Positions 1 through 64,000 of a stretch of 64,000 nt of DNA are shown one piece after another. The stretch comes from Pontibacter roseus DSM 17521 (lineage in GTDB: Bacteria > Bacteroidota > Bacteroidia > Cytophagales > Hymenobacteraceae), in NCBI RefSeq assembly GCF_000373265.1, contig NZ_KB890762.1, positions 940,833-1,004,832 on the forward strand, written 5' to 3'. A model generated the notes under the pieces. The model was given only the letters and a program-made list of their open reading frames with translations. It was not told the origin of the DNA and did not search any database. The position numbers were made by a program, and so were the translations under genes. Each line of letters opens with the position of its first letter. The first letter of the stretch is position 1.

Positions 1-1
1 T

Positions 2-829
2 GCCGATGCCATACCTATTGAGTACCCTACCCATTGCCCTGCTTGTGGCACCTTGTTGATACGGGCCGAGGGAGAAGCCAACTTCTACTGCCCCAACGAC
101 GAAGGCTGCGCCCCTCAGATACAGGCGAAGTTGGAGCACTTTATCTCGCGCAAGGCCATGAACATCGAGGGCATCGGGCCAGAGACTATTGAGCAGCTCT
201 ACCGTACCGGACTGGTGCGCAATGCCGCCGATTTGTACGACCTGCGCTTTGAGCAGCTGATAGAACTGGAGCGTATGGGTGAGAAATCCGTTAACAACAT
301 ACTGGAGGGGCTGCAGAAATCTAAGGAAGCGCCTTTTGACCGGGTGCTGTTTGCGCTGGGTATCCGTTTCGTCGGCAGCACGGTGGCTAAAAAGCTGGCG
401 GAGCATTTCCCCGACATCGAGGCTTTGCGCAGCGCCATCTATGAAGAACTGATTGCCGTGAACGAGATTGGCGACCGCATTGCGCAGTCGCTGCTGCAGT
501 ACTTCAGCGAGCCGGAGCACCAGCAGCTGATTGAGCGCCTCAAGGCAGCCGGACTTAACTTCAAGTTCGAGAGCACGGCCCCTGAGATGGAGAGCGACAG
601 GCTAACGGGAAAAACCTTTGTGATATCGGGGGTGTTCGAGAGCGTGAGCCGCGATGAGCTGCAACGCATTATCACCAGCCATGGCGGCAAGGTAGTCAGC
701 TCCATCTCTGCCAAGCTCTCCTACCTGGTGGCCGGCGACAAAATGGGTCCATCCAAGCTGGAGAAGGCGACAAAACTAGGCATCACGATACTCTCCGAGG
801 ACCAGTTCCTGGAGATGGTGAACAGCTAA
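2..829 (+). CDS. ligA: NAD-dependent DNA ligase, C-terminal part
   Basis: The 3' portion of an NAD+-dependent DNA ligase, which seals nicks during replication and repair. The reading frame is open from base 2, so the start lies outside the window; 275 residues are visible. A four-Cys zinc finger opens the fragment (CPAC, then YCPNDEGC). Helix-hairpin-helix repeats follow (NIEGIGPETIEQLY, ELERMGEKSVNNILEGL, GIRFVGSTVAKKLAEHF, VNEIGDRIAQSLLQYF). A C-terminal BRCT domain covers the last 80 or so residues (LTGKTFVISGVFESVSRDEL, ISAKLSYLVAGDKMGPSKL). This domain order is diagnostic of LigA. The adenylation domain with the catalytic Lys is not in view. Confidence 0.97.
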   Translation, partial: ADAIPIEYPTHCPACGTLLIRAEGEANFYCPNDEGCAPQIQAKLEHFISRKAMNIEGIGPETIEQLYRTGLVRNAADLYDLRFEQLIELERMGEKSVNNILEGLQKSKEAPFDRVLFALGIRFVGSTVAKKLAEHFPDIEALRSAIYEELIAVNEIGDRIAQSLLQYFSEPEHQQLIERLKAAGLNFKFESTAPEMESDRLTGKTFVISGVFESVSRDELQRIITSHGGKVVSSISAKLSYLVAGDKMGPSKLEKATKLGITILSEDQFLEMVNS

Positions 830-1252
830 CGGACCTTCTATACTTTGTTGTAAAAGAGAATCGCCGGGCTATGGGTAGTCCGGCGATTCAACCATTAACA
901 AACAAACAATACATAAAACAACTAGCTAAACTCACACCGGGTTTATGTCTTTCCGGTGACACAAAGAGAATCCATTTCCGAGACATAAAAAAATGAATTA
1001 GACGAACGGCAGGAAACCCTATACCAACAACCACATTCCGGATTGTTCTGTTTTGTCTGGCAAAGAGTATCCTTCATAGTCCCAAAGCAGCCCTTGGTAT
1101 AGAGGGCCCTCGGCTATACCTATAAAACCCTATTATTTCTTTATCTTTAGCTTGAATGACAGAGGTCCTCCAGAAAGCAAGAGGCTACCACTGTCCTGCC
1201 ACTACCCTTAAAAATCAGCGAGTTGAATACATTTGCCCTCCCAGAGTTCTCC
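830..1252. other. Intergenic region between ligA and the histidine kinase
   Basis: No convincing gene. It holds a hairpin just after ligA, a small CACCGG/CCGGTG inverted repeat at 935-958, and a GGTATAG/CTATACC inverted pair at 1096-1120 built from the motif that is over-represented across the window. The + strand ORF at 1156-1515 runs into the kinase gene in another frame and looks like a shadow. Confidence 0.6.
858..889 (+). terminator. Hairpin downstream of ligA
   Basis: A 10 bp perfect stem (GAATCGCCGG / CCGGCGATTC) with a 12-nt loop lies 29 bases after the ligA stop. No T-tract follows on the + strand, so it is a weak intrinsic terminator or an mRNA 3'-end stabiliser. Confidence 0.45.
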
Positions 1253-2266
1253 ATGAAGAAGCGGTACAAGCTGGCCATACACGTTGCGGCGTGGGCGTTC
1301 TTTGGCGCCTGGATTTTCTACATCCAGTTTCAGCGCGGCCTTACCCTGGGCAAGGCCATCGACTCGCTGGTGGGACTGAGCTTTGCGATGCTCATCTTTT
1401 ATCTCAACTGGTACGTGCTCATTCCCCGCTACCTGGCCCGCAACCGTATCTTGCTCTATATCGCCCTGATTCTGGCCACGCTCACCACCGTGGCACTCGT
1501 GCGCTCTCCTCTTGACTTCTTTGTGTTCCGGGAGTTCAATCCGGGCATGCAGGTGCTCTACTCCTCTGACCGCATCCTGAACTATGTGCTGGCGGGCCTT
1601 ATAGTGGTCTTCATCAGTTCGGCCCTCAAAGTGACGGGCAATTACATCCGAAACGAGCGGCGAAACAAGGAACTGGAGAACCAGAAACTGACGGCGGAAC
1701 TTAACTTCCTCAAGTCGCAGGTGAACCCGCACTTCCTCTTCAACACGCTCAATAACATCTATTCCCTGGCCTACAAGCAGTCCCCTGAGACGCCCGACGC
1801 CATCATGAAGCTCTCGCTCCTGATGCGCTACATGCTCTATGAAAGCAACGACACGCTGGTGAGCCTGGAGAAGGAAGTGGACCATATTCACAATTTCATT
1901 GACCTGCAAAAGCTGCGCCTGCGGGAGCAGACGAGCATCCGCTTCAACATTGACGGTGAATTAGCAGGCAAACAGATTGCCCCCATGCTGCTCATGACGC
2001 TGGTGGAGAACGCCTTTAAACATGGACTGGTGAGCCGCAACGAGATTGGCATCGGGCTGGACCTCAAGGTACAGGACGATGCGCTGCTCTTTACCACCGT
2101 CAACAACACCAGCAGCCACAAAAAGCGCGAGTTTGGCGGCATCGGCTTGCAAAACCTGCAGCAGCGCCTTAACTTGCTGTACCACAACCGCCACGAACTG
2201 AACTTTGAGGAGAAAGACGGCACGTTCTACGCCTCGCTCAAACTATACTTCCAACCAAAAAAATAA
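1253..2266 (+). CDS. LytS-type sensor histidine kinase
   Basis: Membrane sensor kinase of the His_kinase/LytS family, 337 residues. About four N-terminal membrane segments (near residues 7-25, 42-60, 68-88, 118-138) precede a short linker and the H-box QVNPHFLFNTLNNI, where His160 is the expected phosphorylation site. An HATPase_c domain follows, with N-box LVENAFKHG and GGIGLQNLQQRL. There is no separate extracellular sensor domain, so the signal is probably sensed in or near the membrane. ATG 1253 is chosen over an upstream in-frame TTG at 1223 because the first membrane segment follows it directly. The gene ends 4 bases before the LytTR regulator, its likely partner. Confidence 0.95.
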   Translation: MKKRYKLAIHVAAWAFFGAWIFYIQFQRGLTLGKAIDSLVGLSFAMLIFYLNWYVLIPRYLARNRILLYIALILATLTTVALVRSPLDFFVFREFNPGMQVLYSSDRILNYVLAGLIVVFISSALKVTGNYIRNERRNKELENQKLTAELNFLKSQVNPHFLFNTLNNIYSLAYKQSPETPDAIMKLSLLMRYMLYESNDTLVSLEKEVDHIHNFIDLQKLRLREQTSIRFNIDGELAGKQIAPMLLMTLVENAFKHGLVSRNEIGIGLDLKVQDDALLFTTVNNTSSHKKREFGGIGLQNLQQRLNLLYHNRHELNFEEKDGTFYASLKLYFQPKK

Positions 2267-2270
2267 ACCT

Positions 2271-3005
2271 ATGACCATCCGCTGCCTTGCCGTTGACGAC
2301 GAACCCCTGGCCCTCGATATCATTGAGAGCTACGTGGGCAAACTTCCTTTCCTGAAGCTGGTCAAGACCTGCTCCAGCGCCACGGAGGCCATGCAGGTGC
2401 TCCAGACCGAGCAGGTGGATTTGATGTTTCTCGACATCGAGATGCCAGAGCTGACGGGTATACAGTTCTTGAATATACTCAAGAACCAGCCGCTCATCAT
2501 CTTCACCACCGCTTACCCCGACTACGCGCTGGAGGGCTTCAACCAGGATGCAGTGGACTACCTGCTCAAGCCCATTCCCTTCGACCGTTTTCTGAAGGCG
2601 GTGACCAAGGCGCAGGAGCGGCTGCAGCGCAATGGCAAAGCACAGGACACACAGGCTGCCCCAGCCCCGGCTCCGACAGCCGAGCATGATTTCATGTTCG
2701 TGAAGGCCGACTACAAAACCGTGCGCGTCGATTTCAGGGACATTTTATGGGTTGAGGGGCTTAAGGACTACATCATCATCCAGACGAAGGACCAGAAAAT
2801 CATCACGCTGCTTTCCATGAACAAGGCGATGGAGAAGCTACCGGAATCGAAATTCCTGCGGGTGCACCGTTCCTTCATTGTGGCGCTCCAGAAGATTGAC
2901 AGCATCGAGAAAAGCCGTATCCGTATCGGCAACAAAGAGATTCCGATTGGCGAGGTATACAAAGACCAGTTCCTGAAGTGGGTGGAGGAAAACAATATAC
3001 AGTAG
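2271..3005 (+). CDS. LytTR-family response regulator
   Basis: Response regulator partner of the upstream kinase, 244 residues. The N-terminal receiver domain contains the acidic pair in AVDDEP, phospho-acceptor Asp55 in MFLDIEMPELTG, the Thr switch in IIFTTAY, and Lys in YLLKPIPFDRF. An Ala/Pro-rich linker (about residues 125-140) leads to a LytTR DNA-binding domain: DFMFVKADYKTVRVDF, ILWVEGLKDYIII, FLRVHRSFIVAL. ATG 2271 lies 4 bases after the kinase stop, matching the start of the receiver fold; the longer frame upstream overlaps the kinase and is not needed. The pair is very probably one transcription unit. The target genes cannot be read from the sequence. Confidence 0.95.
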   Translation: MTIRCLAVDDEPLALDIIESYVGKLPFLKLVKTCSSATEAMQVLQTEQVDLMFLDIEMPELTGIQFLNILKNQPLIIFTTAYPDYALEGFNQDAVDYLLKPIPFDRFLKAVTKAQERLQRNGKAQDTQAAPAPAPTAEHDFMFVKADYKTVRVDFRDILWVEGLKDYIIIQTKDQKIITLLSMNKAMEKLPESKFLRVHRSFIVALQKIDSIEKSRIRIGNKEIPIGEVYKDQFLKWVEENNIQ

Positions 3006-3276
3006 AAGCTTTGAGAGTTGGGAAAGCCGGGAGTTAGGTATTATCCGAAATCTGGTTTGTTATTCATGCAATGTGAAATACGTTGGCTGAAATAATACAA
3101 CTCCAATAAGGCAGTGTCAGCACACAAAACTTTTAGTGCATAGGAACGAAATAATATTTTATTTTAACAAACCAATACTATTCGTCTACCCATGCTTTTG
3201 TATCTCTTGCTATTATTAATTTATATCTAATAGGTAAAAACTCACATATCCTATACATAAGCGTATTCAAAGTATA

Positions 3277-3309
3277 AGCGTAGTTAAACGAAACACGTTT
3301 AACTACGCT
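3277..3309. repeat. 14 bp inverted repeat (hairpin)
   Basis: AGCGTAGTTAAACG, a 5-base loop (AAACA), then the exact complement CGTTTAACTACGCT. No T-tract follows on either strand, so it does not look like a standard terminator. It could be an operator, an RNA structure or a small-element remnant. Confidence 0.65.
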
Positions 3310-3636
3310 GAAATTGGCCTTTCACTCTGCCTTTGATATGTTCTGGAATCCCGTTGCAGACCCCCTCCTAAGGCTGATATTCTGAGTGTTCCTCTAGCTT
3401 TTAAACCTTTCTCGAAAACTCCCACGGAGGGTGCAATAAAACTGTTACACAAAACATGTTTTATGCTGCCCTAATCTACTGCAATAGGCCATGTGCAGTA
3501 TCAGAAGAAAATCGCGTTCAAACTGCTATTTTGAGTACTGGAGTTCTGTCTCCAAAGTAGTTACTCCCCCTACTGCTTTGCTGCATTTTTGATGCCTATA
3601 CCAAGGCACAGTCACAAGGTATAGCTCTCCTTCGTT

Positions 3637-3654
3637 GGTCGATTTAAATCGACC
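3637..3654. promoter_or_regulatory. 18 bp perfect palindrome, candidate operator
   Basis: GGTCGATTTAAATCGACC is a perfect dyad with no spacer, 97 bases upstream of the haloperoxidase-like gene. The shape fits a homodimeric repressor or activator site. No cognate regulator is adjacent, so the role is inferred only from symmetry and position. Confidence 0.5.
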
Positions 3655-3750
3655 GTCAGGCCCCAGAAGTCTATACCTATTGTCTCTTCTAGCAAAGATG
3701 TTCTACCTGCTTACCGTGTTGCATTTGGTTAAACCGAGATATTGTAGTTT

Positions 3751-5184
3751 ATGAAAACATTTATTAAACTTTTTGGTGTGCTAATACTTCTTGTCGGTCT
3801 GGGTTCCTGCGAGAAAGATGAATTTGACTCAATGGAATTGAGTGCAGAAGAAACAGACGAACATAAACGCGGTCGCTATGATGTCCTGACCGATTCTTAT
3901 AGCCCTGCGGTTGTAATTCAATGGTATGAGTTAATAAGCCAGTCCATAGACAATCGCGTGTCTCTAGCGGTAGAAGCTAAGATATATGCCATGACCACGT
4001 TGGCTATGCACGATGCTTTGAACAATGTAGTGCCAAAATATGAGACGTATGCATTGAATAATTCGAGAGTTGATATGAGAGGCGTTACCAAAAAGAACGT
4101 TCAATCAATGGCAGACGCTGCGGTCTCACAGGCGGCTCGGGACATGCTGGTACAGCTTTATCCGTCTGCCACTGTAGCTGCTGATGACCTTTTGAGTAGA
4201 ATCCTTTCAGAGATTAAGGATTCGGATTACAAAAAAGGTGGGAAACACAACTTACATATAAGTGGCATTCAGATTGGACAGGAAGCTGCCGCTGCTGTTC
4301 TGTCTAAACGAGCGAATGATTTTCAGCTAGCCTTTGCAACACACGTGGGAAGTACAGCGCCGGGCCAACATCAATCCGATTATATGCCGTGGATGGTGGC
4401 GAACCCTCCTGTTTGGCCTGACAACGCAGTTTTTGCCCCTAATATGGGAAGCCTTACACCATTCGGAATCAAATCTGGGGCACAATTCACAGATGTGGCT
4501 CCGTATCCTTTAAACTCAGCTGAATATCTGGCAGATTATAATGAAGTTAAAGAACTTGGTTGTAATAATTGCCCTTTGAGAACAGATGAACAAACGCAAA
4601 TCGGTGCCTTTTGGATAGAAAGTGTGTCAAGCTCTATGAACAGACTGGCACGGGCGCTGATTGTTCAGCGAGAACTAAATGGATGGGAAGCGGCAAGACT
4701 GGTTGGGCTTATCCAAATGTCTCAAATAGACGCTTGGATTGCCTCTTTCGATGGCAAATACCACTTCAATTTCTGGAGACCTATTACAGCCATTAGAGCA
4801 GGGAATTCTGATGGCGTGGAGGCTACAGAGGGCGATGCTTCCTGGACGCCTACTTTTACTATTTACCAGCCTTTCATGGCACCAACGCCCCCCACTCCGG
4901 AGTTTCCGTCCACACACGCCTATAATGCGGGCGCTGCTGCAGCTGTTTTTAAATCCTTTTTCAGAACCGACTATATTGATTTGAACCTTACCAGCCCATA
5001 CTATTTGCCTGGAATTGAGCGTAATTTCAGCAGCTTTTCACAAATGGCTTTTGAAAACGCTGTATCGAGGATTTACATAGGATATCATTTTAGAAACGCC
5101 GTCGAGGTTGGTAACAGGCAAGGCAGGGAACTAGGAAATTATGTGTATGGGAACAATCTGAGAGAACTCAAAAAGGTTCTTTAA
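3751..5184 (+). CDS. Vanadium-dependent haloperoxidase / PAP2-like lipoprotein
   Basis: A 477-residue exported protein of the vanadium haloperoxidase / PAP2 phosphatase superfamily. A lipoprotein signal (MKTFIKLFGVLILLVGLGSC) predicts lipidation at Cys20. The vanadate/phosphate pocket is recognisable: Lys336 and Arg343 in KYHFNFWRPITAIR, Ser387 and His389 in EFPSTHAYNAG, Arg440 and His446 in SRIYIGYHFRNAVEVG. The usual PSGH is PSTH here. The enzyme may oxidise halides with H2O2 or act as a phosphatase; sequence alone does not decide. Codon use is clearly more AT-rich than in neighbouring genes, and the upstream region matches, so acquisition by transfer is plausible. A terminator follows. Confidence 0.88.
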   Translation: MKTFIKLFGVLILLVGLGSCEKDEFDSMELSAEETDEHKRGRYDVLTDSYSPAVVIQWYELISQSIDNRVSLAVEAKIYAMTTLAMHDALNNVVPKYETYALNNSRVDMRGVTKKNVQSMADAAVSQAARDMLVQLYPSATVAADDLLSRILSEIKDSDYKKGGKHNLHISGIQIGQEAAAAVLSKRANDFQLAFATHVGSTAPGQHQSDYMPWMVANPPVWPDNAVFAPNMGSLTPFGIKSGAQFTDVAPYPLNSAEYLADYNEVKELGCNNCPLRTDEQTQIGAFWIESVSSSMNRLARALIVQRELNGWEAARLVGLIQMSQIDAWIASFDGKYHFNFWRPITAIRAGNSDGVEATEGDASWTPTFTIYQPFMAPTPPTPEFPSTHAYNAGAAAAVFKSFFRTDYIDLNLTSPYYLPGIERNFSSFSQMAFENAVSRIYIGYHFRNAVEVGNRQGRELGNYVYGNNLRELKKVL

Positions 5185-5489
5185 GATACAGATAATCTAC
5201 AGAATCGTCCGGCCTCTACTAGGCCGGACGATTGCTTTTAAGCCGCATCAAGTGTGTAGATACCCCCTAAACTTGGTATTCAAATAAAGAGATTTCAGAT
5301 TCCCCTCACGGCTAAGATGCACATTGACTTAATTGAGACACCATAGGTCATACCAATACCAGACAGTTAAGCTGTAATATACTATAAGCCAAAACACTAC
5401 AGGTTTGCTGATTCCTATTGCTGTTAACTGCACATGCGTTTGCAGATTCCGTTGGATAGTTCGAACTTCGTGCTTTAGAAAAACAGCGC
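5185..5489. other. Intergenic region upstream of dapA
   Basis: Apart from the terminator at 5203-5239 nothing recognisable is present. It is AT-rich; no promoter box could be placed with confidence. Confidence 0.5.
5203..5239 (+). terminator. Rho-independent terminator
   Basis: A 13 bp GC-rich perfect stem (AATCGTCCGGCCT and its complement) with loop CTACT is followed by GCTTTT, 18 bases after the haloperoxidase-like stop. Confidence 0.9.
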
Positions 5490-6359
5490 ATGATACAAGA
5501 TAAACTAAAAGGAACAGGCGTTGCCCTGGTTACCCCATTTACCAGCAACCTGGCAGTGGATTACGACGGCCTGCGCCAACTGCTGGATTTCACGCTGGAA
5601 GGTGGTGTAGAGTACCTGGTGGTGAACGGCACCACCGGCGAATCCGTGACCACCACGGCGGCAGAGAAGGCCGAAATACTGGCTTTTGTGAAGAAACACG
5701 TGAACGGCCGGGTGCCCTTGGTGTATGGCCTGGGCGGAAACAACACACAGCATATATTGGCTACCATCCAGAGCACTGACCTGGAAGGTATAGCCGCGGT
5801 GCTTTCCGTGAGCCCTTACTACAACAAGCCGCCGCAGCAGGGCATTTACCAACACTACGTACAAATCGCCGACGCCTGTCCGGTTCCGGTTATCCTATAC
5901 AACGTGCCGGGCCGCACCGGCAGCAACATTTCTGGGGAGACTACCATTCGACTGGCGACGCACCATAACATTGTGGGCATCAAGGAAGCCTCCGGTAACC
6001 TGGAGCAATGTATGTACATCGCCAAGCACAAACCAGCTGATTTCCTGCTCATCAGCGGAGATGACCTGCTCACGCTGCCTATGATGGCTTTTGGTGCCGT
6101 GGGTGTGATTTCCGTGCTCGCCAATGCCTTCCCCGAGAAGTTCAGCAACATGGTCAGACTTGGGCTGGAGAGCAAGTTCGCCGAAGCCTCCAAGCTAATT
6201 TTCGACTTCGTGGACATCAACTCCATGATGTATGAGGAAGGTAACCCTGTAGGTGTGAAGGCCCTTCTGGAAAGATTTGGCGTATGCAGCCCAGCCGTCA
6301 GACTTCCCTTGGTCGAAGCATCTGCCGGCCTGAAAGACAGACTCTACAGGCAGCTATAA
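5490..6359 (+). CDS. dapA: 4-hydroxy-tetrahydrodipicolinate synthase
   Basis: Condenses pyruvate with aspartate semialdehyde, the first committed step of lysine and diaminopimelate synthesis, in the cytoplasm. At 289 residues it is the normal family length. Visible signatures are the pyruvate-binding NGTTGESVT motif near residue 45, PYYNKPPQQG near 110, the proton-relay Tyr137 in YNVPGRTGSN, and Schiff-base Lys165 in GIKEASGN. It begins at ATG 5490 and stands alone between two terminators. Confidence 0.97.
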   Translation: MIQDKLKGTGVALVTPFTSNLAVDYDGLRQLLDFTLEGGVEYLVVNGTTGESVTTTAAEKAEILAFVKKHVNGRVPLVYGLGGNNTQHILATIQSTDLEGIAAVLSVSPYYNKPPQQGIYQHYVQIADACPVPVILYNVPGRTGSNISGETTIRLATHHNIVGIKEASGNLEQCMYIAKHKPADFLLISGDDLLTLPMMAFGAVGVISVLANAFPEKFSNMVRLGLESKFAEASKLIFDFVDINSMMYEEGNPVGVKALLERFGVCSPAVRLPLVEASAGLKDRLYRQL

Positions 6360-6386
6360 CAGGTATAGCTACCTTTCATCTACTAA

Positions 6387-6421
6387 GCAAGGCCGGACAA
6401 ACACCGGCCTTGCCTGTTTTT
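6387..6421 (+). terminator. Rho-independent terminator of dapA
   Basis: A 10 bp stem (GCAAGGCCGG / CCGGCCTTGC) with a 7-nt loop is followed by CTGTTTTT. Confidence 0.88.
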
Positions 6422-6498
6422 CCGGTTGCCTACTGCAGGTTAGGAGGCTGGTTAAATTTTGCTATATTAGCTTTCCTTTATGTTTTAACCTTACCCTT

Positions 6499-7401
6499 AT
6501 GCGTCAACCGCTGCTGATTCTGTCGCTCCTGAGCCTGATTGCCTGCAACACTTCAACAGACAAGGCCACAGAAAACCAAACAGACCATACGCACCTGCTC
6601 GACTCTACGGCGCAAGAGGCTGAGACGGCAGACACTACCACGATTCCCTCTGACGAAGAACTGCAAGACTATACCATCGACACGACCGGCTTGACGCCTG
6701 AACCCGCAGCGGCAGTCAAAATCCTAATCGAAGGGCGCTTTCACAAGCACGAGGTATGGCAAGGGGCTGAGCACAAGCAGTGGATGGGGCTGGTGTACCA
6801 GGATAGCACGTTTCAACTCCTGCCGGCCGCTGTGACGGTAAGCCCATTTTTTGACCCCGTGCTGGACAGCAAGGCTGCTAAAACCATGTCGGGGCGTGAA
6901 GTGGGCGGCGCAATACCAGGAACGCTCTTCTTCCTGACAGGTATGCCGCAACTGAAAGCCGGCTCTATAGATACGGTTGGCTTCTCCAGTTCCGTTGTTT
7001 TACCTAACACTTCGCTCCACCTGAGATTCCGGGACAAGACCTATACCTTGGAGGCGAAGGGTGACAGTGTGCAGGAGGAAAGCTCAGAATCCTACTCCCT
7101 GAAGAACTACAGCTGGCGAATAAGCGGCACCCGGAACGGCAGGAAAATAAGCCAGGAACTGGCCAGCGACACCGACTTTGAGAGCGCCATATACGTGCTG
7201 CTGTGGGCCGGAGACCTGGACCGCGACGGTATACCTGATTTGCTGGCAGACCTGTCCAACCACTACAATGCCTCCGAGGTCACCCTCTTCCTCTCTTCCA
7301 AAGCTGACAAGGGAAAACTGTACAAAAAAGTAGCCGCCTTCCGTTCCGAAGCCTATCCCGCAACTGCCGCTTCTGACAGCCTGCAGGCGCCTGTACTATA
7401 G
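6499..7401 (+). CDS. Uncharacterised lipoprotein with FG-GAP-like segment
   Basis: 300 residues. The signal MRQPLLILSLLSLIAC predicts a lipoprotein with Cys16 as the lipidated residue. A Thr/Glu/Asp-rich linker (residues 17-60) tethers a mostly beta-strand body. Near residue 235, the string WAGDLDRDGIPDLLADLSNH is a DxDxDG calcium-loop or FG-GAP-type repeat, a pattern common in secreted Bacteroidota proteins. The function is unknown. It follows dapA's terminator and precedes a membrane-protein pair on the same strand. Confidence 0.85.
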   Translation: MRQPLLILSLLSLIACNTSTDKATENQTDHTHLLDSTAQEAETADTTTIPSDEELQDYTIDTTGLTPEPAAAVKILIEGRFHKHEVWQGAEHKQWMGLVYQDSTFQLLPAAVTVSPFFDPVLDSKAAKTMSGREVGGAIPGTLFFLTGMPQLKAGSIDTVGFSSSVVLPNTSLHLRFRDKTYTLEAKGDSVQEESSESYSLKNYSWRISGTRNGRKISQELASDTDFESAIYVLLWAGDLDRDGIPDLLADLSNHYNASEVTLFLSSKADKGKLYKKVAAFRSEAYPATAASDSLQAPVL

Positions 7402-7474
7402 CTGCATCCGGCATCACAACCATAATCCGTTACAAGCGTTCTATACCTGAATATTCTAATACAGGTATAACGCT

Positions 7475-7978
7475 ATGAGAAAGCATAATCAGGAGCTTGA
7501 AATAGACGAAGATATCGAGCTGGAACGGAAGAACTGGGCTGTGGAGCGGGTGGCTTGGGTTTTTATGGCTATCGTAGTACTAGCTGCGCTGCTGGGCTTT
7601 ACCGGCAATGGCGGCCTGAAAGGCATCAATCTTCTGACCGCAGGTAGCCAGGCAGATGGTGTAGAGGTAGAATACGAGCGCTACCTGCGCCGCAAAGCAC
7701 CCTCCGAACTGAAAGTGACGCTGTATCCTACAGCCACTTCCCCTGAAAGGGAACTGCAGTTCAGCAAGGACTTTTACGATAAAGTACAAGTGGAGCAGGT
7801 AGTACCAGAACCTTCGGAGGTCTACACGCACGAGCAAGGCATCACCTATACCTTCTCGGGTGCAGGCAGCACATCGCCCATCATATTTTACCTGAAGCCC
7901 AAGCACATGGGCAGCCTGGAGGTCAGCCTGAAAACCGGCGAAAAAAGCCTGGCTATTTCACAATTCGTATACCCATAA
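7475..7978 (+). CDS. Single-pass membrane protein of unknown function
   Basis: 167 residues. A charged cytoplasmic N-terminus (about 28 residues, many Glu and Asp) is followed by one membrane helix, VAWVFMAIVVLAALLGF. About 115 extracytoplasmic residues of beta character follow. The gene lies 9 bases upstream of the DUF421 gene and probably forms an operon with it; the two may act together in the membrane. No family is recognised for the soluble part. Confidence 0.83.
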   Translation: MRKHNQELEIDEDIELERKNWAVERVAWVFMAIVVLAALLGFTGNGGLKGINLLTAGSQADGVEVEYERYLRRKAPSELKVTLYPTATSPERELQFSKDFYDKVQVEQVVPEPSEVYTHEQGITYTFSGAGSTSPIIFYLKPKHMGSLEVSLKTGEKSLAISQFVYP

Positions 7979-7987
7979 CCCAACGAA

Positions 7988-8437
7988 ATGGAAACTGTTA
8001 TCAGAGGCTTGGTACTCTATCTTTTCCTGATGATTTTATTCCGGATAAGCGGTAAGAGGACTTTAAGCGAAACCACGGTATTTGATTTTGTGCTGCTGCT
8101 CATCGTTGCCGAAACAGCCGAACAGGCGCTGCTAAGCGACGACCATTCTATGACTAACAGCCTGATATTAATCGTCACACTGATTATCACGGATATCTCG
8201 CTTTCTTTGGTCAAACAGCGCTTCAAGCAGTTTGGCAAAGTAGTGGATGGCGTCCCTATCATTCTGCTCGACGATGGTAAACTCCTGCATGACCGACTCC
8301 AGCGGGTACGTGTAGATGAGAACGATATACTGGAATCGGCCAGGGAAATGCAGGGGCTGCAACGGCTCGACCAGATAAAGTATGCCATACTGGAAAAAGA
8401 CGGCAGAATCACCATCATTCCCAGAAAAGAGGAATAA
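7988..8437 (+). CDS. DUF421 (YetF-like) membrane protein
   Basis: 149 residues. Three N-terminal membrane helices (LVLYLFLMILFRISGKRTLS, FDFVLLLIVAETAEQALL, SLILIVTLIITDISLSLV) carry the conserved RxxGKRxLsexxxFDFxxxL signature of the DUF421/YetF family. A small cytoplasmic alpha/beta domain follows (VVDGVPIILLDDGKLLHDRL, DQIKYAILEKDGRITIIP). It is shorter than E. coli or Bacillus members of about 220-230 residues but keeps both modules. The biochemical role of the family is poorly defined; in spore-formers some members serve spore functions, which does not apply here. Confidence 0.9.
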   Translation: METVIRGLVLYLFLMILFRISGKRTLSETTVFDFVLLLIVAETAEQALLSDDHSMTNSLILIVTLIITDISLSLVKQRFKQFGKVVDGVPIILLDDGKLLHDRLQRVRVDENDILESAREMQGLQRLDQIKYAILEKDGRITIIPRKEE

Positions 8438-8488
8438 AAAAGCAGCAGGCGTAACCCCACTCTTTGCTGCCAAAGGTATAGCGGAAGC

Positions 8489-9568
8489 TTATGCGGTCAC
8501 TTTCTCCGGCTTGTCATAGAATCTGCGTTTCAGCCAGAAAGCCACGTTCACCAGCAGAATCAGGGCCGGCACCTCCACCAGCGGCCCCACCACGCCGGCA
8601 AAGGCCTGGCCTGAGCTTAGCCCGAACACCCCGATGGAGACGGCGATGGCCAATTCAAAATTGTTACCCGCCGCTGTAAAGGCGATGGCGGCAATCTGTG
8701 AGTAGTCGGCTCCTACATACCTGCCGGCAAAAAAACTGACCAGAAACATGATGGCAAAGTAGATTACCAGCGGCACGGCTATCAGCAGCACATCGAAAGG
8801 TATGGCCACAATGGTATGGCCTTTCAGGCTGAACATGACCATGATGGTGAACAGCAACGCAAGCAGCGTAATGGGGCTGATGGCAGGTATGAATTTCTGC
8901 TGGTACCACTCCTCCCCCTTCAAGCGGCGCAACACCAGCCGCGACAGGAAACCAGCCAGAAAAGGTATACCCAGGTAGATGGCTACACTCTCGGCCACAG
9001 CGCTCATGCTTATTTGAATCACCTCGCCTTTGATACCGAAAAGTGGCGGCAGCACCGTGATGAACACGTAGGCAAACAGGCTGTAGAACAGCACCTGAAA
9101 GATGCTGTTGAAAGCCACCAGCCCGGCTGCGTATTCCCGGTCTCCTTCCGCCAGCTCGTTCCATACAATCACCATGGCGATGCAGCGCGCCAGACCAATC
9201 ATAATCAAACCCACCATGTACTCCGGGTAGTCGCGCAGGAAGAGCACGGCGAGCAGGAACATGAGCACCGGCCCCAGTACCCAATTCAGCACCAGCGATA
9301 CCAACAGCACCCGAATGTTGCGGAACACCTTCCCTAACTGCTCATACCGTACCTTGGCAAGGGGTGGGTACATCATCAGAATCAACCCGATGGCAATGGG
9401 TATGTTGGTGGTGCCGCTCTGGAAGGAATTGATGAACCCCTCGGCCTCAGGTATAAAATAGCCCAGTGCCACTCCTGCTCCCATCGCCAGGAAAATCCAC
9501 AGTGTCAGGAAGCGGTCGAGGAAGGACAGCTGCTTTCTTTTGATAACCGGATTGCAGGTATTGCGCAT
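8489..9568 (-). CDS. arsB: ACR3-family arsenite efflux transporter
   Basis: A ten-helix inner-membrane arsenite (possibly also antimonite) exporter of the ACR3/BART superfamily, 359 residues. The conserved essential Cys lies in the motif [16 protein letters not shown]. The other family signature, [20 protein letters not shown], is present near the C-terminus. It is the third gene of a minus-strand cluster after arsR and a metallophosphoesterase, with a 90-base gap before it that includes a GGTATACC site. No arsenate reductase (arsC) is present in this window. Confidence 0.95.
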
Positions 9569-9658
9569 CGTATTTTGGAGTTTTGGGAATTACTTAATGG
9601 AAGGTATACCTAATTTATCCATTTACTCTCAATAAGTTATTGGCCTGTAGTTCAGCGC

Positions 9659-10435
9659 TTAATAAGCTTTGCGGAGCATGTCAGCGAACTCGTTTGGCAA
9701 AGGACTTTCCTCTATCGCTTTGGCGGCCTTCTCTACATCGTAAGCCACGCGCACGAACTCCACTTGTATGCTGGAAGGATGGGAAGCACTGCTTTGCTCA
9801 TCCAGCGTCAGGAGCACGTAGCAGGCACGGGTGTCACTGTCTTTCGGCTTGCCCACAGAGCCCAGGTTAATGGCATGCCTATACCTGGTTTCGCCATACG
9901 CTTCGTAGGGCAATTGCCGGTGATAGGGCTTGTGCGTGTGGCCGAAGAGCAGCACATCGGCCTGCGCCTCCTCCAGCAATCGCTGCAGGCTCTTCTCCGG
10001 CCGGTCTTCAAACAGGTACTCGTTTATCTTGCGCGGGCTTCCGTGCACCATGAGCACACGCAGCGGCTTCCCATTCTGTTGTTCAAAGTCCAGGCGCATG
10101 TGCCGTGGCAGCAGGCGCAGATAACGCCGGTTCTCTTCTGTGATGATGCTGTTGGTATAGGCGATGGACTGGTTTCCGCGCTCCTTATCTTCATCCGATT
10201 TGTAGGCGCAGCCACAGTCCCCACTATCGAGCCCCACCCCTTCGTCGTAGTTGCCAGTAAGTGTCGGTATATACCGTCTGCGGATAGCCTCCACGACCTC
10301 ATTGGCCCACACGTTGTAGCCAACCAAGTCGCCGAGGCAGTAGATGAAGTCGGGCTGTTTTTGGTCCATGTCCTGCAGCACGGCCTCCAGTGCCGGCAGG
10401 TTGGCATGAATGTCACTGAAAAAAGCGATGCGCAT
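9659..10435 (-). CDS. Calcineurin-like metallophosphoesterase in ars operon
   Basis: 258 residues with all metallophosphoesterase blocks in order: FFSDIHANLPALEAVL (block I), YCLGDLVGYNVWANEVV (II), LTGNYDEG (III), MVHGSP (IV) and LLFGHTHKPYHR (V). These bind a dinuclear metal centre. Substrates of this YfcE/Ap4A-hydrolase-like group vary: phosphodiesters, cyclic nucleotides, dinucleotides. It starts 6 bases after the arsR stop and is followed by the ACR3 pump, so co-expression under ArsR is likely. A role in arsenic metabolism is an inference from position only. Confidence 0.9.
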   Translation of the reverse strand: MRIAFFSDIHANLPALEAVLQDMDQKQPDFIYCLGDLVGYNVWANEVVEAIRRRYIPTLTGNYDEGVGLDSGDCGCAYKSDEDKERGNQSIAYTNSIITEENRRYLRLLPRHMRLDFEQQNGKPLRVLMVHGSPRKINEYLFEDRPEKSLQRLLEEAQADVLLFGHTHKPYHRQLPYEAYGETRYRHAINLGSVGKPKDSDTRACYVLLTLDEQSSASHPSSIQVEFVRVAYDVEKAAKAIEESPLPNEFADMLRKAY

Positions 10436-10441
10436 GGTCTT

Positions 10442-10795
10442 TTAAGCAGGTATAGGATTTGGTTGGCAATCACAGTCATAACTTGAGGCCACCTGCTGTA
10501 AAAAGGTGGCCATCATCGCAGCAGCCTTAGTAAACTGCTCCTTATCGATGCAGTAGCAAACGGTAAGGCCGTCTATCTCTCCTTTTATCAGTCCGGCGCT
10601 TTTGAGTTCCTGCAGGTGCTGCGATACCGTGGTGCGGCTCAAGGGTATTTCCTGGGCGATATCACCAGAAATGCATCGTTGCGTTCTGGCCAGGTGTTGG
10701 AGAATGGCAATGCGGGCTGGATGCGACAAAACCTTGGCCATCTTCGCCAGTTCCTGCTGTTCTTCCCCAAATGCTGTTGCCTTGGTATAGGTCAT
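10442..10795 (-). CDS. arsR: ArsR/SmtB-family repressor
   Basis: A 117-residue winged-helix metalloregulator. The core reads KMAKVLSHPARIAILQHLA, then the recognition helix PLSRTTVSQHLQELKSAGLI and the wing GEIDGLTVCYCID. Candidate arsenite-binding thiols are RC near residue 41, CYC near 85 and CDC near the C-terminus. A longer frame beginning at 10819 would run through the probable operator, so ATG 10795 is preferred. It is first in the arsR / metallophosphoesterase / ACR3 unit and presumably autoregulates it through the dyad just upstream. Confidence 0.92.
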   Translation of the reverse strand: MTYTKATAFGEEQQELAKMAKVLSHPARIAILQHLARTQRCISGDIAQEIPLSRTTVSQHLQELKSAGLIKGEIDGLTVCYCIDKEQFTKAAAMMATFLQQVASSYDCDCQPNPIPA

Positions 10796-10802
10796 AATTG
10801 CA

Positions 10803-10830
10803 AAGTATGTCGCAAACATACGTCATACTT
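10803..10830. promoter_or_regulatory. Candidate ArsR operator
   Basis: Two nested dyads occur immediately upstream of arsR: AAGTATG (10803-10809) with CATACTT (10824-10830), and GTATG (10805-10809) with CATAC (10817-10821). An inverted repeat at this position matches how ArsR-family repressors bind their own promoters. The specific sequence has not been tested. Confidence 0.6.
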
Positions 10831-10979
10831 AAGAAACAGTCAAATCTTATCACAGCGTCTCGTGCTCTACTTGCGTTTCTAGCTAGGGAGATTAAAAAAT
10901 GGTTGCTTGAAAGGCATGAATAAATCGATACCTTCAGGTATGGCAGGTCTACTTGTATAAACGAACTGTATGGATTGCC

Positions 10980-11540
10980 TCAGTTTGACACCCTTGTCAG
11001 CGACTTTCGGCGGGACTCCACTTTCTTCTTTAGGTTTTCGAGTCCTTTTTCAAAGTCCTCCCCCACCGTGCTGTTCACCAGCAGGCCTGAAAATTTGTCG
11101 ATGGGGTGGCTGCCCATGTACTTGTCTAAATACCAGGTCACCTTGGTGCCCTCCGCTGTCTCCTCGAGGGTGAAGGTGCCATTGGCGGTGTCGTCCTGCT
11201 GAAATGCGACATTGGTCACCAGCCGCTTGTTGGGTTCCACTTCCACAATGGTCACGACGCCTGCCTTTGGGTTGGCATGCTGGCTTCTCCAGCTGTACTG
11301 CGCACCCTCGCCTCCGGCCGGTCCTGAGAAAGTCAGTTCCATATCCGGGTCTTCGAGGTGCCAGGGAAACAGCTTGGTCCAGTTGCGCAGGTCTTGTATT
11401 TGTTCAAAGGTATCTTCAACGGGCGCTTCCACTATAACGTGGCGCTGGATGTGTATGTGGGTGGGCAGGCAAATCGATATGATAGCCAGAATGGCGGCAA
11501 GCGTCGCTGCACCAAGGACAAAGGAATTCAAGACATTCAT
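10980..11540 (-). CDS. SRPBCC-family protein with N-terminal membrane anchor
   Basis: 186 residues. One hydrophobic helix (VLGAATLAAILAIISICL) precedes an SRPBCC/polyketide-cyclase-like lipid- or ligand-binding fold. Its hallmarks are the strand VIVEAPVEDTFEQIQDLRNW and the helix at the C-terminus (FEKGLENLKKKVESRR). The ligand is unknown. It shares the minus strand with the ars genes but lies about 160 bases upstream of the ArsR operator, so it is probably a separate unit. Confidence 0.88.
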   Translation of the reverse strand: MNVLNSFVLGAATLAAILAIISICLPTHIHIQRHVIVEAPVEDTFEQIQDLRNWTKLFPWHLEDPDMELTFSGPAGGEGAQYSWRSQHANPKAGVVTIVEVEPNKRLVTNVAFQQDDTANGTFTLEETAEGTKVTWYLDKYMGSHPIDKFSGLLVNSTVGEDFEKGLENLKKKVESRRKSLTRVSN

Positions 11541-11610
11541 CAGCCTTATTCTATTTTGTAAATTTATTTCTATATGATTTCGTATTAGTACAATTTAAAT
11601 CTTCACAGAA

Positions 11611-11640
11611 AAATGAAAAAAACCACAGCTGACGCTGTGG
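11611..11640 (-). terminator. Rho-independent terminator (minus strand)
   Basis: Stem CCACAGC / GCTGTGG with loop TGAC. On the minus strand it is followed by a run of seven or more T. It lies about 100 bases after the 11737-12258 gene. Confidence 0.8.
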
Positions 11641-11736
11641 CCTTTCTCAGATGGAAATTCAATACTAATGTATACAGCTGTATACGGTGGTTTTCGGAAT
11701 AAGTATTCAAGGGCCTTTTAAAACGGTACAATTTCA

Positions 11737-12258
11737 CTAGTACCTGTTTCCTGTGTCGCCGCTGCCGTAGCGGTCATCACCAAAGTCCCGGAACTCATCG
11801 GCGTTGCCATAGGAGGCATCGTGCCGGTAGCCAAAGTTGCCGCGGCTGTCAAAGTTCCGGTACATGTCGCCTTCCTCGGGATTGTCGTAGTTGGGGTTGT
11901 AGCCGGCGCTGTAGCGGTAGCGGGTACGCTCAAAATCGTTGGGGTCGGCGTGCAGCGGGTTGCCGCGCCGTACCTGGTCCAAGTCGTTTTCGGCACCGTA
12001 AGGTAGGCCATAATCGTCCTGGCGCGGTACACCGGTATAGTTGGTGGTGTCATACACTTGGTTGTAGTAATCTTCGCGCATGCCCTGGTAGCCGCCTCTG
12101 CGACCATATTCCTCGCTGTGCGGCGCGCGATAGCGCTGGCCCGGGCCGCTGTCTTCACCTCTCCAGTCTGGCTGGTTCCTGTCGAACCTCGGCTGTTCGG
12201 GATGCTGCTGATAGCGTCGGCTGAAGCCGCCGTAGTTATTCTCTCTGTTATCTCTCAT
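11737..12258 (-). CDS. Arg/Tyr/Asp/Gly-rich disordered protein 1
   Basis: 173 residues of low complexity with no recognised domain and no signal peptide. It contains no Lys, Cys or Ile; positive charge is supplied entirely by Arg, and Tyr is frequent, often in short YGRRGGY or RYRYSAGY clusters. Charge is mixed, so the chain is predicted to be disordered. It opens with MRDNRENN, nearly identical to the next gene upstream on the same strand, and both share the leader AAAGCTATGAGAGA, so they are paralogues. Arg-plus-Tyr sticker composition is known to promote phase separation and RNA association in other proteins; a role here is inference. Confidence 0.8.
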   Translation of the reverse strand: MRDNRENNYGGFSRRYQQHPEQPRFDRNQPDWRGEDSGPGQRYRAPHSEEYGRRGGYQGMREDYYNQVYDTTNYTGVPRQDDYGLPYGAENDLDQVRRGNPLHADPNDFERTRYRYSAGYNPNYDNPEEGDMYRNFDSRGNFGYRHDASYGNADEFRDFGDDRYGSGDTGNRY

Positions 12259-12280
12259 AGCTTTTGTCTTTAGAATGAAA

Positions 12281-12306
12281 CGGCAGGAGCCATGGGGCTC
12301 CCGCCG
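12281..12306 (-). terminator. Hairpin after disordered protein 2
   Basis: An 11 bp stem with one mismatch (CGGCAGGAGCC / GGCTCCCGCCG) lies between the two minus-strand disordered-protein genes. Its T-rich tail is weak (GTTTCATT), so it may attenuate rather than stop transcription. Confidence 0.45.
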
Positions 12307-12331
12307 CTGTAGTTTCTGCTTTCAATATAGA

Positions 12332-13018
12332 TTAATGGCGATTGTGCCGGTCTTCGTAGCGGTCATGGCGCCGTTCGCTTCCCTGGTTCCATCGGTCCAG
12401 GTTGCTGTAGCTGCTGTCCTCCCCAAAATGGTCTCTGCCCTCGGTGTGGTTGCGCCCTGCGAAGCCGCCACTGTAATCGTTGTCATACATGCGGTTGCCG
12501 TGCTCATAGCGGCGGTAGGACTCGTAGTCGCCCATGGAGGCGTGGCCCAGGTAGCTGTTCTGGTCCCGGTTGCCCCGGCTCACATCATGCCCAAAACTCT
12601 CATCAGGCATACCTCGGCGCTCACGGGAGCGGCCTCTCTCGCGCAGGTCATCGTAGTCTCGGTTGCTGTAGTCGGCACGCGGGTCATAGTGGCGGTCGGA
12701 GTTGTGGTCATCATTCGGCACATAAGTCATGCCATAGGGGTTGTCCTGTCCGCCCCGGTTCTGCCTGGTGTAGTCCTCGCCGCTGTACTGCGCGCCTCCT
12801 ACCTGGTAGCGCCCCTGCGGATAGGTATAGCCGTGGTCGGTGTTGGTGTTGAAGCTGCGGGTGTCATAGAAGTCGTCTTCCTGCTCGCCATACCCTGCGT
12901 TGAAGTTTGAATCAACGGTGTAGTTGCCGCGGTCCGAATTCTCCCCATGGTGGTGCCCATGCACCCAGCGCGGCTCTCTGTTACGGTTGTCACGGTTCTC
13001 TTCTCTGTTGTCTCTCAT
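12332..13018 (-). CDS. Arg/Tyr/Asp/Gly-rich disordered protein 2
   Basis: 228 residues with no Lys, Cys or Ile and very high Arg, Asp, Asn, Gly, Tyr and Ser. The N-terminus MRDNREENRDNRNREPRW is followed by a His cluster (VHGHHHGE). The middle carries an RS/RE-like segment (LRERGRSRERRG), and the C-terminus is again Arg/His/Asp-rich. No domain, coiled coil or signal is seen. It is a paralogue of the neighbouring 173-residue protein and is divergently transcribed from protein 3 across a 134 bp shared upstream region. The family is not recognised. Confidence 0.8.
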   Translation of the reverse strand: MRDNREENRDNRNREPRWVHGHHHGENSDRGNYTVDSNFNAGYGEQEDDFYDTRSFNTNTDHGYTYPQGRYQVGGAQYSGEDYTRQNRGGQDNPYGMTYVPNDDHNSDRHYDPRADYSNRDYDDLRERGRSRERRGMPDESFGHDVSRGNRDQNSYLGHASMGDYESYRRYEHGNRMYDNDYSGGFAGRNHTEGRDHFGEDSSYSNLDRWNQGSERRHDRYEDRHNRH

Positions 13019-13152
13019 AGCTTTTTGGGTTAAAAGTGTACATGCTTACTCCATGGTTCTACGGTGGCACCCTTGCTTAGGGTTAAACCCGGCTGCGTAA
13101 ACTCATACCGGAAAAGCCCGTTTATAAAGAGGAACTTAACAACCAGAAAGCT

Positions 13153-13830
13153 ATGGAAAGACATAATTGGCAGTACCGGGAAGGCTACCGCGACAGTCGC
13201 AGAGGCGACTTCCGCGACGACCGGAACCGCCCCGACGAATCGAGTTACCGCGGTGCCTATCGCCTGGACACCGACAGCAGGCACCGGAACGAAACCACCT
13301 TCGACGGCTTCGACATGAACGACAGAGGCACCCGCCAACAAGGCGGCGACTACGTGTTGCGCCGAAGCCGCAACCTGCAGGACAACGACGACTATACTCA
13401 AAACCAGTACCAGCAAAGCTACGGCGACAGCCGCGGCCAGCAGCAGTGGAGCGACCAGCGCCGCTCTGACCGCGAGGGTTTCGGAAGCCGCTACGGCGGG
13501 GCCGCAGGTATGGAAGACCGTAGGACCAGCTTTGGCGGCAGCCGCCAAGACGATGACAGACAGCGCTTCGGCGGAGGGGCCGGCAACTTCAACAACAACT
13601 ATGGACCAGACAGGTATAGCAACCGCCGCGGTGAGAACTATGGCAACATGGCCGGCTCGCTCAGCTTTGGGTATGACGGCGATTACAACTCAGACCCGGA
13701 CTACAACCGGCACTACAACCCGCTGAGTGGCGAGATGCGCAGCTACCGCGACCACTACACGGAGCGCCACCCACGCCGCTATGGTCCGCCAGACCGCACC
13801 GGCTCCAACCCCGACTATGACCGCTATTAG
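13153..13830 (+). CDS. Arg/Tyr/Asp/Gly-rich disordered protein 3
   Basis: 225 residues, again without a single Lys, Cys or Ile. RG/GG and Gln/Asn-rich blocks fill the first two thirds (RRSRNLQDNDDYTQNQYQQS, SRQDDDRQRFGGGAGNFNNN). A more regular Tyr-rich tail follows (FGYDGDYNSDPDYNRHYNP, SYRDHYTERHPRRYGPP). The start is preceded by AAAGCTATG, the same leader as its two minus-strand relatives. The opposite strand carries a long open frame here, but its Ala/Val-rich translation looks like a compositional shadow. Confidence 0.8.
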   Translation: MERHNWQYREGYRDSRRGDFRDDRNRPDESSYRGAYRLDTDSRHRNETTFDGFDMNDRGTRQQGGDYVLRRSRNLQDNDDYTQNQYQQSYGDSRGQQQWSDQRRSDREGFGSRYGGAAGMEDRRTSFGGSRQDDDRQRFGGGAGNFNNNYGPDRYSNRRGENYGNMAGSLSFGYDGDYNSDPDYNRHYNPLSGEMRSYRDHYTERHPRRYGPPDRTGSNPDYDRY

Positions 13831-13889
13831 GTATAGCCGTGGGACCAACACGATTCTAATAGAAGTGAATAAACCTAAAAAAGCAGATT

Positions 13890-14138
13890 ATGAACACAGA
13901 TAAGAATAAGGACAAACTCAAAAACGAGAACACTAACAAGACAGTGAACGAAGGCAACAAAGTACCCAACATCCACCCGACTGGAAAGAGAGAGACAGAT
14001 GACGTGAACTTCAGCTCCGAGGAGGAGGACCAGGCAGGCCGCATGAACACCAACCAGCCGAAGAGCGGTGGCCGCCAAGGAGGCAAAAGCGTGGAAGATG
14101 GCGGTCGTGATATGGGCAGCAGCGCCGGAAGCCACTAA
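13890..14138 (+). CDS. Small Lys/Asn/Gly-rich hydrophilic protein
   Basis: 82 residues with a Lys/Asn-rich N-terminus (MNTDKNKDKLKNENTNKTVN), an acidic patch (FSSEEEDQAG) and a Gly/Ser-rich C-terminus. It has only one aromatic residue and no Cys, the opposite of its three Lys-free neighbours. The composition resembles small stress-induced hydrophilins and KGG-type proteins, but no family is assigned. It lies 59 bases downstream of disordered protein 3 and shares a strong terminator, so the two are probably one unit. Confidence 0.75.
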   Translation: MNTDKNKDKLKNENTNKTVNEGNKVPNIHPTGKRETDDVNFSSEEEDQAGRMNTNQPKSGGRQGGKSVEDGGRDMGSSAGSH

Positions 14139-14160
14139 ACATTTGATACCATACCACTGA

Positions 14161-14195
14161 CAGAAGGCCAGGCTATACCTGGCCTTCTGCATTTT
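14161..14195 (+). terminator. Rho-independent terminator with motif in loop
   Basis: A 12 bp perfect stem (CAGAAGGCCAGG / CCTGGCCTTCTG) with loop CTATA is followed by CATTTTT. The loop and flanking bases spell CTATACC, the over-represented motif of this window. Confidence 0.92.
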
Positions 14196-14209
14196 TGGCT
14201 CTATTCCCT

Positions 14210-14217
14210 TAACTTTG
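14210..14217 (+). promoter_or_regulatory. Candidate Bacteroidota -7 box
   Basis: TAACTTTG matches the TAnnTTTG consensus for Bacteroidota housekeeping promoters, 105 bases before the DUF547 gene and just after the preceding terminator. A matching TTG at the -33 position is not evident. Confidence 0.45.
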
Positions 14218-14322
14218 TCTCGCCATCTTAGTTAATGTGCTGTCTGCCGGGCACATTCCTGGCAGGGATTACGTTTCAATTTCAGGGTGACCAACCCTAT
14301 ACCTAAACTATAAGCTGACCGC

Positions 14323-15108
14323 ATGCTGCTTTCCATACGCTTCCTGCATTTTTTGCCTCTTTTCGCCTTGCTCCTCTTCGGGCCAGTCTCCTGCCTCGGC
14401 TCCGCTCCTGCCGGCGCCAGCCAGGCTATAGCGAAGCCCGACCACCAGCGCTGGACACAGCTCCTGCAAAAGCACGTGGCAGCCGATGGCGATGTGGACT
14501 ACAAAGGCATGAAGCAAGACCGGAAAGAGTTGCAGCTATACCTGAACCAGTTGAGCAAGGGTGTACCTGACCCCAAGACCTGGAGCCGCGAGGAGCAGCT
14601 GGCCTACTGGATTAACGCCTACAACGCCTACACCGTGAAGCTCATCGTAGACAATTACCCGCTCAAGAGCATCAAGGACCTGAATGCCACTGTCTCGGTG
14701 CCGCTCGTCAACACCATTTGGGACGATAAATTCATCAAGCTGGGGGGTAAGGAGTATTCTTTGAACGACATCGAACACCGCATCCTGCGCAAGGAGTTTG
14801 ACGAACCACGCATTCATTTCGCCGTCAATTGCGCCTCCAAGTCCTGCCCCAAACTGAGCCGGGAGGCATATACCGCCAGTAAACTGGAGAAACAACTGGA
14901 GGAGCAAACCCTTGGCTTCATCAACGACCCGAAACACAACCGCATCACGCCAGACAATCCGAAAGTTTCCGCTATCTTCGACTGGTTCGGCGGCGATTTC
15001 AAGAAGAAGGGCTCGCTGACCGATTTCATCAACCGGTACTCCAAGGTGAAAATCAAGCCCGGCGCCAACATCACCTTCCTGGACTATGACTGGAATTTGA
15101 ATGAGTAA
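14323..15108 (+). CDS. DUF547 domain protein, exported
   Basis: 261 residues. The signal region MLLSIRFLHFLPLFALLLFG ends near VSCLGSA, where Cys25 could be lipidated or a signal peptidase I site could be used. The DUF547 body shows LQKHVAADGDVDYKGM, the conserved WSREEQLAYWINAYNAYTVK and AVNCASKSCPKL. The family resembles thiol-protease/transglutaminase-like folds, but its activity is unproven. Its last bases overlap the start of the flavoprotein gene (ATGAGTAA), indicating translational coupling in a three-gene operon. Confidence 0.9.
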   Translation: MLLSIRFLHFLPLFALLLFGPVSCLGSAPAGASQAIAKPDHQRWTQLLQKHVAADGDVDYKGMKQDRKELQLYLNQLSKGVPDPKTWSREEQLAYWINAYNAYTVKLIVDNYPLKSIKDLNATVSVPLVNTIWDDKFIKLGGKEYSLNDIEHRILRKEFDEPRIHFAVNCASKSCPKLSREAYTASKLEKQLEEQTLGFINDPKHNRITPDNPKVSAIFDWFGGDFKKKGSLTDFINRYSKVKIKPGANITFLDYDWNLNE

Positions 15109-16483
15109 GCTTATGCGGCAGGAACAACACTTGGTCATCATCGGGAACGGTATAGCGGGCGTCACCCTGGCGCAGCACGTGCGGCGGCACAGTGCATGTC
15201 GCATCACGCTCATCTCTGCCGAGTCGGCCACGCACTTTCCCCGGACGGCGCTCATGTACGTGTACATGGGCCACATGCGCTTCCAGGACATCGTGCCTTA
15301 CGAAGACTGGTACTGGACAGAACAAGAGCTGGAGTTGGTCCACGATTACGTCGAGCAGGTAGATACTGCGAAGAAGACGCTCTCCCTCCGCTCAGGTGCC
15401 TCTCTTTCCTATGATGTGCTGGTACTGGCCACCGGTTCCAGCGCCGCCTTCTACAACTGGCCGGGCCAGCACCTGAAGGGCGTGCAGGGCCTGGTGACGC
15501 TGCAGGATTTGGAGCTGATGGAACAGAACACCCAGGGTATCAAGCAGGCGGTGGTTGTGGGCGGCGGACTGATAGGGATTGAAATGGCCGAGATGCTCAA
15601 AAGCCGAAACATAGGCGTGACCATGCTCGTGCGCGACAAGCTGTACTGGCAAAACGTGCTGCCCTTGGAAGAGGCGCAAATGATAACTGACCACATCCGG
15701 TCCCACGGCATTGAACTGCTGTTGCAGGAGGAACTGCAGGAGATTCTGGCCGATGAACACGGTGCCGCACGTGCCATCCTGACCAGGAGCGGCAAGGAGA
15801 TTTCCTGCCAGTTTGTAGGCATCACCACTGGGGTAAAACCCAACGTTGCTTTTCTGCAAGATTCAGGTATAGACACAGATAAAGGCGTGTTGGTGAACGA
15901 ATACTTTGAAACAAACCAGCCGGATGTATACGCCATCAGCGATTGCGCCCAATTCCGGAATCCTGCTCCGGGCAACCCGACTATGGAGCAGCTGTGGTAC
16001 ACGGCGCGCCTTCATGCCGAGGCCCTGGCGGCAACGCTGCTGGGAAAACGCACAGCTTATGAGCGAGGCCCCTGGTTCAACTCAGCCAAGTTTTTGGACA
16101 TCGAATACCAGACTTACGGCTTCGTGCCGGCCCGCTTCAAAGAAGAGCAGGAGTCGCTGTACTGGCAGAATGACGAAGCGACCAAGGCCATCCGCCTGGT
16201 GTATGATAAAAACACGCACCTGCTGCTGGGCATCAACCTGCTGGGCATACGCTACCGCCACGACCTGTGCCACCACTGGCTGAAGCAGGGCTATACCTTG
16301 GATCAGGTGATGCAAGAACTGCCGGCTGTCAACTTCGACCCGGAGTTTTTCCAGCGCTACGAGCAAGAACTTCTAAACCAATACTATACTCGTTTTCCTG
16401 AGCAAGCGCCGCCGGTGCACCAGAACACCTGGTGGCAGTTGCGCAAGCGCTTCGGCCTTTTGTCTGACTCTGCCTCCTGCTAA
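15101..16483 (+). CDS. FAD/NAD(P)-dependent oxidoreductase
   Basis: 460 residues of the pyridine-nucleotide-disulfide oxidoreductase class. An N-terminal FAD Rossmann motif (VIIGNGIAGVTLAQH), a second NAD(P) motif (VVVGGGLIGIEMAEML, about residue 150) and the FAD-contact motif DVYAISDCAQF near residue 265 are present. No redox-active CxxxxC is visible, so it is not a disulfide reductase; it resembles NADH:rubredoxin or nitrite-reductase-type flavoproteins. Coupled by an 8-base overlap to DUF547 and followed 10 bases later by a membrane polyferredoxin, it probably feeds or accepts electrons from that protein. Confidence 0.9.
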   Translation: MSKLMRQEQHLVIIGNGIAGVTLAQHVRRHSACRITLISAESATHFPRTALMYVYMGHMRFQDIVPYEDWYWTEQELELVHDYVEQVDTAKKTLSLRSGASLSYDVLVLATGSSAAFYNWPGQHLKGVQGLVTLQDLELMEQNTQGIKQAVVVGGGLIGIEMAEMLKSRNIGVTMLVRDKLYWQNVLPLEEAQMITDHIRSHGIELLLQEELQEILADEHGAARAILTRSGKEISCQFVGITTGVKPNVAFLQDSGIDTDKGVLVNEYFETNQPDVYAISDCAQFRNPAPGNPTMEQLWYTARLHAEALAATLLGKRTAYERGPWFNSAKFLDIEYQTYGFVPARFKEEQESLYWQNDEATKAIRLVYDKNTHLLLGINLLGIRYRHDLCHHWLKQGYTLDQVMQELPAVNFDPEFFQRYEQELLNQYYTRFPEQAPPVHQNTWWQLRKRFGLLSDSASC

Positions 16484-16493
16484 TTCTAGACCC

Positions 16494-17834
16494 ATGCAAA
16501 CCACTACGACCACCTTAGCCCCTCCTACACAGCAATTCAGTAAAACCGCCGGCCTGCTGCTCATCAGCCTGGGCCTATTGGGTGTGCTCGTGGCTGCTGT
16601 TGGAGCGCAGGCGGTGAGCCCGGTGCTGACCGGAGGGGGAGGTATGTTGGTGTTTACGTTGGGTAGCCTGCTCTACATCTGGCAGAGCCGCCAAGGCAAA
16701 GCGCTGTCGGAGCAGAACAACCAGGTATGGCGGCAGGACGCAACTGCCCGGGGTGCTTCGGCATGGGTCATTGGCTTCGTGCTGACAGGTTTCTACGTGC
16801 TACTCTACTGGTTTCCGGAAACGCTGCAGGGGCTGGTACAGGCGGTGGAGCCGTTCAGCCAATGGCTCCGAAACAGGCCCGCTGACCAGTGGTTCCTCTA
16901 CGGCACCTTCTATACCCTGGCGGTGCTCATCATGGGGGTGTTCGCCCTGCTAAAGTACCGCAGCAGCCGCTACCACATCATCCGGACCATCTCGGTGATG
17001 TTCTTCCAGTTGGGGTTCGCCTTCCTGCTGCCTGGGCTGCTGTTGCTGCTCAACAAGCCAGAATTCTACTTCAGTTATTTTTGGCCCCTCAAGTACGATT
17101 ACCTTTTCCCAAGCACAGTGGGGTATCTGGTGCAGGATGGTGCGGCGCTGGGGGTGTTCATGGTCTTCTGGGGAGCAGTGCTTTCTTTCCTGGCTACGCC
17201 GGTGCTCACCTACTTCTACGGCAAACGCTGGTACTGCTCCTGGGTGTGCGGCTGCGGCGGTCTGGCCGAGACTGCTGGAGACCCTTACCGCCATCTGTCT
17301 GACAAGAGCCGCTCGGCCTGGCGCTGGGAAGTGGCCATCCTCTATCCTATCCTAGGCTTCGTCATCATCACGACGCTGGCGCTCTGGGTCAACTCCTGGA
17401 GTGAGGGAAAACTGCTGGGAGATTTATCCGGCGGCTTCGCCAGCACTTATGGCTTTTTTATTGGGGCGATATTCTCGGGAGTGGTTGGCGTGGGATTCTA
17501 CCCCATCATGGGCAACCGGGTATGGTGCCGCTTTGGCTGTCCTATGGCAGCATACCTGGGTTTGCTGCAAAAGCACTTCTCCCGATTCCGCATCACCACA
17601 AACGGCGGCCAGTGCATCTCGTGCGGCAATTGCTCCACCTACTGCGAAATGGGTATTGACGTGCGCTGGTACGCGCAGCAAGGCGAGCCCATCATCCGTG
17701 CCTCCTGCGTCGGCTGCGGCATCTGTGCCCACGTTTGCCCCAGAGGCGTGCTGAAACTGGAGAACGGCCCGCGCGAGCACCGCTACGCTGCTACCCCTCT
17801 CATCAAGCGGGATGACCTGCAAATTCTCAGTTAA
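16494..17834 (+). CDS. NapH/NosR-like membrane 4Fe-4S polyferredoxin
   Basis: 446 residues. About six membrane helices occupy residues 15-300. Conserved Cys pairs occur at the membrane face (WYCSWVCGCGG, VWCRFGCPMAAYLG), as in NosR/NapH/CcoG proteins. Two C-terminal 4Fe-4S motifs follow: CISCGNCSTYCEMG and CVGCGICAHVCPRG. Such proteins pass electrons across or along the membrane. No denitrification or nitrate-reductase genes are nearby; the operon partners are a flavoprotein and a DUF547 protein, suggesting an electron chain to an unidentified periplasmic acceptor. No clear terminator follows, only repeats. Confidence 0.9.
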   Translation: MQTTTTTLAPPTQQFSKTAGLLLISLGLLGVLVAAVGAQAVSPVLTGGGGMLVFTLGSLLYIWQSRQGKALSEQNNQVWRQDATARGASAWVIGFVLTGFYVLLYWFPETLQGLVQAVEPFSQWLRNRPADQWFLYGTFYTLAVLIMGVFALLKYRSSRYHIIRTISVMFFQLGFAFLLPGLLLLLNKPEFYFSYFWPLKYDYLFPSTVGYLVQDGAALGVFMVFWGAVLSFLATPVLTYFYGKRWYCSWVCGCGGLAETAGDPYRHLSDKSRSAWRWEVAILYPILGFVIITTLALWVNSWSEGKLLGDLSGGFASTYGFFIGAIFSGVVGVGFYPIMGNRVWCRFGCPMAAYLGLLQKHFSRFRITTNGGQCISCGNCSTYCEMGIDVRWYAQQGEPIIRASCVGCGICAHVCPRGVLKLENGPREHRYAATPLIKRDDLQILS

Positions 17835-17923
17835 GGTGCTGTAGCGACAATCTTTCCTGCTACTGGTTAACTCACCCCCTCACCAGAGGGGAATCGACTG
17901 CGAGAATCTTATTAGACGATGTT

Positions 17924-18478
17924 GTCATTCCGACGAAAGGAGGAATCTTATACCTTTCGAGCCGTACATCCAGCGCCAGCGCAGATGCGGCTTTTATGAG
18001 GACACTAGCGAGGAAAGTAGGAATTATACCAGGTACAGACTGGCTCGCATGTTTCACCGCCGGTTCCCGCTGCGCTTGACCGGCGGCAGGCAGGGTAACA
18101 GATTCCTCCTTTCGTCGGAATGACAAAGAGTGTATGGGAATTGCGGGAAAGGGTACAAGAGTGACAGGAGCTTGAGCAGGTATGGCAGGCGAAGGCTAGG
18201 AAAGATACCGCTGGCATGTATAGCCTTGACACCCCTCTGACTCCCCTCAAGGGGAGAGTCTCCAATGTAGCCACGGAGCGAAGACAACAGCCCGGTGCAC
18301 CCTTTGGCGCTCCACTGTCCGAGCGGTCAGCGAGTGGGGGTAGGGGCCCTCGAGAAAGGAGCGTCTTGATTTTTTTGCCTACTTTGGGGGTAGGGGCCCT
18401 CGATTTTCATCAAGGAAAAAAGTAGGTGCCCGCCGCACAGGCGAAGCTACAGAGCAACTCAGCGAGCAGGCAGCAAAA
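17924..18478 (-). repeat. Composite non-coding repeat, copy 1
   Basis: Part one (17924-18124, 201 bp) has 25 bp perfect terminal inverted repeats beginning GTCATTCCGACGAAAGGAGG and an internal hairpin of the ACCGCCGGT/ACCGGCGGT type. Part two (about 18278-18478) contains the GCCTGTGCGGCGGGCACC module followed by CCTACTTTTTT...AAAGTAGG. Read on the minus strand, order and sequence match copy 2 at 41770-42208. This copy has an extra GAGGGCCCCTACCCCC duplication (near 18385-18402 and 18338-18352). It is MITE-like; no coding capacity. Confidence 0.85.
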
Positions 18479-18544
18479 ACAGCTGCAATAAAACAATAAC
18501 TCAGAAGAAGCAACTGCCAAGAAAAGCATCAGAAAGATATTCCC

Positions 18545-18588
18545 TAAAAATGACAAACGCGGGCATCTGTTCTTCACAAATGCCCGCG
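18545..18588 (-). terminator. Terminator for the small membrane protein
   Basis: Stem CGCGGGCAT / ATGCCCGCG with a 13-nt loop. The minus-strand tail TTTGTCATTTTTA follows. It lies 47 bases downstream of the 81-residue gene. Confidence 0.8.
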
Positions 18589-18634
18589 CCTGGGGTTTGA
18601 TTCTGAAACCGGCGCTAACCGGAATCAGCAGCTG

Positions 18635-18880
18635 TTACTGTAATTCTTCCTGCTCCATGTACTCCCACATCGCGTCCTCATTGGCGCCAGTTCTGGCAGC
18701 GTAAATCAGCATGGTGGTATACACACCGATTAATAGGAAACTCAATGGAATGGAAAATACAAACGATACTATCAGGGTCTTTACCGGGTCTGGCTTCGAC
18801 TTCATCTTAGTGGATGCATACCAAAAGAAACAAATGTTGAAGATTCCGGCAAGGGCAACGAAATTGATGATATCTAACAT
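18635..18880 (-). CDS. Small two-helix membrane protein
   Basis: 81 residues with two membrane helices (IINFVALAGIFNICFFWYA and TLIVSFVFSIPLSFLLIGVY) and a short acidic C-terminus. The function is unknown. A clear terminator downstream and a normal ATG start support a real monocistronic gene. No partner gene is adjacent. Confidence 0.75.
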   Translation of the reverse strand: MLDIINFVALAGIFNICFFWYASTKMKSKPDPVKTLIVSFVFSIPLSFLLIGVYTTMLIYAARTGANEDAMWEYMEQEELQ

Positions 18881-19713
18881 TGGCTAAAAGTTAAATTTTT
18901 GTTGGTATAACCAACTAGCGTGCCATAACTTGGCTATGGCTTCAGCTAATCTTTGGCTATATCAAAACCCTAAATAGTTGGTTAGAAATGAATTACAGCA
19001 TGCGTTTTATCAAACTGCATAGTGCAATTTAGGAGGCTAGCTTTTAATTCACAAGCACCTCCCCCAAAAAATTTAACAAAATTTTAACTTTGTCGTAGAA
19101 ACGGGCCTATTCGCAGTTTTTTTAGGCTGATTGGTGGATAGCTTTTCACTATACTTGACTATAGTAGCTACAACTTTTCCCGGAATAGGCCAACCTTACC
19201 CCACATCCTTATATTATAACTACCTCATCTGCACCCGCTTATATATTAATTTCAAGTTAGAGCTATGAAAGTATACTTGTTCGACCCTGACCATAAGGAT
19301 GGGATAGGTACTATTAAACTCTCGGTGCAGTCTTATAATGCAACTTTGTTTCCCTTAGGCGAATGGCTAGCGAAGACAGTTGCTCTCTGCCTGTGGGTAC
19401 GTCCAACGCACCTGATAGCCTCTCCTACCTCCTTCCCCACCATAGGAGCAGTCTGCCGGAACTGGAACTTCAGCCAAAACATTGCCGCACCTTTCTAAGC
19501 CTTCGCTCCTACGCAGGTTTTGGCCCATTCAGCACGGTGGGTTCTTCAGTGAAACAACACGCATAAACAGCTGATACGTGCTTTTTGTCCTCTGCCGCGG
19601 GTGAAAATAATGGCGGCCGATAGACAAAATTTATAGGCTTCTGTCGTACTTTTGGCGCCGCATCAGGCGGCTATACCTTAACCCCGCACCCCTGCCGCGC
19701 GTTACTCTCTCCT
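18881..19713. other. AT-rich intergenic region with one doubtful ORF
   Basis: 833 bases. A 77-codon frame at 19265-19498 (MKVYLFDPDHKDG...) starts plausibly but turns into low-confidence sequence after about 30 residues and has no recognised relatives, so it is not called. A TAACTTTG box occurs at about 19084-19091 and a TACTTTTG box at 19647-19654. Confidence 0.55.
19647..19654 (+). promoter_or_regulatory. Candidate -7 box for TetR gene
   Basis: TACTTTTG fits TAnnTTTG and lies 59 bases before the TetR start. No clear TTG element is seen at the usual spacing. Confidence 0.4.
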
Positions 19714-20334
19714 ATGGAAGTACAGACTGAAACCCCAAAAGACATCCGGCAGAGCATTATCCGGCAGGCCCGGGAGCTTTTTTTCACCCATGGTTACACA
19801 AAAGTGCTCATGGCGCAATTGGCCAAAGAACTGGGTATGAGCAAGAAAACCCTGTATCAATACTTTGATGGTAAAGAAGACGTGCTGAAAGCCGTGATGA
19901 AAGAGTACCTGGCAGAGAGCACGCGCAAGGTGGAGCGCATCCTACAGGACAGGGAACTGGACTTCAAGGATAAAATCAGCCAGATTTTCAGCTATGTGGG
20001 TACGCGTCTTTCAGCGGTGAACGGACAGTTTATAGCCGACATCAAAAAGAACGCCCCCAGCAGCTGGCAGTTGCTCCAGAACTACAAGGTAGAAGCTGCC
20101 TTTCTGCGTTTCAACGCCCTGCTGGAGGAGGGGGTGCAGAAGGGGCATGTGCGGAAGGATATCAACCGGCCGCTGGCTGTCGTGCTGTACGCCAGTGCAC
20201 TTGAAACCATTTTCAATCCGGATTTTACAAAGCAGGTGCCCGATGAACTGACGCGCCAGATGCCTGAGGGTTCTGCCCAGGTGTTCGATGGCTTGGTCAG
20301 AGTCATCTTCGAGGGTGTGCTGCAGGAAAAGTAA
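19714..20334 (+). CDS. TetR/AcrR-family regulator
   Basis: 206 residues. The N-terminal HTH is typical: IIRQARELFFTHGYTKVLMA then QLAKELGMSKKTLYQYFDGK. It is followed by an all-helical ligand-binding domain with no recognisable ligand signature. It is bracketed by intergenic DNA on both sides and ends at a terminator, so the regulated genes are not obvious; autoregulation or a distant target is likely. Confidence 0.92.
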   Translation: MEVQTETPKDIRQSIIRQARELFFTHGYTKVLMAQLAKELGMSKKTLYQYFDGKEDVLKAVMKEYLAESTRKVERILQDRELDFKDKISQIFSYVGTRLSAVNGQFIADIKKNAPSSWQLLQNYKVEAAFLRFNALLEEGVQKGHVRKDINRPLAVVLYASALETIFNPDFTKQVPDELTRQMPEGSAQVFDGLVRVIFEGVLQEK

Positions 20335-20808
20335 ACCTTCCTGTTGATTTCCCCAGCCTATAAAAGCCCTGCCTACACGCGAGGGCTTTTTGCTATACCT
20401 GCAATTGCACTCCTTGAAGGCATCAAAATTAGCCATAAGCGCAGCAAAACATGTTTTACCATAGGCTTCTTTCCATAAAACCGTCCCTGTTCTTCTCCAG
20501 CTATCCCAGATAAAACAAAGCGCTAATCAGTATTATCCTATACCTGCTTCCCAAGACCAAAGCCATCAGTTACGCATAATCTAACTTAATAAGCAAGTCC
20601 ATGGCTCTTTACTAAATTATGGTCAAATAAAATAACTATATATAATTTGGAGCGTAACAGAAAAATACAAAACCCCTGCAATAACTCTCATCAACAGGCG
20701 TTGTTGTTCTTTAAACTGAAATCAAAGCCAGGATGATTAGCAACACGGTATTGCTTTACACTCCATTCGGCTTTGTATCGTTGCACTTTTTAACTAATTA
20801 GAAACGAG
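20335..20808. other. AT-rich intergenic region upstream of the first STAS-like gene
   Basis: No gene seen. It contains the TetR terminator and two CTATACCTGC motif copies, and is otherwise plain AT-rich sequence. Confidence 0.6.
20362..20391 (+). terminator. Rho-independent terminator
   Basis: Stem AAAAGCCCT / AGGGCTTTT with an 11-nt loop ends in TTTTT, 28 bases after the TetR stop. Confidence 0.88.
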
Positions 20809-21165
20809 ATGGACATAACCAACCACACCCACCACAACCGCCACATCACGTTTGTACAAGGCCTTGTAAAGCAGCAGGCTTTTTCCGAGATACGCCAGGC
20901 GCTTGCCACGGCGCCACAAGCCGACGTCAGGCAGCTTTGGATAGACTGTTCCCACGTAGACCGCACCCAACTTACCACCAGCAACCTTTGCCTGTTTGTA
21001 GGCGAGCTTCTCAAATTCAAGAATGAACAGGTACAGGTCGTGCTCTGCGGTATGGACCAAACAACCGAAAAGCTATTCATCCTACTCAAACTGGATATGC
21101 TCTTCGGGAAAGCCCGTAGCCTGCAGGACGCACTCGTTCCAGATAAACAACTAGTTGCCGCCTGA
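20809..21165 (+). CDS. STAS-like protein 1
   Basis: 118 residues with the beta-alpha pattern of a STAS/anti-sigma-antagonist domain: RHITFVQGLVKQQAFSEIRQ, LWIDCSHVDRTQLTT, LLKFKNEQVQVVLCGM, LLKLDMLFGKARSLQDAL. The loop that normally carries the phospho-Ser (DSSGL type) reads DRTQLTT here. It would therefore not be a standard SpoIIAA-type switch unless a Thr serves. It is paralogous to the gene at 21636. No anti-sigma kinase or phosphatase is in the window. Confidence 0.72.
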   Translation: MDITNHTHHNRHITFVQGLVKQQAFSEIRQALATAPQADVRQLWIDCSHVDRTQLTTSNLCLFVGELLKFKNEQVQVVLCGMDQTTEKLFILLKLDMLFGKARSLQDALVPDKQLVAA

Positions 21166-21635
21166 GCGGTAACTCCACCGATAAACGAGCGGGTGCCCTT
21201 GGTTGCAGGGGCACCCGCTCTGCTTTACTGCCTCCCCCCCTTTCTGGGCATACCGCTCCTACACCTCTTCCCTATGCCTACCACTTCTGAAATACGCTGC
21301 CGCACTGTGCCGCATCTATACCTATCATTTCAAAAACTAGTTGACTTATTATTGATATAATACAATATTTTACAAACCGCACAGAAAAACATCTCAGTAT
21401 ATAAGCTGATTCTGTTTCGCATATACACTGATTTACAAGCACAGGCCATTACTTCTCCTGTTCTACCCCGTTTAATAAAATACAATTACTACCAACACCT
21501 AAATCAACAGTTCAGAAAGTACGGGAACGGCAACTGTGTAGGTCATCACCCTTCATCAGCCTGTAGAGCAAAGCAATCGCCTGCTATACCTGCCTGTCCT
21601 GAGTTCTGACTTAACACTACAAAAATTCAGGCGCA
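21166..21635. other. Intergenic region between the two STAS-like genes
   Basis: No gene seen. It holds a terminator at its left end and two CTATACCT motif copies; the rest is AT-rich. The length suggests independent promoters for the two paralogues. Confidence 0.6.
21187..21227 (+). terminator. Rho-independent terminator
   Basis: A 12 bp stem (GAGCGGGTGCCC / GGGCACCCGCTC) is followed by TGCTTTA. The T-tract is short. Confidence 0.8.
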
Positions 21636-22037
21636 ATGGACATTACAATTCAGACATACAACGGGCTAACAGTAGTTGTGGCACAAGGACTGCTTAGCGA
21701 GAGCACTTTCTCAGAAGTAAATGAGAAGGTCAGAAATGCTCCCACGGAAAACACAAAACAGGTATGGCTTGACTGCACACACTTACACCGCGTTCAGCTT
21801 ACACAGACCTGTTTCAGCTCATTTATCAGCGAATTGCTGCAACTCCGCAGGCAAGGTATAGAGGTCGTGCTGTTCGGGGTGAGTGGCCACACCCAGCACT
21901 TGCTGCGGCTACTTCACCTGGAGAAGATGTTCAGGCAGGTACCCACCCTGGAAGACGCCTACCTGCTCATCAATCAGCCGCAAGGAAATTCAGAAATAGA
22001 AGTGAGTGGGCCAAACCAGAATCTCGCCGTGGCATAA
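21636..22037 (+). CDS. STAS-like protein 2
   Basis: 133 residues. It aligns by eye with the upstream paralogue along its length: both begin MDIT, and share [LV]W[IL]DC[ST]H followed by [TV]QLT, [EL]LL.[FL] and a V[QE]VVL[CF]G strand. The phospho-acceptor loop is also altered (HRVQLTQ). A 20-residue Asn/Glu/Gly tail extends beyond the domain. The stop lies 29 bases before the esterase-like lipoprotein gene, so the two may be co-transcribed. Function unknown. Confidence 0.72.
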   Translation: MDITIQTYNGLTVVVAQGLLSESTFSEVNEKVRNAPTENTKQVWLDCTHLHRVQLTQTCFSSFISELLQLRRQGIEVVLFGVSGHTQHLLRLLHLEKMFRQVPTLEDAYLLINQPQGNSEIEVSGPNQNLAVA

Positions 22038-22066
22038 AGCCGATTATCCACCAATGCTAGGATGAC

Positions 22067-23401
22067 ATGACAAAGCTAAGGATGCACGCACTGGTGTGGG
22101 GGGTGGTCATGCTGCTGGGCTCCTGCTCCAAGGATAGCGTGGAGGCAAGCAGAAGTCCGGAAGTGGAGATTCCGGCGGAGGCCATCTCCAAACTGGACAC
22201 AAAACAGGACCTGGATGTGCTGCTGAACGACATAGGCGACGCACGTTACGTGCTGCTAGGCGAGGCCTCCCATGGCACCTCCGAGTACTATACCTGGCGC
22301 GCCGCCATCACCAGACGCCTGGTTCAGGAAAAGGGATTCAAGTTGGTGGCCGTAGAAGGAGACTGGCCGGATGCCTACCAACTCAACAGCTACATACGCG
22401 GCACCGGCACGTCAGGCAGCGCCAGGGAGACATTGGTGCAGAGCTTTGAACGCTGGCCCACCTGGATGTGGGCCAACGAAGAGGTAGCGGAACTGGCCGA
22501 GTGGCTGAAAAGGCATAACCAGGCACAGGCGACTGACAGGCAGGTGGGTTTCTATGGGCTGGATGTCTACAGCCTGTGGGAGTCTATGGAGGAGGTGCAG
22601 CGGTACATGCGTCAGACGAACCCTGGCGGCGCGCAGGCGGCAGCGGCAGCCCTGCAGTGCTTTGCCAGCTACAACCGCGACGAGTGGGATTATGCGCAGG
22701 CCGCTACCACCATTGCCTCCGCCTCCTGCGCCGATGAACTGGAGAACCTGCTGAAGGTGGCACAGCAACAGGCCGAGGCGAGCCCCGCCGGAGATGAGGC
22801 CGCCTTCAACGCGCTGCAGAACGCCCTAGTAGCCTTGAACGCTGAACGCTACTACCGCACCGCCATCAAAAGCGACGTCGAATCCTGGAACGTACGCGAC
22901 CGGCACATGCTCCAGACCATTAACAACCTGGCGCAGCACCATGGGCCAGATGCAAAAATCGTAGTCTGGGAACACAACACCCACGTTGGGGACGCGCGCT
23001 ATACCGACATGGCGAACGCAGGCATGGTTAACGTGGGGCAGCTCGTCCGGGAGCAGCACGCCGCTCAGGGGGTATACCTGGTGGGCTTTGGCTCCTACGC
23101 TGGACGCGTGATTGCCGCCGAACGCTGGGGAGCACCGCTTCGCGAGATTCGCGTGCCGCAGGCACAACCAGGCACCTGGGAACACATCCTGCACCAGATT
23201 CCTCCGGCAAACAAAATCATGCTGCTGAGGCCACTTCGGCAGGACCCAAACCTATTGCAGCGGCGGGGGCACCGGGCCATTGGCGTCTCATACAGCCCAG
23301 GGGCAGAGGCAGGGAACTATGTTCCCACCATACTGCCCGAGCGGTATGATGCCTTTCTCTTCATTGATGAGACTTCCGCCCTCCGCCCACTCAAACAATA
23401 G
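22067..23401 (+). CDS. Erythromycin-esterase-family lipoprotein
   Basis: 444 residues. The signal MTKLRMHALVWGVVMLLGSC predicts lipidation at Cys20. The body carries erythromycin-esterase family landmarks: LLGEASHGTSEYY with the catalytic-type His, VAVEGDWPDAYQLNSYIRG, FYGLDVYSLWESMEEV and VVWEHNTHVGDARYTDM. Many distant members have no macrolide activity, and the family is widespread in soil bacteria, so the substrate is unknown. It ends at a terminator. Confidence 0.9.
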   Translation: MTKLRMHALVWGVVMLLGSCSKDSVEASRSPEVEIPAEAISKLDTKQDLDVLLNDIGDARYVLLGEASHGTSEYYTWRAAITRRLVQEKGFKLVAVEGDWPDAYQLNSYIRGTGTSGSARETLVQSFERWPTWMWANEEVAELAEWLKRHNQAQATDRQVGFYGLDVYSLWESMEEVQRYMRQTNPGGAQAAAAALQCFASYNRDEWDYAQAATTIASASCADELENLLKVAQQQAEASPAGDEAAFNALQNALVALNAERYYRTAIKSDVESWNVRDRHMLQTINNLAQHHGPDAKIVVWEHNTHVGDARYTDMANAGMVNVGQLVREQHAAQGVYLVGFGSYAGRVIAAERWGAPLREIRVPQAQPGTWEHILHQIPPANKIMLLRPLRQDPNLLQRRGHRAIGVSYSPGAEAGNYVPTILPERYDAFLFIDETSALRPLKQ

Positions 23402-23418
23402 CCCACTTCTAATTGTTG

Positions 23419-23460
23419 GAAACCGCCCGACCTGAATAGCCCGGCGGTTTCACTTTTACA
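23419..23460 (+). terminator. Rho-independent terminator
   Basis: Stem GAAACCGCC / GGCGGTTTC with a 15-nt loop is followed by ACTTTTA. Confidence 0.8.
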
Positions 23461-23494
23461 GTACTTCCATCAGATTTCGAAGATTGGTTCTACC

Positions 23495-24508
23495 TTATTG
23501 GCCATACTCAGCCACTTTCACGAACAGCTTACCCGTGTTCTCGCCTTTGAAGAGGCCGAAGAAAGCCTGCGGCAGGTTGTCGAAGCCCTCCACGACGTGC
23601 TCTTCGTATTGCAGCTTCCCGGCCTTCACCCATGCCGCCAGTTCCTGGGCCGCCTCCCCGAAATGAGCGGCATAATCCCCCACAATGAAGCCTTTCATTA
23701 GGGCGCTCTTAGTCAGCAGGATGGGCTCCACACGCGGACCAGTAGGGCGCGAGGTGGCGTTGTAGTGCGCAATCTGGCCACAGATGGCGATGCGGGCGAA
23801 CTTGTTCAGCCGGGCATAAACGGCATCAGAAATCTCCCCGCCCACGTTGTCGAAGTAGATGTCCACCCCATTGGGGCAAGCGGCCGCTATGGCTTCGCGC
23901 ATGTTCTGGGTGGTCTTGTAGTTGATGCCCTCGTCAAAGCCTAGGTCGTTCAGCAGGTAATCTATCTTCTCATCGGAGCCGGCTATACCTACCACCCGGC
24001 AACCTTTCAGCTTGGCAATCTGTCCGACCACCGTACCCACCGCACCTGCCGCACCCGACACCACCACCGTCTCCCCTTCCTTCGGCTGCCCGATGTAGAG
24101 CAGGCCGCAGTAGGCGGTGAGCCCCGGCATACCCAGTATACCCAAGTGGTAGCTCAGCGGCGCCAGGTGCGGGTCCAGCTGGCTGAGGCCTTTGCCGTTG
24201 GAGATGCTGTAGGTCTGCCAAGGAAGGTTGCCTAGCACCACCGCGCCCTTGCTATACCGCTCATGGCGGCTCTCCACCACCTCTGCCACCACACCCCCAG
24301 CTATGGGCTCATTCAGGTTGTATGGTGCCACGTACGACTCCCCTTCGCTCATGCGGCCGCGCATGTAGGGGTCTACGGAGATGTAGAGTGCCTTCAGCAG
24401 CACCTGCCCCTCCTCCAGGGGCGGCAGCCGCTCTTCCCTGCTTTCAAAGTTCTCCTCCGTAGGCATGCCCTGTGGGCGACTCTTCAGTAAAATGCTCTTC
24501 GTATTCAT
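23495..24508 (-). CDS. NADP-dependent MDR oxidoreductase (CurA/leukotriene-reductase type)
   Basis: 337 residues of the zinc-free medium-chain reductase group. The N-terminal catalytic domain shows ISVDPYMRGRMSEGESY. The nucleotide fold shows VVVSGAAGAVGTVVGQIAKL with GSDEK, and VDIYFDNVGGEISDAV. Such enzymes reduce alkenals, enones or quinones. It is monocistronic on the minus strand, between the esterase-like lipoprotein and a TetR gene; control by that TetR regulator is possible but unproven. Confidence 0.92.
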   Translation of the reverse strand: MNTKSILLKSRPQGMPTEENFESREERLPPLEEGQVLLKALYISVDPYMRGRMSEGESYVAPYNLNEPIAGGVVAEVVESRHERYSKGAVVLGNLPWQTYSISNGKGLSQLDPHLAPLSYHLGILGMPGLTAYCGLLYIGQPKEGETVVVSGAAGAVGTVVGQIAKLKGCRVVGIAGSDEKIDYLLNDLGFDEGINYKTTQNMREAIAAACPNGVDIYFDNVGGEISDAVYARLNKFARIAICGQIAHYNATSRPTGPRVEPILLTKSALMKGFIVGDYAAHFGEAAQELAAWVKAGKLQYEEHVVEGFDNLPQAFFGLFKGENTGKLFVKVAEYGQ

Positions 24509-24620
24509 AATCTGCTCTATGGTATACCTACTTTTATGCGAAACACACTGCCTGGGTTATGGTATTGTCAGAAAAAGCGCCTCCGCGTGCACACGACACA
24601 CAAATAGGATGAGCAGAGGT

Positions 24621-24669
24621 CCCGAAAACAAAAAAGGATGGCGCCGGCTCTCTGAAGCCGGCGCCATCC
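24621..24669 (-). terminator. Strong terminator of TetR gene (minus)
   Basis: A 14 bp GC-rich perfect stem at 24636-24649 / 24656-24669 is followed on the minus strand by TTTTTTGTTTTC. Confidence 0.92.
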
Positions 24670-24691
24670 CTCTCTTGCTATACCTAGTTGT

Positions 24692-25372
24692 TTACTTCTG
24701 AATAGTCCGGAGTACCATGTGGGTCAGGAAATCCTCCAGCTTGTCCTCGTTGCTATCGCGCAGGTCAGTCAGCGAGGGCAGGTGCAGAGCGAAGAACTTC
24801 TGGTAATGGGCGCTCTCCGCTACCGTAGACACCAACGAGGCCGGGTACTTGTAGTCTGGGTTGATTTCCAGCACGATGTCGGCTATGCGCTTGCAGAGCC
24901 GCTTGTAACTCAAGAAGAAACCCTCTTTGTTGTTCTCGTCCACCTCCTTGTTCAGGTAAGCCTTGGCTGACTCCGCCACCACGATGCGCTGCAGCGCCGC
25001 CTCGTCGATGTGTCCGAACTCCAGGTCGTTCTCCACCTTGCCCGCTAGGATGCGGATGGCGATTCTGAGCCTCTCCTCCGGCGGCCGGACATTGTTGGTG
25101 GCAAACACCAGCCGGTATTCCAGCCAGTTCCAGTACCAGGAAATCAGGTAGGAGAGCAGCATGTGTTTGCTCTCAAAATACCGGTAGATGGTCGCCTCGG
25201 TGGTTCCTATCCTGTCCGCCAGCTTTTTAAAAGTGAAAGCCTCCAGCCCCAGCTCGTCTATCAGCACGATACCGTGCCGGACGATGTCGCGCCCTTTTGC
25301 AGAGGTCTCCGGGTCTTTGAGGTATACCTTCTCCTCTACCCTGATTTTAATATTCGCCAGCAAGTTCTTCAT
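24692..25372 (-). CDS. TetR/AcrR-family regulator
   Basis: 226 residues. The HTH reads AFTFKKLADRIGTTEATIYRYFESK. A 35-residue Lys/Glu-rich extension precedes it, and the C-terminal helical domain includes WYWNWLEYRLVFATNN. The start lies 26 bases inside the end of the carbonic anhydrase gene, so the two genes are one minus-strand unit. Association of a carbonic anhydrase with a TetR regulator in this overlap is unusual; the ligand is unknown. Confidence 0.9.
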   Translation of the reverse strand: MKNLLANIKIRVEEKVYLKDPETSAKGRDIVRHGIVLIDELGLEAFTFKKLADRIGTTEATIYRYFESKHMLLSYLISWYWNWLEYRLVFATNNVRPPEERLRIAIRILAGKVENDLEFGHIDEAALQRIVVAESAKAYLNKEVDENNKEGFFLSYKRLCKRIADIVLEINPDYKYPASLVSTVAESAHYQKFFALHLPSLTDLRDSNEDKLEDFLTHMVLRTIQK

Positions 25373-26018
25373 TCAATACCTCGCTTATGCCCTTAGTATG
25401 GTCGTAGAACGTGACAATACCTGTCTCCACATCGTACATGGCGCCCACGATGCCAATCTCACCGCTCTCAATCATTTCCCGGAGGATGTGGCTCCTCTTC
25501 TTGATTTCCTCCACCATACGCAACACGTTGACCTCGGCCACCTTCTCCACGAACTCCGCGTTCTGTGCAGTTCTGTCCCCCGCGTACGCCACGGCTTTGA
25601 TGGCAGGCTCTATCTTGTCGAGCAGGCCGGTCAGGTTACCTAGCTGCACATGGTCACAGGCGCCTTTCACGGCGCCGCACTTGCTGTGCCCCAGCACCAC
25701 AATCAGCTTAGAGCCAGCCACCTTGCAGGCAAACTCCATACTTCCCAGGATGTCTTCGTTCACGATGTTGCCGGCGATGCGGGTACTGAAGATGTCACCC
25801 AGGCCTTGGTCGAAAATCAACTCAGCGGAGGTGCGGGAATCTATGCAGCTCAGCACGATAGCGAAAGGATACTGCCCTTCGGAGGTCTCGTTGACCTGCT
25901 GCAGCAGGTTGCGGTTCACCTTCAGGTTGCTCACAAACCTTCTGTTGCCTTCCAGCAGGATTTCCTTTGCCCTTTCCGGCGTCAGTTCCGCCTGCGTTTC
26001 TCTGTTCTGTGTTCTCAT
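25347..26018 (-). CDS. Beta-class carbonic anhydrase
   Basis: Interconverts CO2 and bicarbonate in the cytoplasm; 223 residues. Zinc ligands are visible as Cys in VLSCIDSRTS and His and Cys in VLGHSKCGAV, with the Asp-Arg dyad in the first motif. The segment TRIAGNIVNEDILGSMEF is also typical. No signal peptide is present. It overlaps the downstream TetR gene by 26 bases and is divergent from the PLP decarboxylase with a 200-base shared promoter region. Confidence 0.95.
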   Translation of the reverse strand: MRTQNRETQAELTPERAKEILLEGNRRFVSNLKVNRNLLQQVNETSEGQYPFAIVLSCIDSRTSAELIFDQGLGDIFSTRIAGNIVNEDILGSMEFACKVAGSKLIVVLGHSKCGAVKGACDHVQLGNLTGLLDKIEPAIKAVAYAGDRTAQNAEFVEKVAEVNVLRMVEEIKKRSHILREMIESGEIGIVGAMYDVETGIVTFYDHTKGISEVLNEELAGEY

Positions 26019-26218
26019 CTATTTGCTATATCTATGGTGGGTTGCTGCTGCTTTTCAGTGGGTAGAGGTGACCGCCTGCTGGTAATCGCCTTAAAACAAT
26101 AGCTTTACTATTACAATACAAAGTAAAGCATTGATATGTTCTGAATCCAAATCTATTTTTAATGATGCATGTCATTGCTTTTGGTCAAGCATACCTTTAA
26201 ATCGCAGCCTGAAACATT

Positions 26219-27493
26219 ATGCTTGATTATATGCAGCAGTGGCCAAAACTCAGCAAAGACACCATCCGGACCATCGTGTTCAATGCCCTGGAGGAGAACG
26301 TGAACTTCTATGAGGAGAACATCCTGGGTATACCCGGCTCCCACCTCGACAACAAAGTATTTTACCAGGACGCCCCTTTCCTGAAGGATGCCCCTTACCT
26401 GACGGCGCTCATCCACAATCCCAACCACATCGGCTGCCATACCCTCGAGAAGTCGGAGTCGTTTTTCAAGGGCACCCACCAGCTGGAGCGGGAATTGATA
26501 GCCCTGTGCGCCGAGCAGATTCTGCAGGCAGAGGCAGAGAGCTGCGACGGCTACGTGGCGGCGGGCGGGACGGAGGCCAACCTGCAGGCCATCTGGATTT
26601 ACCGCAACTACTTCCGCAACCGCTACGGTGTCAGCAACGACAGCATCTGCATCCTCTGCTCCCGCGACAGCCACTACTCCATGAGCAAGGCCGCCAACGT
26701 ATTCAATCTAGATATCGCTTTTGTGCAAGTAGAAGACGACACTCGAAGCCTGAACGAGGAGCACCTGCAGCAGGTGATACAAGAGAAAAAAACACAAGGC
26801 AAGAACCATTTTATTGTGGTGGCCAACATGATGACAACCATGTTTGGCTCAGTGGATAACGTAGACACGTATACAGCAGCACTTGAAGCCCATGGCTGCC
26901 TGTTTAGGATGCACGTGGATGCCGCCTTCGGAGGTTTCCTCTACCCTTTCACCAACCCGGACAATACGCTCAACTTCCGGAATAAACATATTACCTCTGT
27001 CACGCTTGATGCGCACAAGATGGTGCAGGCACCCTACGGCACAGGCATCTTCCTGATACGGAAAGGCTTTATGCAGCACGCCAACACCAAGGAGGCCAGC
27101 TACGTCGAGGGCGAGGACTATACCTTAATTGGCAGTCGCTCCGGTGCCAACGCCATCGCCGTGTGGATGATTCTGATGACCTACGGGCGCTACGGCTGGG
27201 AAGAGAAAACCACCACCCTGCTGAATCGGGCCGCCTGGCTGACCCATGAACTGGACAAAGCAGGCATCGCCTACTACCGCGACCCCTTCTCCAACATCAT
27301 CACCATCCGGAGCGGGTTTCTGAACAAGGAAATCGCTACCCGCTACGGCCTTGTGCCCGACAACCACCAGCAGCCTAACTGGTACAAAGTGGTGGTAATG
27401 GACCATGTCACCATCGACCGGCTACTCCCGCTGCTGCAGGAACTGCAAGCCTACCAGGAACAGAACTGCTTGCTGGAACGCGAGCAGGTATAG
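26219..27493 (+). CDS. PLP-dependent amino-acid decarboxylase-like enzyme
   Basis: 424 residues, fold-type I, group II decarboxylase family (glutamate/aromatic amino acid type). PLP-contact motifs are GYVAAGGTEANLQAIW, RDSHYSMSKAANVF, HVDAAFGGFLYPF and the Schiff-base Lys267 in TLDAHKMVQAPYGTG. The substrate cannot be read from sequence. Its stop codon TAG is the first part of a tandem AGGTAT array. A strong terminator follows. Confidence 0.92.
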   Translation: MLDYMQQWPKLSKDTIRTIVFNALEENVNFYEENILGIPGSHLDNKVFYQDAPFLKDAPYLTALIHNPNHIGCHTLEKSESFFKGTHQLERELIALCAEQILQAEAESCDGYVAAGGTEANLQAIWIYRNYFRNRYGVSNDSICILCSRDSHYSMSKAANVFNLDIAFVQVEDDTRSLNEEHLQQVIQEKKTQGKNHFIVVANMMTTMFGSVDNVDTYTAALEAHGCLFRMHVDAAFGGFLYPFTNPDNTLNFRNKHITSVTLDAHKMVQAPYGTGIFLIRKGFMQHANTKEASYVEGEDYTLIGSRSGANAIAVWMILMTYGRYGWEEKTTTLLNRAAWLTHELDKAGIAYYRDPFSNIITIRSGFLNKEIATRYGLVPDNHQQPNWYKVVVMDHVTIDRLLPLLQELQAYQEQNCLLEREQV

Positions 27494-27521
27494 GTATAGG
27501 TATAGGTATAGGTATAGGTGT
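27486..27521. repeat. Tandem AGGTAT microsatellite
   Basis: Five perfect AGGTAT units and one AGGTGT unit in tandem. The first two units contain the final Val codon and TAG stop of the decarboxylase gene. The unit is the over-represented motif of this window. Confidence 0.95.
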
Positions 27522-27523
27522 AG

Positions 27524-27565
27524 AACAGGCGAGGCTCCCATTGCAGGAGCCTCGCCTGTTTTTTG
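27524..27565 (+). terminator. Rho-independent terminator
   Basis: A 15 bp perfect stem (AACAGGCGAGGCTCC and complement) with a 7-nt loop is followed by TTTTT. Confidence 0.92.
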
Positions 27566-27580
27566 TATTGTGCAGTGTTC

Positions 27581-28828
27581 TTAAGCCAGTTCCAGCGCCT
27601 GCTTGCCGGCCGCCGCACCGGTTCCCTGGTAGTGCTGCAGGAAGAGGGCCAGTTTATCCATGGTTTGGCTCAGTTCCTCCGGCTGCGGCAGGTATACAAT
27701 GCGGAAGTGGTCGGGCTGCGCCCAGTTGAAGCCGCTGCCCTGCACCAGTAGCACATGCTGCTCCCGCAGGAAGTCCAGCACAAAGGCCTGGTCATCGGCA
27801 ATGTTGTAGCGTTTCACATCTATCTTCGGGAAGAGGTAAAAGGCGCCCTTCGGCTTCACACAGGTGATGCCGGGTATAGCGGTGAGTTTGTCGTAGCAGA
27901 TATCGCGCTGCTGCCGGAGCCGGCCCGTCGGCAGCACCAGATCGTGCATGTGCTGGGGCCCCTCTAGGGCGGCCTGTATGGCGAACTGCGCCGGCACGTT
28001 GCTGCACACCCGCAGGCTGGCCATCGTGTTCAGTCCGTCGATGTAGCTTTTTGCCTTAGCTTTGTTGCCGCTCACCAGCATCCAGCCCGCCCGGAAGCCA
28101 GCCGCCAGGTAGTTCTTGGAGAGGCCGCTGAAGGTTACGGTCAGCACCTCGTCGGAGAAGGTGGCCGTGGAGCGGTATTCTACCTCATCGTACAGAATCT
28201 TATCGTAAATCTCATCTGAGAAGACGACCAGGTTGTGCGCTGCCGCCAGTTCCACCAGTTCCTGCAGCAGTTCCGGCGCGTATACCGCGCCGGTTGGGTT
28301 GTTCGGGTTGATGATGACGATGGCCTTGGTGCGGCTCGTGAGCTTGCTTTTGATGTCGGCCAGGTCCGGGTTCCAGTCCGAGGCCTCATCGCAGAGGTAG
28401 TGTACCGCCTTACCTCCCGAAAAGCGCACCGCCGCCGTCCAGAGCGGGTAGTCCGGCGAAGGCACCAACACCTCGTCGCCCTCGTTGAGCAGCCCCTGCA
28501 CCGCATGCAGGATGAGCTCGCTCACCCCGTTCCCGATGGAGATGTCGTCGGTATGGATACCGTGTATGCCTTTGGCGGAATAATAGTCTTTGATGGCCTC
28601 GCGGGCCGACAGGATGCCTTTGTGGTCAGAATAGCCCTGGGCCTGGCGCAGGTTCTCTATCACACTTTGGGTCACTTCCTCCGGCGCATCGAATCCAAAG
28701 GGGGTCGGGTTGCCGATGTTCAGTTTGGTGATGCGGTGGCCTTCAGACTCCAGTTCTTTCGCCTTCTCATATATAGGCCCGCACAGTTCGTACTGAACTG
28801 CATCGAGCCGCGTGCTGCGCTGTATCAT
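27581..28828 (-). CDS. alaA: AlaA-type pyridoxal-phosphate aminotransferase
   Basis: 415 residues, class I/II aminotransferase. Family motifs: LNIGNPTPFGFDAPEEV, GYSDHKGILSAREAI, GNGVSELI, PSPDYPLWTAAVR, INPNNPTGAVY, SDEIYDKILYD and the Schiff-base Lys in FSGLSKNYLAAGFRAGW. It matches the AlaA group (glutamate-pyruvate transamination, alanine synthesis). It is monocistronic on the minus strand. The alanine dehydrogenase gene at 48.7 kb provides the other alanine/pyruvate route in this window. Confidence 0.93.
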   Translation of the reverse strand: MIQRSTRLDAVQYELCGPIYEKAKELESEGHRITKLNIGNPTPFGFDAPEEVTQSVIENLRQAQGYSDHKGILSAREAIKDYYSAKGIHGIHTDDISIGNGVSELILHAVQGLLNEGDEVLVPSPDYPLWTAAVRFSGGKAVHYLCDEASDWNPDLADIKSKLTSRTKAIVIINPNNPTGAVYAPELLQELVELAAAHNLVVFSDEIYDKILYDEVEYRSTATFSDEVLTVTFSGLSKNYLAAGFRAGWMLVSGNKAKAKSYIDGLNTMASLRVCSNVPAQFAIQAALEGPQHMHDLVLPTGRLRQQRDICYDKLTAIPGITCVKPKGAFYLFPKIDVKRYNIADDQAFVLDFLREQHVLLVQGSGFNWAQPDHFRIVYLPQPEELSQTMDKLALFLQHYQGTGAAAGKQALELA

Positions 28829-29120
28829 GTAGGTATAAATTTCTCCAAATTTAGCGCTTTAGGCCATATTACAAACAAAGAGCCTTGGCTAAAAGCAGGT
28901 GTGCTATCCGGCAACAACAAAGCCTCCATCTAAGATTCCCCGCAGCGTCTCCCGTGATTAACAATAGATGCTATGCAGCGGTATGGCTATGCAACGACTC
29001 ATGTTAAACCTAGGCTTTATCTGAATTCCAGGTATAGCATGTCTATTAATCTCTTATACAAGCATCACTAAGCTATCGGGTCAGGCTCTTCCTTCTCTGC
29101 TATACCTGCTTGATTTTTTC

Positions 29121-29576
29121 CTAACGCGCTTCCTCCGAATGCAAGGGCACCACTTCGTACCCGCCTTCCGGGAGCAGGCGCACCAGGTATAGCCTGTCAA
29201 ACCCCTCGTCGAGCGTGGGCTTGACGAGCCGCTTCAGGGTACCGTAGATGCCGCGCTCCGGAATCAGGTGCCTGCCACTGCGCTGGCTGTTGCGCCCGAC
29301 CGCCTCCTTCACCCCCGTCTCAAAGTAATAGCCCACCACCTCGTAACGCGCCGCCTTCGCCCAGTCAATGTACCGCTTCCGCTCCTCCAGCGTGGGGTTG
29401 GTGTTGTCCACCACGAAGCGCATCTGGGTCTTCAGGCAGCTTGTCAGAAAGAGGTGCTCCCGGTGGCGGGTGCGCAGCAAATCCAGGCTGATGCGCACGT
29501 GCGTGTCAAAAAAGTGCTCCTTGTAGAAGGAGGACTTCCCACTGGCTTGTATTCCGCAAAAGATAATCGCCTGCAT
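29121..29576 (-). CDS. Pnk-like AAA/P-loop kinase
   Basis: 151 residues from ATG 29576 (an upstream ATG at 29615 would add 13). The Walker A motif GIQASGKSSFYKEHF starts right after the chosen start, as in related kinases. VVDNTNPTLEERKRYI is the Walker-B-type segment of the polynucleotide-kinase/zeta-toxin-like fold, and RNSQRSGRHLIPERGIYGTL contains a lid Arg cluster. Likely role: nucleic-acid 5' end or small-molecule phosphorylation. It is divergent from umuDC across the palindrome at 29649. Confidence 0.85.
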   Translation of the reverse strand: MQAIIFCGIQASGKSSFYKEHFFDTHVRISLDLLRTRHREHLFLTSCLKTQMRFVVDNTNPTLEERKRYIDWAKAARYEVVGYYFETGVKEAVGRNSQRSGRHLIPERGIYGTLKRLVKPTLDEGFDRLYLVRLLPEGGYEVVPLHSEEAR

Positions 29577-29648
29577 GCCCTGCTTTCCCTGGTTTTCTAC
29601 TCCCTTTACTGGCATGGCTGCTGCTGAGTTGACATCCTGTAAAACTAA

Positions 29649-29667
29649 ATACTAAAAATTTTAGTAT
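29649..29667. promoter_or_regulatory. 19 bp palindrome between kinase and umuD, candidate SOS operator
   Basis: ATACTAAAAATTTTAGTAT is a 9 bp perfect dyad around a single A. It lies 76 bases before umuD and 72 bases before the kinase start, inside an AT-rich divergent promoter region. Position suggests a LexA-like or other repressor site. The sequence differs from the known E. coli or Bacillus SOS boxes, so the regulator is not identified. Confidence 0.55.
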
Positions 29668-29743
29668 AAAATGACAACTATATTAGCAAAACCTATATAT
29701 ATTTGAGCCTTGTGCCGCGAGAGCGGCCTCACCAAACAACACT

Positions 29744-30214
29744 ATGGAAAAAATACATACACCCTATCCCCTGCCCTACAGCCTGGAGCTGCTGCCCCTG
29801 CACCCGGCGGAGTTACTGGAATTGCCCATCAGCCAGAGTTACGTGGCCGCCGGTTTTCCCTCACCCGCCGATGATTACCTCGAAGACAAGATAAACCTGC
29901 AACAAGTCCTCATCCACAACCCCACGGCCACCTTCCTGATGCGGGTGCGGGGCGAGTCGATGCGCGACGCCCGCCTGCACGATGGCGATATACTGGTGGT
30001 GGACCGCTCCCTGAAGCCGCGCGACGGGCACATCATCATCGGGGTGGTGGACGGCGAGTTCACTGTAAAGCGGCTGCTCCAGAAAGGGCCCAAGCTATAC
30101 CTGCAACCGGCCAACGAGGCCTACCCGCCCATGGAGATAACCGAGGAAATGGATTTCAAACCCTGGGGCGTGGTGGTATGGTCGCTCCACAAAGTGAACG
30201 GCTGCCATGACTAG
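29744..30214 (+). CDS. umuD: UmuD-like S24 self-cleaving protein
   Basis: A 156-residue S24-family protein that cleaves itself to activate error-prone polymerase V. Catalytic Ser72 ([10 protein letters not shown]) and Lys109 (FTVKRLL) and the cleavage pair Ala36-Gly37 ([11 protein letters not shown]) are all present. Spacing between them equals E. coli UmuD (24/25, 60, 97) shifted by 12. There is no DNA-binding domain, which separates it from LexA. The stop overlaps the umuC start by 8 bases, so the pair is translationally coupled. Confidence 0.95.
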
Positions 30215-31523
30215 TCTCTTCGCCCTTGTGGACTGCAACAACTTCTACGCCTCCTGCGAGCGAGTTTTCGACCCAAAGCTGGAAGGCAAACCCATCGTGG
30301 TGCTCTCCAATAACGACGGTTGCATCATCGCGCGCTCCAACGAGGCCAAGGCGCTGGGCATACAGATGGGCGAACCGGCCTTTAAAGCAAAGGATGTGAT
30401 AGAACAGCACAACGTACACGTTTTCAGCAGCAACTATACCTTGTATGGCGATATGTCGGCGCGGGTCATGCAGACGCTAGGGCAGTTCACACCTAACCTG
30501 GAGGTATACTCCATCGACGAGGCCTTCCTGGACTTGGGCAACTTCTACGGCCGCGACCTGAACCAGTACGCCGGGGAAATGCGCCATACCGTCAGGACCT
30601 GGACAGGTATACCGGTGTCGGTGGGTGTGGCGCCTACCAAGACATTGGCGAAGCTGGCCAACCGGCTCTCCAAGAAATCAAAAAAGGCGGATGGGGTGCT
30701 GGTGCTAACCGACAAGCGGCACATCGAGGAAGCTTTGCGGCGAACCGAAATCAGCGACGTGTGGGGCATTGGCCGTCGCTACGCCAAAAAGCTGGCCGGC
30801 TTCGGCATCCATACCGCGCTGGATTTGCGCAACGCCTCTGACACGTTCGTCAAGAAGCACCTGACGGTGGTAGGGCTGCGCACCGTGCGGGAACTGCGTG
30901 GCGAGCCCTGCCTGGACCTGGAGCTGGCAGCGCCGAATAAGCAGAACATCTGCACCTCCCGCTCCTTCGGCAGCGCCGTCACCTCACTTTCGCAGCTGCA
31001 GGAGGCCACAGCCAACTATGCCTCGCGCTGTGCCGCCAAGCTGCGGCGGCAGAAGAGCTGCGCGGGCGCCATCACGGTGTTTTTGGAAACCAACCGTTTT
31101 CGGGAGGCAGACGCCCAGTACTTCAACAGCAAGACCATCGCCCTGCCCACAGCCAGCAGCAGCACCCTGGAGTTAATCCATTATGCTAGTCTGGCCTTGC
31201 AGGCGCTCTATAAGCCCGGCTACCGCTACAAGAAGAGCGGTGTGATTGTGTCGGAGCTGCGGCCGCAGAACCAGGTGCAGGCCTCCCTCCTCGACACCAT
31301 AGACCGCGACAAGCACCAGCGCCTCATGCAGACCCTCGACAAGCTCAACAGCGCCTGGGGCCGCGATGCGGTCACCTGCGCCGCCCAAGGCACCACCCGC
31401 CCCTGGCAACTGAAATGCGAGAAGAAATCTCCCTGTTATACCACGCAGCTAAAGGGACTCCTGTGGGTTGGAGCAGGGGCAGAACTGCACCTACCGTTGG
31501 CACCGCAGCTAGGCTATACCTGA
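30207..31523 (+). CDS. umuC: Y-family DNA polymerase V subunit
   Basis: 438 residues, the catalytic subunit of translesion DNA polymerase V. Active-site acids are Asp9 in [15 protein letters not shown] and Asp104/Glu105 in [11 protein letters not shown]. The fingers and palm show [18 protein letters not shown], the HhH region shows [13 protein letters not shown], and the little finger follows. The C-terminal tail ([14 protein letters not shown]) is the usual UmuC end. It overlaps umuD. Downstream lies repeat DNA and no third gene. Confidence 0.96.
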
Positions 31524-32198
31524 CATGCATGATGCTACTCCTGATTTAGGTTTCGTAGCGGGAGCTTTCCCAGTTGCTCGCTGAATCGTTTCATCGCTTC
31601 GCCTGTGCGGCGGGCACCTACTTTTTTCCTTGATGAAAAAGTAGGCAAAAAAAATCAAGGCGCTCCAAACTCGCTGAACGCTCGAACAGTGGAGCGCCAC
31701 AAAGTGCACCTGGCCCACGCCGCCGCTCTGTTGCTGCTGTTGTAAGTATGCTTTGCTATACCTGCCAGTGATAATTTGCTACAGCGCCTATACCTTAGAA
31801 AGAGCTATACCAGAAAGTCCCCCTTCGAAGGGGGCAGGGGGATGTTAATCGGTGCGCGGGTTCTGCACTAGAGAGGGAATCAATACCAGTCGCGCAGCCA
31901 GAGCCTGCAGCTAAGAAGTGTCCTATCCAATCCTCAGGTGGAGCGCGAGCGGCAGCCGATAGACAGGCATGATACACAGCGCGAGGCCAAAGGACGAAAC
32001 CCCCGCGGCTGGAGCGCTCAAGCTAGAGCCATGAAACGATAGGTATAGGAGCACCGGGAGAGCGCGGACTACGCCAGCAGCAGACTTGCAACGAGACTTG
32101 AATAAACGCTAAAGAAGTAGCAGCCGGCGACTATGAAGCATGCCAGATTTCTCGTTGCTACCGAAATGACAAGATTAGAATCAGTGAAACCATCAAAC
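31524..32198. other. Repeat-bearing intergenic region
   Basis: About 675 bases without a convincing gene. It contains the shortened copy of the composite repeat (31574-31761), a perfect palindrome CCCCCTTCGAAGGGGG at 31819-31834, and four GGTATA-type motifs. Frames in this region are repeat-derived. Sequence from 32133 is an alternative N-terminus of the radical SAM gene and is not favoured. Confidence 0.65.
31574..31761 (+). repeat. Composite non-coding repeat, copy 3 (short)
   Basis: Carries TTGCTCGCTGA, GCCTGTGCGGCGGGCACC, the CCTACTTTTTT/AAAAAGTAGG hairpin, ATCAAGGCGCTCC and ACAGTGGAGCGCCA, in the same order as the other two copies. The GTCATTCC-flanked half is missing. Confidence 0.85.
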
Positions 32199-33269
32199 AT
32201 GGACACTATGAAGGCAGAAGAATACTTGAAAGGACGCGGCGCGCAGTACAATCCCGCTAACCCATACCTCAAACAGGAATACGTGGCCGCACACATCGAG
32301 GGGCTGGACGAGCCGATGCTCTCCAACAGCAAAACGGAGTTCTTCACCGAGCACCCCAAGAAGATTGTGAATAAGGTGGACAGCCCGGACTTAGGTCTCA
32401 CCTATTCCATGAATCCCTACCAGGGCTGCGAGCACGGCTGCATCTACTGCTATGCCCGCAACACGCATCAATACTGGGGCTACGGCGCTGGTCTGGATTT
32501 CGAGCGGAAAATCATCGTCAAGGAAAATGCGCCGGAGGTGTTGGCCCGGCAACTGGAGAACCAGAAGTGGCAGGTGATGCCCATCATGCTAGCCGGCAAC
32601 ACCGACTGCTATCAGCCCATCGAGGCGAAGAAAAAGCTGACGCGCCGCATGCTGGAAGTGCTCCTGCAGTACCGCCACCCGGTGAGCATCATCACTAAAA
32701 ACGCGCTCATCCTCCGAGACCAGGACCTGCTGCAGCAACTCAATCAACTGGACCTGGTCCACGTGAACATCAGCATCACCACCCTGGATGAGCAGCTGCG
32801 ACAGAAACTGGAGCCCCGCACCGCCTCCAGCGTCAAACGCCTGCAGGTAGTGAAACAACTGGCAGATGCCGGTATACCTGTCAACGTGATGGTGGCCCCC
32901 ATCATTCCCGGCCTCAACGATTCCGAAATCCCGGCCATCATCAAAAGCGCGGCGGAGGCAGGTGCCAGCAGCGCCGCCTATACCATCGTGCGGCTCAACG
33001 GCAGCATCGGCCCCATCTTCGAAGACTGGATTCGGCAGGCCTTTCCCGACCGGGCAGACAAGGTGCTCAGCCAGATTGCGGACTGCCACGGCGGGCAGCT
33101 CAACGACAGCCGCTTCGGTACGCGCATGCACGGCGAGGGGAAGTTTGCCGAAGCGATAAGCAGGCTGTTCAAGATGAGCCGGAACAGGTACATGGCAGGC
33201 CGCAGCATGAAACCCTACAACTATAACCACTTCTGTACCAGAGCAGGTATACAGACCTCCCTGTTCTAA
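32199..33269 (+). CDS. PA0069-family radical SAM protein
   Basis: 356 residues from ATG 32199. The cluster motif CxxxCxxC is Cys77, Cys81 and Cys84 in GCEHGCIYCYARNTHQYWGY, a signature of the PA0069/Rv2578c group, often described as SplB-like. Other marks are GRGAQYNPANPY at the N-terminus and GNTDCYQPIEAKKKLTRR. The reaction is not established; a DNA-repair link has been suggested from similarity to spore photoproduct lyase. A frame open from 32133 would add 22 residues, but GRGAQYNPANPY conservation favours the later start. It shares a 22 bp terminator with the convergent Mn catalase. Confidence 0.92.
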   Translation: MDTMKAEEYLKGRGAQYNPANPYLKQEYVAAHIEGLDEPMLSNSKTEFFTEHPKKIVNKVDSPDLGLTYSMNPYQGCEHGCIYCYARNTHQYWGYGAGLDFERKIIVKENAPEVLARQLENQKWQVMPIMLAGNTDCYQPIEAKKKLTRRMLEVLLQYRHPVSIITKNALILRDQDLLQQLNQLDLVHVNISITTLDEQLRQKLEPRTASSVKRLQVVKQLADAGIPVNVMVAPIIPGLNDSEIPAIIKSAAEAGASSAAYTIVRLNGSIGPIFEDWIRQAFPDRADKVLSQIADCHGGQLNDSRFGTRMHGEGKFAEAISRLFKMSRNRYMAGRSMKPYNYNHFCTRAGIQTSLF

Positions 33270-33319
33270 AAGTTGAAGCGGATGCAGGTAATCTAGACCT
33301 GCATCCGCTTCAACTTTTA
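33269..33319. terminator. Bidirectional 22 bp terminator
   Basis: A 22 bp perfect stem with a 7-nt loop (AATCTAG) begins on the last base of the radical SAM stop codon and has AAAA/TTTT ends. It serves both convergent genes. Confidence 0.92.
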
Positions 33320-33334
33320 GGTATAGCCTCAAGC

Positions 33335-34201
33335 TTAGAAAGCGCCTTTTATCTTGTTAAAGATGCCGGCCCGACCGTCTAGCTGCTCCACCTGCGCATG
33401 GCCGCGTGGGTCCGGTGGGCTGAGCTTTGGTTCGCCCCCAATAGGGTCAGCAGGGATTACACTGAACTCGCCCTTGCCGTCCATGGACTTGCCTTTCGCC
33501 CATCGGGCGTCGGTCTCGGACATGCGGTCGATGTGGGTGCTCACAAAGGTATAGTTGAAATCCTGGTTCTCCTGTGCCTGCGGAAAGCTGTTCGGGATGG
33601 GATGTACGCCGTGCAGGCCCCCAAGTTCCTCGAGCACCGCCAGCCACTGGTTCTGGTGCATGGTGTCACGCGCAATCAGGAAAGAGAGCATGTCCTTCAT
33701 ACCCGGGTCATCGGTGGCTTCCCACAAGCGGGTGGCCAGCAGGCGTCCGGTCGATTCGGCCATCACGTTGGCGTACATATCGGCGGCCAGGTTACCGCTG
33801 CTCACAATCCAAGAACCGTTGAAGGGGTTGCCGTTGCTGTCCACGGCCATGGCACCCAGCCCCGCCGACAGCACGTGCTGTGGGTTCATACCTCCCATGA
33901 CGGCCCCAATCATCTTGTCTTTGGCCATCTCCTCCTTCAAGGACAGGGGTGCCCCCTCCAGGTTGAGCGCCACGGCGGTGGCCAGCATCTCGATGTGGGC
34001 TATCTCCTCTGTGCCGGTCTCCAGCAGCATGTCGCGGTATCGGGCGGGCCCCCTGCTGTTCCAAGCCTGGAAGAGGTACTGCATACACACCCGCATCTCC
34101 CCTTCTATGCCTCCAATGGCCTGCTGCAACATCCTGGCGAAGGTCGGATTGGGCTTCTCAACCCTTACTTTGTACTGTAGTTTGTGATCATGATAAAACA
34201 T
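33335..34201 (-). CDS. Manganese catalase
   Basis: 288 residues of the non-haem di-manganese catalase family, which converts H2O2 to water and oxygen. The four-helix ferritin-like core supplies Mn ligands in GGIEGEMRVCMQYLFQ, ETGTEEIAHIEML, ANVMAESTGRLLATRL and LIARDTMHQNQWL. No signal peptide is present. It is monocistronic with an AT-rich upstream region. Together with the haloperoxidase-like protein and umuDC, it points to a peroxide- and damage-prone lifestyle. Confidence 0.95.
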   Translation of the reverse strand: MFYHDHKLQYKVRVEKPNPTFARMLQQAIGGIEGEMRVCMQYLFQAWNSRGPARYRDMLLETGTEEIAHIEMLATAVALNLEGAPLSLKEEMAKDKMIGAVMGGMNPQHVLSAGLGAMAVDSNGNPFNGSWIVSSGNLAADMYANVMAESTGRLLATRLWEATDDPGMKDMLSFLIARDTMHQNQWLAVLEELGGLHGVHPIPNSFPQAQENQDFNYTFVSTHIDRMSETDARWAKGKSMDGKGEFSVIPADPIGGEPKLSPPDPRGHAQVEQLDGRAGIFNKIKGAF

Positions 34202-34438
34202 AGGCTTAGAGCTTATACATAAAACATAACCTAAACTTACGGTAATCAGAGTGGCTCGTTATCGATTAAGTACAAATACGCATCGAAATAACAATAAACA
34301 TTATACTATTCGTTTATAGGTATAGCTATATAAAAAGTGCCCTTGTGGGGTAGATACACGCACAACATTTATGCCTTGCGGGATGTATACGCTTAGGCAC
34401 CCAATCGCCTGCCGGAACATATCAGAAAAACCCTCTGG

Positions 34439-35230
34439 ATGGAACAAGGAAAAGACCTCGTAGTGAATAGTTGGGCGGAAGTACAGTCCGCGCTGTTTGA
34501 CCATAGTTGGAACGAGAAGCTCCAACGCTTCCGCTCCTCTTATGTATACCGTGGCAGTTGGAGCAAGCACTACAACCTGAGCACGAGCCTCACCCGGCTG
34601 GGCAGCAGCTACCATGAGTTGGAGCCGCACATCCTGCGCAACTTCAAGAAGTACGCCCACAGCAACGCCGCCCCCGGCGACTCTATCTGGAACTGGCTAG
34701 CCGTGGCGCAGCACCACGGGCTACCCACCCGCCTGCTTGACTGGACCTACTCCCCTTACGTGGCACTCCACTTCGCCACCCAGGACCTCTCCAAGTACGA
34801 TGAAGACGGTGTCGTATGGTGCGTAGATTATGTTAAGTCCAGTGAGTTCCTGCCGCTGTCCCTGAAGACGGCCATTGAGGAAGAAGGCTCCAATGTGTTC
34901 ACCCCCGACATGCTGCAGCCTGTCATTTCCTCGCTCAAGGAACTGGCGCTGTTGCAGGAGAAAGAGTATGTGGTTTTCCTGGAGCCGCCTTCGCTAGATG
35001 CCCGCATCGTGCACCAATACGCCTTATTTTCACTGATGTCCACGGCGCAGGCCAACATGAGCGAATGGCTGGAACAGCACCCGGAGCTATACTTCCGGGT
35101 CATTATACCTGCCAAGCTGAAATGGGAAGTGCGGGATAAACTCGACCAAGCCAATATTACGGAACGGGTGCTGTTTCCGGGTCTGTCGGGCCTGAGCCAG
35201 TGGCTGAAGCGTCACTACACCCACGACTAG
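34439..35230 (+). CDS. FRG-domain protein
   Basis: 263 residues with the FRG domain named for its YxFRG-like start, here SYVYRGSW, followed by LSTSLTRLG, LEPHILRNFKKYA and the signature WLAVAQHHGLPTRLLDWTYS. FRG proteins are scattered, often near mobile or defence genes, and have no proven biochemical role. No defence partner is adjacent here. No terminator was seen between it and the next gene (104 bases). Confidence 0.88.
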   Translation: MEQGKDLVVNSWAEVQSALFDHSWNEKLQRFRSSYVYRGSWSKHYNLSTSLTRLGSSYHELEPHILRNFKKYAHSNAAPGDSIWNWLAVAQHHGLPTRLLDWTYSPYVALHFATQDLSKYDEDGVVWCVDYVKSSEFLPLSLKTAIEEEGSNVFTPDMLQPVISSLKELALLQEKEYVVFLEPPSLDARIVHQYALFSLMSTAQANMSEWLEQHPELYFRVIIPAKLKWEVRDKLDQANITERVLFPGLSGLSQWLKRHYTHD

Positions 35231-35334
35231 GGGGCGGCAGGCACTTTAACTAAAAAAGAGGCGCTGGGCGCTGCTTCTTCATATAATATCCATACTTTGA
35301 GTAACAGTTTCCCGACATCCTTTACACCCAATAC

Positions 35335-36459
35335 ATGAGTCCTTTAGTACCGCTTAAAACCAAAACCCTTAACCGCTTCGGATTAAACGCCTTACCCCAT
35401 CAACGTTTCAACCATTACCTGAAGCACAGCACACGCGCCATCGCTGCCGCTCTCCTACTGACCTCCGCCTCCTGCACGCAAGAGAAAGAGGCGCACTCAG
35501 CCACCCTGCCAGCCCAGGTCGAGGCGTATGAGGTACCGGCCACACCAGCGCTGCCAGATACCACAGCCACCGTTTCAGCTGACACCGTCACTGCCACAGT
35601 GTCAACAGCCGTACCTGAGGCGACCGCTGCACCCGAACCTAAAACCTATACCTACCCGGGGCCGGAGCCGCTGCCGGGTGCCATCCTGCCGCACAAGCGC
35701 ATACTGGCCTACTACGGCAACCCGCTGAGCAAACGCATGGGCATACTGGGCGAGCTGCCGCCGGAGCAGATGCTAGCCAGACTGGACGAAGAGGTAGCCA
35801 ACTGGACCAAGGCCGACTCACTGACGCCTGTACAACCCGCGCTGCACGCCATTGTGGTGACGGCACAGGGGCACCCAGGCCGCGGTGACAAATACCGCCT
35901 CCGCATGACTGACAAAATGATAGAGGATGTGCTGGAAATGGCTAGGCAGCGGGATGCCATCGTGTTTCTGGACGTGCAGGTGGGCCGGAGCACCCTGCCA
36001 GAGGAATTGCCACGCCTGAAGCAGTTCCTGCAGCTGCCCAACGTGCACCTGGGTATAGACGCGGAGTTCGCCATGAAAGAGAACGGAGTGCCCGGCAGGA
36101 GCATCGGCAGCTTTGACGCGGCTGACATCAACTACGCCACCGAACTGCTGGCTGACATTACAAAGGAGCACAACCTGCCTCCCAAGTTGCTCATCGTGCA
36201 CCGTTTCACCCAGCGCATGATCACGAACCACCAAGATATAGTATTGCGGCCAGAGGTGCAGGTAGTGATGCACATGGACGGATGGGGACCTCCTGCCCTC
36301 AAGCGGGACACCTACCGCCGCTTCATCGTGAAGGAGCCGGTGCAGTACACAGGCTTCAAGGTCTTCTACAAAAACGACACCCGCAACAACTCACGTCTGA
36401 TGACGCCACAGGAAATCCTGAAGCTGAACCCGAAACCACTCTACATCCAATACCAGTAG
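35335..36459 (+). CDS. Uncharacterised lipoprotein, probable TIM-barrel-like
   Basis: 374 residues. A Lys/Arg-rich N-terminus precedes a signal (TRAIAAALLLTSASC) with Cys at about residue 47; a later start cannot be excluded. A Thr/Pro/Ala linker (about residues 60-100) follows, then a well-structured domain: LPHKRILAYYGNPLSKRMG, AIVVTAQGHPGRGDKYRLR, DAIVFLDVQVGRSTLPEEL, VHLGIDAEFAMKENGVPG and PPKLLIVHRFTQRM. From memory, similar lipoproteins occur in actinobacteria and Chloroflexota, and the alternating strands suggest a TIM-barrel. Function unknown. A strong bidirectional terminator follows. Confidence 0.82.
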   Translation: MSPLVPLKTKTLNRFGLNALPHQRFNHYLKHSTRAIAAALLLTSASCTQEKEAHSATLPAQVEAYEVPATPALPDTTATVSADTVTATVSTAVPEATAAPEPKTYTYPGPEPLPGAILPHKRILAYYGNPLSKRMGILGELPPEQMLARLDEEVANWTKADSLTPVQPALHAIVVTAQGHPGRGDKYRLRMTDKMIEDVLEMARQRDAIVFLDVQVGRSTLPEELPRLKQFLQLPNVHLGIDAEFAMKENGVPGRSIGSFDAADINYATELLADITKEHNLPPKLLIVHRFTQRMITNHQDIVLRPEVQVVMHMDGWGPPALKRDTYRRFIVKEPVQYTGFKVFYKNDTRNNSRLMTPQEILKLNPKPLYIQYQ

Positions 36460-36468
36460 GTATAGCAT

Positions 36469-36510
36469 AAAGGCCGAAGCCCCCGCACTTGCGGGGGCTT
36501 CGGCCTTTTA
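36469..36510. terminator. Bidirectional 18 bp terminator
   Basis: AAAGGCCGAAGCCCCCGC and its exact complement with loop ACTT. It overlaps the stop of the convergent DUF885 gene. Confidence 0.92.
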
Positions 36511-37824
36511 TAACATGGTTGACTCATTCAGGACCTGCAGCGGCAAGGGGCCGTTCCGGAGAAACTGGTCGTGAAACTCACGTAGGTCAAATCGTTGGCC
36601 CTGCGCCGCCTCCGCCTTTTGGCGCAGCTTCAGGATGGCGTCAGCGCCCGCTTTATAGGTATGCACCTGCACAGGCCAGCGCAGCATCCGGTTTATTTCG
36701 CGCAGGGCAATGTCGTCTTGGTTAGGAATGTGCCGCTTCCAGAAGGCCAGCGCCTGCTCTTTCGTCCAACCTTCGTAGTTCAGGCCCACGTCCAGCACCA
36801 CCCTGACCGACCGCACTAGGTCCCACTCCAACTTACCGTAGTAGTCATAGGGCGTTTCGTACAGCCCCAGCTCCTGCCCCAATTCCTCGGAGTAGGCTGC
36901 CCAGCCCTCCGAGTAGCCAAAGTACCAGCACAAATCCTGAAAAGGGTTCTGCCCTCCGGTTGCCACTACTATACCTGCTTGGTAGTGGTGGCCGGGTATA
37001 CCTTCGTGCAGCAGCAGGAAATCAATGGACCGCTTGTTGTGCCGCCGCTCGTAAAAGTTGAAGAAGAAGGTATGGTTGGCTTGCGAATAGAGGCCGGGCG
37101 GTGTGTCCTGGTTGGCGTCCGCCACTGGGGAGAAGGCAAGTCTGGGCACATCCGTGACTTTAAACAACCGGGGCAGATGTTGCAGCACAGTAGCGCATTT
37201 TGCCTGGTAGGCCTGCACAACCTCCTGCTCATCAGTCAGGAAGAAACGCGTATCCTGCAAGTGCCTGTAGAAGCCGGTGCTGTCCTGCGCGAAACCCGTC
37301 TCCTGCTGCACCCGCTTCATTTCCTGCTGCACCTGTTGTATCTCGCGCACTCCAAAGGCCTTGAGTTCTTCGGGGCTGCGGTCCAGACTAAGGAACTCCT
37401 TCAGGAAATAGCGGTACCACTCCTTGCCCAGCGGCTGACGGAGCAGACCCTCCTCCGTCACATCCGGTTTGACGGCTCTATACCTTTGCTCCAGCGCCAC
37501 CCGCTCTTGGTGGAGGTCCAGTTCATACAGCCACTGTCGGTAGTGGAGCCGGTTTATACCTGTCAGTTTGTTTTCCTGCACCTGCTTTGCCTGCTCAGCC
37601 GCCTGTGCGAAAAAAGCAAGCTGCCTGGCCAGCCCTGCCGCCTGCTGTATGTTCCGCAGGTTCTGGGAGTAACTAAGCGAACGGTTGGCTATACCTAGTT
37701 GTCTATACCCACTGGCATACTCCTGGAGCGCCTGTTGCAGTTTCTGGTCTTCGCTGACTAACCCGCCGCCGCTCAACACGAACAGCAGCAGGAAGGAAAG
37801 CGCATATCGTAGGACGTTCCGCAA
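36508..37824 (-). CDS. DUF885-family metallopeptidase-like protein
   Basis: 438 residues. Signal-type N-terminus MRNVLRYALSFLLLFVLSGG. The zinc-binding signature HEGIPGHHYQ and the downstream Glu motif GWAAYSEELGQELGLY mark the DUF885 / peptidase family. The substrate is unknown; relatives have been proposed as carboxypeptidases. It starts 1 base after the stop of the PDZ/hydrolase gene upstream, so they form a two-gene exported hydrolase operon. Confidence 0.9.
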   Translation of the reverse strand: MRNVLRYALSFLLLFVLSGGGLVSEDQKLQQALQEYASGYRQLGIANRSLSYSQNLRNIQQAAGLARQLAFFAQAAEQAKQVQENKLTGINRLHYRQWLYELDLHQERVALEQRYRAVKPDVTEEGLLRQPLGKEWYRYFLKEFLSLDRSPEELKAFGVREIQQVQQEMKRVQQETGFAQDSTGFYRHLQDTRFFLTDEQEVVQAYQAKCATVLQHLPRLFKVTDVPRLAFSPVADANQDTPPGLYSQANHTFFFNFYERRHNKRSIDFLLLHEGIPGHHYQAGIVVATGGQNPFQDLCWYFGYSEGWAAYSEELGQELGLYETPYDYYGKLEWDLVRSVRVVLDVGLNYEGWTKEQALAFWKRHIPNQDDIALREINRMLRWPVQVHTYKAGADAILKLRQKAEAAQGQRFDLREFHDQFLRNGPLPLQVLNESTML

Positions 37825-37825
37825 G

Positions 37826-39199
37826 CTAAGTTCTCTTGATTTTGTCTTTCATCCAGGCATCCACCAACTCTACCAACTTCTGGTTGAACTTTGGGGACTG
37901 CTGCGGGTTCTCCTGACTACTCAGGTACTCTTTCATAGTACCCACCTCCATAAAACCGTGGTCGGTGCGGGGCAGAAACTCATAGGTTCCTTTGCCTGGA
38001 TAGTAGTTGTTCACTAAGTTAGCCAACTGCTGGGCACCATCCGGGTCAATGGCAGCTACATCGGCTTCTCCGTAAATAGCCAGGGTATAGGCGCTGGCAT
38101 CGCGCCAGGCTTTGCTCATGGGCATGTCCTGCAGCTCCTGCAGGAAAGTATAGTGACGGCCATACAAGTGCCCCTTGCCATCATAGTCGAGGTGGCTCTC
38201 CAAGTAGGGGCGATAGGTGGCGTTCTGGGCCAACTCCTCTGGCGTCTTCTTTAAAATCATGAATTCATAGAGCAGCGGCACCAGGGTACGCATGTCAGCA
38301 TCTACCTGCACATGGTCGGCGCCCGTCATGATGCGCTGGTCGCGGTATACCTCCAGCAGGTACTCAAACCACGGCTTGCCAGCGATGCCATACACCACGA
38401 TGCCCTTCACCTTCTCCTCTGCCGCAATGAGGGGAGCCGTATTGCCACCGAGGGAGTGGCCGAACAGGAAGACGTTATCTGTGTCTACATTGGGGTGCTG
38501 TTTCAGCTGTTTAAGGCCGGCGGCAAAGGCAGCCATTTCTTCCTTATAACCGATTTCGGTGCAGGGTTGGGTACCCTGGCTGTCGCCTGCCCCGGGTTTG
38601 TCCATGCGGTAGACGGCATATCCCTTCTCCACCAGCCCGTCTATCAGCTTCCGCTGCGGGTCCTGGTCGGGCAGGTTGTCTAGGCTGCCGCAATTGAATC
38701 CTTGTATGAAGAATACCGCCGGGTACTTGCCTTTGCCTTTGGGCTTCTTGAGGATGGACCGGGCATACCTGTTTCCTTCCAGTGGCACTTCGCCATATAC
38801 CACATCAGCGTTGGGGTCGGTCTCAAACGGCATGGGCTGCACCTTGCCTTTCATGGTGGTGGTCTTGCCGTTGCGGGCAAGCTCCAGGGTGACGTTTTCA
38901 CCGGTCTTGAGTTGGCGGGCCATCACCGTCACATCCAGGAAATTTTTGACAGGTATAGCGTTCACCCGAAGTATGACGTCACCGGGCTGCACCTTGAGAG
39001 AGGCCGCCGTGCTGTTGGGCACGACCCGCTGCACATAGGCCCCGTCCGTGCTCTTCAACTTGGCAGCCCGCGCCACCGAGTCTGCTACCGGTGACACCTG
39101 CACACCCAGGAAGGGGCGGCGTTGCAGGTTCTGACCCAGGCAGGCGGAAAGGCTTCCCACCCATAGCCAGGCCATCAGGACGAAAATCTTTATTTTCAT
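37826..39199 (-). CDS. Exported PDZ plus alpha/beta-hydrolase protein
   Basis: 457 residues from ATG 39199, where a signal peptide begins (MKIKIFVLMAWLWVGSLSAC). A PDZ domain follows (GAYVQRVVPNSTAASLKVQP, GDVILRVNAIPVKNF). The alpha/beta-hydrolase shows FFIQGFNCGSL (oxyanion region), nucleophile elbow GHSLGGNTA, catalytic Asp in YGEADVAAID and catalytic His in RTDHGFME. A frame open further upstream would put 23 residues before the signal and is rejected. It is first gene of the operon with DUF885. A PDZ-hydrolase fusion is uncommon and may recruit the enzyme to peptide-like ligands. Confidence 0.9.
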   Translation of the reverse strand: MKIKIFVLMAWLWVGSLSACLGQNLQRRPFLGVQVSPVADSVARAAKLKSTDGAYVQRVVPNSTAASLKVQPGDVILRVNAIPVKNFLDVTVMARQLKTGENVTLELARNGKTTTMKGKVQPMPFETDPNADVVYGEVPLEGNRYARSILKKPKGKGKYPAVFFIQGFNCGSLDNLPDQDPQRKLIDGLVEKGYAVYRMDKPGAGDSQGTQPCTEIGYKEEMAAFAAGLKQLKQHPNVDTDNVFLFGHSLGGNTAPLIAAEEKVKGIVVYGIAGKPWFEYLLEVYRDQRIMTGADHVQVDADMRTLVPLLYEFMILKKTPEELAQNATYRPYLESHLDYDGKGHLYGRHYTFLQELQDMPMSKAWRDASAYTLAIYGEADVAAIDPDGAQQLANLVNNYYPGKGTYEFLPRTDHGFMEVGTMKEYLSSQENPQQSPKFNQKLVELVDAWMKDKIKRT

Positions 39200-39495
39200 A
39201 GTTCTCTTCTGTTTGCAGATACTATACGTAACTGTAGTATTTAAAGAAAGCATTGCACGCAATACCACCTGCCATTTAACAAAATTTTAACCTTTTGTGC
39301 CCCCGGCTTTCGAAACAAGAAAATAATGCCGAAATTATTACCGAATCGGCAGCGCGAAAAAACATCAGGAATTTGAGCCAGAGAATGAGTAGAAAGGCCC
39401 GGGTTTTGCGTTACAGGTTTAAAGCTATTTTTTATTGATGCAGTTTTAAAGCCAGAAGGGCCTTAGGCGCCAGAAACCACGAAATTTGGGTAATC

Positions 39496-40392
39496 ATGAC
39501 GCAGCTATTCAAGCTCTCCAATCTGACTAAGTTTATAGTTCGGTTTGTTCAGATCATCATCGTCTTCCCGATGGCGGTCCTGATTAGTTTCTATCTTCCT
39601 CCTATCAGCTTCATCGACTACGAGCTGAACTTCCTGCTGTGTGTCATACTGGCGGCCATCATCTCGGTCATCATCACCACCATCAACCAAAAGCTCATCC
39701 TGCTGCTGTTTGTGGGCATCATGGGGGCCATGTTTTTCAACAGCACCTTCGACGACTATACCGTAGAGAACCTCTACGCCGACTACAACGCCATGCTGGT
39801 GAACATGACCAGCAACTCGAGCAAGGTATCCTACTTCAAGCCCGTGCGGGGAACCTATTTCCAGGAGCGCCGCGTCCGGAGCGCCATGCAGCCGACGCAC
39901 CCCGCCGTGCGTGCCTTCGGGGTAGAGAACTCCACCCGCTTCTTCCATGACGAGTACTACCGCAAGTACGGCAAGATGGTCCGCTACTTCTCGCTCTTCA
40001 AACACGTGCGCAACAGCTGGCGCTACGTCAACGACCCGCTCGGCCTCGACTACTACTCCCCGCCTACTGAAAGCGTTAAGTTGCTGGCCGGCGACTGTGA
40101 CGACTACGCCATCCTGATGGCCTCCTCCATCATGGCCATAGGCGGTGAGGCACGCATCGTGATTTCACCCAACCACATGTATACCGAGGTGAAGATGGGC
40201 ACAGTAGAGGACCTGGACAAGGTGAGCCACGCGGTGCGGTCACTGTTTCCGGACGAAGTGACAGGCGGCAAAATCCACTTCCATGAGACCGACGGCGAGC
40301 TTTGGATAAACTTTGACTATACCGCCGGGTACCCCGGAGGCCCTTTCCTGGAGCCAGAGCTGTACAGCGTCATCAACTTCACCAATTCGTGA
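39496..40392 (+). CDS. Membrane transglutaminase-like protein
   Basis: 298 residues. Three N-terminal helices (IVRFVQIIIVFPMAVLISFY, NFLLCVILAAIISVIITTI, LILLLFVGIMGAMFF) anchor an extracytoplasmic transglutaminase-like domain. The catalytic Cys lies in LLAGDCDDYAILMASS and the His in SPNHMYTEVKMG, with ELWINFDYTAGYPGG supplying the third site. It probably acts as a peptidase or crosslinker; substrate unknown. It precedes the NtrC-type regulator by 115 bases on the same strand. Confidence 0.9.
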   Translation: MTQLFKLSNLTKFIVRFVQIIIVFPMAVLISFYLPPISFIDYELNFLLCVILAAIISVIITTINQKLILLLFVGIMGAMFFNSTFDDYTVENLYADYNAMLVNMTSNSSKVSYFKPVRGTYFQERRVRSAMQPTHPAVRAFGVENSTRFFHDEYYRKYGKMVRYFSLFKHVRNSWRYVNDPLGLDYYSPPTESVKLLAGDCDDYAILMASSIMAIGGEARIVISPNHMYTEVKMGTVEDLDKVSHAVRSLFPDEVTGGKIHFHETDGELWINFDYTAGYPGGPFLEPELYSVINFTNS

Positions 40393-40507
40393 GAAGCCTG
40401 GCTAGGTATAGCTTAATTGGCAAATATATCGTACAAATGCAGCGGCCGCTTGATTAGCGGCTGTTTATTTTATATACTTATCCTCACAGATTATAACGAG
40501 AGAAAAT

Positions 40508-41674
40508 ATGCCCAAAATCCTGATTATAGATGACGAGCGGGCCATCCGCAGCACCCTGAAGGAGATATTGGAGTTTGAGAATTACAATGTGGATGAGGCC
40601 GAGGACGGCATCAGGGGACTGCAGCAACTGGGAAAGACCAGGTATGACGTAGTGCTCTGCGATATCAAAATGCCAGGTATGGACGGCATAGAGGTGCTGG
40701 AGAAGGCCATGGAAATGAGCCCTGATACGCCTTTCATCATGATATCGGCGCACGGCACTATTGACACCGCCGTGGAGGCTACCAAAAAAGGCGCCTACGA
40801 TTTCCTGCAGAAGCCACCGGATTTGAACCGCCTGCTGGTGACTGTTCGCAATGCACTCGATAAATCGAATCTGGTGACGGAAACGAAGATTCTGAAGAAG
40901 AAGATTTCCAAGACCTACGAGATGGTGGGAAGCTCTGACGCGCTGGGACGCGTGAAGCAGGCTATTGAGAAAGTAGCCCCTACCGATGCCCGTGTCCTGA
41001 TTACCGGCCCCAACGGCTCGGGAAAAGAGCTTGTCGCGCGTGCCATACACGAGTACAGCAACCGCTCCAATGGTCCATTGATTGAGGTGAACTGCGCCGC
41101 TATACCAAGTGAATTGATTGAGAGCGAGTTATTTGGTCACGAGAAGGGCTCCTTTACCTCGGCCGTGAAACAGCGCATTGGTAAGTTTGAGCAGGCCAAC
41201 GGCGGCACCCTTTTCTTGGATGAGGTGGGCGATATGAGCCTATCGGCACAGGCCAAGGTGCTGCGGGCGCTGCAGGAGCATAAGATTACGCGCGTTGGCG
41301 GCGACAAGGACATACAGGTGGATGTGCGGGTATTGGCGGCCACCAACAAGAACCTGCTGGAGGAGATTGAAGCGAAGACATTCCGGGAGGACTTGTACCA
41401 CCGCCTGGGCGTAATCCTGATACACGTGCCGCCGCTCAACGAGCGACGCGAGGACATCCCAGACTTGGTTCAGAAGTTCTTGCAAGACATCGCCAACGAC
41501 TATGGCAACAAACCCAAGGCCATCACAGCCGATGCGCTCGCCTACCTACAAACGCTGGACTGGCGCGGTAACGTGCGGGAGTTGCGCAATGTGGTGGAGC
41601 GACTGGTTATCATGAGCGGACAGGAGATAACGGCTGAGGATGCCAAAGCCTACGCTAGGCCAGTAGTTGCGTAA
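40508..41674 (+). CDS. NtrC-type response regulator without HTH
   Basis: 388 residues. Receiver domain with phospho-acceptor Asp52 (VLCDIKMPGMDG), then an AAA+ sigma-54-activator domain: Walker A GPNGSGKE, ELFGHEKGSFTSA, GGTLFLDEVGDM and sensor NWRGNVRELRNVVERL type. Two deviations are clear. The sigma-54-contacting loop reads GSFTSA (residues 214-219) instead of GAFTGA, and the protein ends after the AAA+ domain at AYARPVVA with no C-terminal Fis-type HTH. Enhancer-independent activation or a non-sigma-54 role is possible. No kinase is adjacent. Confidence 0.93.
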   Translation: MPKILIIDDERAIRSTLKEILEFENYNVDEAEDGIRGLQQLGKTRYDVVLCDIKMPGMDGIEVLEKAMEMSPDTPFIMISAHGTIDTAVEATKKGAYDFLQKPPDLNRLLVTVRNALDKSNLVTETKILKKKISKTYEMVGSSDALGRVKQAIEKVAPTDARVLITGPNGSGKELVARAIHEYSNRSNGPLIEVNCAAIPSELIESELFGHEKGSFTSAVKQRIGKFEQANGGTLFLDEVGDMSLSAQAKVLRALQEHKITRVGGDKDIQVDVRVLAATNKNLLEEIEAKTFREDLYHRLGVILIHVPPLNERREDIPDLVQKFLQDIANDYGNKPKAITADALAYLQTLDWRGNVRELRNVVERLVIMSGQEITAEDAKAYARPVVA

Positions 41675-41705
41675 GACTTTAAAATCTTCTGTTTTTACCT
41701 TTTTT

Positions 41706-41741
41706 GATTGCCTCGGCTGGATAGTCGGGGCAATCTGCTTT
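41706..41741 (+). terminator. Rho-independent terminator
   Basis: A 12 bp stem with two G-U type pairs (GATTGCCTCGGC / GTCGGGGCAATC) and loop TGGATA is followed by TGCTTTT. Confidence 0.8.
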
Positions 41742-41769
41742 TATGTCTGCTGCTTATGCATCCTCAACT

Positions 41770-42208
41770 TAATATTGTCTCATAGCCTAGCCTGTGCGGC
41801 GGGCACCTACTTTTTTCCTTGATGAAAAAAGTGGACAAAAAGGTCAAGATGCTCCTTTCTTGAGGGCCCCTACCCCCACTCGCTGACCACTTGAACAGTG
41901 GAGCGCCATTTAGTGCACTTGGCCGATGCCGCTGCCATGTAGCTGCTGTAGTAAGTGTGCTCTGCTATACCTACTCGCACTCCTGTCGTTCCCCTCTCGT
42001 TTCTGTCATTCCGACGGAAGGAGGAATCTGTTACCATAGCCACCGCCGGTGCGAGCGCAGCGGGAACCGGCGGTGAAATATGCGAATCAATCTGCATCTG
42101 GCGCTCCTATCTTTCCGCTTCCTCCCTTGTTGTCCTCACAAAAGCCGCATCTGCGCTGGCGCTGGATGTGCGGCCGGAAGGGCATGAGATTCCTCCTTTC
42201 GGAATGAC
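41770..42208 (+). repeat. Composite non-coding repeat, copy 2
   Basis: Contains the GCCTGTGCGGCGGGCACC module from 41790, the CCTACTTTTTT...AAAAAAGTGG hairpin, GAGGGCCCCTACCCCCACTC and ACAGTGGAGCGCC. It then contains the 204 bp GTCATTCC...GGAATGAC unit at 42005-42208, with an internal ACCGCCGGT/ACCGGCGGT hairpin. The right-hand inverted repeat lacks 3 bp relative to the left. Confidence 0.85.
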
Positions 42209-42335
42209 AGCATGTGTACTTGTCCATGTGTGGATTCATACTGAGGACAAGGGAGGCCAGCAACGAATTAGCAAACGTATAGCGGACATACTACACCAAC
42301 AGCAACCAGCTATTGCTGGCTTGAATCATTTATAC

Positions 42336-43268
42336 CTAAGCAGCCGCCGCTACAGCAGCTCCCTTTTTCAGCAGACAGCAGTTCTTGTACTTCTCCCCGC
42401 TCCCGCAAGGGCAAAGTTCGTTACGGCCAAGACGCTTTCCGTAAGGGCTGAGCAAGTTCCGGAAATTGAGTCGGAAGCGGCGTTTGGGGTTCTGGTGGAA
42501 AATCTTTGTCAGCATCTCATACAGACGCGGGTGCTCCTCGGCCAATTGGCCTGGCTTCTCGAAGAAATATTCTGTGACCACGGCAAAGAATTCGGCCTCG
42601 CTGGTAGCGCCGTAGGAGTTGATGTCGGACTGTCCTTTTTCAATCTGGCTGATTTTACGGTACATGAGCTCCTCCCAAGGTCGCACCAGTTCCTCGGGCA
42701 AATAGGCCTTCGGTATACCGTCTATCTCTCCGTCGGCCTGGTCCAGCATGTGCGCGAATTCATGTATGCCTACGTTCTTACGGTCGGCCATGTCATTGAA
42801 GCCCTGCTCCAGCGCCGGCTTCGACAGCGTCACATAATGGTCGTTCTGGAAAGGGTTCACCCGGCCTAGCACCTCCGTAACAGCTTCGTTGTCCTGATTT
42901 TTATACTTGTGGATGCTGCCGGGGAACACCAGCACCTCGCCCAGGTTGTGGTACTCCCAATCCTGAAAACCGAAAATCGGGATGATGGCGCTGGCTCCTA
43001 CCAGTACCTTGGTTGTATCATCCACCTCGGTCTGTATACCTGTGATGCGCTTCTCTGACAGGAAAAGCAGGAGCATCCGCTCGAAACGTTCCTTTTTCTC
43101 CTCGTCCAAGGTATGGTAGAAGCCGACGCGGTCCTGCAGGATTTTGCGCCACTCCGCCGGAAAGCCCTGTGCCAGCACCTGTCGCCGTCTCCGCTCCTTG
43201 CGGGTGGCCCATCTGTAAAAAAGGAGGACCATGCCTGCCACCAGTGCTAGAAAGAATATGTAACCCAT
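42336..43268 (-). CDS. MtfA-like zinc peptidase with SEC-C tail
   Basis: 310 residues from ATG 43268; the longer frame begins at a TTG inside the upstream gene. One N-terminal membrane helix (GYIFFLALVAGMVLLFYRW) precedes an M90/MtfA-type zinc peptidase core with HEFAHMLDQADGEIDG (HExxH) and SYGATSEAEFFAVVTEYFFE as the third-ligand region. A C-terminal SEC-C zinc motif, NELCPCGSGEKYKNCC, is fused on, which E. coli MtfA lacks. In E. coli MtfA controls the Mlc glucose repressor; that role is not implied here. It follows the LuxE-like gene with a 34-base gap. Confidence 0.9.
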   Translation of the reverse strand: MGYIFFLALVAGMVLLFYRWATRKERRRRQVLAQGFPAEWRKILQDRVGFYHTLDEEKKERFERMLLLFLSEKRITGIQTEVDDTTKVLVGASAIIPIFGFQDWEYHNLGEVLVFPGSIHKYKNQDNEAVTEVLGRVNPFQNDHYVTLSKPALEQGFNDMADRKNVGIHEFAHMLDQADGEIDGIPKAYLPEELVRPWEELMYRKISQIEKGQSDINSYGATSEAEFFAVVTEYFFEKPGQLAEEHPRLYEMLTKIFHQNPKRRFRLNFRNLLSPYGKRLGRNELCPCGSGEKYKNCCLLKKGAAVAAAA

Positions 43269-43302
43269 GAGGAGCTTTAACGCAGGTATAGCAGATAGGA
43301 TG

Positions 43303-44298
43303 TCAGGCAATCAAAAGATTGCAGCCCCGGATGTCGGAGTTGTCGAAGCGGCCGAGTACCTCAAACTCGCCAGTGGGGCATAAACGACCAATGTCCTTGG
43401 TCTCGATAAAGGCACAGGAATCCACATTGGCCAAGTCAATCACATTGATGCCGCCAGAACGCAGGTCCGTCCGGATGTCGAAAGGGTCGTTGAGGTCGCG
43501 TAGCAGCACGCGCAAGGTATAGCCGGGTCTGAAAACGCCATCTCCTAGGGAGTATGCCTGCGAGAGCAGCTCCGTCATGCCGTACTCCGAGTGGATAGCC
43601 TTTACCCCAAATCCTTTTCTCAGGTAAGCGTGCAGTTCTTCCCGAATCATCTCGCGGCGGCGGCCCTTCATCCCGCCTGTTTCCATGATGGTGACGTTCG
43701 AGAAATCCTCTTTGCCCTGCAGTTCATCTGCCCAGTCGAGCAGCGCATAAGACACCCCAATGAGCAACACCTTCTTGCCTCGCTGCTGCACCGATTGGAT
43801 AGTCTGTAGCAGTTGCTGGTGGTTGCGCAGGTAAAAGCCTTCCTCCTGCTGCCCCGTCTGCTTCACGAAGAAATCGACCATGGCCACCAGTGAGGAGCCG
43901 CCCTGCTCCAGGTAGGATGGCAGCAGCGCCAGCACCACGTAATCTGTTAAAGAGCCATAGAAGCTCTCGAAAATCCGTTGGGTGGTGTGCGTATACCAAT
44001 CCAGGCTCGCCACCAGGTGGCGGCTGCGGGAGGTTTGGGTGGTGCCGCTGCTGTAGAACGTCACCTCCGGCTCAAAGTCACCGGTTTTCACCTCATGCGT
44101 CTTGAAGAACTCGATGGGCAGGAACGGAATCTCCTCTAGCCGACTCACCTGCTGCACGTCTCTTCCAAGTTGCTGCAGAAAAGCCCTATACACAGCGTTG
44201 TGCTGAGCCTGATAGCGGAACAGTTCCAGCGCAGCTTGGTCAAAGTCAAATGGCTGGTTCTGGTGCAATTGGCTGATGTGTCGGGCTTTGAAATCCAT
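43303..44298 (-). CDS. LuxE/PaaK-like acyl-activating enzyme
   Basis: 331 residues resembling the LuxE acyl-protein synthetase / phenylacetate-CoA ligase-like family. Marks are IPFLPIEFFKTHEVKTGDFE, the nucleotide-binding FYSSGTTQTSRSRH, MVDFFVKQTG, METGGMKGRRREMI and IHSEYGMTELLSQAYS. It probably activates an acyl group as an adenylate, perhaps for transfer to a protein or CoA. No luciferase or reductase genes are present, so bioluminescence is not suggested. It lies directly upstream of the MtfA-like gene. Confidence 0.88.
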   Translation of the reverse strand: MDFKARHISQLHQNQPFDFDQAALELFRYQAQHNAVYRAFLQQLGRDVQQVSRLEEIPFLPIEFFKTHEVKTGDFEPEVTFYSSGTTQTSRSRHLVASLDWYTHTTQRIFESFYGSLTDYVVLALLPSYLEQGGSSLVAMVDFFVKQTGQQEEGFYLRNHQQLLQTIQSVQQRGKKVLLIGVSYALLDWADELQGKEDFSNVTIMETGGMKGRRREMIREELHAYLRKGFGVKAIHSEYGMTELLSQAYSLGDGVFRPGYTLRVLLRDLNDPFDIRTDLRSGGINVIDLANVDSCAFIETKDIGRLCPTGEFEVLGRFDNSDIRGCNLLIA

Positions 44299-44372
44299 CC
44301 AAATTATTTATAACAATTCCTGTATCTGTTCGTTTGATTTAGTAAATTTAGCTTCATTTTCCGACATCCCAC

Positions 44373-44948
44373 ATGAGATACATGCTAAAGTATGGTATGG
44401 CCTGCCTCCTGCTGTTGCTGACCCTCAGCTCCTGCCGCAAAGAACCTGTATACGATGTGGTACCCGAAATAGAGTACAGGCGGGTGGAACAGTATCATTT
44501 TGAGGAATTTGGCGTGAAGCGCGACTCCCTGGTGCTGGTAGTAGGTTTCAAGGACGGCGACGGCAATCTGGGCCTTTCCAGCGACACGGCCTCTTCAGAT
44601 TGGCAGGCACCCTTCAATCCCGGCTCCATCTACCACGACAATTTCGTGACCACTATGTATGTGCGGGTGCAGGACGGAGCGGGCGGTTTCCGATTCGAAC
44701 CATACCCCTTCCCGGTACCGGGCTTTCAGTTCTCGGGTCGCTTCCAGCGCCTATCCGCCGACGAGAGGCCAGAGCCACTGGAAGGCGAGATAAAGTACAC
44801 CATCAACGAAATTACCTCAGACCTGTTCTTGCTCGGGCCTGGCGCCGTCATCAAGTTCGACATCCATATCTATGACCGTAATTCTCCTGTACCCAACAAA
44901 AGCAATGTGGTAACCACGGAAGAGATAACGCTGTTTCAGCCAGAATAG
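44373..44948 (+). CDS. Uncharacterised lipoprotein
   Basis: 191 residues. Signal MRYMLKYGMACLLLLLTLSSC predicts lipidation at Cys21. The body is beta-rich, with LVLVVGFKDGDGNLGLSSDT and KFDIHIYDRNSPVPNKSNVV, resembling small Bacteroidota outer-membrane-associated lipoproteins. Function unknown. It is divergent from the LuxE-like gene and ends at a strong terminator. Confidence 0.85.
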   Translation: MRYMLKYGMACLLLLLTLSSCRKEPVYDVVPEIEYRRVEQYHFEEFGVKRDSLVLVVGFKDGDGNLGLSSDTASSDWQAPFNPGSIYHDNFVTTMYVRVQDGAGGFRFEPYPFPVPGFQFSGRFQRLSADERPEPLEGEIKYTINEITSDLFLLGPGAVIKFDIHIYDRNSPVPNKSNVVTTEEITLFQPE

Positions 44949-44967
44949 AGCAATTCACTTGAGGCAT

Positions 44968-45015
44968 AGAAAAGGAAAGGCCCTGTAGCTGATACTACAG
45001 GGCCTTTCCTTTTCT
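44968..45015. terminator. Bidirectional 21 bp terminator
   Basis: A 21 bp perfect stem, with T-rich ends on both strands and loop CTGATA, sits between two convergent genes. Confidence 0.93.
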
Positions 45016-45017
45016 GC

Positions 45018-47462
45018 TTAGTAAATCTTAGGATATGTCGCAGGGTCGGCTTCGTGCAGGATGTCGTACACCGCTTCGAACACATCTTCCGGGTTAGGCT
45101 TGGAGAAGTAGTCGCCATCGGAAGAGTAGGGCGGACGGTGCGCATGCGCCGACAGGCTCTGCGGCTTGGAGTCGAGGTAGCGCCAGGCACCCTGCTCATC
45201 CACCACCTGCTGCATCATGTAGGCAGTTGCACCGCCTGGCACGTCCTCATCGGCGAACAGCACCCGGTTGGTTTTGCGGATGGAGTCTGTAATCGTATGC
45301 TCTAAGTCGAATGGCAGAAGCGACTGTACGTCAATCACTTCTACAGAGATATTAAACTCCTCCAGCTGACGGGCCGCCTCCATTACGATGCGGCACATGG
45401 AGCCATAAGTCACCACCGTGATGTCTGTTCCCTCCTTCAGCACCTCCGGTTTACCCAGTGGCACTGTGAATTCAGCAATGTTGCTAGGTATACGCTCCTT
45501 GAGGCGGTAGCCGTTCAGGCACTCAATTACCAGCGCCGGCTCATCTGCCTTCAGAAGCGTGTTGTAGAAACCTGCTGCCTGCGTCATATCGCGCGGCACC
45601 AGCACGTGCATGCCTCTGATACTGTGCAAAATCATGCCGATGGGCGATCCTGAATGCCATATACCTTCCAGGCGGTGTCCACGCGTACGTACAATCAAAG
45701 GTGCCTTCTGACCTCCTTTGGTACGATATTGCAAGCAGGCTACATCGTCAGACAGAATCTGGATAGCATATAATAAATAGTCTAAATACTGTATCTCGGT
45801 GATGGGGCGCAGGCCACGCAGGGAGGCTCCTATACCCTGCCCGATGATCGTGCACTCGCGTATACCTGTGTCGGTCACGCGCAGCTCGCCATGCTTCTCC
45901 TGCAAACCAGCAAAGGCTTGGTTCACGTCACCGATGCGACCCACGTCTTCCCCGATGGCGAATACACGCGGGTCACGGGACAGAATAGAATCAAAGCAAG
46001 CCTGCAGCACTTCGCGACCGTCGACTACTGGAGCATCTTCTGCAAACTCTGGTTTCACTTCCTCCACCAGCAGAGCCGCCTCATCGGATTGGCTGTACAG
46101 GTAGGAGTTGAAACGGTCGGCGTTCTCGCCCATCGTCTGCTCCAGCCAGCCTACCAGTTCACGCTTGGCTTGGTTGTTTTCATCGCGCACGTAGCGCAGG
46201 GCCTTACGTACGGCTCTCACCGCATCGCTTCGGATGGGAGTTGACGTTTTGCGTAGTTCCTCTGTGATGGTGGCGATTTCGGTGATATGTTCGCTGGCGG
46301 CTGCCAGGCTGTCCATCAGTTTCAGTGCTTCTTCATGATCGGCCTTGATGCCGTCGGCAAAGGCGCTCCAAGCAGCGCTGCGGGCCTGCCGAACAGCTTC
46401 TTTGGCTTCTGCCTCAATCTGGTCCAACTGCTCTGCGGTGGCTACCGCTGCACTTAGCATCCACTCGCGCATCTTCAGCAGGCAGTCGTATTCCGCTTCC
46501 CAGCCGAGGCGCTCTTTGGACTTATACCTTTCATGTGACCCGGAAGTCGAATGACCTTGAGGCTGAGTGAGTTCTTCTACGTGCACCAGAACAGGCACGT
46601 GCTCTTCCCGGCACACCCGTACGGCCGCTTCATAGGCTTCGCATAGCGCCAGGTAATCCCAGCCTTTCACCCTGAAAATCTCGTACCCCTGTTCCTCGCG
46701 GCTGTTGCGCTGGAAGCCAGCCAGTATCTCCGAGATGCTGCCTTTGGTAGTCTGGTACTCGGCCGGTACCGAGATGCCGTAACCGTCGTCCCATACAGAA
46801 ACCAGCATAGGCACCTGCAGCACGCCGGCGGCGTTAATGGCCTCAAAGAACATCCCCTCAGAGGTGGAGGCGTTGCCAATCGTGCCAAAAGCGACTTCGT
46901 TTCCGTTCACCGAGAACTGAGTCATGTGTTGCAAATCCGGGTTCTGGCGGTATAGCTTGGAAGCGTAAGCCAAACCGACCAGGCGCGGCATCTGAGATGC
47001 TGTCGGGGAAATGTCAGAGCTGGAGTTCTTCGACTCGGTCAGGTTTTTCCATTTGCCTTCCTCATCAAGTAGGCGGGTGCCGAAGTGTCCGTTCATGGCG
47101 CGGCCGGCTGTGGAAGGCTCTGCTTCTACATCGGTATGCGCATATAATTGTGCAAAGTATTGCTGCAGCGTCAGTTCACCAATAGCGAACATAAAGGTCT
47201 GGTCGCGGTAGTAGCCGGAACGGAAGTCACCGTTCTGGAAAAACTTGGCCATGGCCAATTGTGCCACTTCTTTCCCGTCACCAAATATGCCGAACTTCGC
47301 TTTGCCCATGAACACCTCCTTACGGCCGGCGAGACTTGCCTGGCGGCTCTCCCACGCGATGCGGTAGTCGTTGAGTATTTCCTGGGTGCTTAGTCGTTGA
47401 GTTATAGATGCTTCAGCAGTCTGCATGTCTTCTCTATAAAGGATTTTATTTGTTTTTACCAT
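45018..47462 (-). CDS. Fused 2-oxoacid dehydrogenase E1 alpha/beta
   Basis: 814 residues from ATG 47462 (ATG 47426 is an alternative). It joins the E1-alpha thiamine-diphosphate subunit and the E1-beta subunit in one chain. The N-terminal half holds GNASTSEGMFFEAINAAG and SVWDDGYGISVPAEYQ. The C-terminal half, from about residue 485, holds FAIGEDVGRIGDVNQAF, TDTGIRECTIIGQGIGASLR, RTRGHRLEGIWHSGSPIG and LFADEDVPGGATAYMM. It decarboxylates a 2-oxoacid, probably a branched-chain one or pyruvate, for an E2/E3 complex encoded elsewhere. Fusion of this kind is common in Bacteroidota. Confidence 0.93.
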   Translation of the reverse strand: MVKTNKILYREDMQTAEASITQRLSTQEILNDYRIAWESRQASLAGRKEVFMGKAKFGIFGDGKEVAQLAMAKFFQNGDFRSGYYRDQTFMFAIGELTLQQYFAQLYAHTDVEAEPSTAGRAMNGHFGTRLLDEEGKWKNLTESKNSSSDISPTASQMPRLVGLAYASKLYRQNPDLQHMTQFSVNGNEVAFGTIGNASTSEGMFFEAINAAGVLQVPMLVSVWDDGYGISVPAEYQTTKGSISEILAGFQRNSREEQGYEIFRVKGWDYLALCEAYEAAVRVCREEHVPVLVHVEELTQPQGHSTSGSHERYKSKERLGWEAEYDCLLKMREWMLSAAVATAEQLDQIEAEAKEAVRQARSAAWSAFADGIKADHEEALKLMDSLAAASEHITEIATITEELRKTSTPIRSDAVRAVRKALRYVRDENNQAKRELVGWLEQTMGENADRFNSYLYSQSDEAALLVEEVKPEFAEDAPVVDGREVLQACFDSILSRDPRVFAIGEDVGRIGDVNQAFAGLQEKHGELRVTDTGIRECTIIGQGIGASLRGLRPITEIQYLDYLLYAIQILSDDVACLQYRTKGGQKAPLIVRTRGHRLEGIWHSGSPIGMILHSIRGMHVLVPRDMTQAAGFYNTLLKADEPALVIECLNGYRLKERIPSNIAEFTVPLGKPEVLKEGTDITVVTYGSMCRIVMEAARQLEEFNISVEVIDVQSLLPFDLEHTITDSIRKTNRVLFADEDVPGGATAYMMQQVVDEQGAWRYLDSKPQSLSAHAHRPPYSSDGDYFSKPNPEDVFEAVYDILHEADPATYPKIY

Positions 47463-47558
47463 CAAAAGTACTCAAGATTAGCCGAAATTCAAATCTGAGG
47501 TGACCTCAGGCGGACCACGGCTTGGTTGTTGATACTGTTTTTTTGTTAAAAGAATTTA

Positions 47559-47566
47559 TATCTTTG
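47559..47566 (+). promoter_or_regulatory. Candidate -7 box for DUF1573 gene
   Basis: TATCTTTG matches TAnnTTTG and lies 44 bases upstream of ATG 47610. A TTG at 47543-47545 is closer than the usual -33 spacing. Confidence 0.5.
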
Positions 47567-47609
47567 TTTGCTTTGTAAAACAGGAGCAGCTTACTTAAAT
47601 TACCGGTAC

Positions 47610-48392
47610 ATGAACAGAAAAATTTACTTACTGACAATGCTCAGCCTGCTTTTGGCAGGTTTCAGTGCCTCCGCACAGGGCGAACTCAAATTCGAGAAGG
47701 AGACACACGACTTTGGCACCATAGCCGAAGGAGTGCAGGCAACTTATGAGTTCGTTGTAAAGAACGTGGGCGACAAGCCTGTGGTTATAGCGAATGTACA
47801 GCCTTCGTGTGGCTGCACTACCCCGGACTGGACCAAGGACCCGATACTGCCTGGCAAAACAGGCGTCATCAAGGCTGCCTATAACAGCACCGGCCGTCCC
47901 GGCCCGTTCCACAAGTCTATTTCAGTTACCTCCAATGCGGCTACCCCTCATGCCGTTATCTTCATCAAAGGGGAGGTTGGGCCAAAAGATTTAAAAACAA
48001 GTCACACGCCGGAACAAAAAGCAAATTCGCCGCGTTTGGCTGTTGGTAACACATCGTACAGCTTCGGAAAACTTGAAAAAGGACAAAAAGCTGTAGCCAA
48101 GTTCACAATCAAAAACACGGGTCGGCAGGACCTGGTGATACAGGGAGTGAAGTCCAAATGCAACTGCGTGAGCTACAGAGTATCGGAGCCATCAATAAAG
48201 CCTGGACAGCAAGCGATTTTGGAACTAACCTATAATCCTACAATGTTAAAGGAGCAAAGCGAGGTAGTTTCTATTATTTCAAATGATATAGTAATGCCAG
48301 ACCTGAAGCTCACGCTGAAGGCGACAGTGGTAGAGAGTCTGGCTCAAAAGAATATGTTAAGGGAGGGCACACAGCCGGTACCTTTCAGATAG
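47610..48392 (+). CDS. Exported DUF1573 protein, two domains
   Basis: 260 residues from ATG 47610, where a signal peptide starts (MNRKIYLLTMLSLLLAGFSA, cleavage near SAQG). Two DUF1573/ASH-like immunoglobulin-fold domains follow: EKETHDFGTIAEGVQATYEF with VQPSCGCTTPDW, and NTSYSFGKLEKGQKAVAKFT with VKSKCNCVSYRV. Cys-x-Cys motifs in each may bind metal or form disulfides. Function unknown; the family is abundant in Bacteroidota envelopes. The upstream ATG/TTG extension before 47610 would bury the signal and is rejected. Confidence 0.9.
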   Translation: MNRKIYLLTMLSLLLAGFSASAQGELKFEKETHDFGTIAEGVQATYEFVVKNVGDKPVVIANVQPSCGCTTPDWTKDPILPGKTGVIKAAYNSTGRPGPFHKSISVTSNAATPHAVIFIKGEVGPKDLKTSHTPEQKANSPRLAVGNTSYSFGKLEKGQKAVAKFTIKNTGRQDLVIQGVKSKCNCVSYRVSEPSIKPGQQAILELTYNPTMLKEQSEVVSIISNDIVMPDLKLTLKATVVESLAQKNMLREGTQPVPFR

Positions 48393-48421
48393 TTTTTTTC
48401 ATAGTTTTATTTTGTACTAAT

Positions 48422-48448
48422 GGCAGTGATTCTATCACTGCCTTTTTT
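48422..48448 (+). terminator. Rho-independent terminator
   Basis: Stem GGCAGTGAT / ATCACTGCC with loop TCT is followed by six T. Confidence 0.94.
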
Positions 48449-48657
48449 CATTTTATATCTACCCACTTCCCCTGAGCAGTGCAACTGGTTGAACTGCCCC
48501 TATCAAATAGCCTATCCATGCAGGTATAGCCTCTGCTGACTGCGGCTGCGCGTCGGTTCAGGCCCTACTTAAACTCCCCTTGCTCAGCTACCTGCGGTTG
48601 CCAATACAATGTTATGACACCCTATTGAATTAACCTTTTATTTCAGGATAGATGTGG

Positions 48658-48665
48658 TATATTTG
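48658..48665 (+). promoter_or_regulatory. Candidate -7 box for ald
   Basis: TATATTTG matches TAnnTTTG, 38 bases before the ald start; it overlaps a GGTATA motif. The -33 element is not clear. Confidence 0.5.
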
Positions 48666-48703
48666 CGCAGCTTTTCCAATAACTAATTTATAAACAGAAC
48701 GAC

Positions 48704-49816
48704 ATGATTATTGGTGTTCCAAAGGAAATCAAGAATAACGAAAACCGCGTAGGCGTAACCCCTGCCGGTGTAGTTGAACTGGTGCGCAACGGCCACTCGG
48801 TATACGTGCAGGCTACGGCCGGCGAAGGCAGCGGCTTTGCCAACGAAGATTACGAGAAGGCAGGCGCCACTATACTTCCGAGCATTGAAGAGGTATACGG
48901 CATCGCTGAGATGATTATCAAGGTGAAGGAGCCGATTGAGTCGGAGTACAGCCTGATTAAAGAAGGCCAGCTGCTGTTCACGTACTTCCACTTTGCCTCT
49001 TACGAGCCGCTGACACACGCCATGATTGAGCGTAAGGCCATTTGCCTTGCCTACGAGACTGTAGAGAAGCCGGACAGAAGCCTCCCTTTGCTGGTGCCTA
49101 TGTCTGAGGTAGCCGGTCGTATGTCCATCCAGGAAGGTGCCAAGTACCTGGAGAAGCCATTGAAAGGCCGTGGCATCCTGTTGGGTGGCGTACCAGGTGT
49201 GCGTCCCGCTAAGGTGATGATTCTGGGTGGTGGCGTGGTAGGTACCAACGCCGCGAAAATGGCGGCAGGTATGGGAGCCGACGTGACCATCCTGGACACG
49301 AACCTGGCCCGCCTGCGTTACCTAGACGACATCATGCCAGCCAACGTGAACACTTTCATGTCGAATGAATACAACGTACGTGAGCTCCTCCCTACGCACG
49401 ACCTCATCATCGGTGCCGTGTTGATTCCGGGTGCTAAGGCGCCACACTTGATTACACGCGACATGTTGAAGGAGATGCGACCAGGTACGGTAGTAGTGGA
49501 CGTAGCCGTTGACCAGGGCGGTTGCATCGAGACCTGCAAGCCAACTACGCACGAGAACCCGACCTATATCATTGATGACGTGGTGCACTACTGCGTGGCC
49601 AACATGCCAGGTGCCGTTCCTTATACCTCTACGCTAGCACTCACTAACGCTACCCTACCTTATGCGCTTCAGCTAGCCAACAAAGGCTGGCAGAAAGCCT
49701 GCTCTGACAGCAACGAGCTAAAGCTGGGCTTGAACGTGGTAGATGGCAAAGTTGTTTACAAAGGTGTGGCCGAGGCCTTCAACTTGGAGTATGTACCAGT
49801 TGATTCTGTGCTGTAG
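48704..49816 (+). CDS. ald: Alanine dehydrogenase
   Basis: Reversible NAD-dependent conversion of L-alanine to pyruvate and ammonia. 370 residues, the family norm. Signatures: [37 protein letters not shown], the Rossmann motif [40 protein letters not shown] and [20 protein letters not shown]. It is monocistronic with a terminator. No stand-alone Lrp-type regulator is adjacent. Confidence 0.97.
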
Positions 49817-49849
49817 TCACTACATTAGCTTCACGAGCATATATTGTAG

Positions 49850-49889
49850 AGCGCCTTTCTGAGAAAATCGGGAAGGCGCTTCTGTTTTT
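49850..49889 (+). terminator. Rho-independent terminator of ald
   Basis: Stem AGCGCCTT / AAGGCGCT with a 15-nt loop ends in TCTGTTTTT. Confidence 0.82.
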
Positions 49890-49966
49890 GGCCTGTCTTG
49901 AGTGGGGAGGCGCCTACCGGCTATACCTAGCCAGGCCGGTCACTTTCTAGTCAGCATCCTTTTAGG

Positions 49967-49974
49967 TACCTTTG
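49967..49974 (+). promoter_or_regulatory. Candidate -7 box
   Basis: TACCTTTG matches TAnnTTTG about 70 bases before the LTA-synthase-like gene. Confidence 0.42.
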
Positions 49975-50044
49975 CAAGATGCTTGGGCGGCAGCTATACC
50001 TGTAGAGGCCCTGGCAGGCAACCGAATGATTTCAGAATTCCTTG

Positions 50045-51919
50045 ATGTTTGATAGTACATTCCGACTGCTGTTACGCCGGCTAGGGTTCGTGTTCCTGCT
50101 GTATACGCTGCTGCGGGTCGTCTTCTATGCTTTCAACTATGGCACTTTCGCGGAGGCAGACGCCGGGCAGATAGCCCTGGCCTTCGTTCATGGCTTCCGT
50201 TTCGACGTGGCCGCGCTGGTCATCATCAACTCGCTGTTCATCCTGCTCTCCCTCCTGCCCCAGGGCAATGTGCAGCACCCGAGATACCAACTCGCGCTGA
50301 AATGGCTCTTTGTGCTAACAAACGCTCCTTTCATTGCGCTGGCCCTGGCCGACGTGGAGTTCTTCAAGTTCATTGGCAGGCGCTCTGGCAATGAAGTGTT
50401 CACCATTACGGGCGATATTCTGGACCAGTTGGCGCAGCTAGCGCGCTACTACTGGTACCTGGTGCTGGGGTTTGTAGCACTGGTGGTGGCCATTGCCAGA
50501 GTCTACCCGAAGGCTGATGCTATACCTGCCCAGGCGCCAGCCGTTTGGTTGCGCTACCTCAGGCTGCTGCTGGTGGCGGGCTTTGTGGTGCTGGGCATAC
50601 GCGGCGGCATACAGCTCAAGCCGCTCAGGCCTGCCCATGCTTTTGTGCTGGAGCCGGCGGCGCTGGGGCATCTGTCCCTGAACAGCCCTTTCACGTTCAT
50701 CAAGAGCATAGGCAAAACCCAGTTGGAGGAGAAGCACTATTTCGTTACGGATGAAGAATTGCTGGCAACGATTGACCTCAACCCCTACAGGTACAGCCAG
50801 CCGGACGGCCCGCCGCTGCAGGAGAACGTGGTCCTGATTATACTGGAGAGTTTTGCGGCCGAGTATGTGGGCGCTTTGAACGGTGGACAGGGTTATACCC
50901 CTTTCCTGGATTCGCTCGCGCAGCATGGCCTGCTTTTCCAGAACAGCTTTGCCAATGGGCGCAAGTCCATTGAGGGGCTACCCTCCATCCTATCAGGTCT
51001 GCCTTCGCTTTTGCAGGAACCTTACATCATCTCGCCTTACCAATCCAACACGCTCTACAGCTTGGGCCATCTGCTACAGGAGGCGGGCTATGAATCGGCA
51101 TTTTTCCATGGCGCGACTAATGGAACCATGGGTTTCAATCAGTTCACGCAAATGGCTGGCATTCAACGCTACTATGGTCTGGATGAATATCCGGCAGACC
51201 GCCGCTCACAAGACTATGATGGCAACTGGGGCATTTTCGATGAGCCATACCTGCAGTACGTGGCCAAGGAGCTGAATAGGTTCCGACAGCCATTCTTCAC
51301 CACGGTCTTCACGCTCAGCGCGCACCACCCCTATACCGTTCCTTCGCAATACAAAGGCCGATTCCCGAAGGGCGAACTAGAGATACATGAATCGGTAGGC
51401 TATTCGGATTACGCTTTGAAGGAGTTCTTCCGGACCGCTTCGCAGCAGCCCTGGTACGAGAACACGCTGTTCATTCTGGTGGCGGACCATACCCAGAAAA
51501 GCGTGCGGCCGGAGTACCAAAATGAACTAGGCTATTACCGCGTGCCCCTGCTGCTCTTCCATCCCGGTAAGCAGCTGCAAGGGGATGAGCAGAAAGTGAC
51601 GCAGCACGCCGACATCCTGCCTACGGTAGTGGATTACCTGAACCTGCCTACCGACAAGGTGCTTCCTTTCGGTGAATCCGTACTGGACACGACCCGCTCT
51701 GGCCGGGCCTTATTCTACAACGGTGCCTCTTACTTCCTGGTGCAGCAGCAAGGTATAGCCGAGCTCACCGCCGATGACCAGACCCGTTCCTATACCTTCC
51801 CGGAGATGAGACCTACTTCCGCAAATGAGTCACAGAATCGGCAGCTGAAAGCCTATGTGCAATATTTCCGCAACAAACTGGTACAGAACGATTTGTATTT
51901 CTGGAGGAGGAAGCAGTAG
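50045..51919 (+). CDS. LTA-synthase-like membrane sulfatase
   Basis: 624 residues from ATG 50045; the preceding TTG would add one residue. About five N-terminal helices lead to an extracytoplasmic alkaline-phosphatase/sulfatase domain of the LtaS superfamily. Metal-site motifs are VVLIILESFAAEYVGALNG and ILVADHTQKS, with ADILPTVVDYLNLP. The nucleophile position falls in ANGRKSIEGLPSILSG, apparently Ser rather than Thr. Gram-negative members modify glycans or lipids with phospho-groups; no lipoteichoic acid is expected in this organism. It ends one base before the convergent HsdR-N gene. Confidence 0.88.
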   Translation: MFDSTFRLLLRRLGFVFLLYTLLRVVFYAFNYGTFAEADAGQIALAFVHGFRFDVAALVIINSLFILLSLLPQGNVQHPRYQLALKWLFVLTNAPFIALALADVEFFKFIGRRSGNEVFTITGDILDQLAQLARYYWYLVLGFVALVVAIARVYPKADAIPAQAPAVWLRYLRLLLVAGFVVLGIRGGIQLKPLRPAHAFVLEPAALGHLSLNSPFTFIKSIGKTQLEEKHYFVTDEELLATIDLNPYRYSQPDGPPLQENVVLIILESFAAEYVGALNGGQGYTPFLDSLAQHGLLFQNSFANGRKSIEGLPSILSGLPSLLQEPYIISPYQSNTLYSLGHLLQEAGYESAFFHGATNGTMGFNQFTQMAGIQRYYGLDEYPADRRSQDYDGNWGIFDEPYLQYVAKELNRFRQPFFTTVFTLSAHHPYTVPSQYKGRFPKGELEIHESVGYSDYALKEFFRTASQQPWYENTLFILVADHTQKSVRPEYQNELGYYRVPLLLFHPGKQLQGDEQKVTQHADILPTVVDYLNLPTDKVLPFGESVLDTTRSGRALFYNGASYFLVQQQGIAELTADDQTRSYTFPEMRPTSANESQNRQLKAYVQYFRNKLVQNDLYFWRRKQ

Positions 51920-52372
51920 TTAAAAGCCGGACTGGAAAGGCGGTATTTCCTGCAGAGGCTTGAACTGGCGGGTTACAAAGTCCACCTCCCAGCAGTAGTG
52001 CTCCAGCCCGTTGGTGATGACCACATACCGTGCCTGCAGCACCTGGTTGTACACCGACACCTGTTTCACCACATCCTGCGTAATGGGCACATGGGCTGCC
52101 TTGCACTCCACCAATAGGTGCGGCTTCCCCTGCTGGTCATAAACGCACAGATCGGTGCGCTTCTGCAACTTGTTATATGTGGTACCCCGTTCAATACTGA
52201 TGAGGCTTTTGGGGTAGCTGAGCGTTCCGGTGAGGTAATAAAGGAAATGCTGCCGTACCCACTCCTCAGGCGTGAGCAGCACATATTTCCGGCGGAGCAG
52301 GTCAAAAATCAACGAGTTTGCGCCAGATTGCTTAATTTTATACGCAAATGGCGGCAGGTTCAGCGTTTCCAT
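51920..52372 (-). CDS. Orphan HsdR-N type nuclease-fold protein
   Basis: 150 residues with a PD-(D/E)XK fold as in the N-terminus of type I restriction enzyme R subunits: RTDLCVYDQQGKPHLLVECKA carries the Asp, Glu and Lys of the active site. The helicase and methylase parts are absent and no hsdM or hsdS is nearby. It may act as a stand-alone DNA-binding or nuclease protein. It abuts the convergent LtaS-like gene, leaving no intergenic space. Confidence 0.82.
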   Translation of the reverse strand: METLNLPPFAYKIKQSGANSLIFDLLRRKYVLLTPEEWVRQHFLYYLTGTLSYPKSLISIERGTTYNKLQKRTDLCVYDQQGKPHLLVECKAAHVPITQDVVKQVSVYNQVLQARYVVITNGLEHYCWEVDFVTRQFKPLQEIPPFQSGF

Positions 52373-52460
52373 ACCGCAATTTACCGTTTTTTGCCGCCCC
52401 GCCCCAGCGACAAAGCTTGCCGAGGCGGCTTTTTTATATCTTATTCTATATATTTAACCC

Positions 52461-53234
52461 ATGAAGACGAAAGAGGAAATAGTAGGCGACTGGCTTCCCA
52501 GGTATACAGGAGTCCCCCTGAACGAGTTTGGAGAGTACATTCTCCTGACCAACTTTATCAATTACGTGCGCATGTTCTCCGACCGCTTCGGCGTCGAGAT
52601 GAAAGGCCTGGACAAGCCCATGCAAACGGCCACGGCCAACAACATCACCATCATCAACTTCGGGATGGGCAGTGCCATGGCAGCCACTGTTATGGATTTG
52701 CTTTCCGCCATCAAACCAAAGGCAGCCCTGTTTTTAGGCAAGTGCGGCGGCCTGAAGCGGAAAACTCAAATCGGTGACCTTATATTGCCTATCGCGGCCA
52801 TACGCGGCGAGGGTACATCCGATGACTACCTGCCACCAGAAATTCCGGCTCTGCCTTCGTTCCGTCTGCAGCGCGCCGTCTCGTCCATGATCAAGAAGCA
52901 CGAGATGGACTACTGGACCGGCACCGTGTACACCACCAACCGCCGCGTGTGGGAGCACGATGAGGACTTCAAGGAGTACCTGCGCCAGATTCGGGCCATG
53001 GGCATCGACATGGAGACGGCCACTATCTTCACGGTAGGCTTCATCAACGAGATTCCACACGGCGCCCTGCTGCTAGTATCGGACAACCCGATGATTCCTG
53101 AAGGTGTGAAGACCTCTGAAAGCGATAAACTGGTAACCACAAACTATGTAGAGAAGCACCTGAGCATAGGTATAGACTCCCTGATAGAACTCATCAACTC
53201 GGGTGAGTCAGTGAAACACATGCGCTTCGAATAA
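52461..53234 (+). CDS. amn: AMP nucleosidase
   Basis: 257 residues of the phosphorylase/nucleosidase fold that hydrolyses AMP to adenine and ribose-5-phosphate. Marks are TIINFGMGSAMAATVMDLL, LFLGKCGGLKRKTQIGDLIL, RGEGTSDDYLPPEIPALPSF and MGIDMETATIFTVGF. This is the short Bacteroidota form that lacks the regulatory N-terminal domain of E. coli Amn. The amidohydrolase gene starts 9 bases downstream, so the two are co-transcribed. Confidence 0.93.
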   Translation: MKTKEEIVGDWLPRYTGVPLNEFGEYILLTNFINYVRMFSDRFGVEMKGLDKPMQTATANNITIINFGMGSAMAATVMDLLSAIKPKAALFLGKCGGLKRKTQIGDLILPIAAIRGEGTSDDYLPPEIPALPSFRLQRAVSSMIKKHEMDYWTGTVYTTNRRVWEHDEDFKEYLRQIRAMGIDMETATIFTVGFINEIPHGALLLVSDNPMIPEGVKTSESDKLVTTNYVEKHLSIGIDSLIELINSGESVKHMRFE

Positions 53235-53242
53235 ACCCATAC

Positions 53243-54892
53243 ATGAAAAAAACGCTACGCACCTTTGCCGCTGCTGCCCTGCTGGGCACCTCAATCCTGA
53301 GCAGTTGCACCAACACCGAGTCCGTTGACCTGGTTGTGTACAACGGCAACATATACACGGTAAACGACAACTTTGACCAGGCCGAAGCCTTTGCCGTGAA
53401 GGACGGCAAAATAGTGGCAGTAGGCACCACGGCCGACATCCGTAAGCAGTACTCGGCCTCCGAGGAACTGGATGCCGAAGGACAGACCATCTACCCTGGT
53501 TTGATTGACGGGCACGCCCACTTCTACCGATATGGCCTGGCGCTGCAGTCGGCTGACCTGGTAGGCACTACCTCTTACAAAGAAGTGGTGCAGAAGGTGG
53601 TGGACCAGCAAAAGCAGTACCCGGACGCCGACTGGATTGAAGGCCGCGGCTGGGACCAGAACGACTGGCCTGTGAAGGAATTCCCGACAAAGGACACGCT
53701 GGACCTGCTTTTCCCGAATACGCCCGTGCTGCTTACCCGCATCGACGGCCATGCGGCCCTAGCAAACCAGAAAGCCCTTGACCTGGCAGGCATCACGCCT
53801 CAGACCAAAATGGTGGGCGGCCTGGTGGAGGTGGAAGGCGGCCGTATGACCGGCATCCTCATTGACAACGCCATTGATTTGGTTTCTTCCAAGATACCGG
53901 AGCCCGATGAGCAGGAACAACGCCAGGCACTGCAGAAAGCCGAGAAAAACTGCTTCGTCGTGGGCCTCACCTCAGTAGCCGACGCAGGCTTGGACAAGTC
54001 CACGGTTGATTTGATGGAAGCCATGCACAAGAGCGGCGACCTGCAGATGCGCGTGTACGCCATGATGAACCCCGGCAAAATAAATCAGGACCACTATTTT
54101 AAGAGCGGCCCTTACAAAACGGACCGCCTGAACGTGCGCTCCTTCAAGGTGTACTCCGATGGCGCCTTGGGCTCACGGGGTGCCAGCCTGCTGAAACCGT
54201 ACAGCGACCGCCACAACCATTTCGGTTTCCTGCTGGCCTCCGAGAAGGAGTTCCGTGACATAGCCGCCCTGCTCAACCAACATGGCTTCCAGATGAACAC
54301 CCACGCCATTGGTGACTCCGCCAACCGCCTGTTACTCGATATCTATGGCGAGGTACTGGGTGGAAAAAATGACAAGCGCTGGCGCATTGAGCATGCCCAA
54401 ATCATCAACCCGGCTGATATGGCCAAGTTCGGGAAGTTCAGCATCATCCCGTCGGTGCAGCCGACCCACGCCACCTCCGACATGTACTGGGCCGGTGACA
54501 GACTAGGAAAGGAGCGCATCGCACACGCCTATCCGTTCAAGGAGTTGCTGGACCAGAACGGCTATATCCCGTTGGGCAGCGACTTCCCGGTAGAGGATAT
54601 CAACCCGGTGTATGGCTTCCATGCAGCCGTGGCGCGTCAGGATGGCAAGAACTGGCCGGAAGGAGGCTTCCAGATGGAGAACGCACTGAGCCGGCAGGAA
54701 GCCATGCGAGGCATGACCATCTGGGCCGCCAAGGCCGCTTTCGAGGAGAATGAGAAAGGCAGCCTGGAGCCAGGCAAGTTCGCCGACTTCATCCTCGTAG
54801 ACCGTGACCTGATGACCGTAGCACCTGACCAGATGCGCGGCCTGCAGGTGCTCCGCACTTATGTGAATGGTAAAAAGGTATACCAGAAGTAA
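53243..54892 (+). CDS. YtcJ-like amidohydrolase lipoprotein
   Basis: 549 residues. Signal MKKTLRTFAAAALLGTSILSSC predicts lipidation at Cys22. The amidohydrolase-3 domain carries YPGLIDGHAHFYRYG (HxH metal motif), GRGWDQNDWP, LTRIDGHAALANQKAL, NTHAIGDSANRLLLDIY, IEHAQIINP and LGSDFPVEDINP. The substrate is unknown; relatives hydrolyse exocyclic amides. It follows amn by 9 bases, though a cytosolic nucleosidase and an envelope lipoprotein have no obvious shared reaction. Terminator downstream. Confidence 0.92.
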   Translation: MKKTLRTFAAAALLGTSILSSCTNTESVDLVVYNGNIYTVNDNFDQAEAFAVKDGKIVAVGTTADIRKQYSASEELDAEGQTIYPGLIDGHAHFYRYGLALQSADLVGTTSYKEVVQKVVDQQKQYPDADWIEGRGWDQNDWPVKEFPTKDTLDLLFPNTPVLLTRIDGHAALANQKALDLAGITPQTKMVGGLVEVEGGRMTGILIDNAIDLVSSKIPEPDEQEQRQALQKAEKNCFVVGLTSVADAGLDKSTVDLMEAMHKSGDLQMRVYAMMNPGKINQDHYFKSGPYKTDRLNVRSFKVYSDGALGSRGASLLKPYSDRHNHFGFLLASEKEFRDIAALLNQHGFQMNTHAIGDSANRLLLDIYGEVLGGKNDKRWRIEHAQIINPADMAKFGKFSIIPSVQPTHATSDMYWAGDRLGKERIAHAYPFKELLDQNGYIPLGSDFPVEDINPVYGFHAAVARQDGKNWPEGGFQMENALSRQEAMRGMTIWAAKAAFEENEKGSLEPGKFADFILVDRDLMTVAPDQMRGLQVLRTYVNGKKVYQK

Positions 54893-54916
54893 TCTAGAAC
54901 CGGATTTCACAATCAT

Positions 54917-54955
54917 GCAAAAGCCCTCCTACATCTAGGAGGGCTTTTGCATTTT
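54917..54955 (+). terminator. Rho-independent terminator
   Basis: A 14 bp stem (GCAAAAGCCCTCCT and complement) with loop ACATCT is followed by ATTTTA. Probably bidirectional with the MFS gene. Confidence 0.9.
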
Positions 54956-55035
54956 AAAGCTATACCTGTTATTTTAGTTCAGAATGCCGAGAGCATGGAG
55001 CAGGAGCAACTGCTCTTAGCTATACCTTGTTTGGC

Positions 55036-56352
55036 TTAGTTTACAGCTGGCTGCGGCTCCAGTGACTTCTTCCCCTTAATCAATGACAGGAAGATAAGGC
55101 CAACTGCAAAGAACAGGATGAGGGCCAGGATGCTGTAGCGCATCGACCCAGTTACCTGCGCAATGGCGCCGTAAGCGAGGGTGCCCAACACAATGGAAAC
55201 CTTCTCCGTCACGTCATAAAAACTGAAAAAGGAAGCATGGTCCTTGGTGGTTGCCGGTATAAGCTTCGTGTATGTAGAGCGGGACAAAGACTGTATACCT
55301 CCCATCACAGAACCCACTACAGCGGCCAATACATAAAACTCCATGGCCGTAGTGATGAAATAGGCCGCCGCACAGATGCAAATCCAGATGATAACAGCGA
55401 CAATCAGTGCTCGGATGTTGCCATACCTCGATGACATAAAAGCAAATCCGTAGGCTCCGGCTATAGCCACCAGCTGGATGATAAGAATAGTTATGATGAG
55501 CGCGTCATCGGGCAGTTGCAGCACCTCAATTCCAAAAATAGTGGCCACATACATCACTGTCTGCACCCCCATATTAAAGAAGAAGTAGGCCAACAGGTAG
55601 CGTTTGAGCAACGGCAGCCCCTTCACCTGGTCCAGCACCTTCCGTAGTTCCCGGAAGCCATTCAGAATCCAGCTGCCCCGCGGAGTGCGCTGGTACACAT
55701 TGGCTGGCAGGTGATAGAAGGTATACTGGGCAAAGCCAAACCACCAAAAGCCCGTAGTCAGGAAGGCGATGCGCGGCGGCAGGCTGGTGTTATCAGCCGC
55801 AATACCAAACCAGCCTGGCTGTAGAATCATGGCCAGGTTGAAGATGAGCAGCAGCACACTCCCGATGTAACCCATCGCAAAGCCACGCGCGCTCAGCCGG
55901 TCGTACTGGTCTTCCGTGGCAATCTCGGGCAGATAGGAGTTATAGAACACAATACTGCCACTAAACCCGATGGAGGCCAGCATGAACAGGACAACAGAAA
56001 CCGAGAAGGTATCCCGGGTGAAAAAGAACAGGGCGGCGCAGGAGAGTGAACCCAGGTAGCAGAACAACTGCATGAACAGCTTCTTCCGGCCACTGTAATC
56101 GGCAATGGCAGTCAGAAAAGGGCTCAGCGCCGCAATGATGAGGAAGGATGCCGATACGGCATAGGAAAAGAGCACGGAACTCTGCATCCCGAACCCAAAG
56201 AAATCCACCATCGTGGAGCCGGTGTCTGGGTTTTTCGCGACCGCACTGTAGTAAATCGGGAAAATCGTGGAGGTGATGACCAGCGAGTATACCGAGTTGG
56301 CCCAATCATAAAAGCACCAGGCTCTTGTGATGGTAGGGTTGTTTTTTTGCAT
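55036..56352 (-). CDS. UMF1-family MFS transporter
   Basis: 438 residues, about twelve helices. The start ITRAWCFYDWANSVYSLVIT and LPEIATEDQYDRLSARGFAMGYIG are characteristic of the UMF1/Atg22-like group of the major facilitator superfamily. IGGIQSLSRSTYTKLIP-type loop sequence is also present. Fungal Atg22 exports amino acids from vacuoles; the bacterial substrate is unknown. It is monocistronic on the minus strand, separated by 120 bases from the TPR-like gene. Confidence 0.9.
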   Translation of the reverse strand: MQKNNPTITRAWCFYDWANSVYSLVITSTIFPIYYSAVAKNPDTGSTMVDFFGFGMQSSVLFSYAVSASFLIIAALSPFLTAIADYSGRKKLFMQLFCYLGSLSCAALFFFTRDTFSVSVVLFMLASIGFSGSIVFYNSYLPEIATEDQYDRLSARGFAMGYIGSVLLLIFNLAMILQPGWFGIAADNTSLPPRIAFLTTGFWWFGFAQYTFYHLPANVYQRTPRGSWILNGFRELRKVLDQVKGLPLLKRYLLAYFFFNMGVQTVMYVATIFGIEVLQLPDDALIITILIIQLVAIAGAYGFAFMSSRYGNIRALIVAVIIWICICAAAYFITTAMEFYVLAAVVGSVMGGIQSLSRSTYTKLIPATTKDHASFFSFYDVTEKVSIVLGTLAYGAIAQVTGSMRYSILALILFFAVGLIFLSLIKGKKSLEPQPAVN

Positions 56353-56472
56353 AGCTGAAATATATGTAAAAAACTATTCAGCAGAATCACCGGGAAGCAC
56401 AAATACTTCCGCAGCAGGTATGGACTTCTCCCAACCTCCCTTTGCATACTACAGCCACCTATAAGCTGCTCT

Positions 56473-57981
56473 TTACCTGGACTTGGCTTCCATCTGGGTC
56501 TCTTTTTTCTGGAGTATTCTCAGTATAAGGTCCCACAGGTGTTCGTACGGCACTATCTCTATCTCAGCGTAGGCGTCGCCGGGGGCGGGAGTTTCCATCA
56601 ATTTCTTGTATAGGGCATTCCCCTTCTGCCGACACTGCTCCACGTCGAAGTCCTCGGTTACGGCCAGCACCAACAGCTTGAGGAACAACTTGCTCCGTAA
56701 GCTGAACACGTCTTTCAGGTGCGTGGAGATGTACTTCTTGAGGCTCTCGATGCGGTATAGCAGCGCCTCTGCATCCCCTTTTTCCAGCAGGTAGATGAAC
56801 TGCAGCGTCAGGATGGCCACGTTGAAACCGAGCTTATCTTTGCTATATTCTGGCAACGAAAGCAGGTATGGATTCTTCGCCTCACTGCGAATGGGCGAGG
56901 CCTTTGGATGTATCAGCCTGAAGTAAGCTTGGTACAGCATCCAGCGCTCCTTCGCTGTGGTAGGTATGGTACCGAAGGCATGACTGTCGAACACCTGCTG
57001 CAGCAGTACATTTCCCAACTCGTATTGGCGGGCATGCACGGCCAACAGGAAGTAGTTCTCCATGTAAGCAAACCAGTTGAGCGAGGAAGGATTGTAGAGG
57101 GGCAGGTTCTTCTCGGCATAGGCCAAGCCATTCTGAAAATCCTTTGCCCGCAGGTGTGCATATACCAGGATGTAGTTGTTGTACATCAAATCAAACCGGT
57201 GGGCGTTCACCTTATTGTCCTCCACGTTCTTCATCGAATCAACCGTGATGTCAATGATTTTCTTGAAGTTTCCTTCCAGTTCGTGGTACCAGATGTAGGT
57301 TCTGTAATAGGCATTGAAGGCACTGAAGGTCCCCGAACTGAGCCAAAGCTGCTCTAATTGGTTGATGATTTCGGGCAGAAAAGGCAAAAACTCCTTTCTG
57401 GTCTTGGTTGACTTCTTTAGCTGAACCCCCACGTGCTGCAGCAGCGCTACCGCCTCCCGCTCCTGTATGAATTGATTCAACGTTGCCTTGAGCTCCTTCT
57501 GGGCCAAAGCGAGTTGCTTAGCCATACCTCGCTCCGAATAACTCAGGTTCAATAATTCCAACGCCGATACCTCCAAGTCAGTGAAGTCGTACTCTCGCGC
57601 AACGGAAAGAGCTTTATTGGCCAGATGCGCAACCAGGCCCAATTCATACTGCCAACGGAGTATGTTTGCCTGGTAGAGCAGATTGTTGCATTCCAGCTCC
57701 TTCTGCTGTACATTATTCAGGCCTGCTTTGTCAGGGTCCACATAGTTCAGGCTATTGAAGAGCTTGGTCTTGACTCTGTGCTTGAGCATCTTATACCTGA
57801 AGTCATTGGGGCCAGCATCATATAAGTCAGCGGCGGCCTGTTCATCCGTCTTATACAGGCCCTTTTCTATATTACTGATAAACAGCTCTTCCTTGCTCCC
57901 CTGCTTTTTATCCTTGGGGCCCACTTTAGCTGCATTGGTGCAGTTAGACACTATCTTCAGAAGTTTGGCAAGCTCTTCCAT
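56473..57981 (-). CDS. Cytosolic helical-repeat (TPR-like) protein
   Basis: 502 residues, all-helical, no signal peptide. From about residue 100 the sequence shows repeated helix pairs with TPR/SNAP-like spacing, for example NLLYQANILRWQYELGLVAH then LANKALSVAREYDFTDLEVS, and LAYAEKNLPLYNPSSLNWFA then YMENYFLLAVHARQYELGNV. No HTH or enzymatic motif is visible. It is divergent from the Thr-rich peptide gene across 332 AT-rich bases. A receptor or scaffold function is suggested by the repeats only. Family not recognised. Confidence 0.8.
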   Translation of the reverse strand: MEELAKLLKIVSNCTNAAKVGPKDKKQGSKEELFISNIEKGLYKTDEQAAADLYDAGPNDFRYKMLKHRVKTKLFNSLNYVDPDKAGLNNVQQKELECNNLLYQANILRWQYELGLVAHLANKALSVAREYDFTDLEVSALELLNLSYSERGMAKQLALAQKELKATLNQFIQEREAVALLQHVGVQLKKSTKTRKEFLPFLPEIINQLEQLWLSSGTFSAFNAYYRTYIWYHELEGNFKKIIDITVDSMKNVEDNKVNAHRFDLMYNNYILVYAHLRAKDFQNGLAYAEKNLPLYNPSSLNWFAYMENYFLLAVHARQYELGNVLLQQVFDSHAFGTIPTTAKERWMLYQAYFRLIHPKASPIRSEAKNPYLLSLPEYSKDKLGFNVAILTLQFIYLLEKGDAEALLYRIESLKKYISTHLKDVFSLRSKLFLKLLVLAVTEDFDVEQCRQKGNALYKKLMETPAPGDAYAEIEIVPYEHLWDLILRILQKKETQMEAKSR

Positions 57982-58313
57982 CTATTTCACTTAAGAATAT
58001 TGGCAGAAAATTCAACCGAATGCAGTAAACTTACTATAGAAATACTATATTCACAGAGCCTTAGCATTCAATTGGACTGTGAGAGCCTAATATTAAAAAG
58101 AAATTCTCTTGTTGCGTTACTTTTATTCATATTTGTTTTAAACCAAATAATCTATAACTGCGAAACGAGTTAGATATCGTCATATAAATAAGTCTTATTT
58201 AAATTTTAATCGATATTTTATAAGTTACTTTTTGTTATAAATATTCCTTTAAATAATAACACAACGTTCTAATCTTTGCCTCAAGAAGTTTACACCCTTT
58301 TATCTCAAACCCC
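57982..58313. other. AT-rich divergent promoter region
   Basis: 332 bases, the most AT-rich stretch of this part of the window. A -7-like AATCTTTG sits at 58271-58278, 36 bases before the small peptide gene. No gene or inverted repeat was identified. Confidence 0.55.
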
Positions 58314-58484
58314 ATGACCGGAATCATCATTACCATCGTCCTGAACATGCTTGTTGGTACACCATCTACTACTGACCAGAAAACGACCACGACAACTACG
58401 ACTACAACTACCAGCACCACAACCACTACAGGCACTGCTACTTCCATGGGTGGCTCGGGCGCTTGGACGACCACAGAGAAATAG
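58314..58484 (+). CDS. 56-residue Thr-rich peptide
   Basis: A short N-terminal hydrophobic run (MTGIIITIVLNMLVG) is followed by a poly-Thr tract (Thr24-33, Ser34, Thr35-39) and an end rich in Gly/Ser (SMGGSGAWTTTEK). The Thr stretch uses all four ACN codons in irregular order, which argues for selection on the amino acid rather than simple DNA slippage. The opposite strand reads poly-Val over 109 codons and is treated as a shadow. The gene lies 81 bases before the peptide-type ABC substrate-binding protein on the same strand. Function unknown. Confidence 0.6.
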   Translation: MTGIIITIVLNMLVGTPSTTDQKTTTTTTTTTTSTTTTTGTATSMGGSGAWTTTEK

Positions 58485-58565
58485 CATTTGCCGGCTGCGT
58501 TGAGATTCACCTCATTTTGCCTATATTGCCTTTGCCTTATTGTAGCCAAAGGTATATAACACAAG

Positions 58566-60287
58566 ATGCGGAAAACCCAAGCAGTTCTATTCAGCTTACT
58601 TTTACTACTCAGCTTTTGCAGTCAGCCGGAGCGCCAGCCGGACGAGGTTCGTGTACGATTGGCAGTAGACCCTGCTAACCTGAACCCAGTTAACTATAGT
58701 GAGCTGGAGGCGCTGCAAATCCTAAACCTACTCTACAACAGTCTGCTTGCACCAGACCTGTCTTATAACACATTGAAGCCTAGTCTAGCCTCCACCTTAC
58801 CTGAGGTGGAGCGTACAGATTCACTTACCTACTTCACTTATCAGCTACGGGAGGAGGCCGAATGGCCCAATGGAGAAGCTGTGACAGCCGCGGACGTGGC
58901 CTTTACCCTGAAGGTGCTCAAAGCTCCTTATGTGGACAATGAGAGTGTCAAACCCCAGGTAGAGTTTATCCAGGATATCGTGCTCTACGCTGACAGTCCA
59001 GGAAAATTCACTTTTGTGTGCACGGGGTATAGCCCGGAGATGGAATTGTTGACGGGTGATTTTTTCATCCTTCCCTCCTATCTTTTAGACCCGGAAGGGC
59101 TGCTGAACCCATTAACGTTACAGCAGCTATCAGATACGGTTGCCGTGGCGCATAACAATAGCCGTATACAGGAATTCGCTAAGCGTTTCAACACGCTGGG
59201 GTCTTCACAGAGCACAGAACAGCTGCAGGGCAGCGCCGGCTATACTCTAGAACGTTGGGCACCCGGACAGTATATTACCCTGAAGCGCAAAGAAGACTGG
59301 TGGGGCACCACCATAGGCAAAGCCAGCGAATATCTGACAGCCAATCCTGCCCGCATCAGCTTCCAAATCATCCCTGAAAACACCACCGCCTTACTGGCTC
59401 TGCAGAATAGGCAGCTTGACGTGCTCGACAACATCCCCGTCGCAGAGTTTGAGCAGCTCAAACAGAACAAAACGTTCCAACAGGATTACGCACTTCATTC
59501 GCCACAAGGGTACGAGCTGGTGTACGCTGGCATTAACACACGCCAGAGCAAACTCAACGATAGGCGCACCCGCCAGGCCCTAGCCCACCTCTTCGATGTG
59601 GGGAATCTGATAAAGGTAACACAGCAGTCGTATGCCATACCTACGGTTGGACCTGTTCCACCTGATGCAGAAGAATTCTACCACACCCGCCTCAAACCTT
59701 ACACTTTTGATGTGCAGCAGGCCGTTGCGCTGCTGAAGTCAGCGGGCTGGGTACAGTCATCTGAGGGTTGGCACAGGAGTCTGAACGGAAAACGCGAGGC
59801 ACTCACCCTTGAAATCATCTACCGGGCCGGGAACACTACCTATGAGCAATCAGCCCTCATCTTCCAGCAGAACGCCGCGAAAGCGGGTATACCTGTTACC
59901 GTGCAGGCGCTGGAGAGCAGTTCCCTGAACCAGCGTTTGGCCGCCCACGACTTCGACATGTTTTTCAGGGCCATCTCGGGCAACCCGTTCGTCTTCAACT
60001 TCAAGCCACTGTTCCATACCTCCTTTGCCGCTCCAGGCGGATTCAATGTAACGGGTGTTGGCACGACCGAAAGCGACCAGTTGCTCGAAGGCATCAACGC
60101 GGCTGAGACACAGGAAGAGAAGGCGCAACTGCTCAAAAGGCTACAGGAGGTGCTGCACGAAGAGGCAGCTTTCCTGCCGCTCTACTACCGCAAGGAGAAA
60201 CTGGCGGTGCACAGGCGCTTCACGAATACCAAAATATCAGGTTTGCGCCCTTACTACGATGTAAGCTCATTCCTGTTGAAGAAGTAA
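58566..60287 (+). CDS. Family 5 (peptide-type) ABC substrate-binding lipoprotein
   Basis: 573 residues. Signal MRKTQAVLFSLLLLLSFC predicts lipidation at Cys18. The SBP_bac_5 fold is clear: VDPANLNPVNYSELEALQIL, LREEAEWPNGEAVTAADVAF, AGYTLERWAPGQYITLKRKE, LNDRRTRQALAHLFDV and AAFLPLYYRKEKLAVHRRF. It likely binds oligopeptides or related ligands for the two permeases that follow with a 6-base gap. No ATPase genes are present, so the energising subunits must be encoded elsewhere. Confidence 0.93.
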   Translation: MRKTQAVLFSLLLLLSFCSQPERQPDEVRVRLAVDPANLNPVNYSELEALQILNLLYNSLLAPDLSYNTLKPSLASTLPEVERTDSLTYFTYQLREEAEWPNGEAVTAADVAFTLKVLKAPYVDNESVKPQVEFIQDIVLYADSPGKFTFVCTGYSPEMELLTGDFFILPSYLLDPEGLLNPLTLQQLSDTVAVAHNNSRIQEFAKRFNTLGSSQSTEQLQGSAGYTLERWAPGQYITLKRKEDWWGTTIGKASEYLTANPARISFQIIPENTTALLALQNRQLDVLDNIPVAEFEQLKQNKTFQQDYALHSPQGYELVYAGINTRQSKLNDRRTRQALAHLFDVGNLIKVTQQSYAIPTVGPVPPDAEEFYHTRLKPYTFDVQQAVALLKSAGWVQSSEGWHRSLNGKREALTLEIIYRAGNTTYEQSALIFQQNAAKAGIPVTVQALESSSLNQRLAAHDFDMFFRAISGNPFVFNFKPLFHTSFAAPGGFNVTGVGTTESDQLLEGINAAETQEEKAQLLKRLQEVLHEEAAFLPLYYRKEKLAVHRRFTNTKISGLRPYYDVSSFLLKK

Positions 60288-60293
60288 ACCACC

Positions 60294-61676
60294 ATGGCAT
60301 CGTATCTGCTGAAACGGATATTGCTGGCTATACCTGTCCTTTGGGGCATAGCCACGCTTATTTTCCTGCTGAGTAGGCTGATGCCTGGTATATATGGGGC
60401 TGAGCTGCTGGGCCAGTCCGACAGCGGCTACTTTGGCAAGGCCGATGCCAACAGCCGTGAAAAAGCCTATCGACAATTCCTGCACAGAACAGGCCAGGAC
60501 CTCCCCCTCTTCTACTTCAGCCTGTCACCGGCTACCGAGCCCGATACGCTGCACCTGATTTTCCCGGAAAGTGAAAGGCTATTCTTGAAACGCCTCAGCT
60601 GGCAGTATGGCGATTGGCAGCTGGTCTCCTCTTTTCACAACAGCCTGAAATACGTAGAGCAGGCAACACCTGTCGCACAGCGAAATCGGCTTGCGCCATA
60701 CCTGCAGACCATCTACCAGAATCCAACGCCAAAAGGTATAGAACGTGCCGTAACGGCTCTATCTAGTCTGGCACCAAACCAGGTGGCACAAAAGAGCCAG
60801 TTGCAGCACCACACGGCTCAGCTACTGGAGGGACAAAATCCTTACGCCTACCTGATGCCCGCACTGCGCTGGCACGGAACCGCCAACCAGTACCATCGCT
60901 GGCTGGTTGGGCTGGCCCAAGGAGAATTCGGCACTTCTTTCCGCTTGAAAAGGCCGGTCAGCGCGGTTCTGTTTGAGGCGGTGGGCACCACCTGGTGGCT
61001 CCTACTCATTAGTATGGTAGTGGCCACGGCTATTGCTTTGGAGTTGTCCCTTCGCATGGTGAGGCGTGGCGGACACAGCTGGAGAAAAGCTGTACTGCCT
61101 TCGTTGTTCCTGCTGGACAGCATCCCGCTTTTTGTACTGGCGATGCTCTTATTGGTGCTGCTGGCCAGCCCTGCCTTCCTGCAGCTGTTCCCGGTGTACG
61201 GCATGGGCTACTTCCAGGAAGCGCAGCTGACGAAGGCACAGGCACTGGGCCAGTGGCTGCAGTTCATGGCGCTGCCCCTGCTGTGCCTGGTGCTCGCTAA
61301 CCTGCCCTACCTAACCAGCCAGTTCTACCATGCCCTCACCGATACCGCCAATCAAGACTATATCCGGACGGCAAGAGCAAAGGGGCTGTCTGAAAGCACC
61401 GTCATCCGGAAACATATGCTCCGGAACGCCCTGTTGCCCGTCATCACGCTGCTGTCTGATTTTCTGCCAGCCCTGGTGGCAGGCGCCGTCATCATCGAGA
61501 CCGTTTTTGCCATACCGGGCATGGGCCGCCTTCTGATTGACTCCGTCCTGGCACGGGATTATCCGGTTATCATGGGCATCGTTGTCCTGGTGGCCGCTTT
61601 CAAGCTGCTTTCCCACCTGCTGGCCGATTTGCTGTACGCCACGGCTGACCCTCGCATAAGACACGCCACCACATGA
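60294..61676 (+). CDS. DppB/OppB-like permease with large insertion
   Basis: 460 residues, against about 310-340 for typical DppB. After the first helix (RILLAIPVLWGIATLIFLLS) lies an additional segment of roughly 120 residues in the periplasmic loop (about residues 50-190), before the standard core resumes at WLVGLAQGEFGTSFRLKRPV. The EAA-loop region reads DYIRTARAKGLSESTVIRKH and the end shows TVFAIPGMGRLLIDSVLARD. It overlaps the next permease by 4 bases (ATGA). Confidence 0.92.
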   Translation: MASYLLKRILLAIPVLWGIATLIFLLSRLMPGIYGAELLGQSDSGYFGKADANSREKAYRQFLHRTGQDLPLFYFSLSPATEPDTLHLIFPESERLFLKRLSWQYGDWQLVSSFHNSLKYVEQATPVAQRNRLAPYLQTIYQNPTPKGIERAVTALSSLAPNQVAQKSQLQHHTAQLLEGQNPYAYLMPALRWHGTANQYHRWLVGLAQGEFGTSFRLKRPVSAVLFEAVGTTWWLLLISMVVATAIALELSLRMVRRGGHSWRKAVLPSLFLLDSIPLFVLAMLLLVLLASPAFLQLFPVYGMGYFQEAQLTKAQALGQWLQFMALPLLCLVLANLPYLTSQFYHALTDTANQDYIRTARAKGLSESTVIRKHMLRNALLPVITLLSDFLPALVAGAVIIETVFAIPGMGRLLIDSVLARDYPVIMGIVVLVAAFKLLSHLLADLLYATADPRIRHATT

Positions 61677-62767
61677 GTCGCCTCTTCCATACCCTCCGGC
61701 AGGCTTGGCAGGAATTCCTGGCGTTTCGGGTGGCGCTGCTATACCTGTTGTTGCTCACGTTGCTGGTGCTCGTGCTGCCCTGGCTGCCACTGCCCTTCCA
61801 TCCCAATGAGCTGGACCTGGAGCATGTGTTTCAACGTCCGTTTGATTGGGAGGCCTACCAGCAGGGCCGCCCTTTCCATTGGCTGGGCACCGATACGCTG
61901 GGAAGGGACGTGCTGGCGAACACACTGTTTGGTGCTCGCACTGCCTGGGCCATCAGCTTTCCGGTAATGGTGCTCACCACGCTGCTGGGGGTGGGACTGG
62001 GGACTTCGGCTGGCTTGTACGGCGACAAGAAAGCACGCATGAGCCGTGGCAGAGCGCTGATGCTGTTGCTGGCTGCACTGGTGGCGTTCTATTACGGCAT
62101 CTATTTACCATTGCAATTGACCAGCCTGCGCTTTGATACCACAGCCTATACCTATGCGTTAACACTTGCTTTGCTGCTTCCCGGGATATTGGTATTCGGA
62201 ATCACTCCCCTACTGAAGCGATGGGACTTTTTCTGTGAGGAAATAGCCTTGCCGGTAGACCAGGCGGTGCTGCGTCTCATCGAAATGCTGACCAGCATAC
62301 CCCGGTTGATTCTGATACTTGTACTGGCATCTTTTGCGCCGCCTTCCCTCCTGCTACTCTCGCTCCTGCTCATATTCACCTTCTGGACAGGTATAGCCCG
62401 ACTGGCCCGAGCCGAGACACTGCGCATCCGGGAGCTGCCTTACTTTGAGGCGGCTACTGGTATCGGGGCTACACAGGCCCAACTCATATATAGGCATGCG
62501 CTGCCCAACATGCTGGCCCCTATTCTGGTGTCCTCTGTGTTTGGCCTAGCCAGCCTGATGTTGCTGGAGTCCACGCTCTCTTTTCTGAACATAGGCGTCT
62601 CTACGGATTTGGCAAGTTGGGGCAGGATGATTTCAGGTATACGCTCCAATACCTCCGCCTGGTGGCTGGTAGCCTTTCCCGGAGCCTTGCTTTCCCTTAC
62701 GGTGCTCGGACTCCAGACCCTTAGCCATTATTTCCTGAAATCCTCCAGAGGAAACACCCGGCTATAA
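61673..62767 (+). CDS. DppC/OppC-like permease with insertion
   Basis: 364 residues. The N-terminal DppC hallmark HWLGTDTLGRDVLANTLFG is present, as is the EAA loop RELPYFEAATGIGATQAQLI. An extra segment (about residues 122-190) with at least one additional hydrophobic stretch (YTYALTLALLLPGILVFGI) separates the early helices from the core at LPVDQAVLRLIEMLTSIPRL. Both permeases are thus enlarged in parallel, implying co-evolved extracytoplasmic contacts. It is the last gene of the importer unit. Confidence 0.91.
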   Translation: MSRLFHTLRQAWQEFLAFRVALLYLLLLTLLVLVLPWLPLPFHPNELDLEHVFQRPFDWEAYQQGRPFHWLGTDTLGRDVLANTLFGARTAWAISFPVMVLTTLLGVGLGTSAGLYGDKKARMSRGRALMLLLAALVAFYYGIYLPLQLTSLRFDTTAYTYALTLALLLPGILVFGITPLLKRWDFFCEEIALPVDQAVLRLIEMLTSIPRLILILVLASFAPPSLLLLSLLLIFTFWTGIARLARAETLRIRELPYFEAATGIGATQAQLIYRHALPNMLAPILVSSVFGLASLMLLESTLSFLNIGVSTDLASWGRMISGIRSNTSAWWLVAFPGALLSLTVLGLQTLSHYFLKSSRGNTRL

Positions 62768-62995
62768 CTGTTACTTTTTTCTAGCTTGTTCGCTTCTAGC
62801 ACAAGAACCAAAGCGCAGTTTTCTAACGAAAATATAACATATAAGGAATAAACGATATACTTACGCCAGCCATGCAGGTATTTTTCTGGCGAGATAACCC
62901 GATTTATAGATGTTACTTTTTCTAAAAAACATTCCTCTTTTGTGATAAGGCTACTCTGTATTATTGTCCTATACAAACCCTTAACCCTACGTCAC

Positions 62996-63259
62996 ATGAA
63001 CATCTATGGAAACCCTGCAGCAAAAACCAACTTCGAGAGTGGTAGCTGCCCTCTAGTGACTACCTATTCTGCTTCGTCCTGGCAATCTTATGTGGAGGAG
63101 GAAGCAGTAGAGTACTCTACCATTGATGGGGAGGTAATAACGTCAATGGCCGGAACGAGCGCCTTGCAAAAGGGAGCTGGCATTTTGATTGGAGATTATT
63201 TTGTGGGCATCTCGGAAAGCCTGCAGGGTTTCACGAACAGGCCCTTCTTAAGGTATTAA
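62996..63259 (+). CDS. Small protein of unknown function
   Basis: 87 residues from ATG 62996 (MNIYGNPAAKTNFESGSCPL); an upstream frame from 62942 has no support. It contains a single Cys, then TYSASSWQSYVEEEAVEYST and a Gly-containing end. The YGNPAAKTNFESGSC...TY start is faintly reminiscent of DUF5977 repeats found in Bacteroidota adhesins, but too short to assign. A UUCG-loop terminator follows, supporting a real transcript. Confidence 0.6.
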   Translation: MNIYGNPAAKTNFESGSCPLVTTYSASSWQSYVEEEAVEYSTIDGEVITSMAGTSALQKGAGILIGDYFVGISESLQGFTNRPFLRY

Positions 63260-63335
63260 ATGGAAATGGATTACCCTTGTAAAAGGGTTAGAAGATATTA
63301 AAAATGTTGGTTGTTTGTGTTTAGATTGACAAGTC

Positions 63336-63370
63336 GCCCTGTAGTTCGCTGCAGGGCATTTGTTTTTAAA
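63336..63370 (+). terminator. UUCG-tetraloop terminator
   Basis: Stem GCCCTGTAG / CTGCAGGGC (one G-U) closed by TTCG is followed by ATTTGTTTTT. Confidence 0.93.
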
Positions 63371-63399
63371 AGGGCGGATGCTATACCAGCATCCGCCCT
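63371..63399. terminator. Terminator for the Cys-rich small gene, motif in loop
   Basis: A 12 bp perfect stem (AGGGCGGATGCT and complement) with loop ATACC. The minus-strand tail TTTAAAAACA and the plus-strand tail CTCTGTTTT allow use in both directions. Confidence 0.85.
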
Positions 63400-63411
63400 C
63401 TCTGTTTTGAA

Positions 63412-63648
63412 TTATACCCAGCGCTTACGCTCGCTGAAATGATTGCAGCCGAACATAGCGCCCGTAATCATCTCAAATTGCCTTGGCTTCCTGTCTTCCG
63501 GCCCTTCATGCACCAGGGGCAGCACATAGGCTGGCTCCAGGGCATGCTGCCCGGTCAATTCGTCGCATACGCCAAAATCTTTGCTTTGCAGCTGTACTTT
63601 ATTGGGGTCTTGCTCCCAGTGTGTGCAATGATTGCAAGTAGCTTCCAT
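63412..63648 (-). CDS. Small Cys-rich putative metal-binding protein
   Basis: 78 residues from ATG 63648. CNHC at residues 5-8, Cys about 28 (FGVCDELTG) and Cys/His near the end (FGCNHFSERKRW) form a possible zinc or iron-sulphur site. Eight further upstream codons are open but add only MLNLTYNT. Function unknown. It sits between ggt and a terminator on the minus strand. Confidence 0.72.
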   Translation of the reverse strand: MEATCNHCTHWEQDPNKVQLQSKDFGVCDELTGQHALEPAYVLPLVHEGPEDRKPRQFEMITGAMFGCNHFSERKRWV

Positions 63649-63789
63649 AGTATTATAAGTTAGATTCAACATCAGTTTATAAGACTAATACTACTCTTTT
63701 ACCTGCCCGGGTTTCAGAATGCGTCTGTTGAGCAGCAATTTAGAATCTGACCAAATAAGCAGAATGCAATTCATTGTCTGAACTTCGGC

Positions 63790-64000
63790 CTACCAGCCAA
63801 TGCCGTAATCCTCGCCATGGTTGCTGGAGCCCCCCCAGAAGCTACCATGCTTCCAGTCGAAGAAGATGGCGTTGATGGGTCCGCTGGTGCGGTCACCGAA
63901 GCTCAAGGTATAGCCCATCTTCTTGAGTTCGTTGCGCACCGAATCCGGCGTGCTTTCATTCAGCAGGATATGCCCCGGCTTTGGTTTGCGGTCATCGGTC
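63790..64000 (-). CDS. ggt: Gamma-glutamyltransferase, C-terminal end
   Basis: The last 70 residues of a gamma-glutamyltransferase, running off the window edge. The end HILLNESTPDSVRNELKKMG, INAIFFDWKHGSFWGGSSNH and the terminal EDYGIGW are typical of the small subunit, which forms part of the catalytic core after self-cleavage. The enzyme hydrolyses glutathione and gamma-glutamyl peptides in the periplasm. The catalytic Thr lies outside the window. Confidence 0.9.
   Translation of the reverse strand, partial: TDDRKPKPGHILLNESTPDSVRNELKKMGYTLSFGDRTSGPINAIFFDWKHGSFWGGSSNHGEDYGIGW

Follow-up and report, generated by a model that had tools for sequence, protein, structure and literature searches.

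The cluster examined here raises the question of what neighbouring bacterial proteins that dispense with lysine, cysteine and isoleucine might do. Its four genes, hereafter A to D (Table 1), lie in a 64,000-nt stretch of Pontibacter roseus DSM 17521 (contig NZ_KB890762.1, positions 940,833 to 1,004,832), referred to below as the window.

Composition of the cluster

Residue counts, together with the coordinates and frames, confirm the preliminary description of A, B and C as proteins totalling 626 residues without a single Lys, Ile or Cys. Arg (24, 33 and 38 residues in A, B and C) and Tyr (20, 21 and 21) make up 14–17% and 9–12% of residues, respectively. The missing Lys and Ile are not a product of GC or codon pressure, because Asn and Tyr codons abound in the same frames (57 and 62, against 0 for Lys and 0 for Ile). 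D, previously described as a small gene of opposite make-up, indeed encodes a Lys-rich and nearly aromatic-free protein with 9 Lys, 1 Phe and neither Tyr nor Trp. A search of the whole window for the common leader noted earlier, AAAGCTATG, gives exactly three copies, one at each start of A, B and C; it is not conserved to the letter before the orthologues.

Table 1 Features of the cluster, in window coordinates
Feature	Position	Strand	Description
Hairpin with T-run after A	11614..11649	–	Intrinsic-terminator-like; likely end of the B-A unit
A	11737..12258	–	173 aa; Lys/Cys/Ile-free, Arg/Tyr-rich, predicted disordered
Hairpin between B and A	12279..12308	–	13 pairs in the predicted fold of the window
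B	12332..13018	–	228 aa; Lys/Cys/Ile-free, predicted disordered
Promoter toward B-A	13060..13086	–	ECF-type; TTAACC-N16-CCGTA
Promoter toward C-D	13098..13126	+	ECF-type; TAAAC-N16-CGTTTATA; ends 26 nt before the C start codon
C	13153..13830	+	225 aa; Lys/Cys/Ile-free; longer relatives in sister genera
D	13890..14138	+	82 aa; Lys-rich, Tyr/Trp-free, hydrophilic
Hairpin with T-run after D	14161..14189	+	Intrinsic-terminator-like, 12 pairs; likely end of the C-D unit

All four proteins fit the compositional rule for hydrophilins, with Gly contents of 11–13% (A 12.7%, B 11.4%, C 12.9% and D 13.4%) and GRAVY values, used in place of the original hydrophilicity index, of –1.7 to –2.0 (A –1.86, B –2.03, C –1.98 and D –1.70). 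Among 56 mechanically chosen, non-overlapping window ORFs of at least 100 aa, a length limit below which D falls, only A, B and C combine GRAVY below –1 with Gly above 6%. Hydrophilins, for which Gly above 6% is a criterion, have been linked to dehydration and osmotic stress (PMC4190154), and in Acinetobacter such proteins help cells to tolerate desiccation (PMC13232832). A–D might likewise be ordinary hydrophilins, soluble proteins induced by stress that retain water and shield other proteins from aggregation without forming a condensate of their own. We regard this as a serious but rather unlikely reading: in our judgement, a mere shield would not usually be expected to combine so much Tyr with the exclusion of Lys, and few residues are conserved as well as Tyr (see below). 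The likeness to hydrophilins and LEA-like proteins (E. coli, yeast; Acinetobacter DtpA and DtpB) consists in strong hydrophilicity, richness in Gly, predicted disorder and a probable stress regulon. A–C are set apart by description, being Lys/Ile/Cys-free, rich in Tyr and Arg and without a match in Pfam, NCBIfam or PHROGs. A Lys/Gly/Asn/Ser make-up is found in D only.

Conservation and selection

B, C and D are each present in 50/50 Pontibacter genomes. At 16 named loci, A and B occupy one strand and C the other in unchanged order, and D was recovered at 15 of them by BLAST and at 16/16 by profile. Across 25 distinct A, 27 distinct B and 27 distinct C sequences, Lys ranges over 0–3, 0–6 and 0–4 residues and Ile over 0–3, 0–4 and 0–3, respectively, while Cys is zero throughout apart from a single sequence each of A and B, both possibly with over-long starts. 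The strict absence of the three residues in the window is thus the extreme of a conserved depletion.

Median dN/dS is approximately 0.08 for A, B and D and 0.18 for C, and third positions account for 44–51% of the differences between orthologues; the frames of A–D are under purifying selection. Long antisense open frames do exist (e.g., 12275–12910 on the + strand) and could hint that A–D are artefacts of a biased strand. The chance of this is practically negligible in view of the conservation at the protein level, the dN/dS values, the third-position differences and the conserved promoter boxes described below, and spurious ORFs can be dismissed. Decay of the frames in sister species, named beforehand among the outcomes that would sink the idea of a functional locus, was not seen, given the low dN/dS and the presence of B in all 50 Pontibacter genomes.

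Tyr columns are better conserved (0.85, 0.81 and 0.70 in A, B and C) than Arg columns (0.68, 0.66 and 0.54); Tyr is matched or surpassed by Leu in C and by Trp and Phe in B, and not by the sole Trp of A. A contains a nearly invariant block close to its C-terminus, GYNPNYDNPEEGD-YR-FDSRGN-G-RHD--YG, and B the nearly invariant pieces NSDRGNY, SYRRYE and YDNDY--GF--R. C has an invariant ENYGNMAGSLS-GYDG, recognisable in other genera, and D conserves PNI-P and DGG-D-GSSAGS. In samples of the Cytophagales, A and B match Pontibacter only (6/291 genomes each), and a long-C profile finds matches in 9/281 genomes. The near-invariant motifs exceed the needs of a purely compositional role and, like the conservation of Leu, Trp and Phe, count against the sticker model proposed below.

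Relatedness and predicted disorder

The starts of A and B are similar, as previously noted, but no homology beyond them is detectable; hhalign probabilities among A, B and C are 0.2, 0.7 and 0.2%. With no profile similarity between them, recent duplication was rejected, and no detectable homology joins the three into one paralogous family. None of A–D matches Pfam, NCBIfam or PHROGs, which excludes a known family or phage protein within these collections, and an assignment of D to DUF5452 (E 3.4) was rejected as far below the family cut-off. The promoter-linked protein L086 (see below) and the long C relative at L063 are likewise without a Pfam match.

AlphaFold2 modelled A and B without structure, with mean pLDDT of 45 and 44 and no residue at or above 70 (inputs of 26 and 27 sequences, respectively). 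A and B are thus predicted to be disordered, in keeping with the preliminary description, and the folded domain that would have spoken against it is not predicted for either.

The long near-invariant blocks in A and C, the latter recognisable across genera, may alternatively mark A–C as scaffolds whose short invariant motifs capture specific partners (an enzyme, RNA or ribosomes) and which fold upon binding. A ribosome-hibernation factor behind the same promoter (see below) would suit such scaffolds. Neither A nor B is predicted to fold alone, and a search for sequence relatives in the PDB gave nothing convincing for them (one match at E 0.85 for A, none for B); we consider the scaffold reading decidedly unlikely.

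Two divergent ECF-type promoters

B-A and C-D have the layout of divergent operons, and each appears to be served by a conserved promoter of the kind read by ECF sigma factors, a finding new to this analysis. The pattern AAC-N16/17-CGTT precedes C in 28/28 intergenic regions including that of the window (shuffles: mean 0.77, largest 3), and TAACC-N16/17-CGTA precedes B in 25/27 (shuffles: mean 0.04, largest 1). The ECF features, AAC at –35 and CGT at –10, are accordingly found in 28/28 regions on the C side and 25/27 on the B side. Sigma-70-like promoters gave 2 matches, the same as shuffles. The boxes of ECF-sigma-dependent promoters are spaced 16–17 nt apart. AAC/CGT boxes are a hallmark of ECF promoters, and AAC/CGTT one of the general-stress EcfG (PMC8103513); the promoters here resemble those of EcfG regulons in the AAC –35 box, the CGTT –10 box, the 16–17-nt spacing and stress-like companions. 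They differ from the non-canonical ECF-linked stationary-phase and oxidative promoters of Bacteroides, for which the available text gives a –10 box of TGTT rather than CGTT. The gene for the sigma factor did not turn up, and visual inspection downstream of the examined sites revealed no ECF gene. One B-type promoter match (L099) falls within a sigma-like gene.

In the B-A gap, a predicted run of at least 7 pairs occurs in 21/25 other loci, with differing stem sequences. Intrinsic-terminator-like sites number 5 in the region against a shuffle mean of 3.1.

Dispersed matches to the C promoter

The C-promoter pattern TAAACY-N15-CGTTWAWA was matched 89 times across 50 genomes, and a reversed control 21 times; of the 89 matches, 38 lie at C and 51 elsewhere. 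Twenty-six of the 51 non-C sites lie 23–50 nt before Lys-poor, Cys-free, hydrophilic proteins rich in Arg, Tyr and Gly, three of which (L080, L085 and L086) had been seen before the Lys-poor/Cys-free rule was fixed. The 26 are not independent events, because 24 of them join one family at E 1e-8. On the opposite side 0/51 sites precede such proteins, a soft control in that 37/51 sites there have no frame of at least 40 aa. One exact non-C site (L084) precedes an ordinary enzyme-like frame.

Four exact non-C sites precede a Ribosomal_S30AE hibernation factor, and the window's genome holds one more such site with one mismatch. Single sites precede a TerB protein and a DUF2267 protein, and a possible co-target in the window's genome is a GYGSS-repeat protein of 484 aa that lacks both Lys and Cys. 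The TerB and GYGSS-repeat proteins count as targets on the strength of one match each, because the one-mismatch pattern does not rise above its control there (8 extra matches against 8); five of these eight sites appeared chance-like on inspection and were set aside.

Three sites precede proteins that by eye resemble outer-membrane proteins (a 70-residue scan of one of them gave nothing in Pfam), and some structural matrix proteins have Tyr/Gly-rich repeats of similar appearance. That A–D are themselves envelope or matrix proteins is nevertheless very improbable, since none of the four N-termini shows, by eye, a hydrophobic stretch of the signal-peptide kind.

The B-type pattern shows no genome-wide enrichment (5 sites against 6 in the control); one of its sites, L097, is followed after 66 nt by a D-like protein of 111 aa, rich in Lys and poor in aromatics. 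In sister genera, AAC-N15-18-CGT boxes, counted without a shuffle control, occur upstream of long C relatives in 7/7 genomes checked. They were absent before D homologues outside Pontibacter (0/2 checked) and before the small gene beside long C relatives in 2/3 checked, with a loose match in the third.

The dispersed matches before like proteins and a hibernation factor suggest that A–D are part of a dispersed regulon. The earlier proposal of a protection locus gains from this common promoter, but "locus" proves too narrow a term because like proteins follow the same promoter elsewhere in the genome.

Proposed function

Promoter type and companion genes point to a stress role, and the most likely one, judged from sequence, would be protection in growth arrest or drying through Tyr/Arg-driven self-association. 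We give roughly even chances to A-B-C-D being the core, genus-wide locus of an ECF stress regulon that makes Tyr/Arg sticker proteins for a soft protective phase. A candidate ECF (group IV) sigma factor would read both divergent promoters and the matching promoters elsewhere upon growth arrest, drying or oxidation, and the cell would accumulate disordered, Cys-free, Lys-poor polyampholytes. Scattered Tyr (and Arg) would serve as stickers and Gly, Asn, Ser and Asp as spacers, and the proteins would associate with one another, probably also with RNA or ribosomes, in the soft protective phase, with D as a hydrophilic companion without stickers. What the analysis shows directly is the conservation, the purifying selection, the predicted disorder of A and B, and the shared promoter boxes with the genes that accompany them; a dedicated sigma factor, the stress that triggers it, the mutual association and the protective effect are inferred. 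The condensate and protection idea of the preliminary description is thus supported in part, namely in that the proteins are real and conserved and that A and B are predicted to be disordered.

More tentatively, and with the odds somewhat against it, a lineage-wide ECF-sigma programme may have as its main conserved output Lys/Cys/Ile-depleted Arg-Tyr stickers of separate or long-diverged origin, which would condense the cytoplasm, together with RNA or hibernating ribosomes, so that the cell survives drying; this would be a domain-free bacterial counterpart of FET-type condensates in the form of a regulon. The accessible portions of the ECF literature make no mention of disordered proteins as main conserved targets, and those of a review on bacterial phase separation (PMC10534466) contain nothing on such proteins. 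No description of A–D appears in the available parts of the literature on disordered, lysine-free or tyrosine-rich proteins in Pontibacter, Hymenobacter or Bacteroidota, and the accessible text of a Pontibacter gamma-radiation RNA-seq study (PMC4460873) names no gene mappable to them.

With the 26/51 non-C matches in 50 genomes marking further Lys-poor proteins of disordered type, a compositional curiosity becomes a defined, testable regulon. Should the proteins condense, they would offer a clean bacterial system for asking whether Arg-Tyr stickers give protection in drying; every species would supply its own natural variants, and no known folded domain would complicate the outcome. Lys and Cys are prone to chemical damage and modification, and why proteins of cells that may be dormant avoid them is a question that these families could answer. 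We know of no pupylation in Pontibacter. Lysine deserts have been discussed as an escape from Lys-directed degradation in bacteria with pupylation (PMC10665810).

A–C are FET-like in their Tyr/Arg-rich composition, and A and B also in their predicted disorder. In FUS, EWS and TAF15, Tyr and Arg stand among Gly/Ser/Asn spacers. A–D, known here from sequence, differ from these proteins in being bacterial and Asp-rich, in having no RNA-binding domain in Pfam and in their low RGG counts (1 each in A and B, 0 each in C and D), and there is no evidence of shared descent of A–C with them. The likeness of A–C lies in the same arrangement of Tyr and Arg among spacers, with the GYGSS-repeat protein as a possible co-target.

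Make-up and leader of the four proteins

The preliminary description singled out three proteins (A, B and C) free of Lys, Cys and Ile beside a Lys-rich, nearly aromatic-free fourth (D), and the residue counts agree: all three residues are absent from the 626 residues of A, B and C combined, and D contains 9 Lys, 1 Phe and neither Tyr nor Trp. Because Asn and Tyr codons are frequent in A–C beside a complete lack of Lys and Ile codons, the bias sits in the amino acids, and base composition is ruled out as its cause. The common leader is likewise borne out, as AAAGCTATG is present at just three places in the window, namely the starts of A, B and C; its retention upstream of the orthologues is not strict. 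The make-up is preserved along with the sequence: orthologues of A–C average 0.4-0.5% Lys, 9-12% Tyr and 14-15% Arg, and both Tyr and Trp average 0.0% across 27 D proteins. Mutual profile comparison of A, B and C reveals no resemblance, which makes their common make-up either convergent or a relic of a very old duplication.

Distribution, selection and predicted disorder

Searching 150 genomes of the family Hymenobacteraceae for homologues, we found B in 50 of 50 Pontibacter genomes and nothing below E 0.39 outside the genus; C and D match the same 50. The order and orientation of A, B and C are retained in 16 named Pontibacter loci, where D is recovered at 15 by BLAST and at all 16 by profile. 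The distribution of A rests on an order-wide sample of 291 genomes rather than the family set, and there A and B match only the 6 Pontibacter genomes included. C also matches 16 non-Pontibacter genomes of the 150 (one only at E 0.003), and weak matches to D appear in 11 genomes belonging to two further genera. The C relatives in sister genera are mostly open frames of ~330-400 aa with RG-YR-like and NYGNMAG-LS-like pieces, and Lys is 0-0.6% in the five examined.

Decay of the frames in sister species, an outcome the preliminary description had considered, is contradicted by this distribution and by median dN/dS values (pairs with dS <1) of 0.079 for A (4 pairs), 0.080 for B (12), 0.176 for C (26) and 0.084 for D (36). 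In all three of A–C, conservation is higher at Tyr columns than at Arg columns; the same holds for the Trp and Phe columns of B and not for the lone Trp of A. AlphaFold2 yields no structure for A or B, the two proteins modelled, so the suggested disorder is predicted for this pair and no folded domain emerges in either. Despite the lack of a predicted fold, A and B contain near-unchanging blocks (for example DSRGN and SDRGNY, respectively); one in C is ENYGNMAGSLS.

Two putative divergent promoters with ECF-type boxes

Terminator-like hairpins lie downstream of A and of D (5 such sites in the region scan versus 3.1 in shuffles), and we interpret B-A and C-D as a pair of divergent transcription units. 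A hairpin is also predicted in the B-A gap, where folds of 21 of 25 other loci contain a run of at least 7 pairs; it lacks a long T-run, making processing or partial termination possible. Its stem sequence varies among species.

The B-C intergenic region, aligned across 28 loci, shows scant conservation except for two box pairs. Those toward C read AAC-N16-CGTT in 26 of 28 loci (N17 in the other 2) and those toward B read TAACC-N16/17-CGTA in 25 of 27 full-length regions, compared with means of 0.77 and 0.04 in 200 shuffled sets, the counts not being independent among related loci. Both pairs match promoter boxes of ECF sigma factors, AAC/CGTT being those of the general-stress factor EcfG (PMC8103513). 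Non-canonical promoters of Bacteroides stationary-phase and oxidative-stress genes are linked to ECF factors in excerpts of another report (PMC12596196), which give TGTT as the –10 word, versus CGTT/CGTA here, so that the two may differ in kind.

The C promoter as a genome probe

The strict C-type pattern (TAAACY-N15-CGTTWAWA) has 3 exact matches in the window's genome versus 0 for the reversed control: one at C, and two ending 34 and 39 nt upstream of further Lys-free, Arg/Tyr/Gly-rich proteins (223 and 256 aa). Across the 50 Pontibacter genomes it has 89 matches (control, 21), of which 38 sit at C; the other 51 were all examined. Under a rule of hydrophilicity and Gly only, 26 of these 51 have a qualifying protein 23-50 nt downstream (3 of the 26 seen before the rule was set); none of the 51 has one on the opposite side, a side on which 37 sites have no frame of at least 40 aa. 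The rule is passed by 0 of 53 other window ORFs and 0 of 121 other ORFs of 16 loci. All 26 proteins have at most 1.1% Lys and no Cys. They come from 21 genomes, and 24 join one family (2 singletons), so the count reflects how well a handful of regulon members is conserved and does not stand for 26 independent finds. The 25 non-qualifying sites compare with 21 expected from the control, and several may thus be chance. AAC-N15-18-CGT boxes precede the long C relative gene in all 7 sister-genus genomes checked of the 16, a count made with no shuffle control.

At four of the 51 sites, the gene downstream begins almost identically to one for a Ribosomal_S30AE protein (hibernation factor) in the window's genome, and this latter gene itself lies behind a one-mismatch site. 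At three sites the downstream product resembles outer-membrane proteins, with no Pfam hit over the 70 residues scanned. At two it may be a 2'-5' RNA ligase, with a Pfam match at E 0.005 that falls short of the family cut-off, and at one it is a DUF2267 protein. One-mismatch sites in the window's genome show no excess (8 versus 8 control); one precedes a TerB protein, and another lies 47 nt before a 484-aa frame of GYGSS/GYGSSQ repeats (locus L091; 53 Tyr, no Lys, no Cys) that also has the leader AAAGCTATG. A 390-aa protein of another species, with an exact site upstream, has a similar FFGR-GETIS piece. At a further locus (L097), a match to the B-type pattern lies 66 nt before a 111-aa, D-like frame (Lys-rich, aromatic-poor, hydrophilic), which hints that both composition classes belong to one regulon.

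Interpretation

The most cautious reading of these results is that a promoter of ECF type, preserved between species and apparently also between genera, controls a dispersed set of proteins of common, unusual, disorder-prone make-up. Certainty falls with each step beyond this. Judging from the promoter type and the companions (hibernation factor, TerB, DUF2267), the set would be called on when growth stops or under general stress. Sticker-and-spacer reasoning is familiar for FUS-type proteins and, applied by analogy to the Arg/Tyr content here together with the conservation of Tyr, suggests that proteins of the A–C type may self-associate; the condensate proposed earlier would be a hypothetical, less certain step.

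A–D match nothing in three family libraries, and no description of them was found in the literature searched, judged from listings. Their composition places them among the hydrophilins, which are grouped by make-up and not descent; protection during drying, to which hydrophilins are tied in two reports (PMC4190154, PMC13232832), would be a use fitting that class. Stress-type disordered proteins are an already known kind; what appears new is an Arg-Tyr, Lys-free grammar among them, apparently with its own regulon.

Neighboring genes

The DUF547 gene adjoining D has a tblastn match in 1 of 16 sister loci, and the flavoprotein gene beyond it in 13 of 16. In sister genera, a KGRGAQ(Y/F)N protein, which we take to be of radical SAM type, is encoded close to C relatives. 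Elsewhere in the window, two tandem small proteins with similar MDIT... starts are possibly STAS-like.

Features of the four-gene locus, its surroundings and sister-genus loci
Feature	Sequence	Position	Strand
Four-gene locus A, B, C, D (frames)	window	11737-14138	A, B minus; C, D plus
A	window	11737-12258	minus
B-A gap (predicted hairpin)	window	12259-12331	
B	window	12332-13018	minus
C	window	13153-13830	plus
D	window	13890-14138	plus
DUF547 gene	window	14323-15108	
MDIT... protein	window	20809-21165	
MDIT... protein	window	21636-22037	
KGRGAQ(Y/F)N protein, 18 kb off C	window	32133-33269	
KGRGAQ(Y/F)N protein	L054	7372-8514	
KGRGAQ(Y/F)N protein	L055	861-1964	
KGRGAQ(Y/F)N protein	L056	1023-2126	
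KGRGAQ(Y/F)N protein	L059	1801-2865	
KGRGAQ(Y/F)N protein	L063	7183-8286
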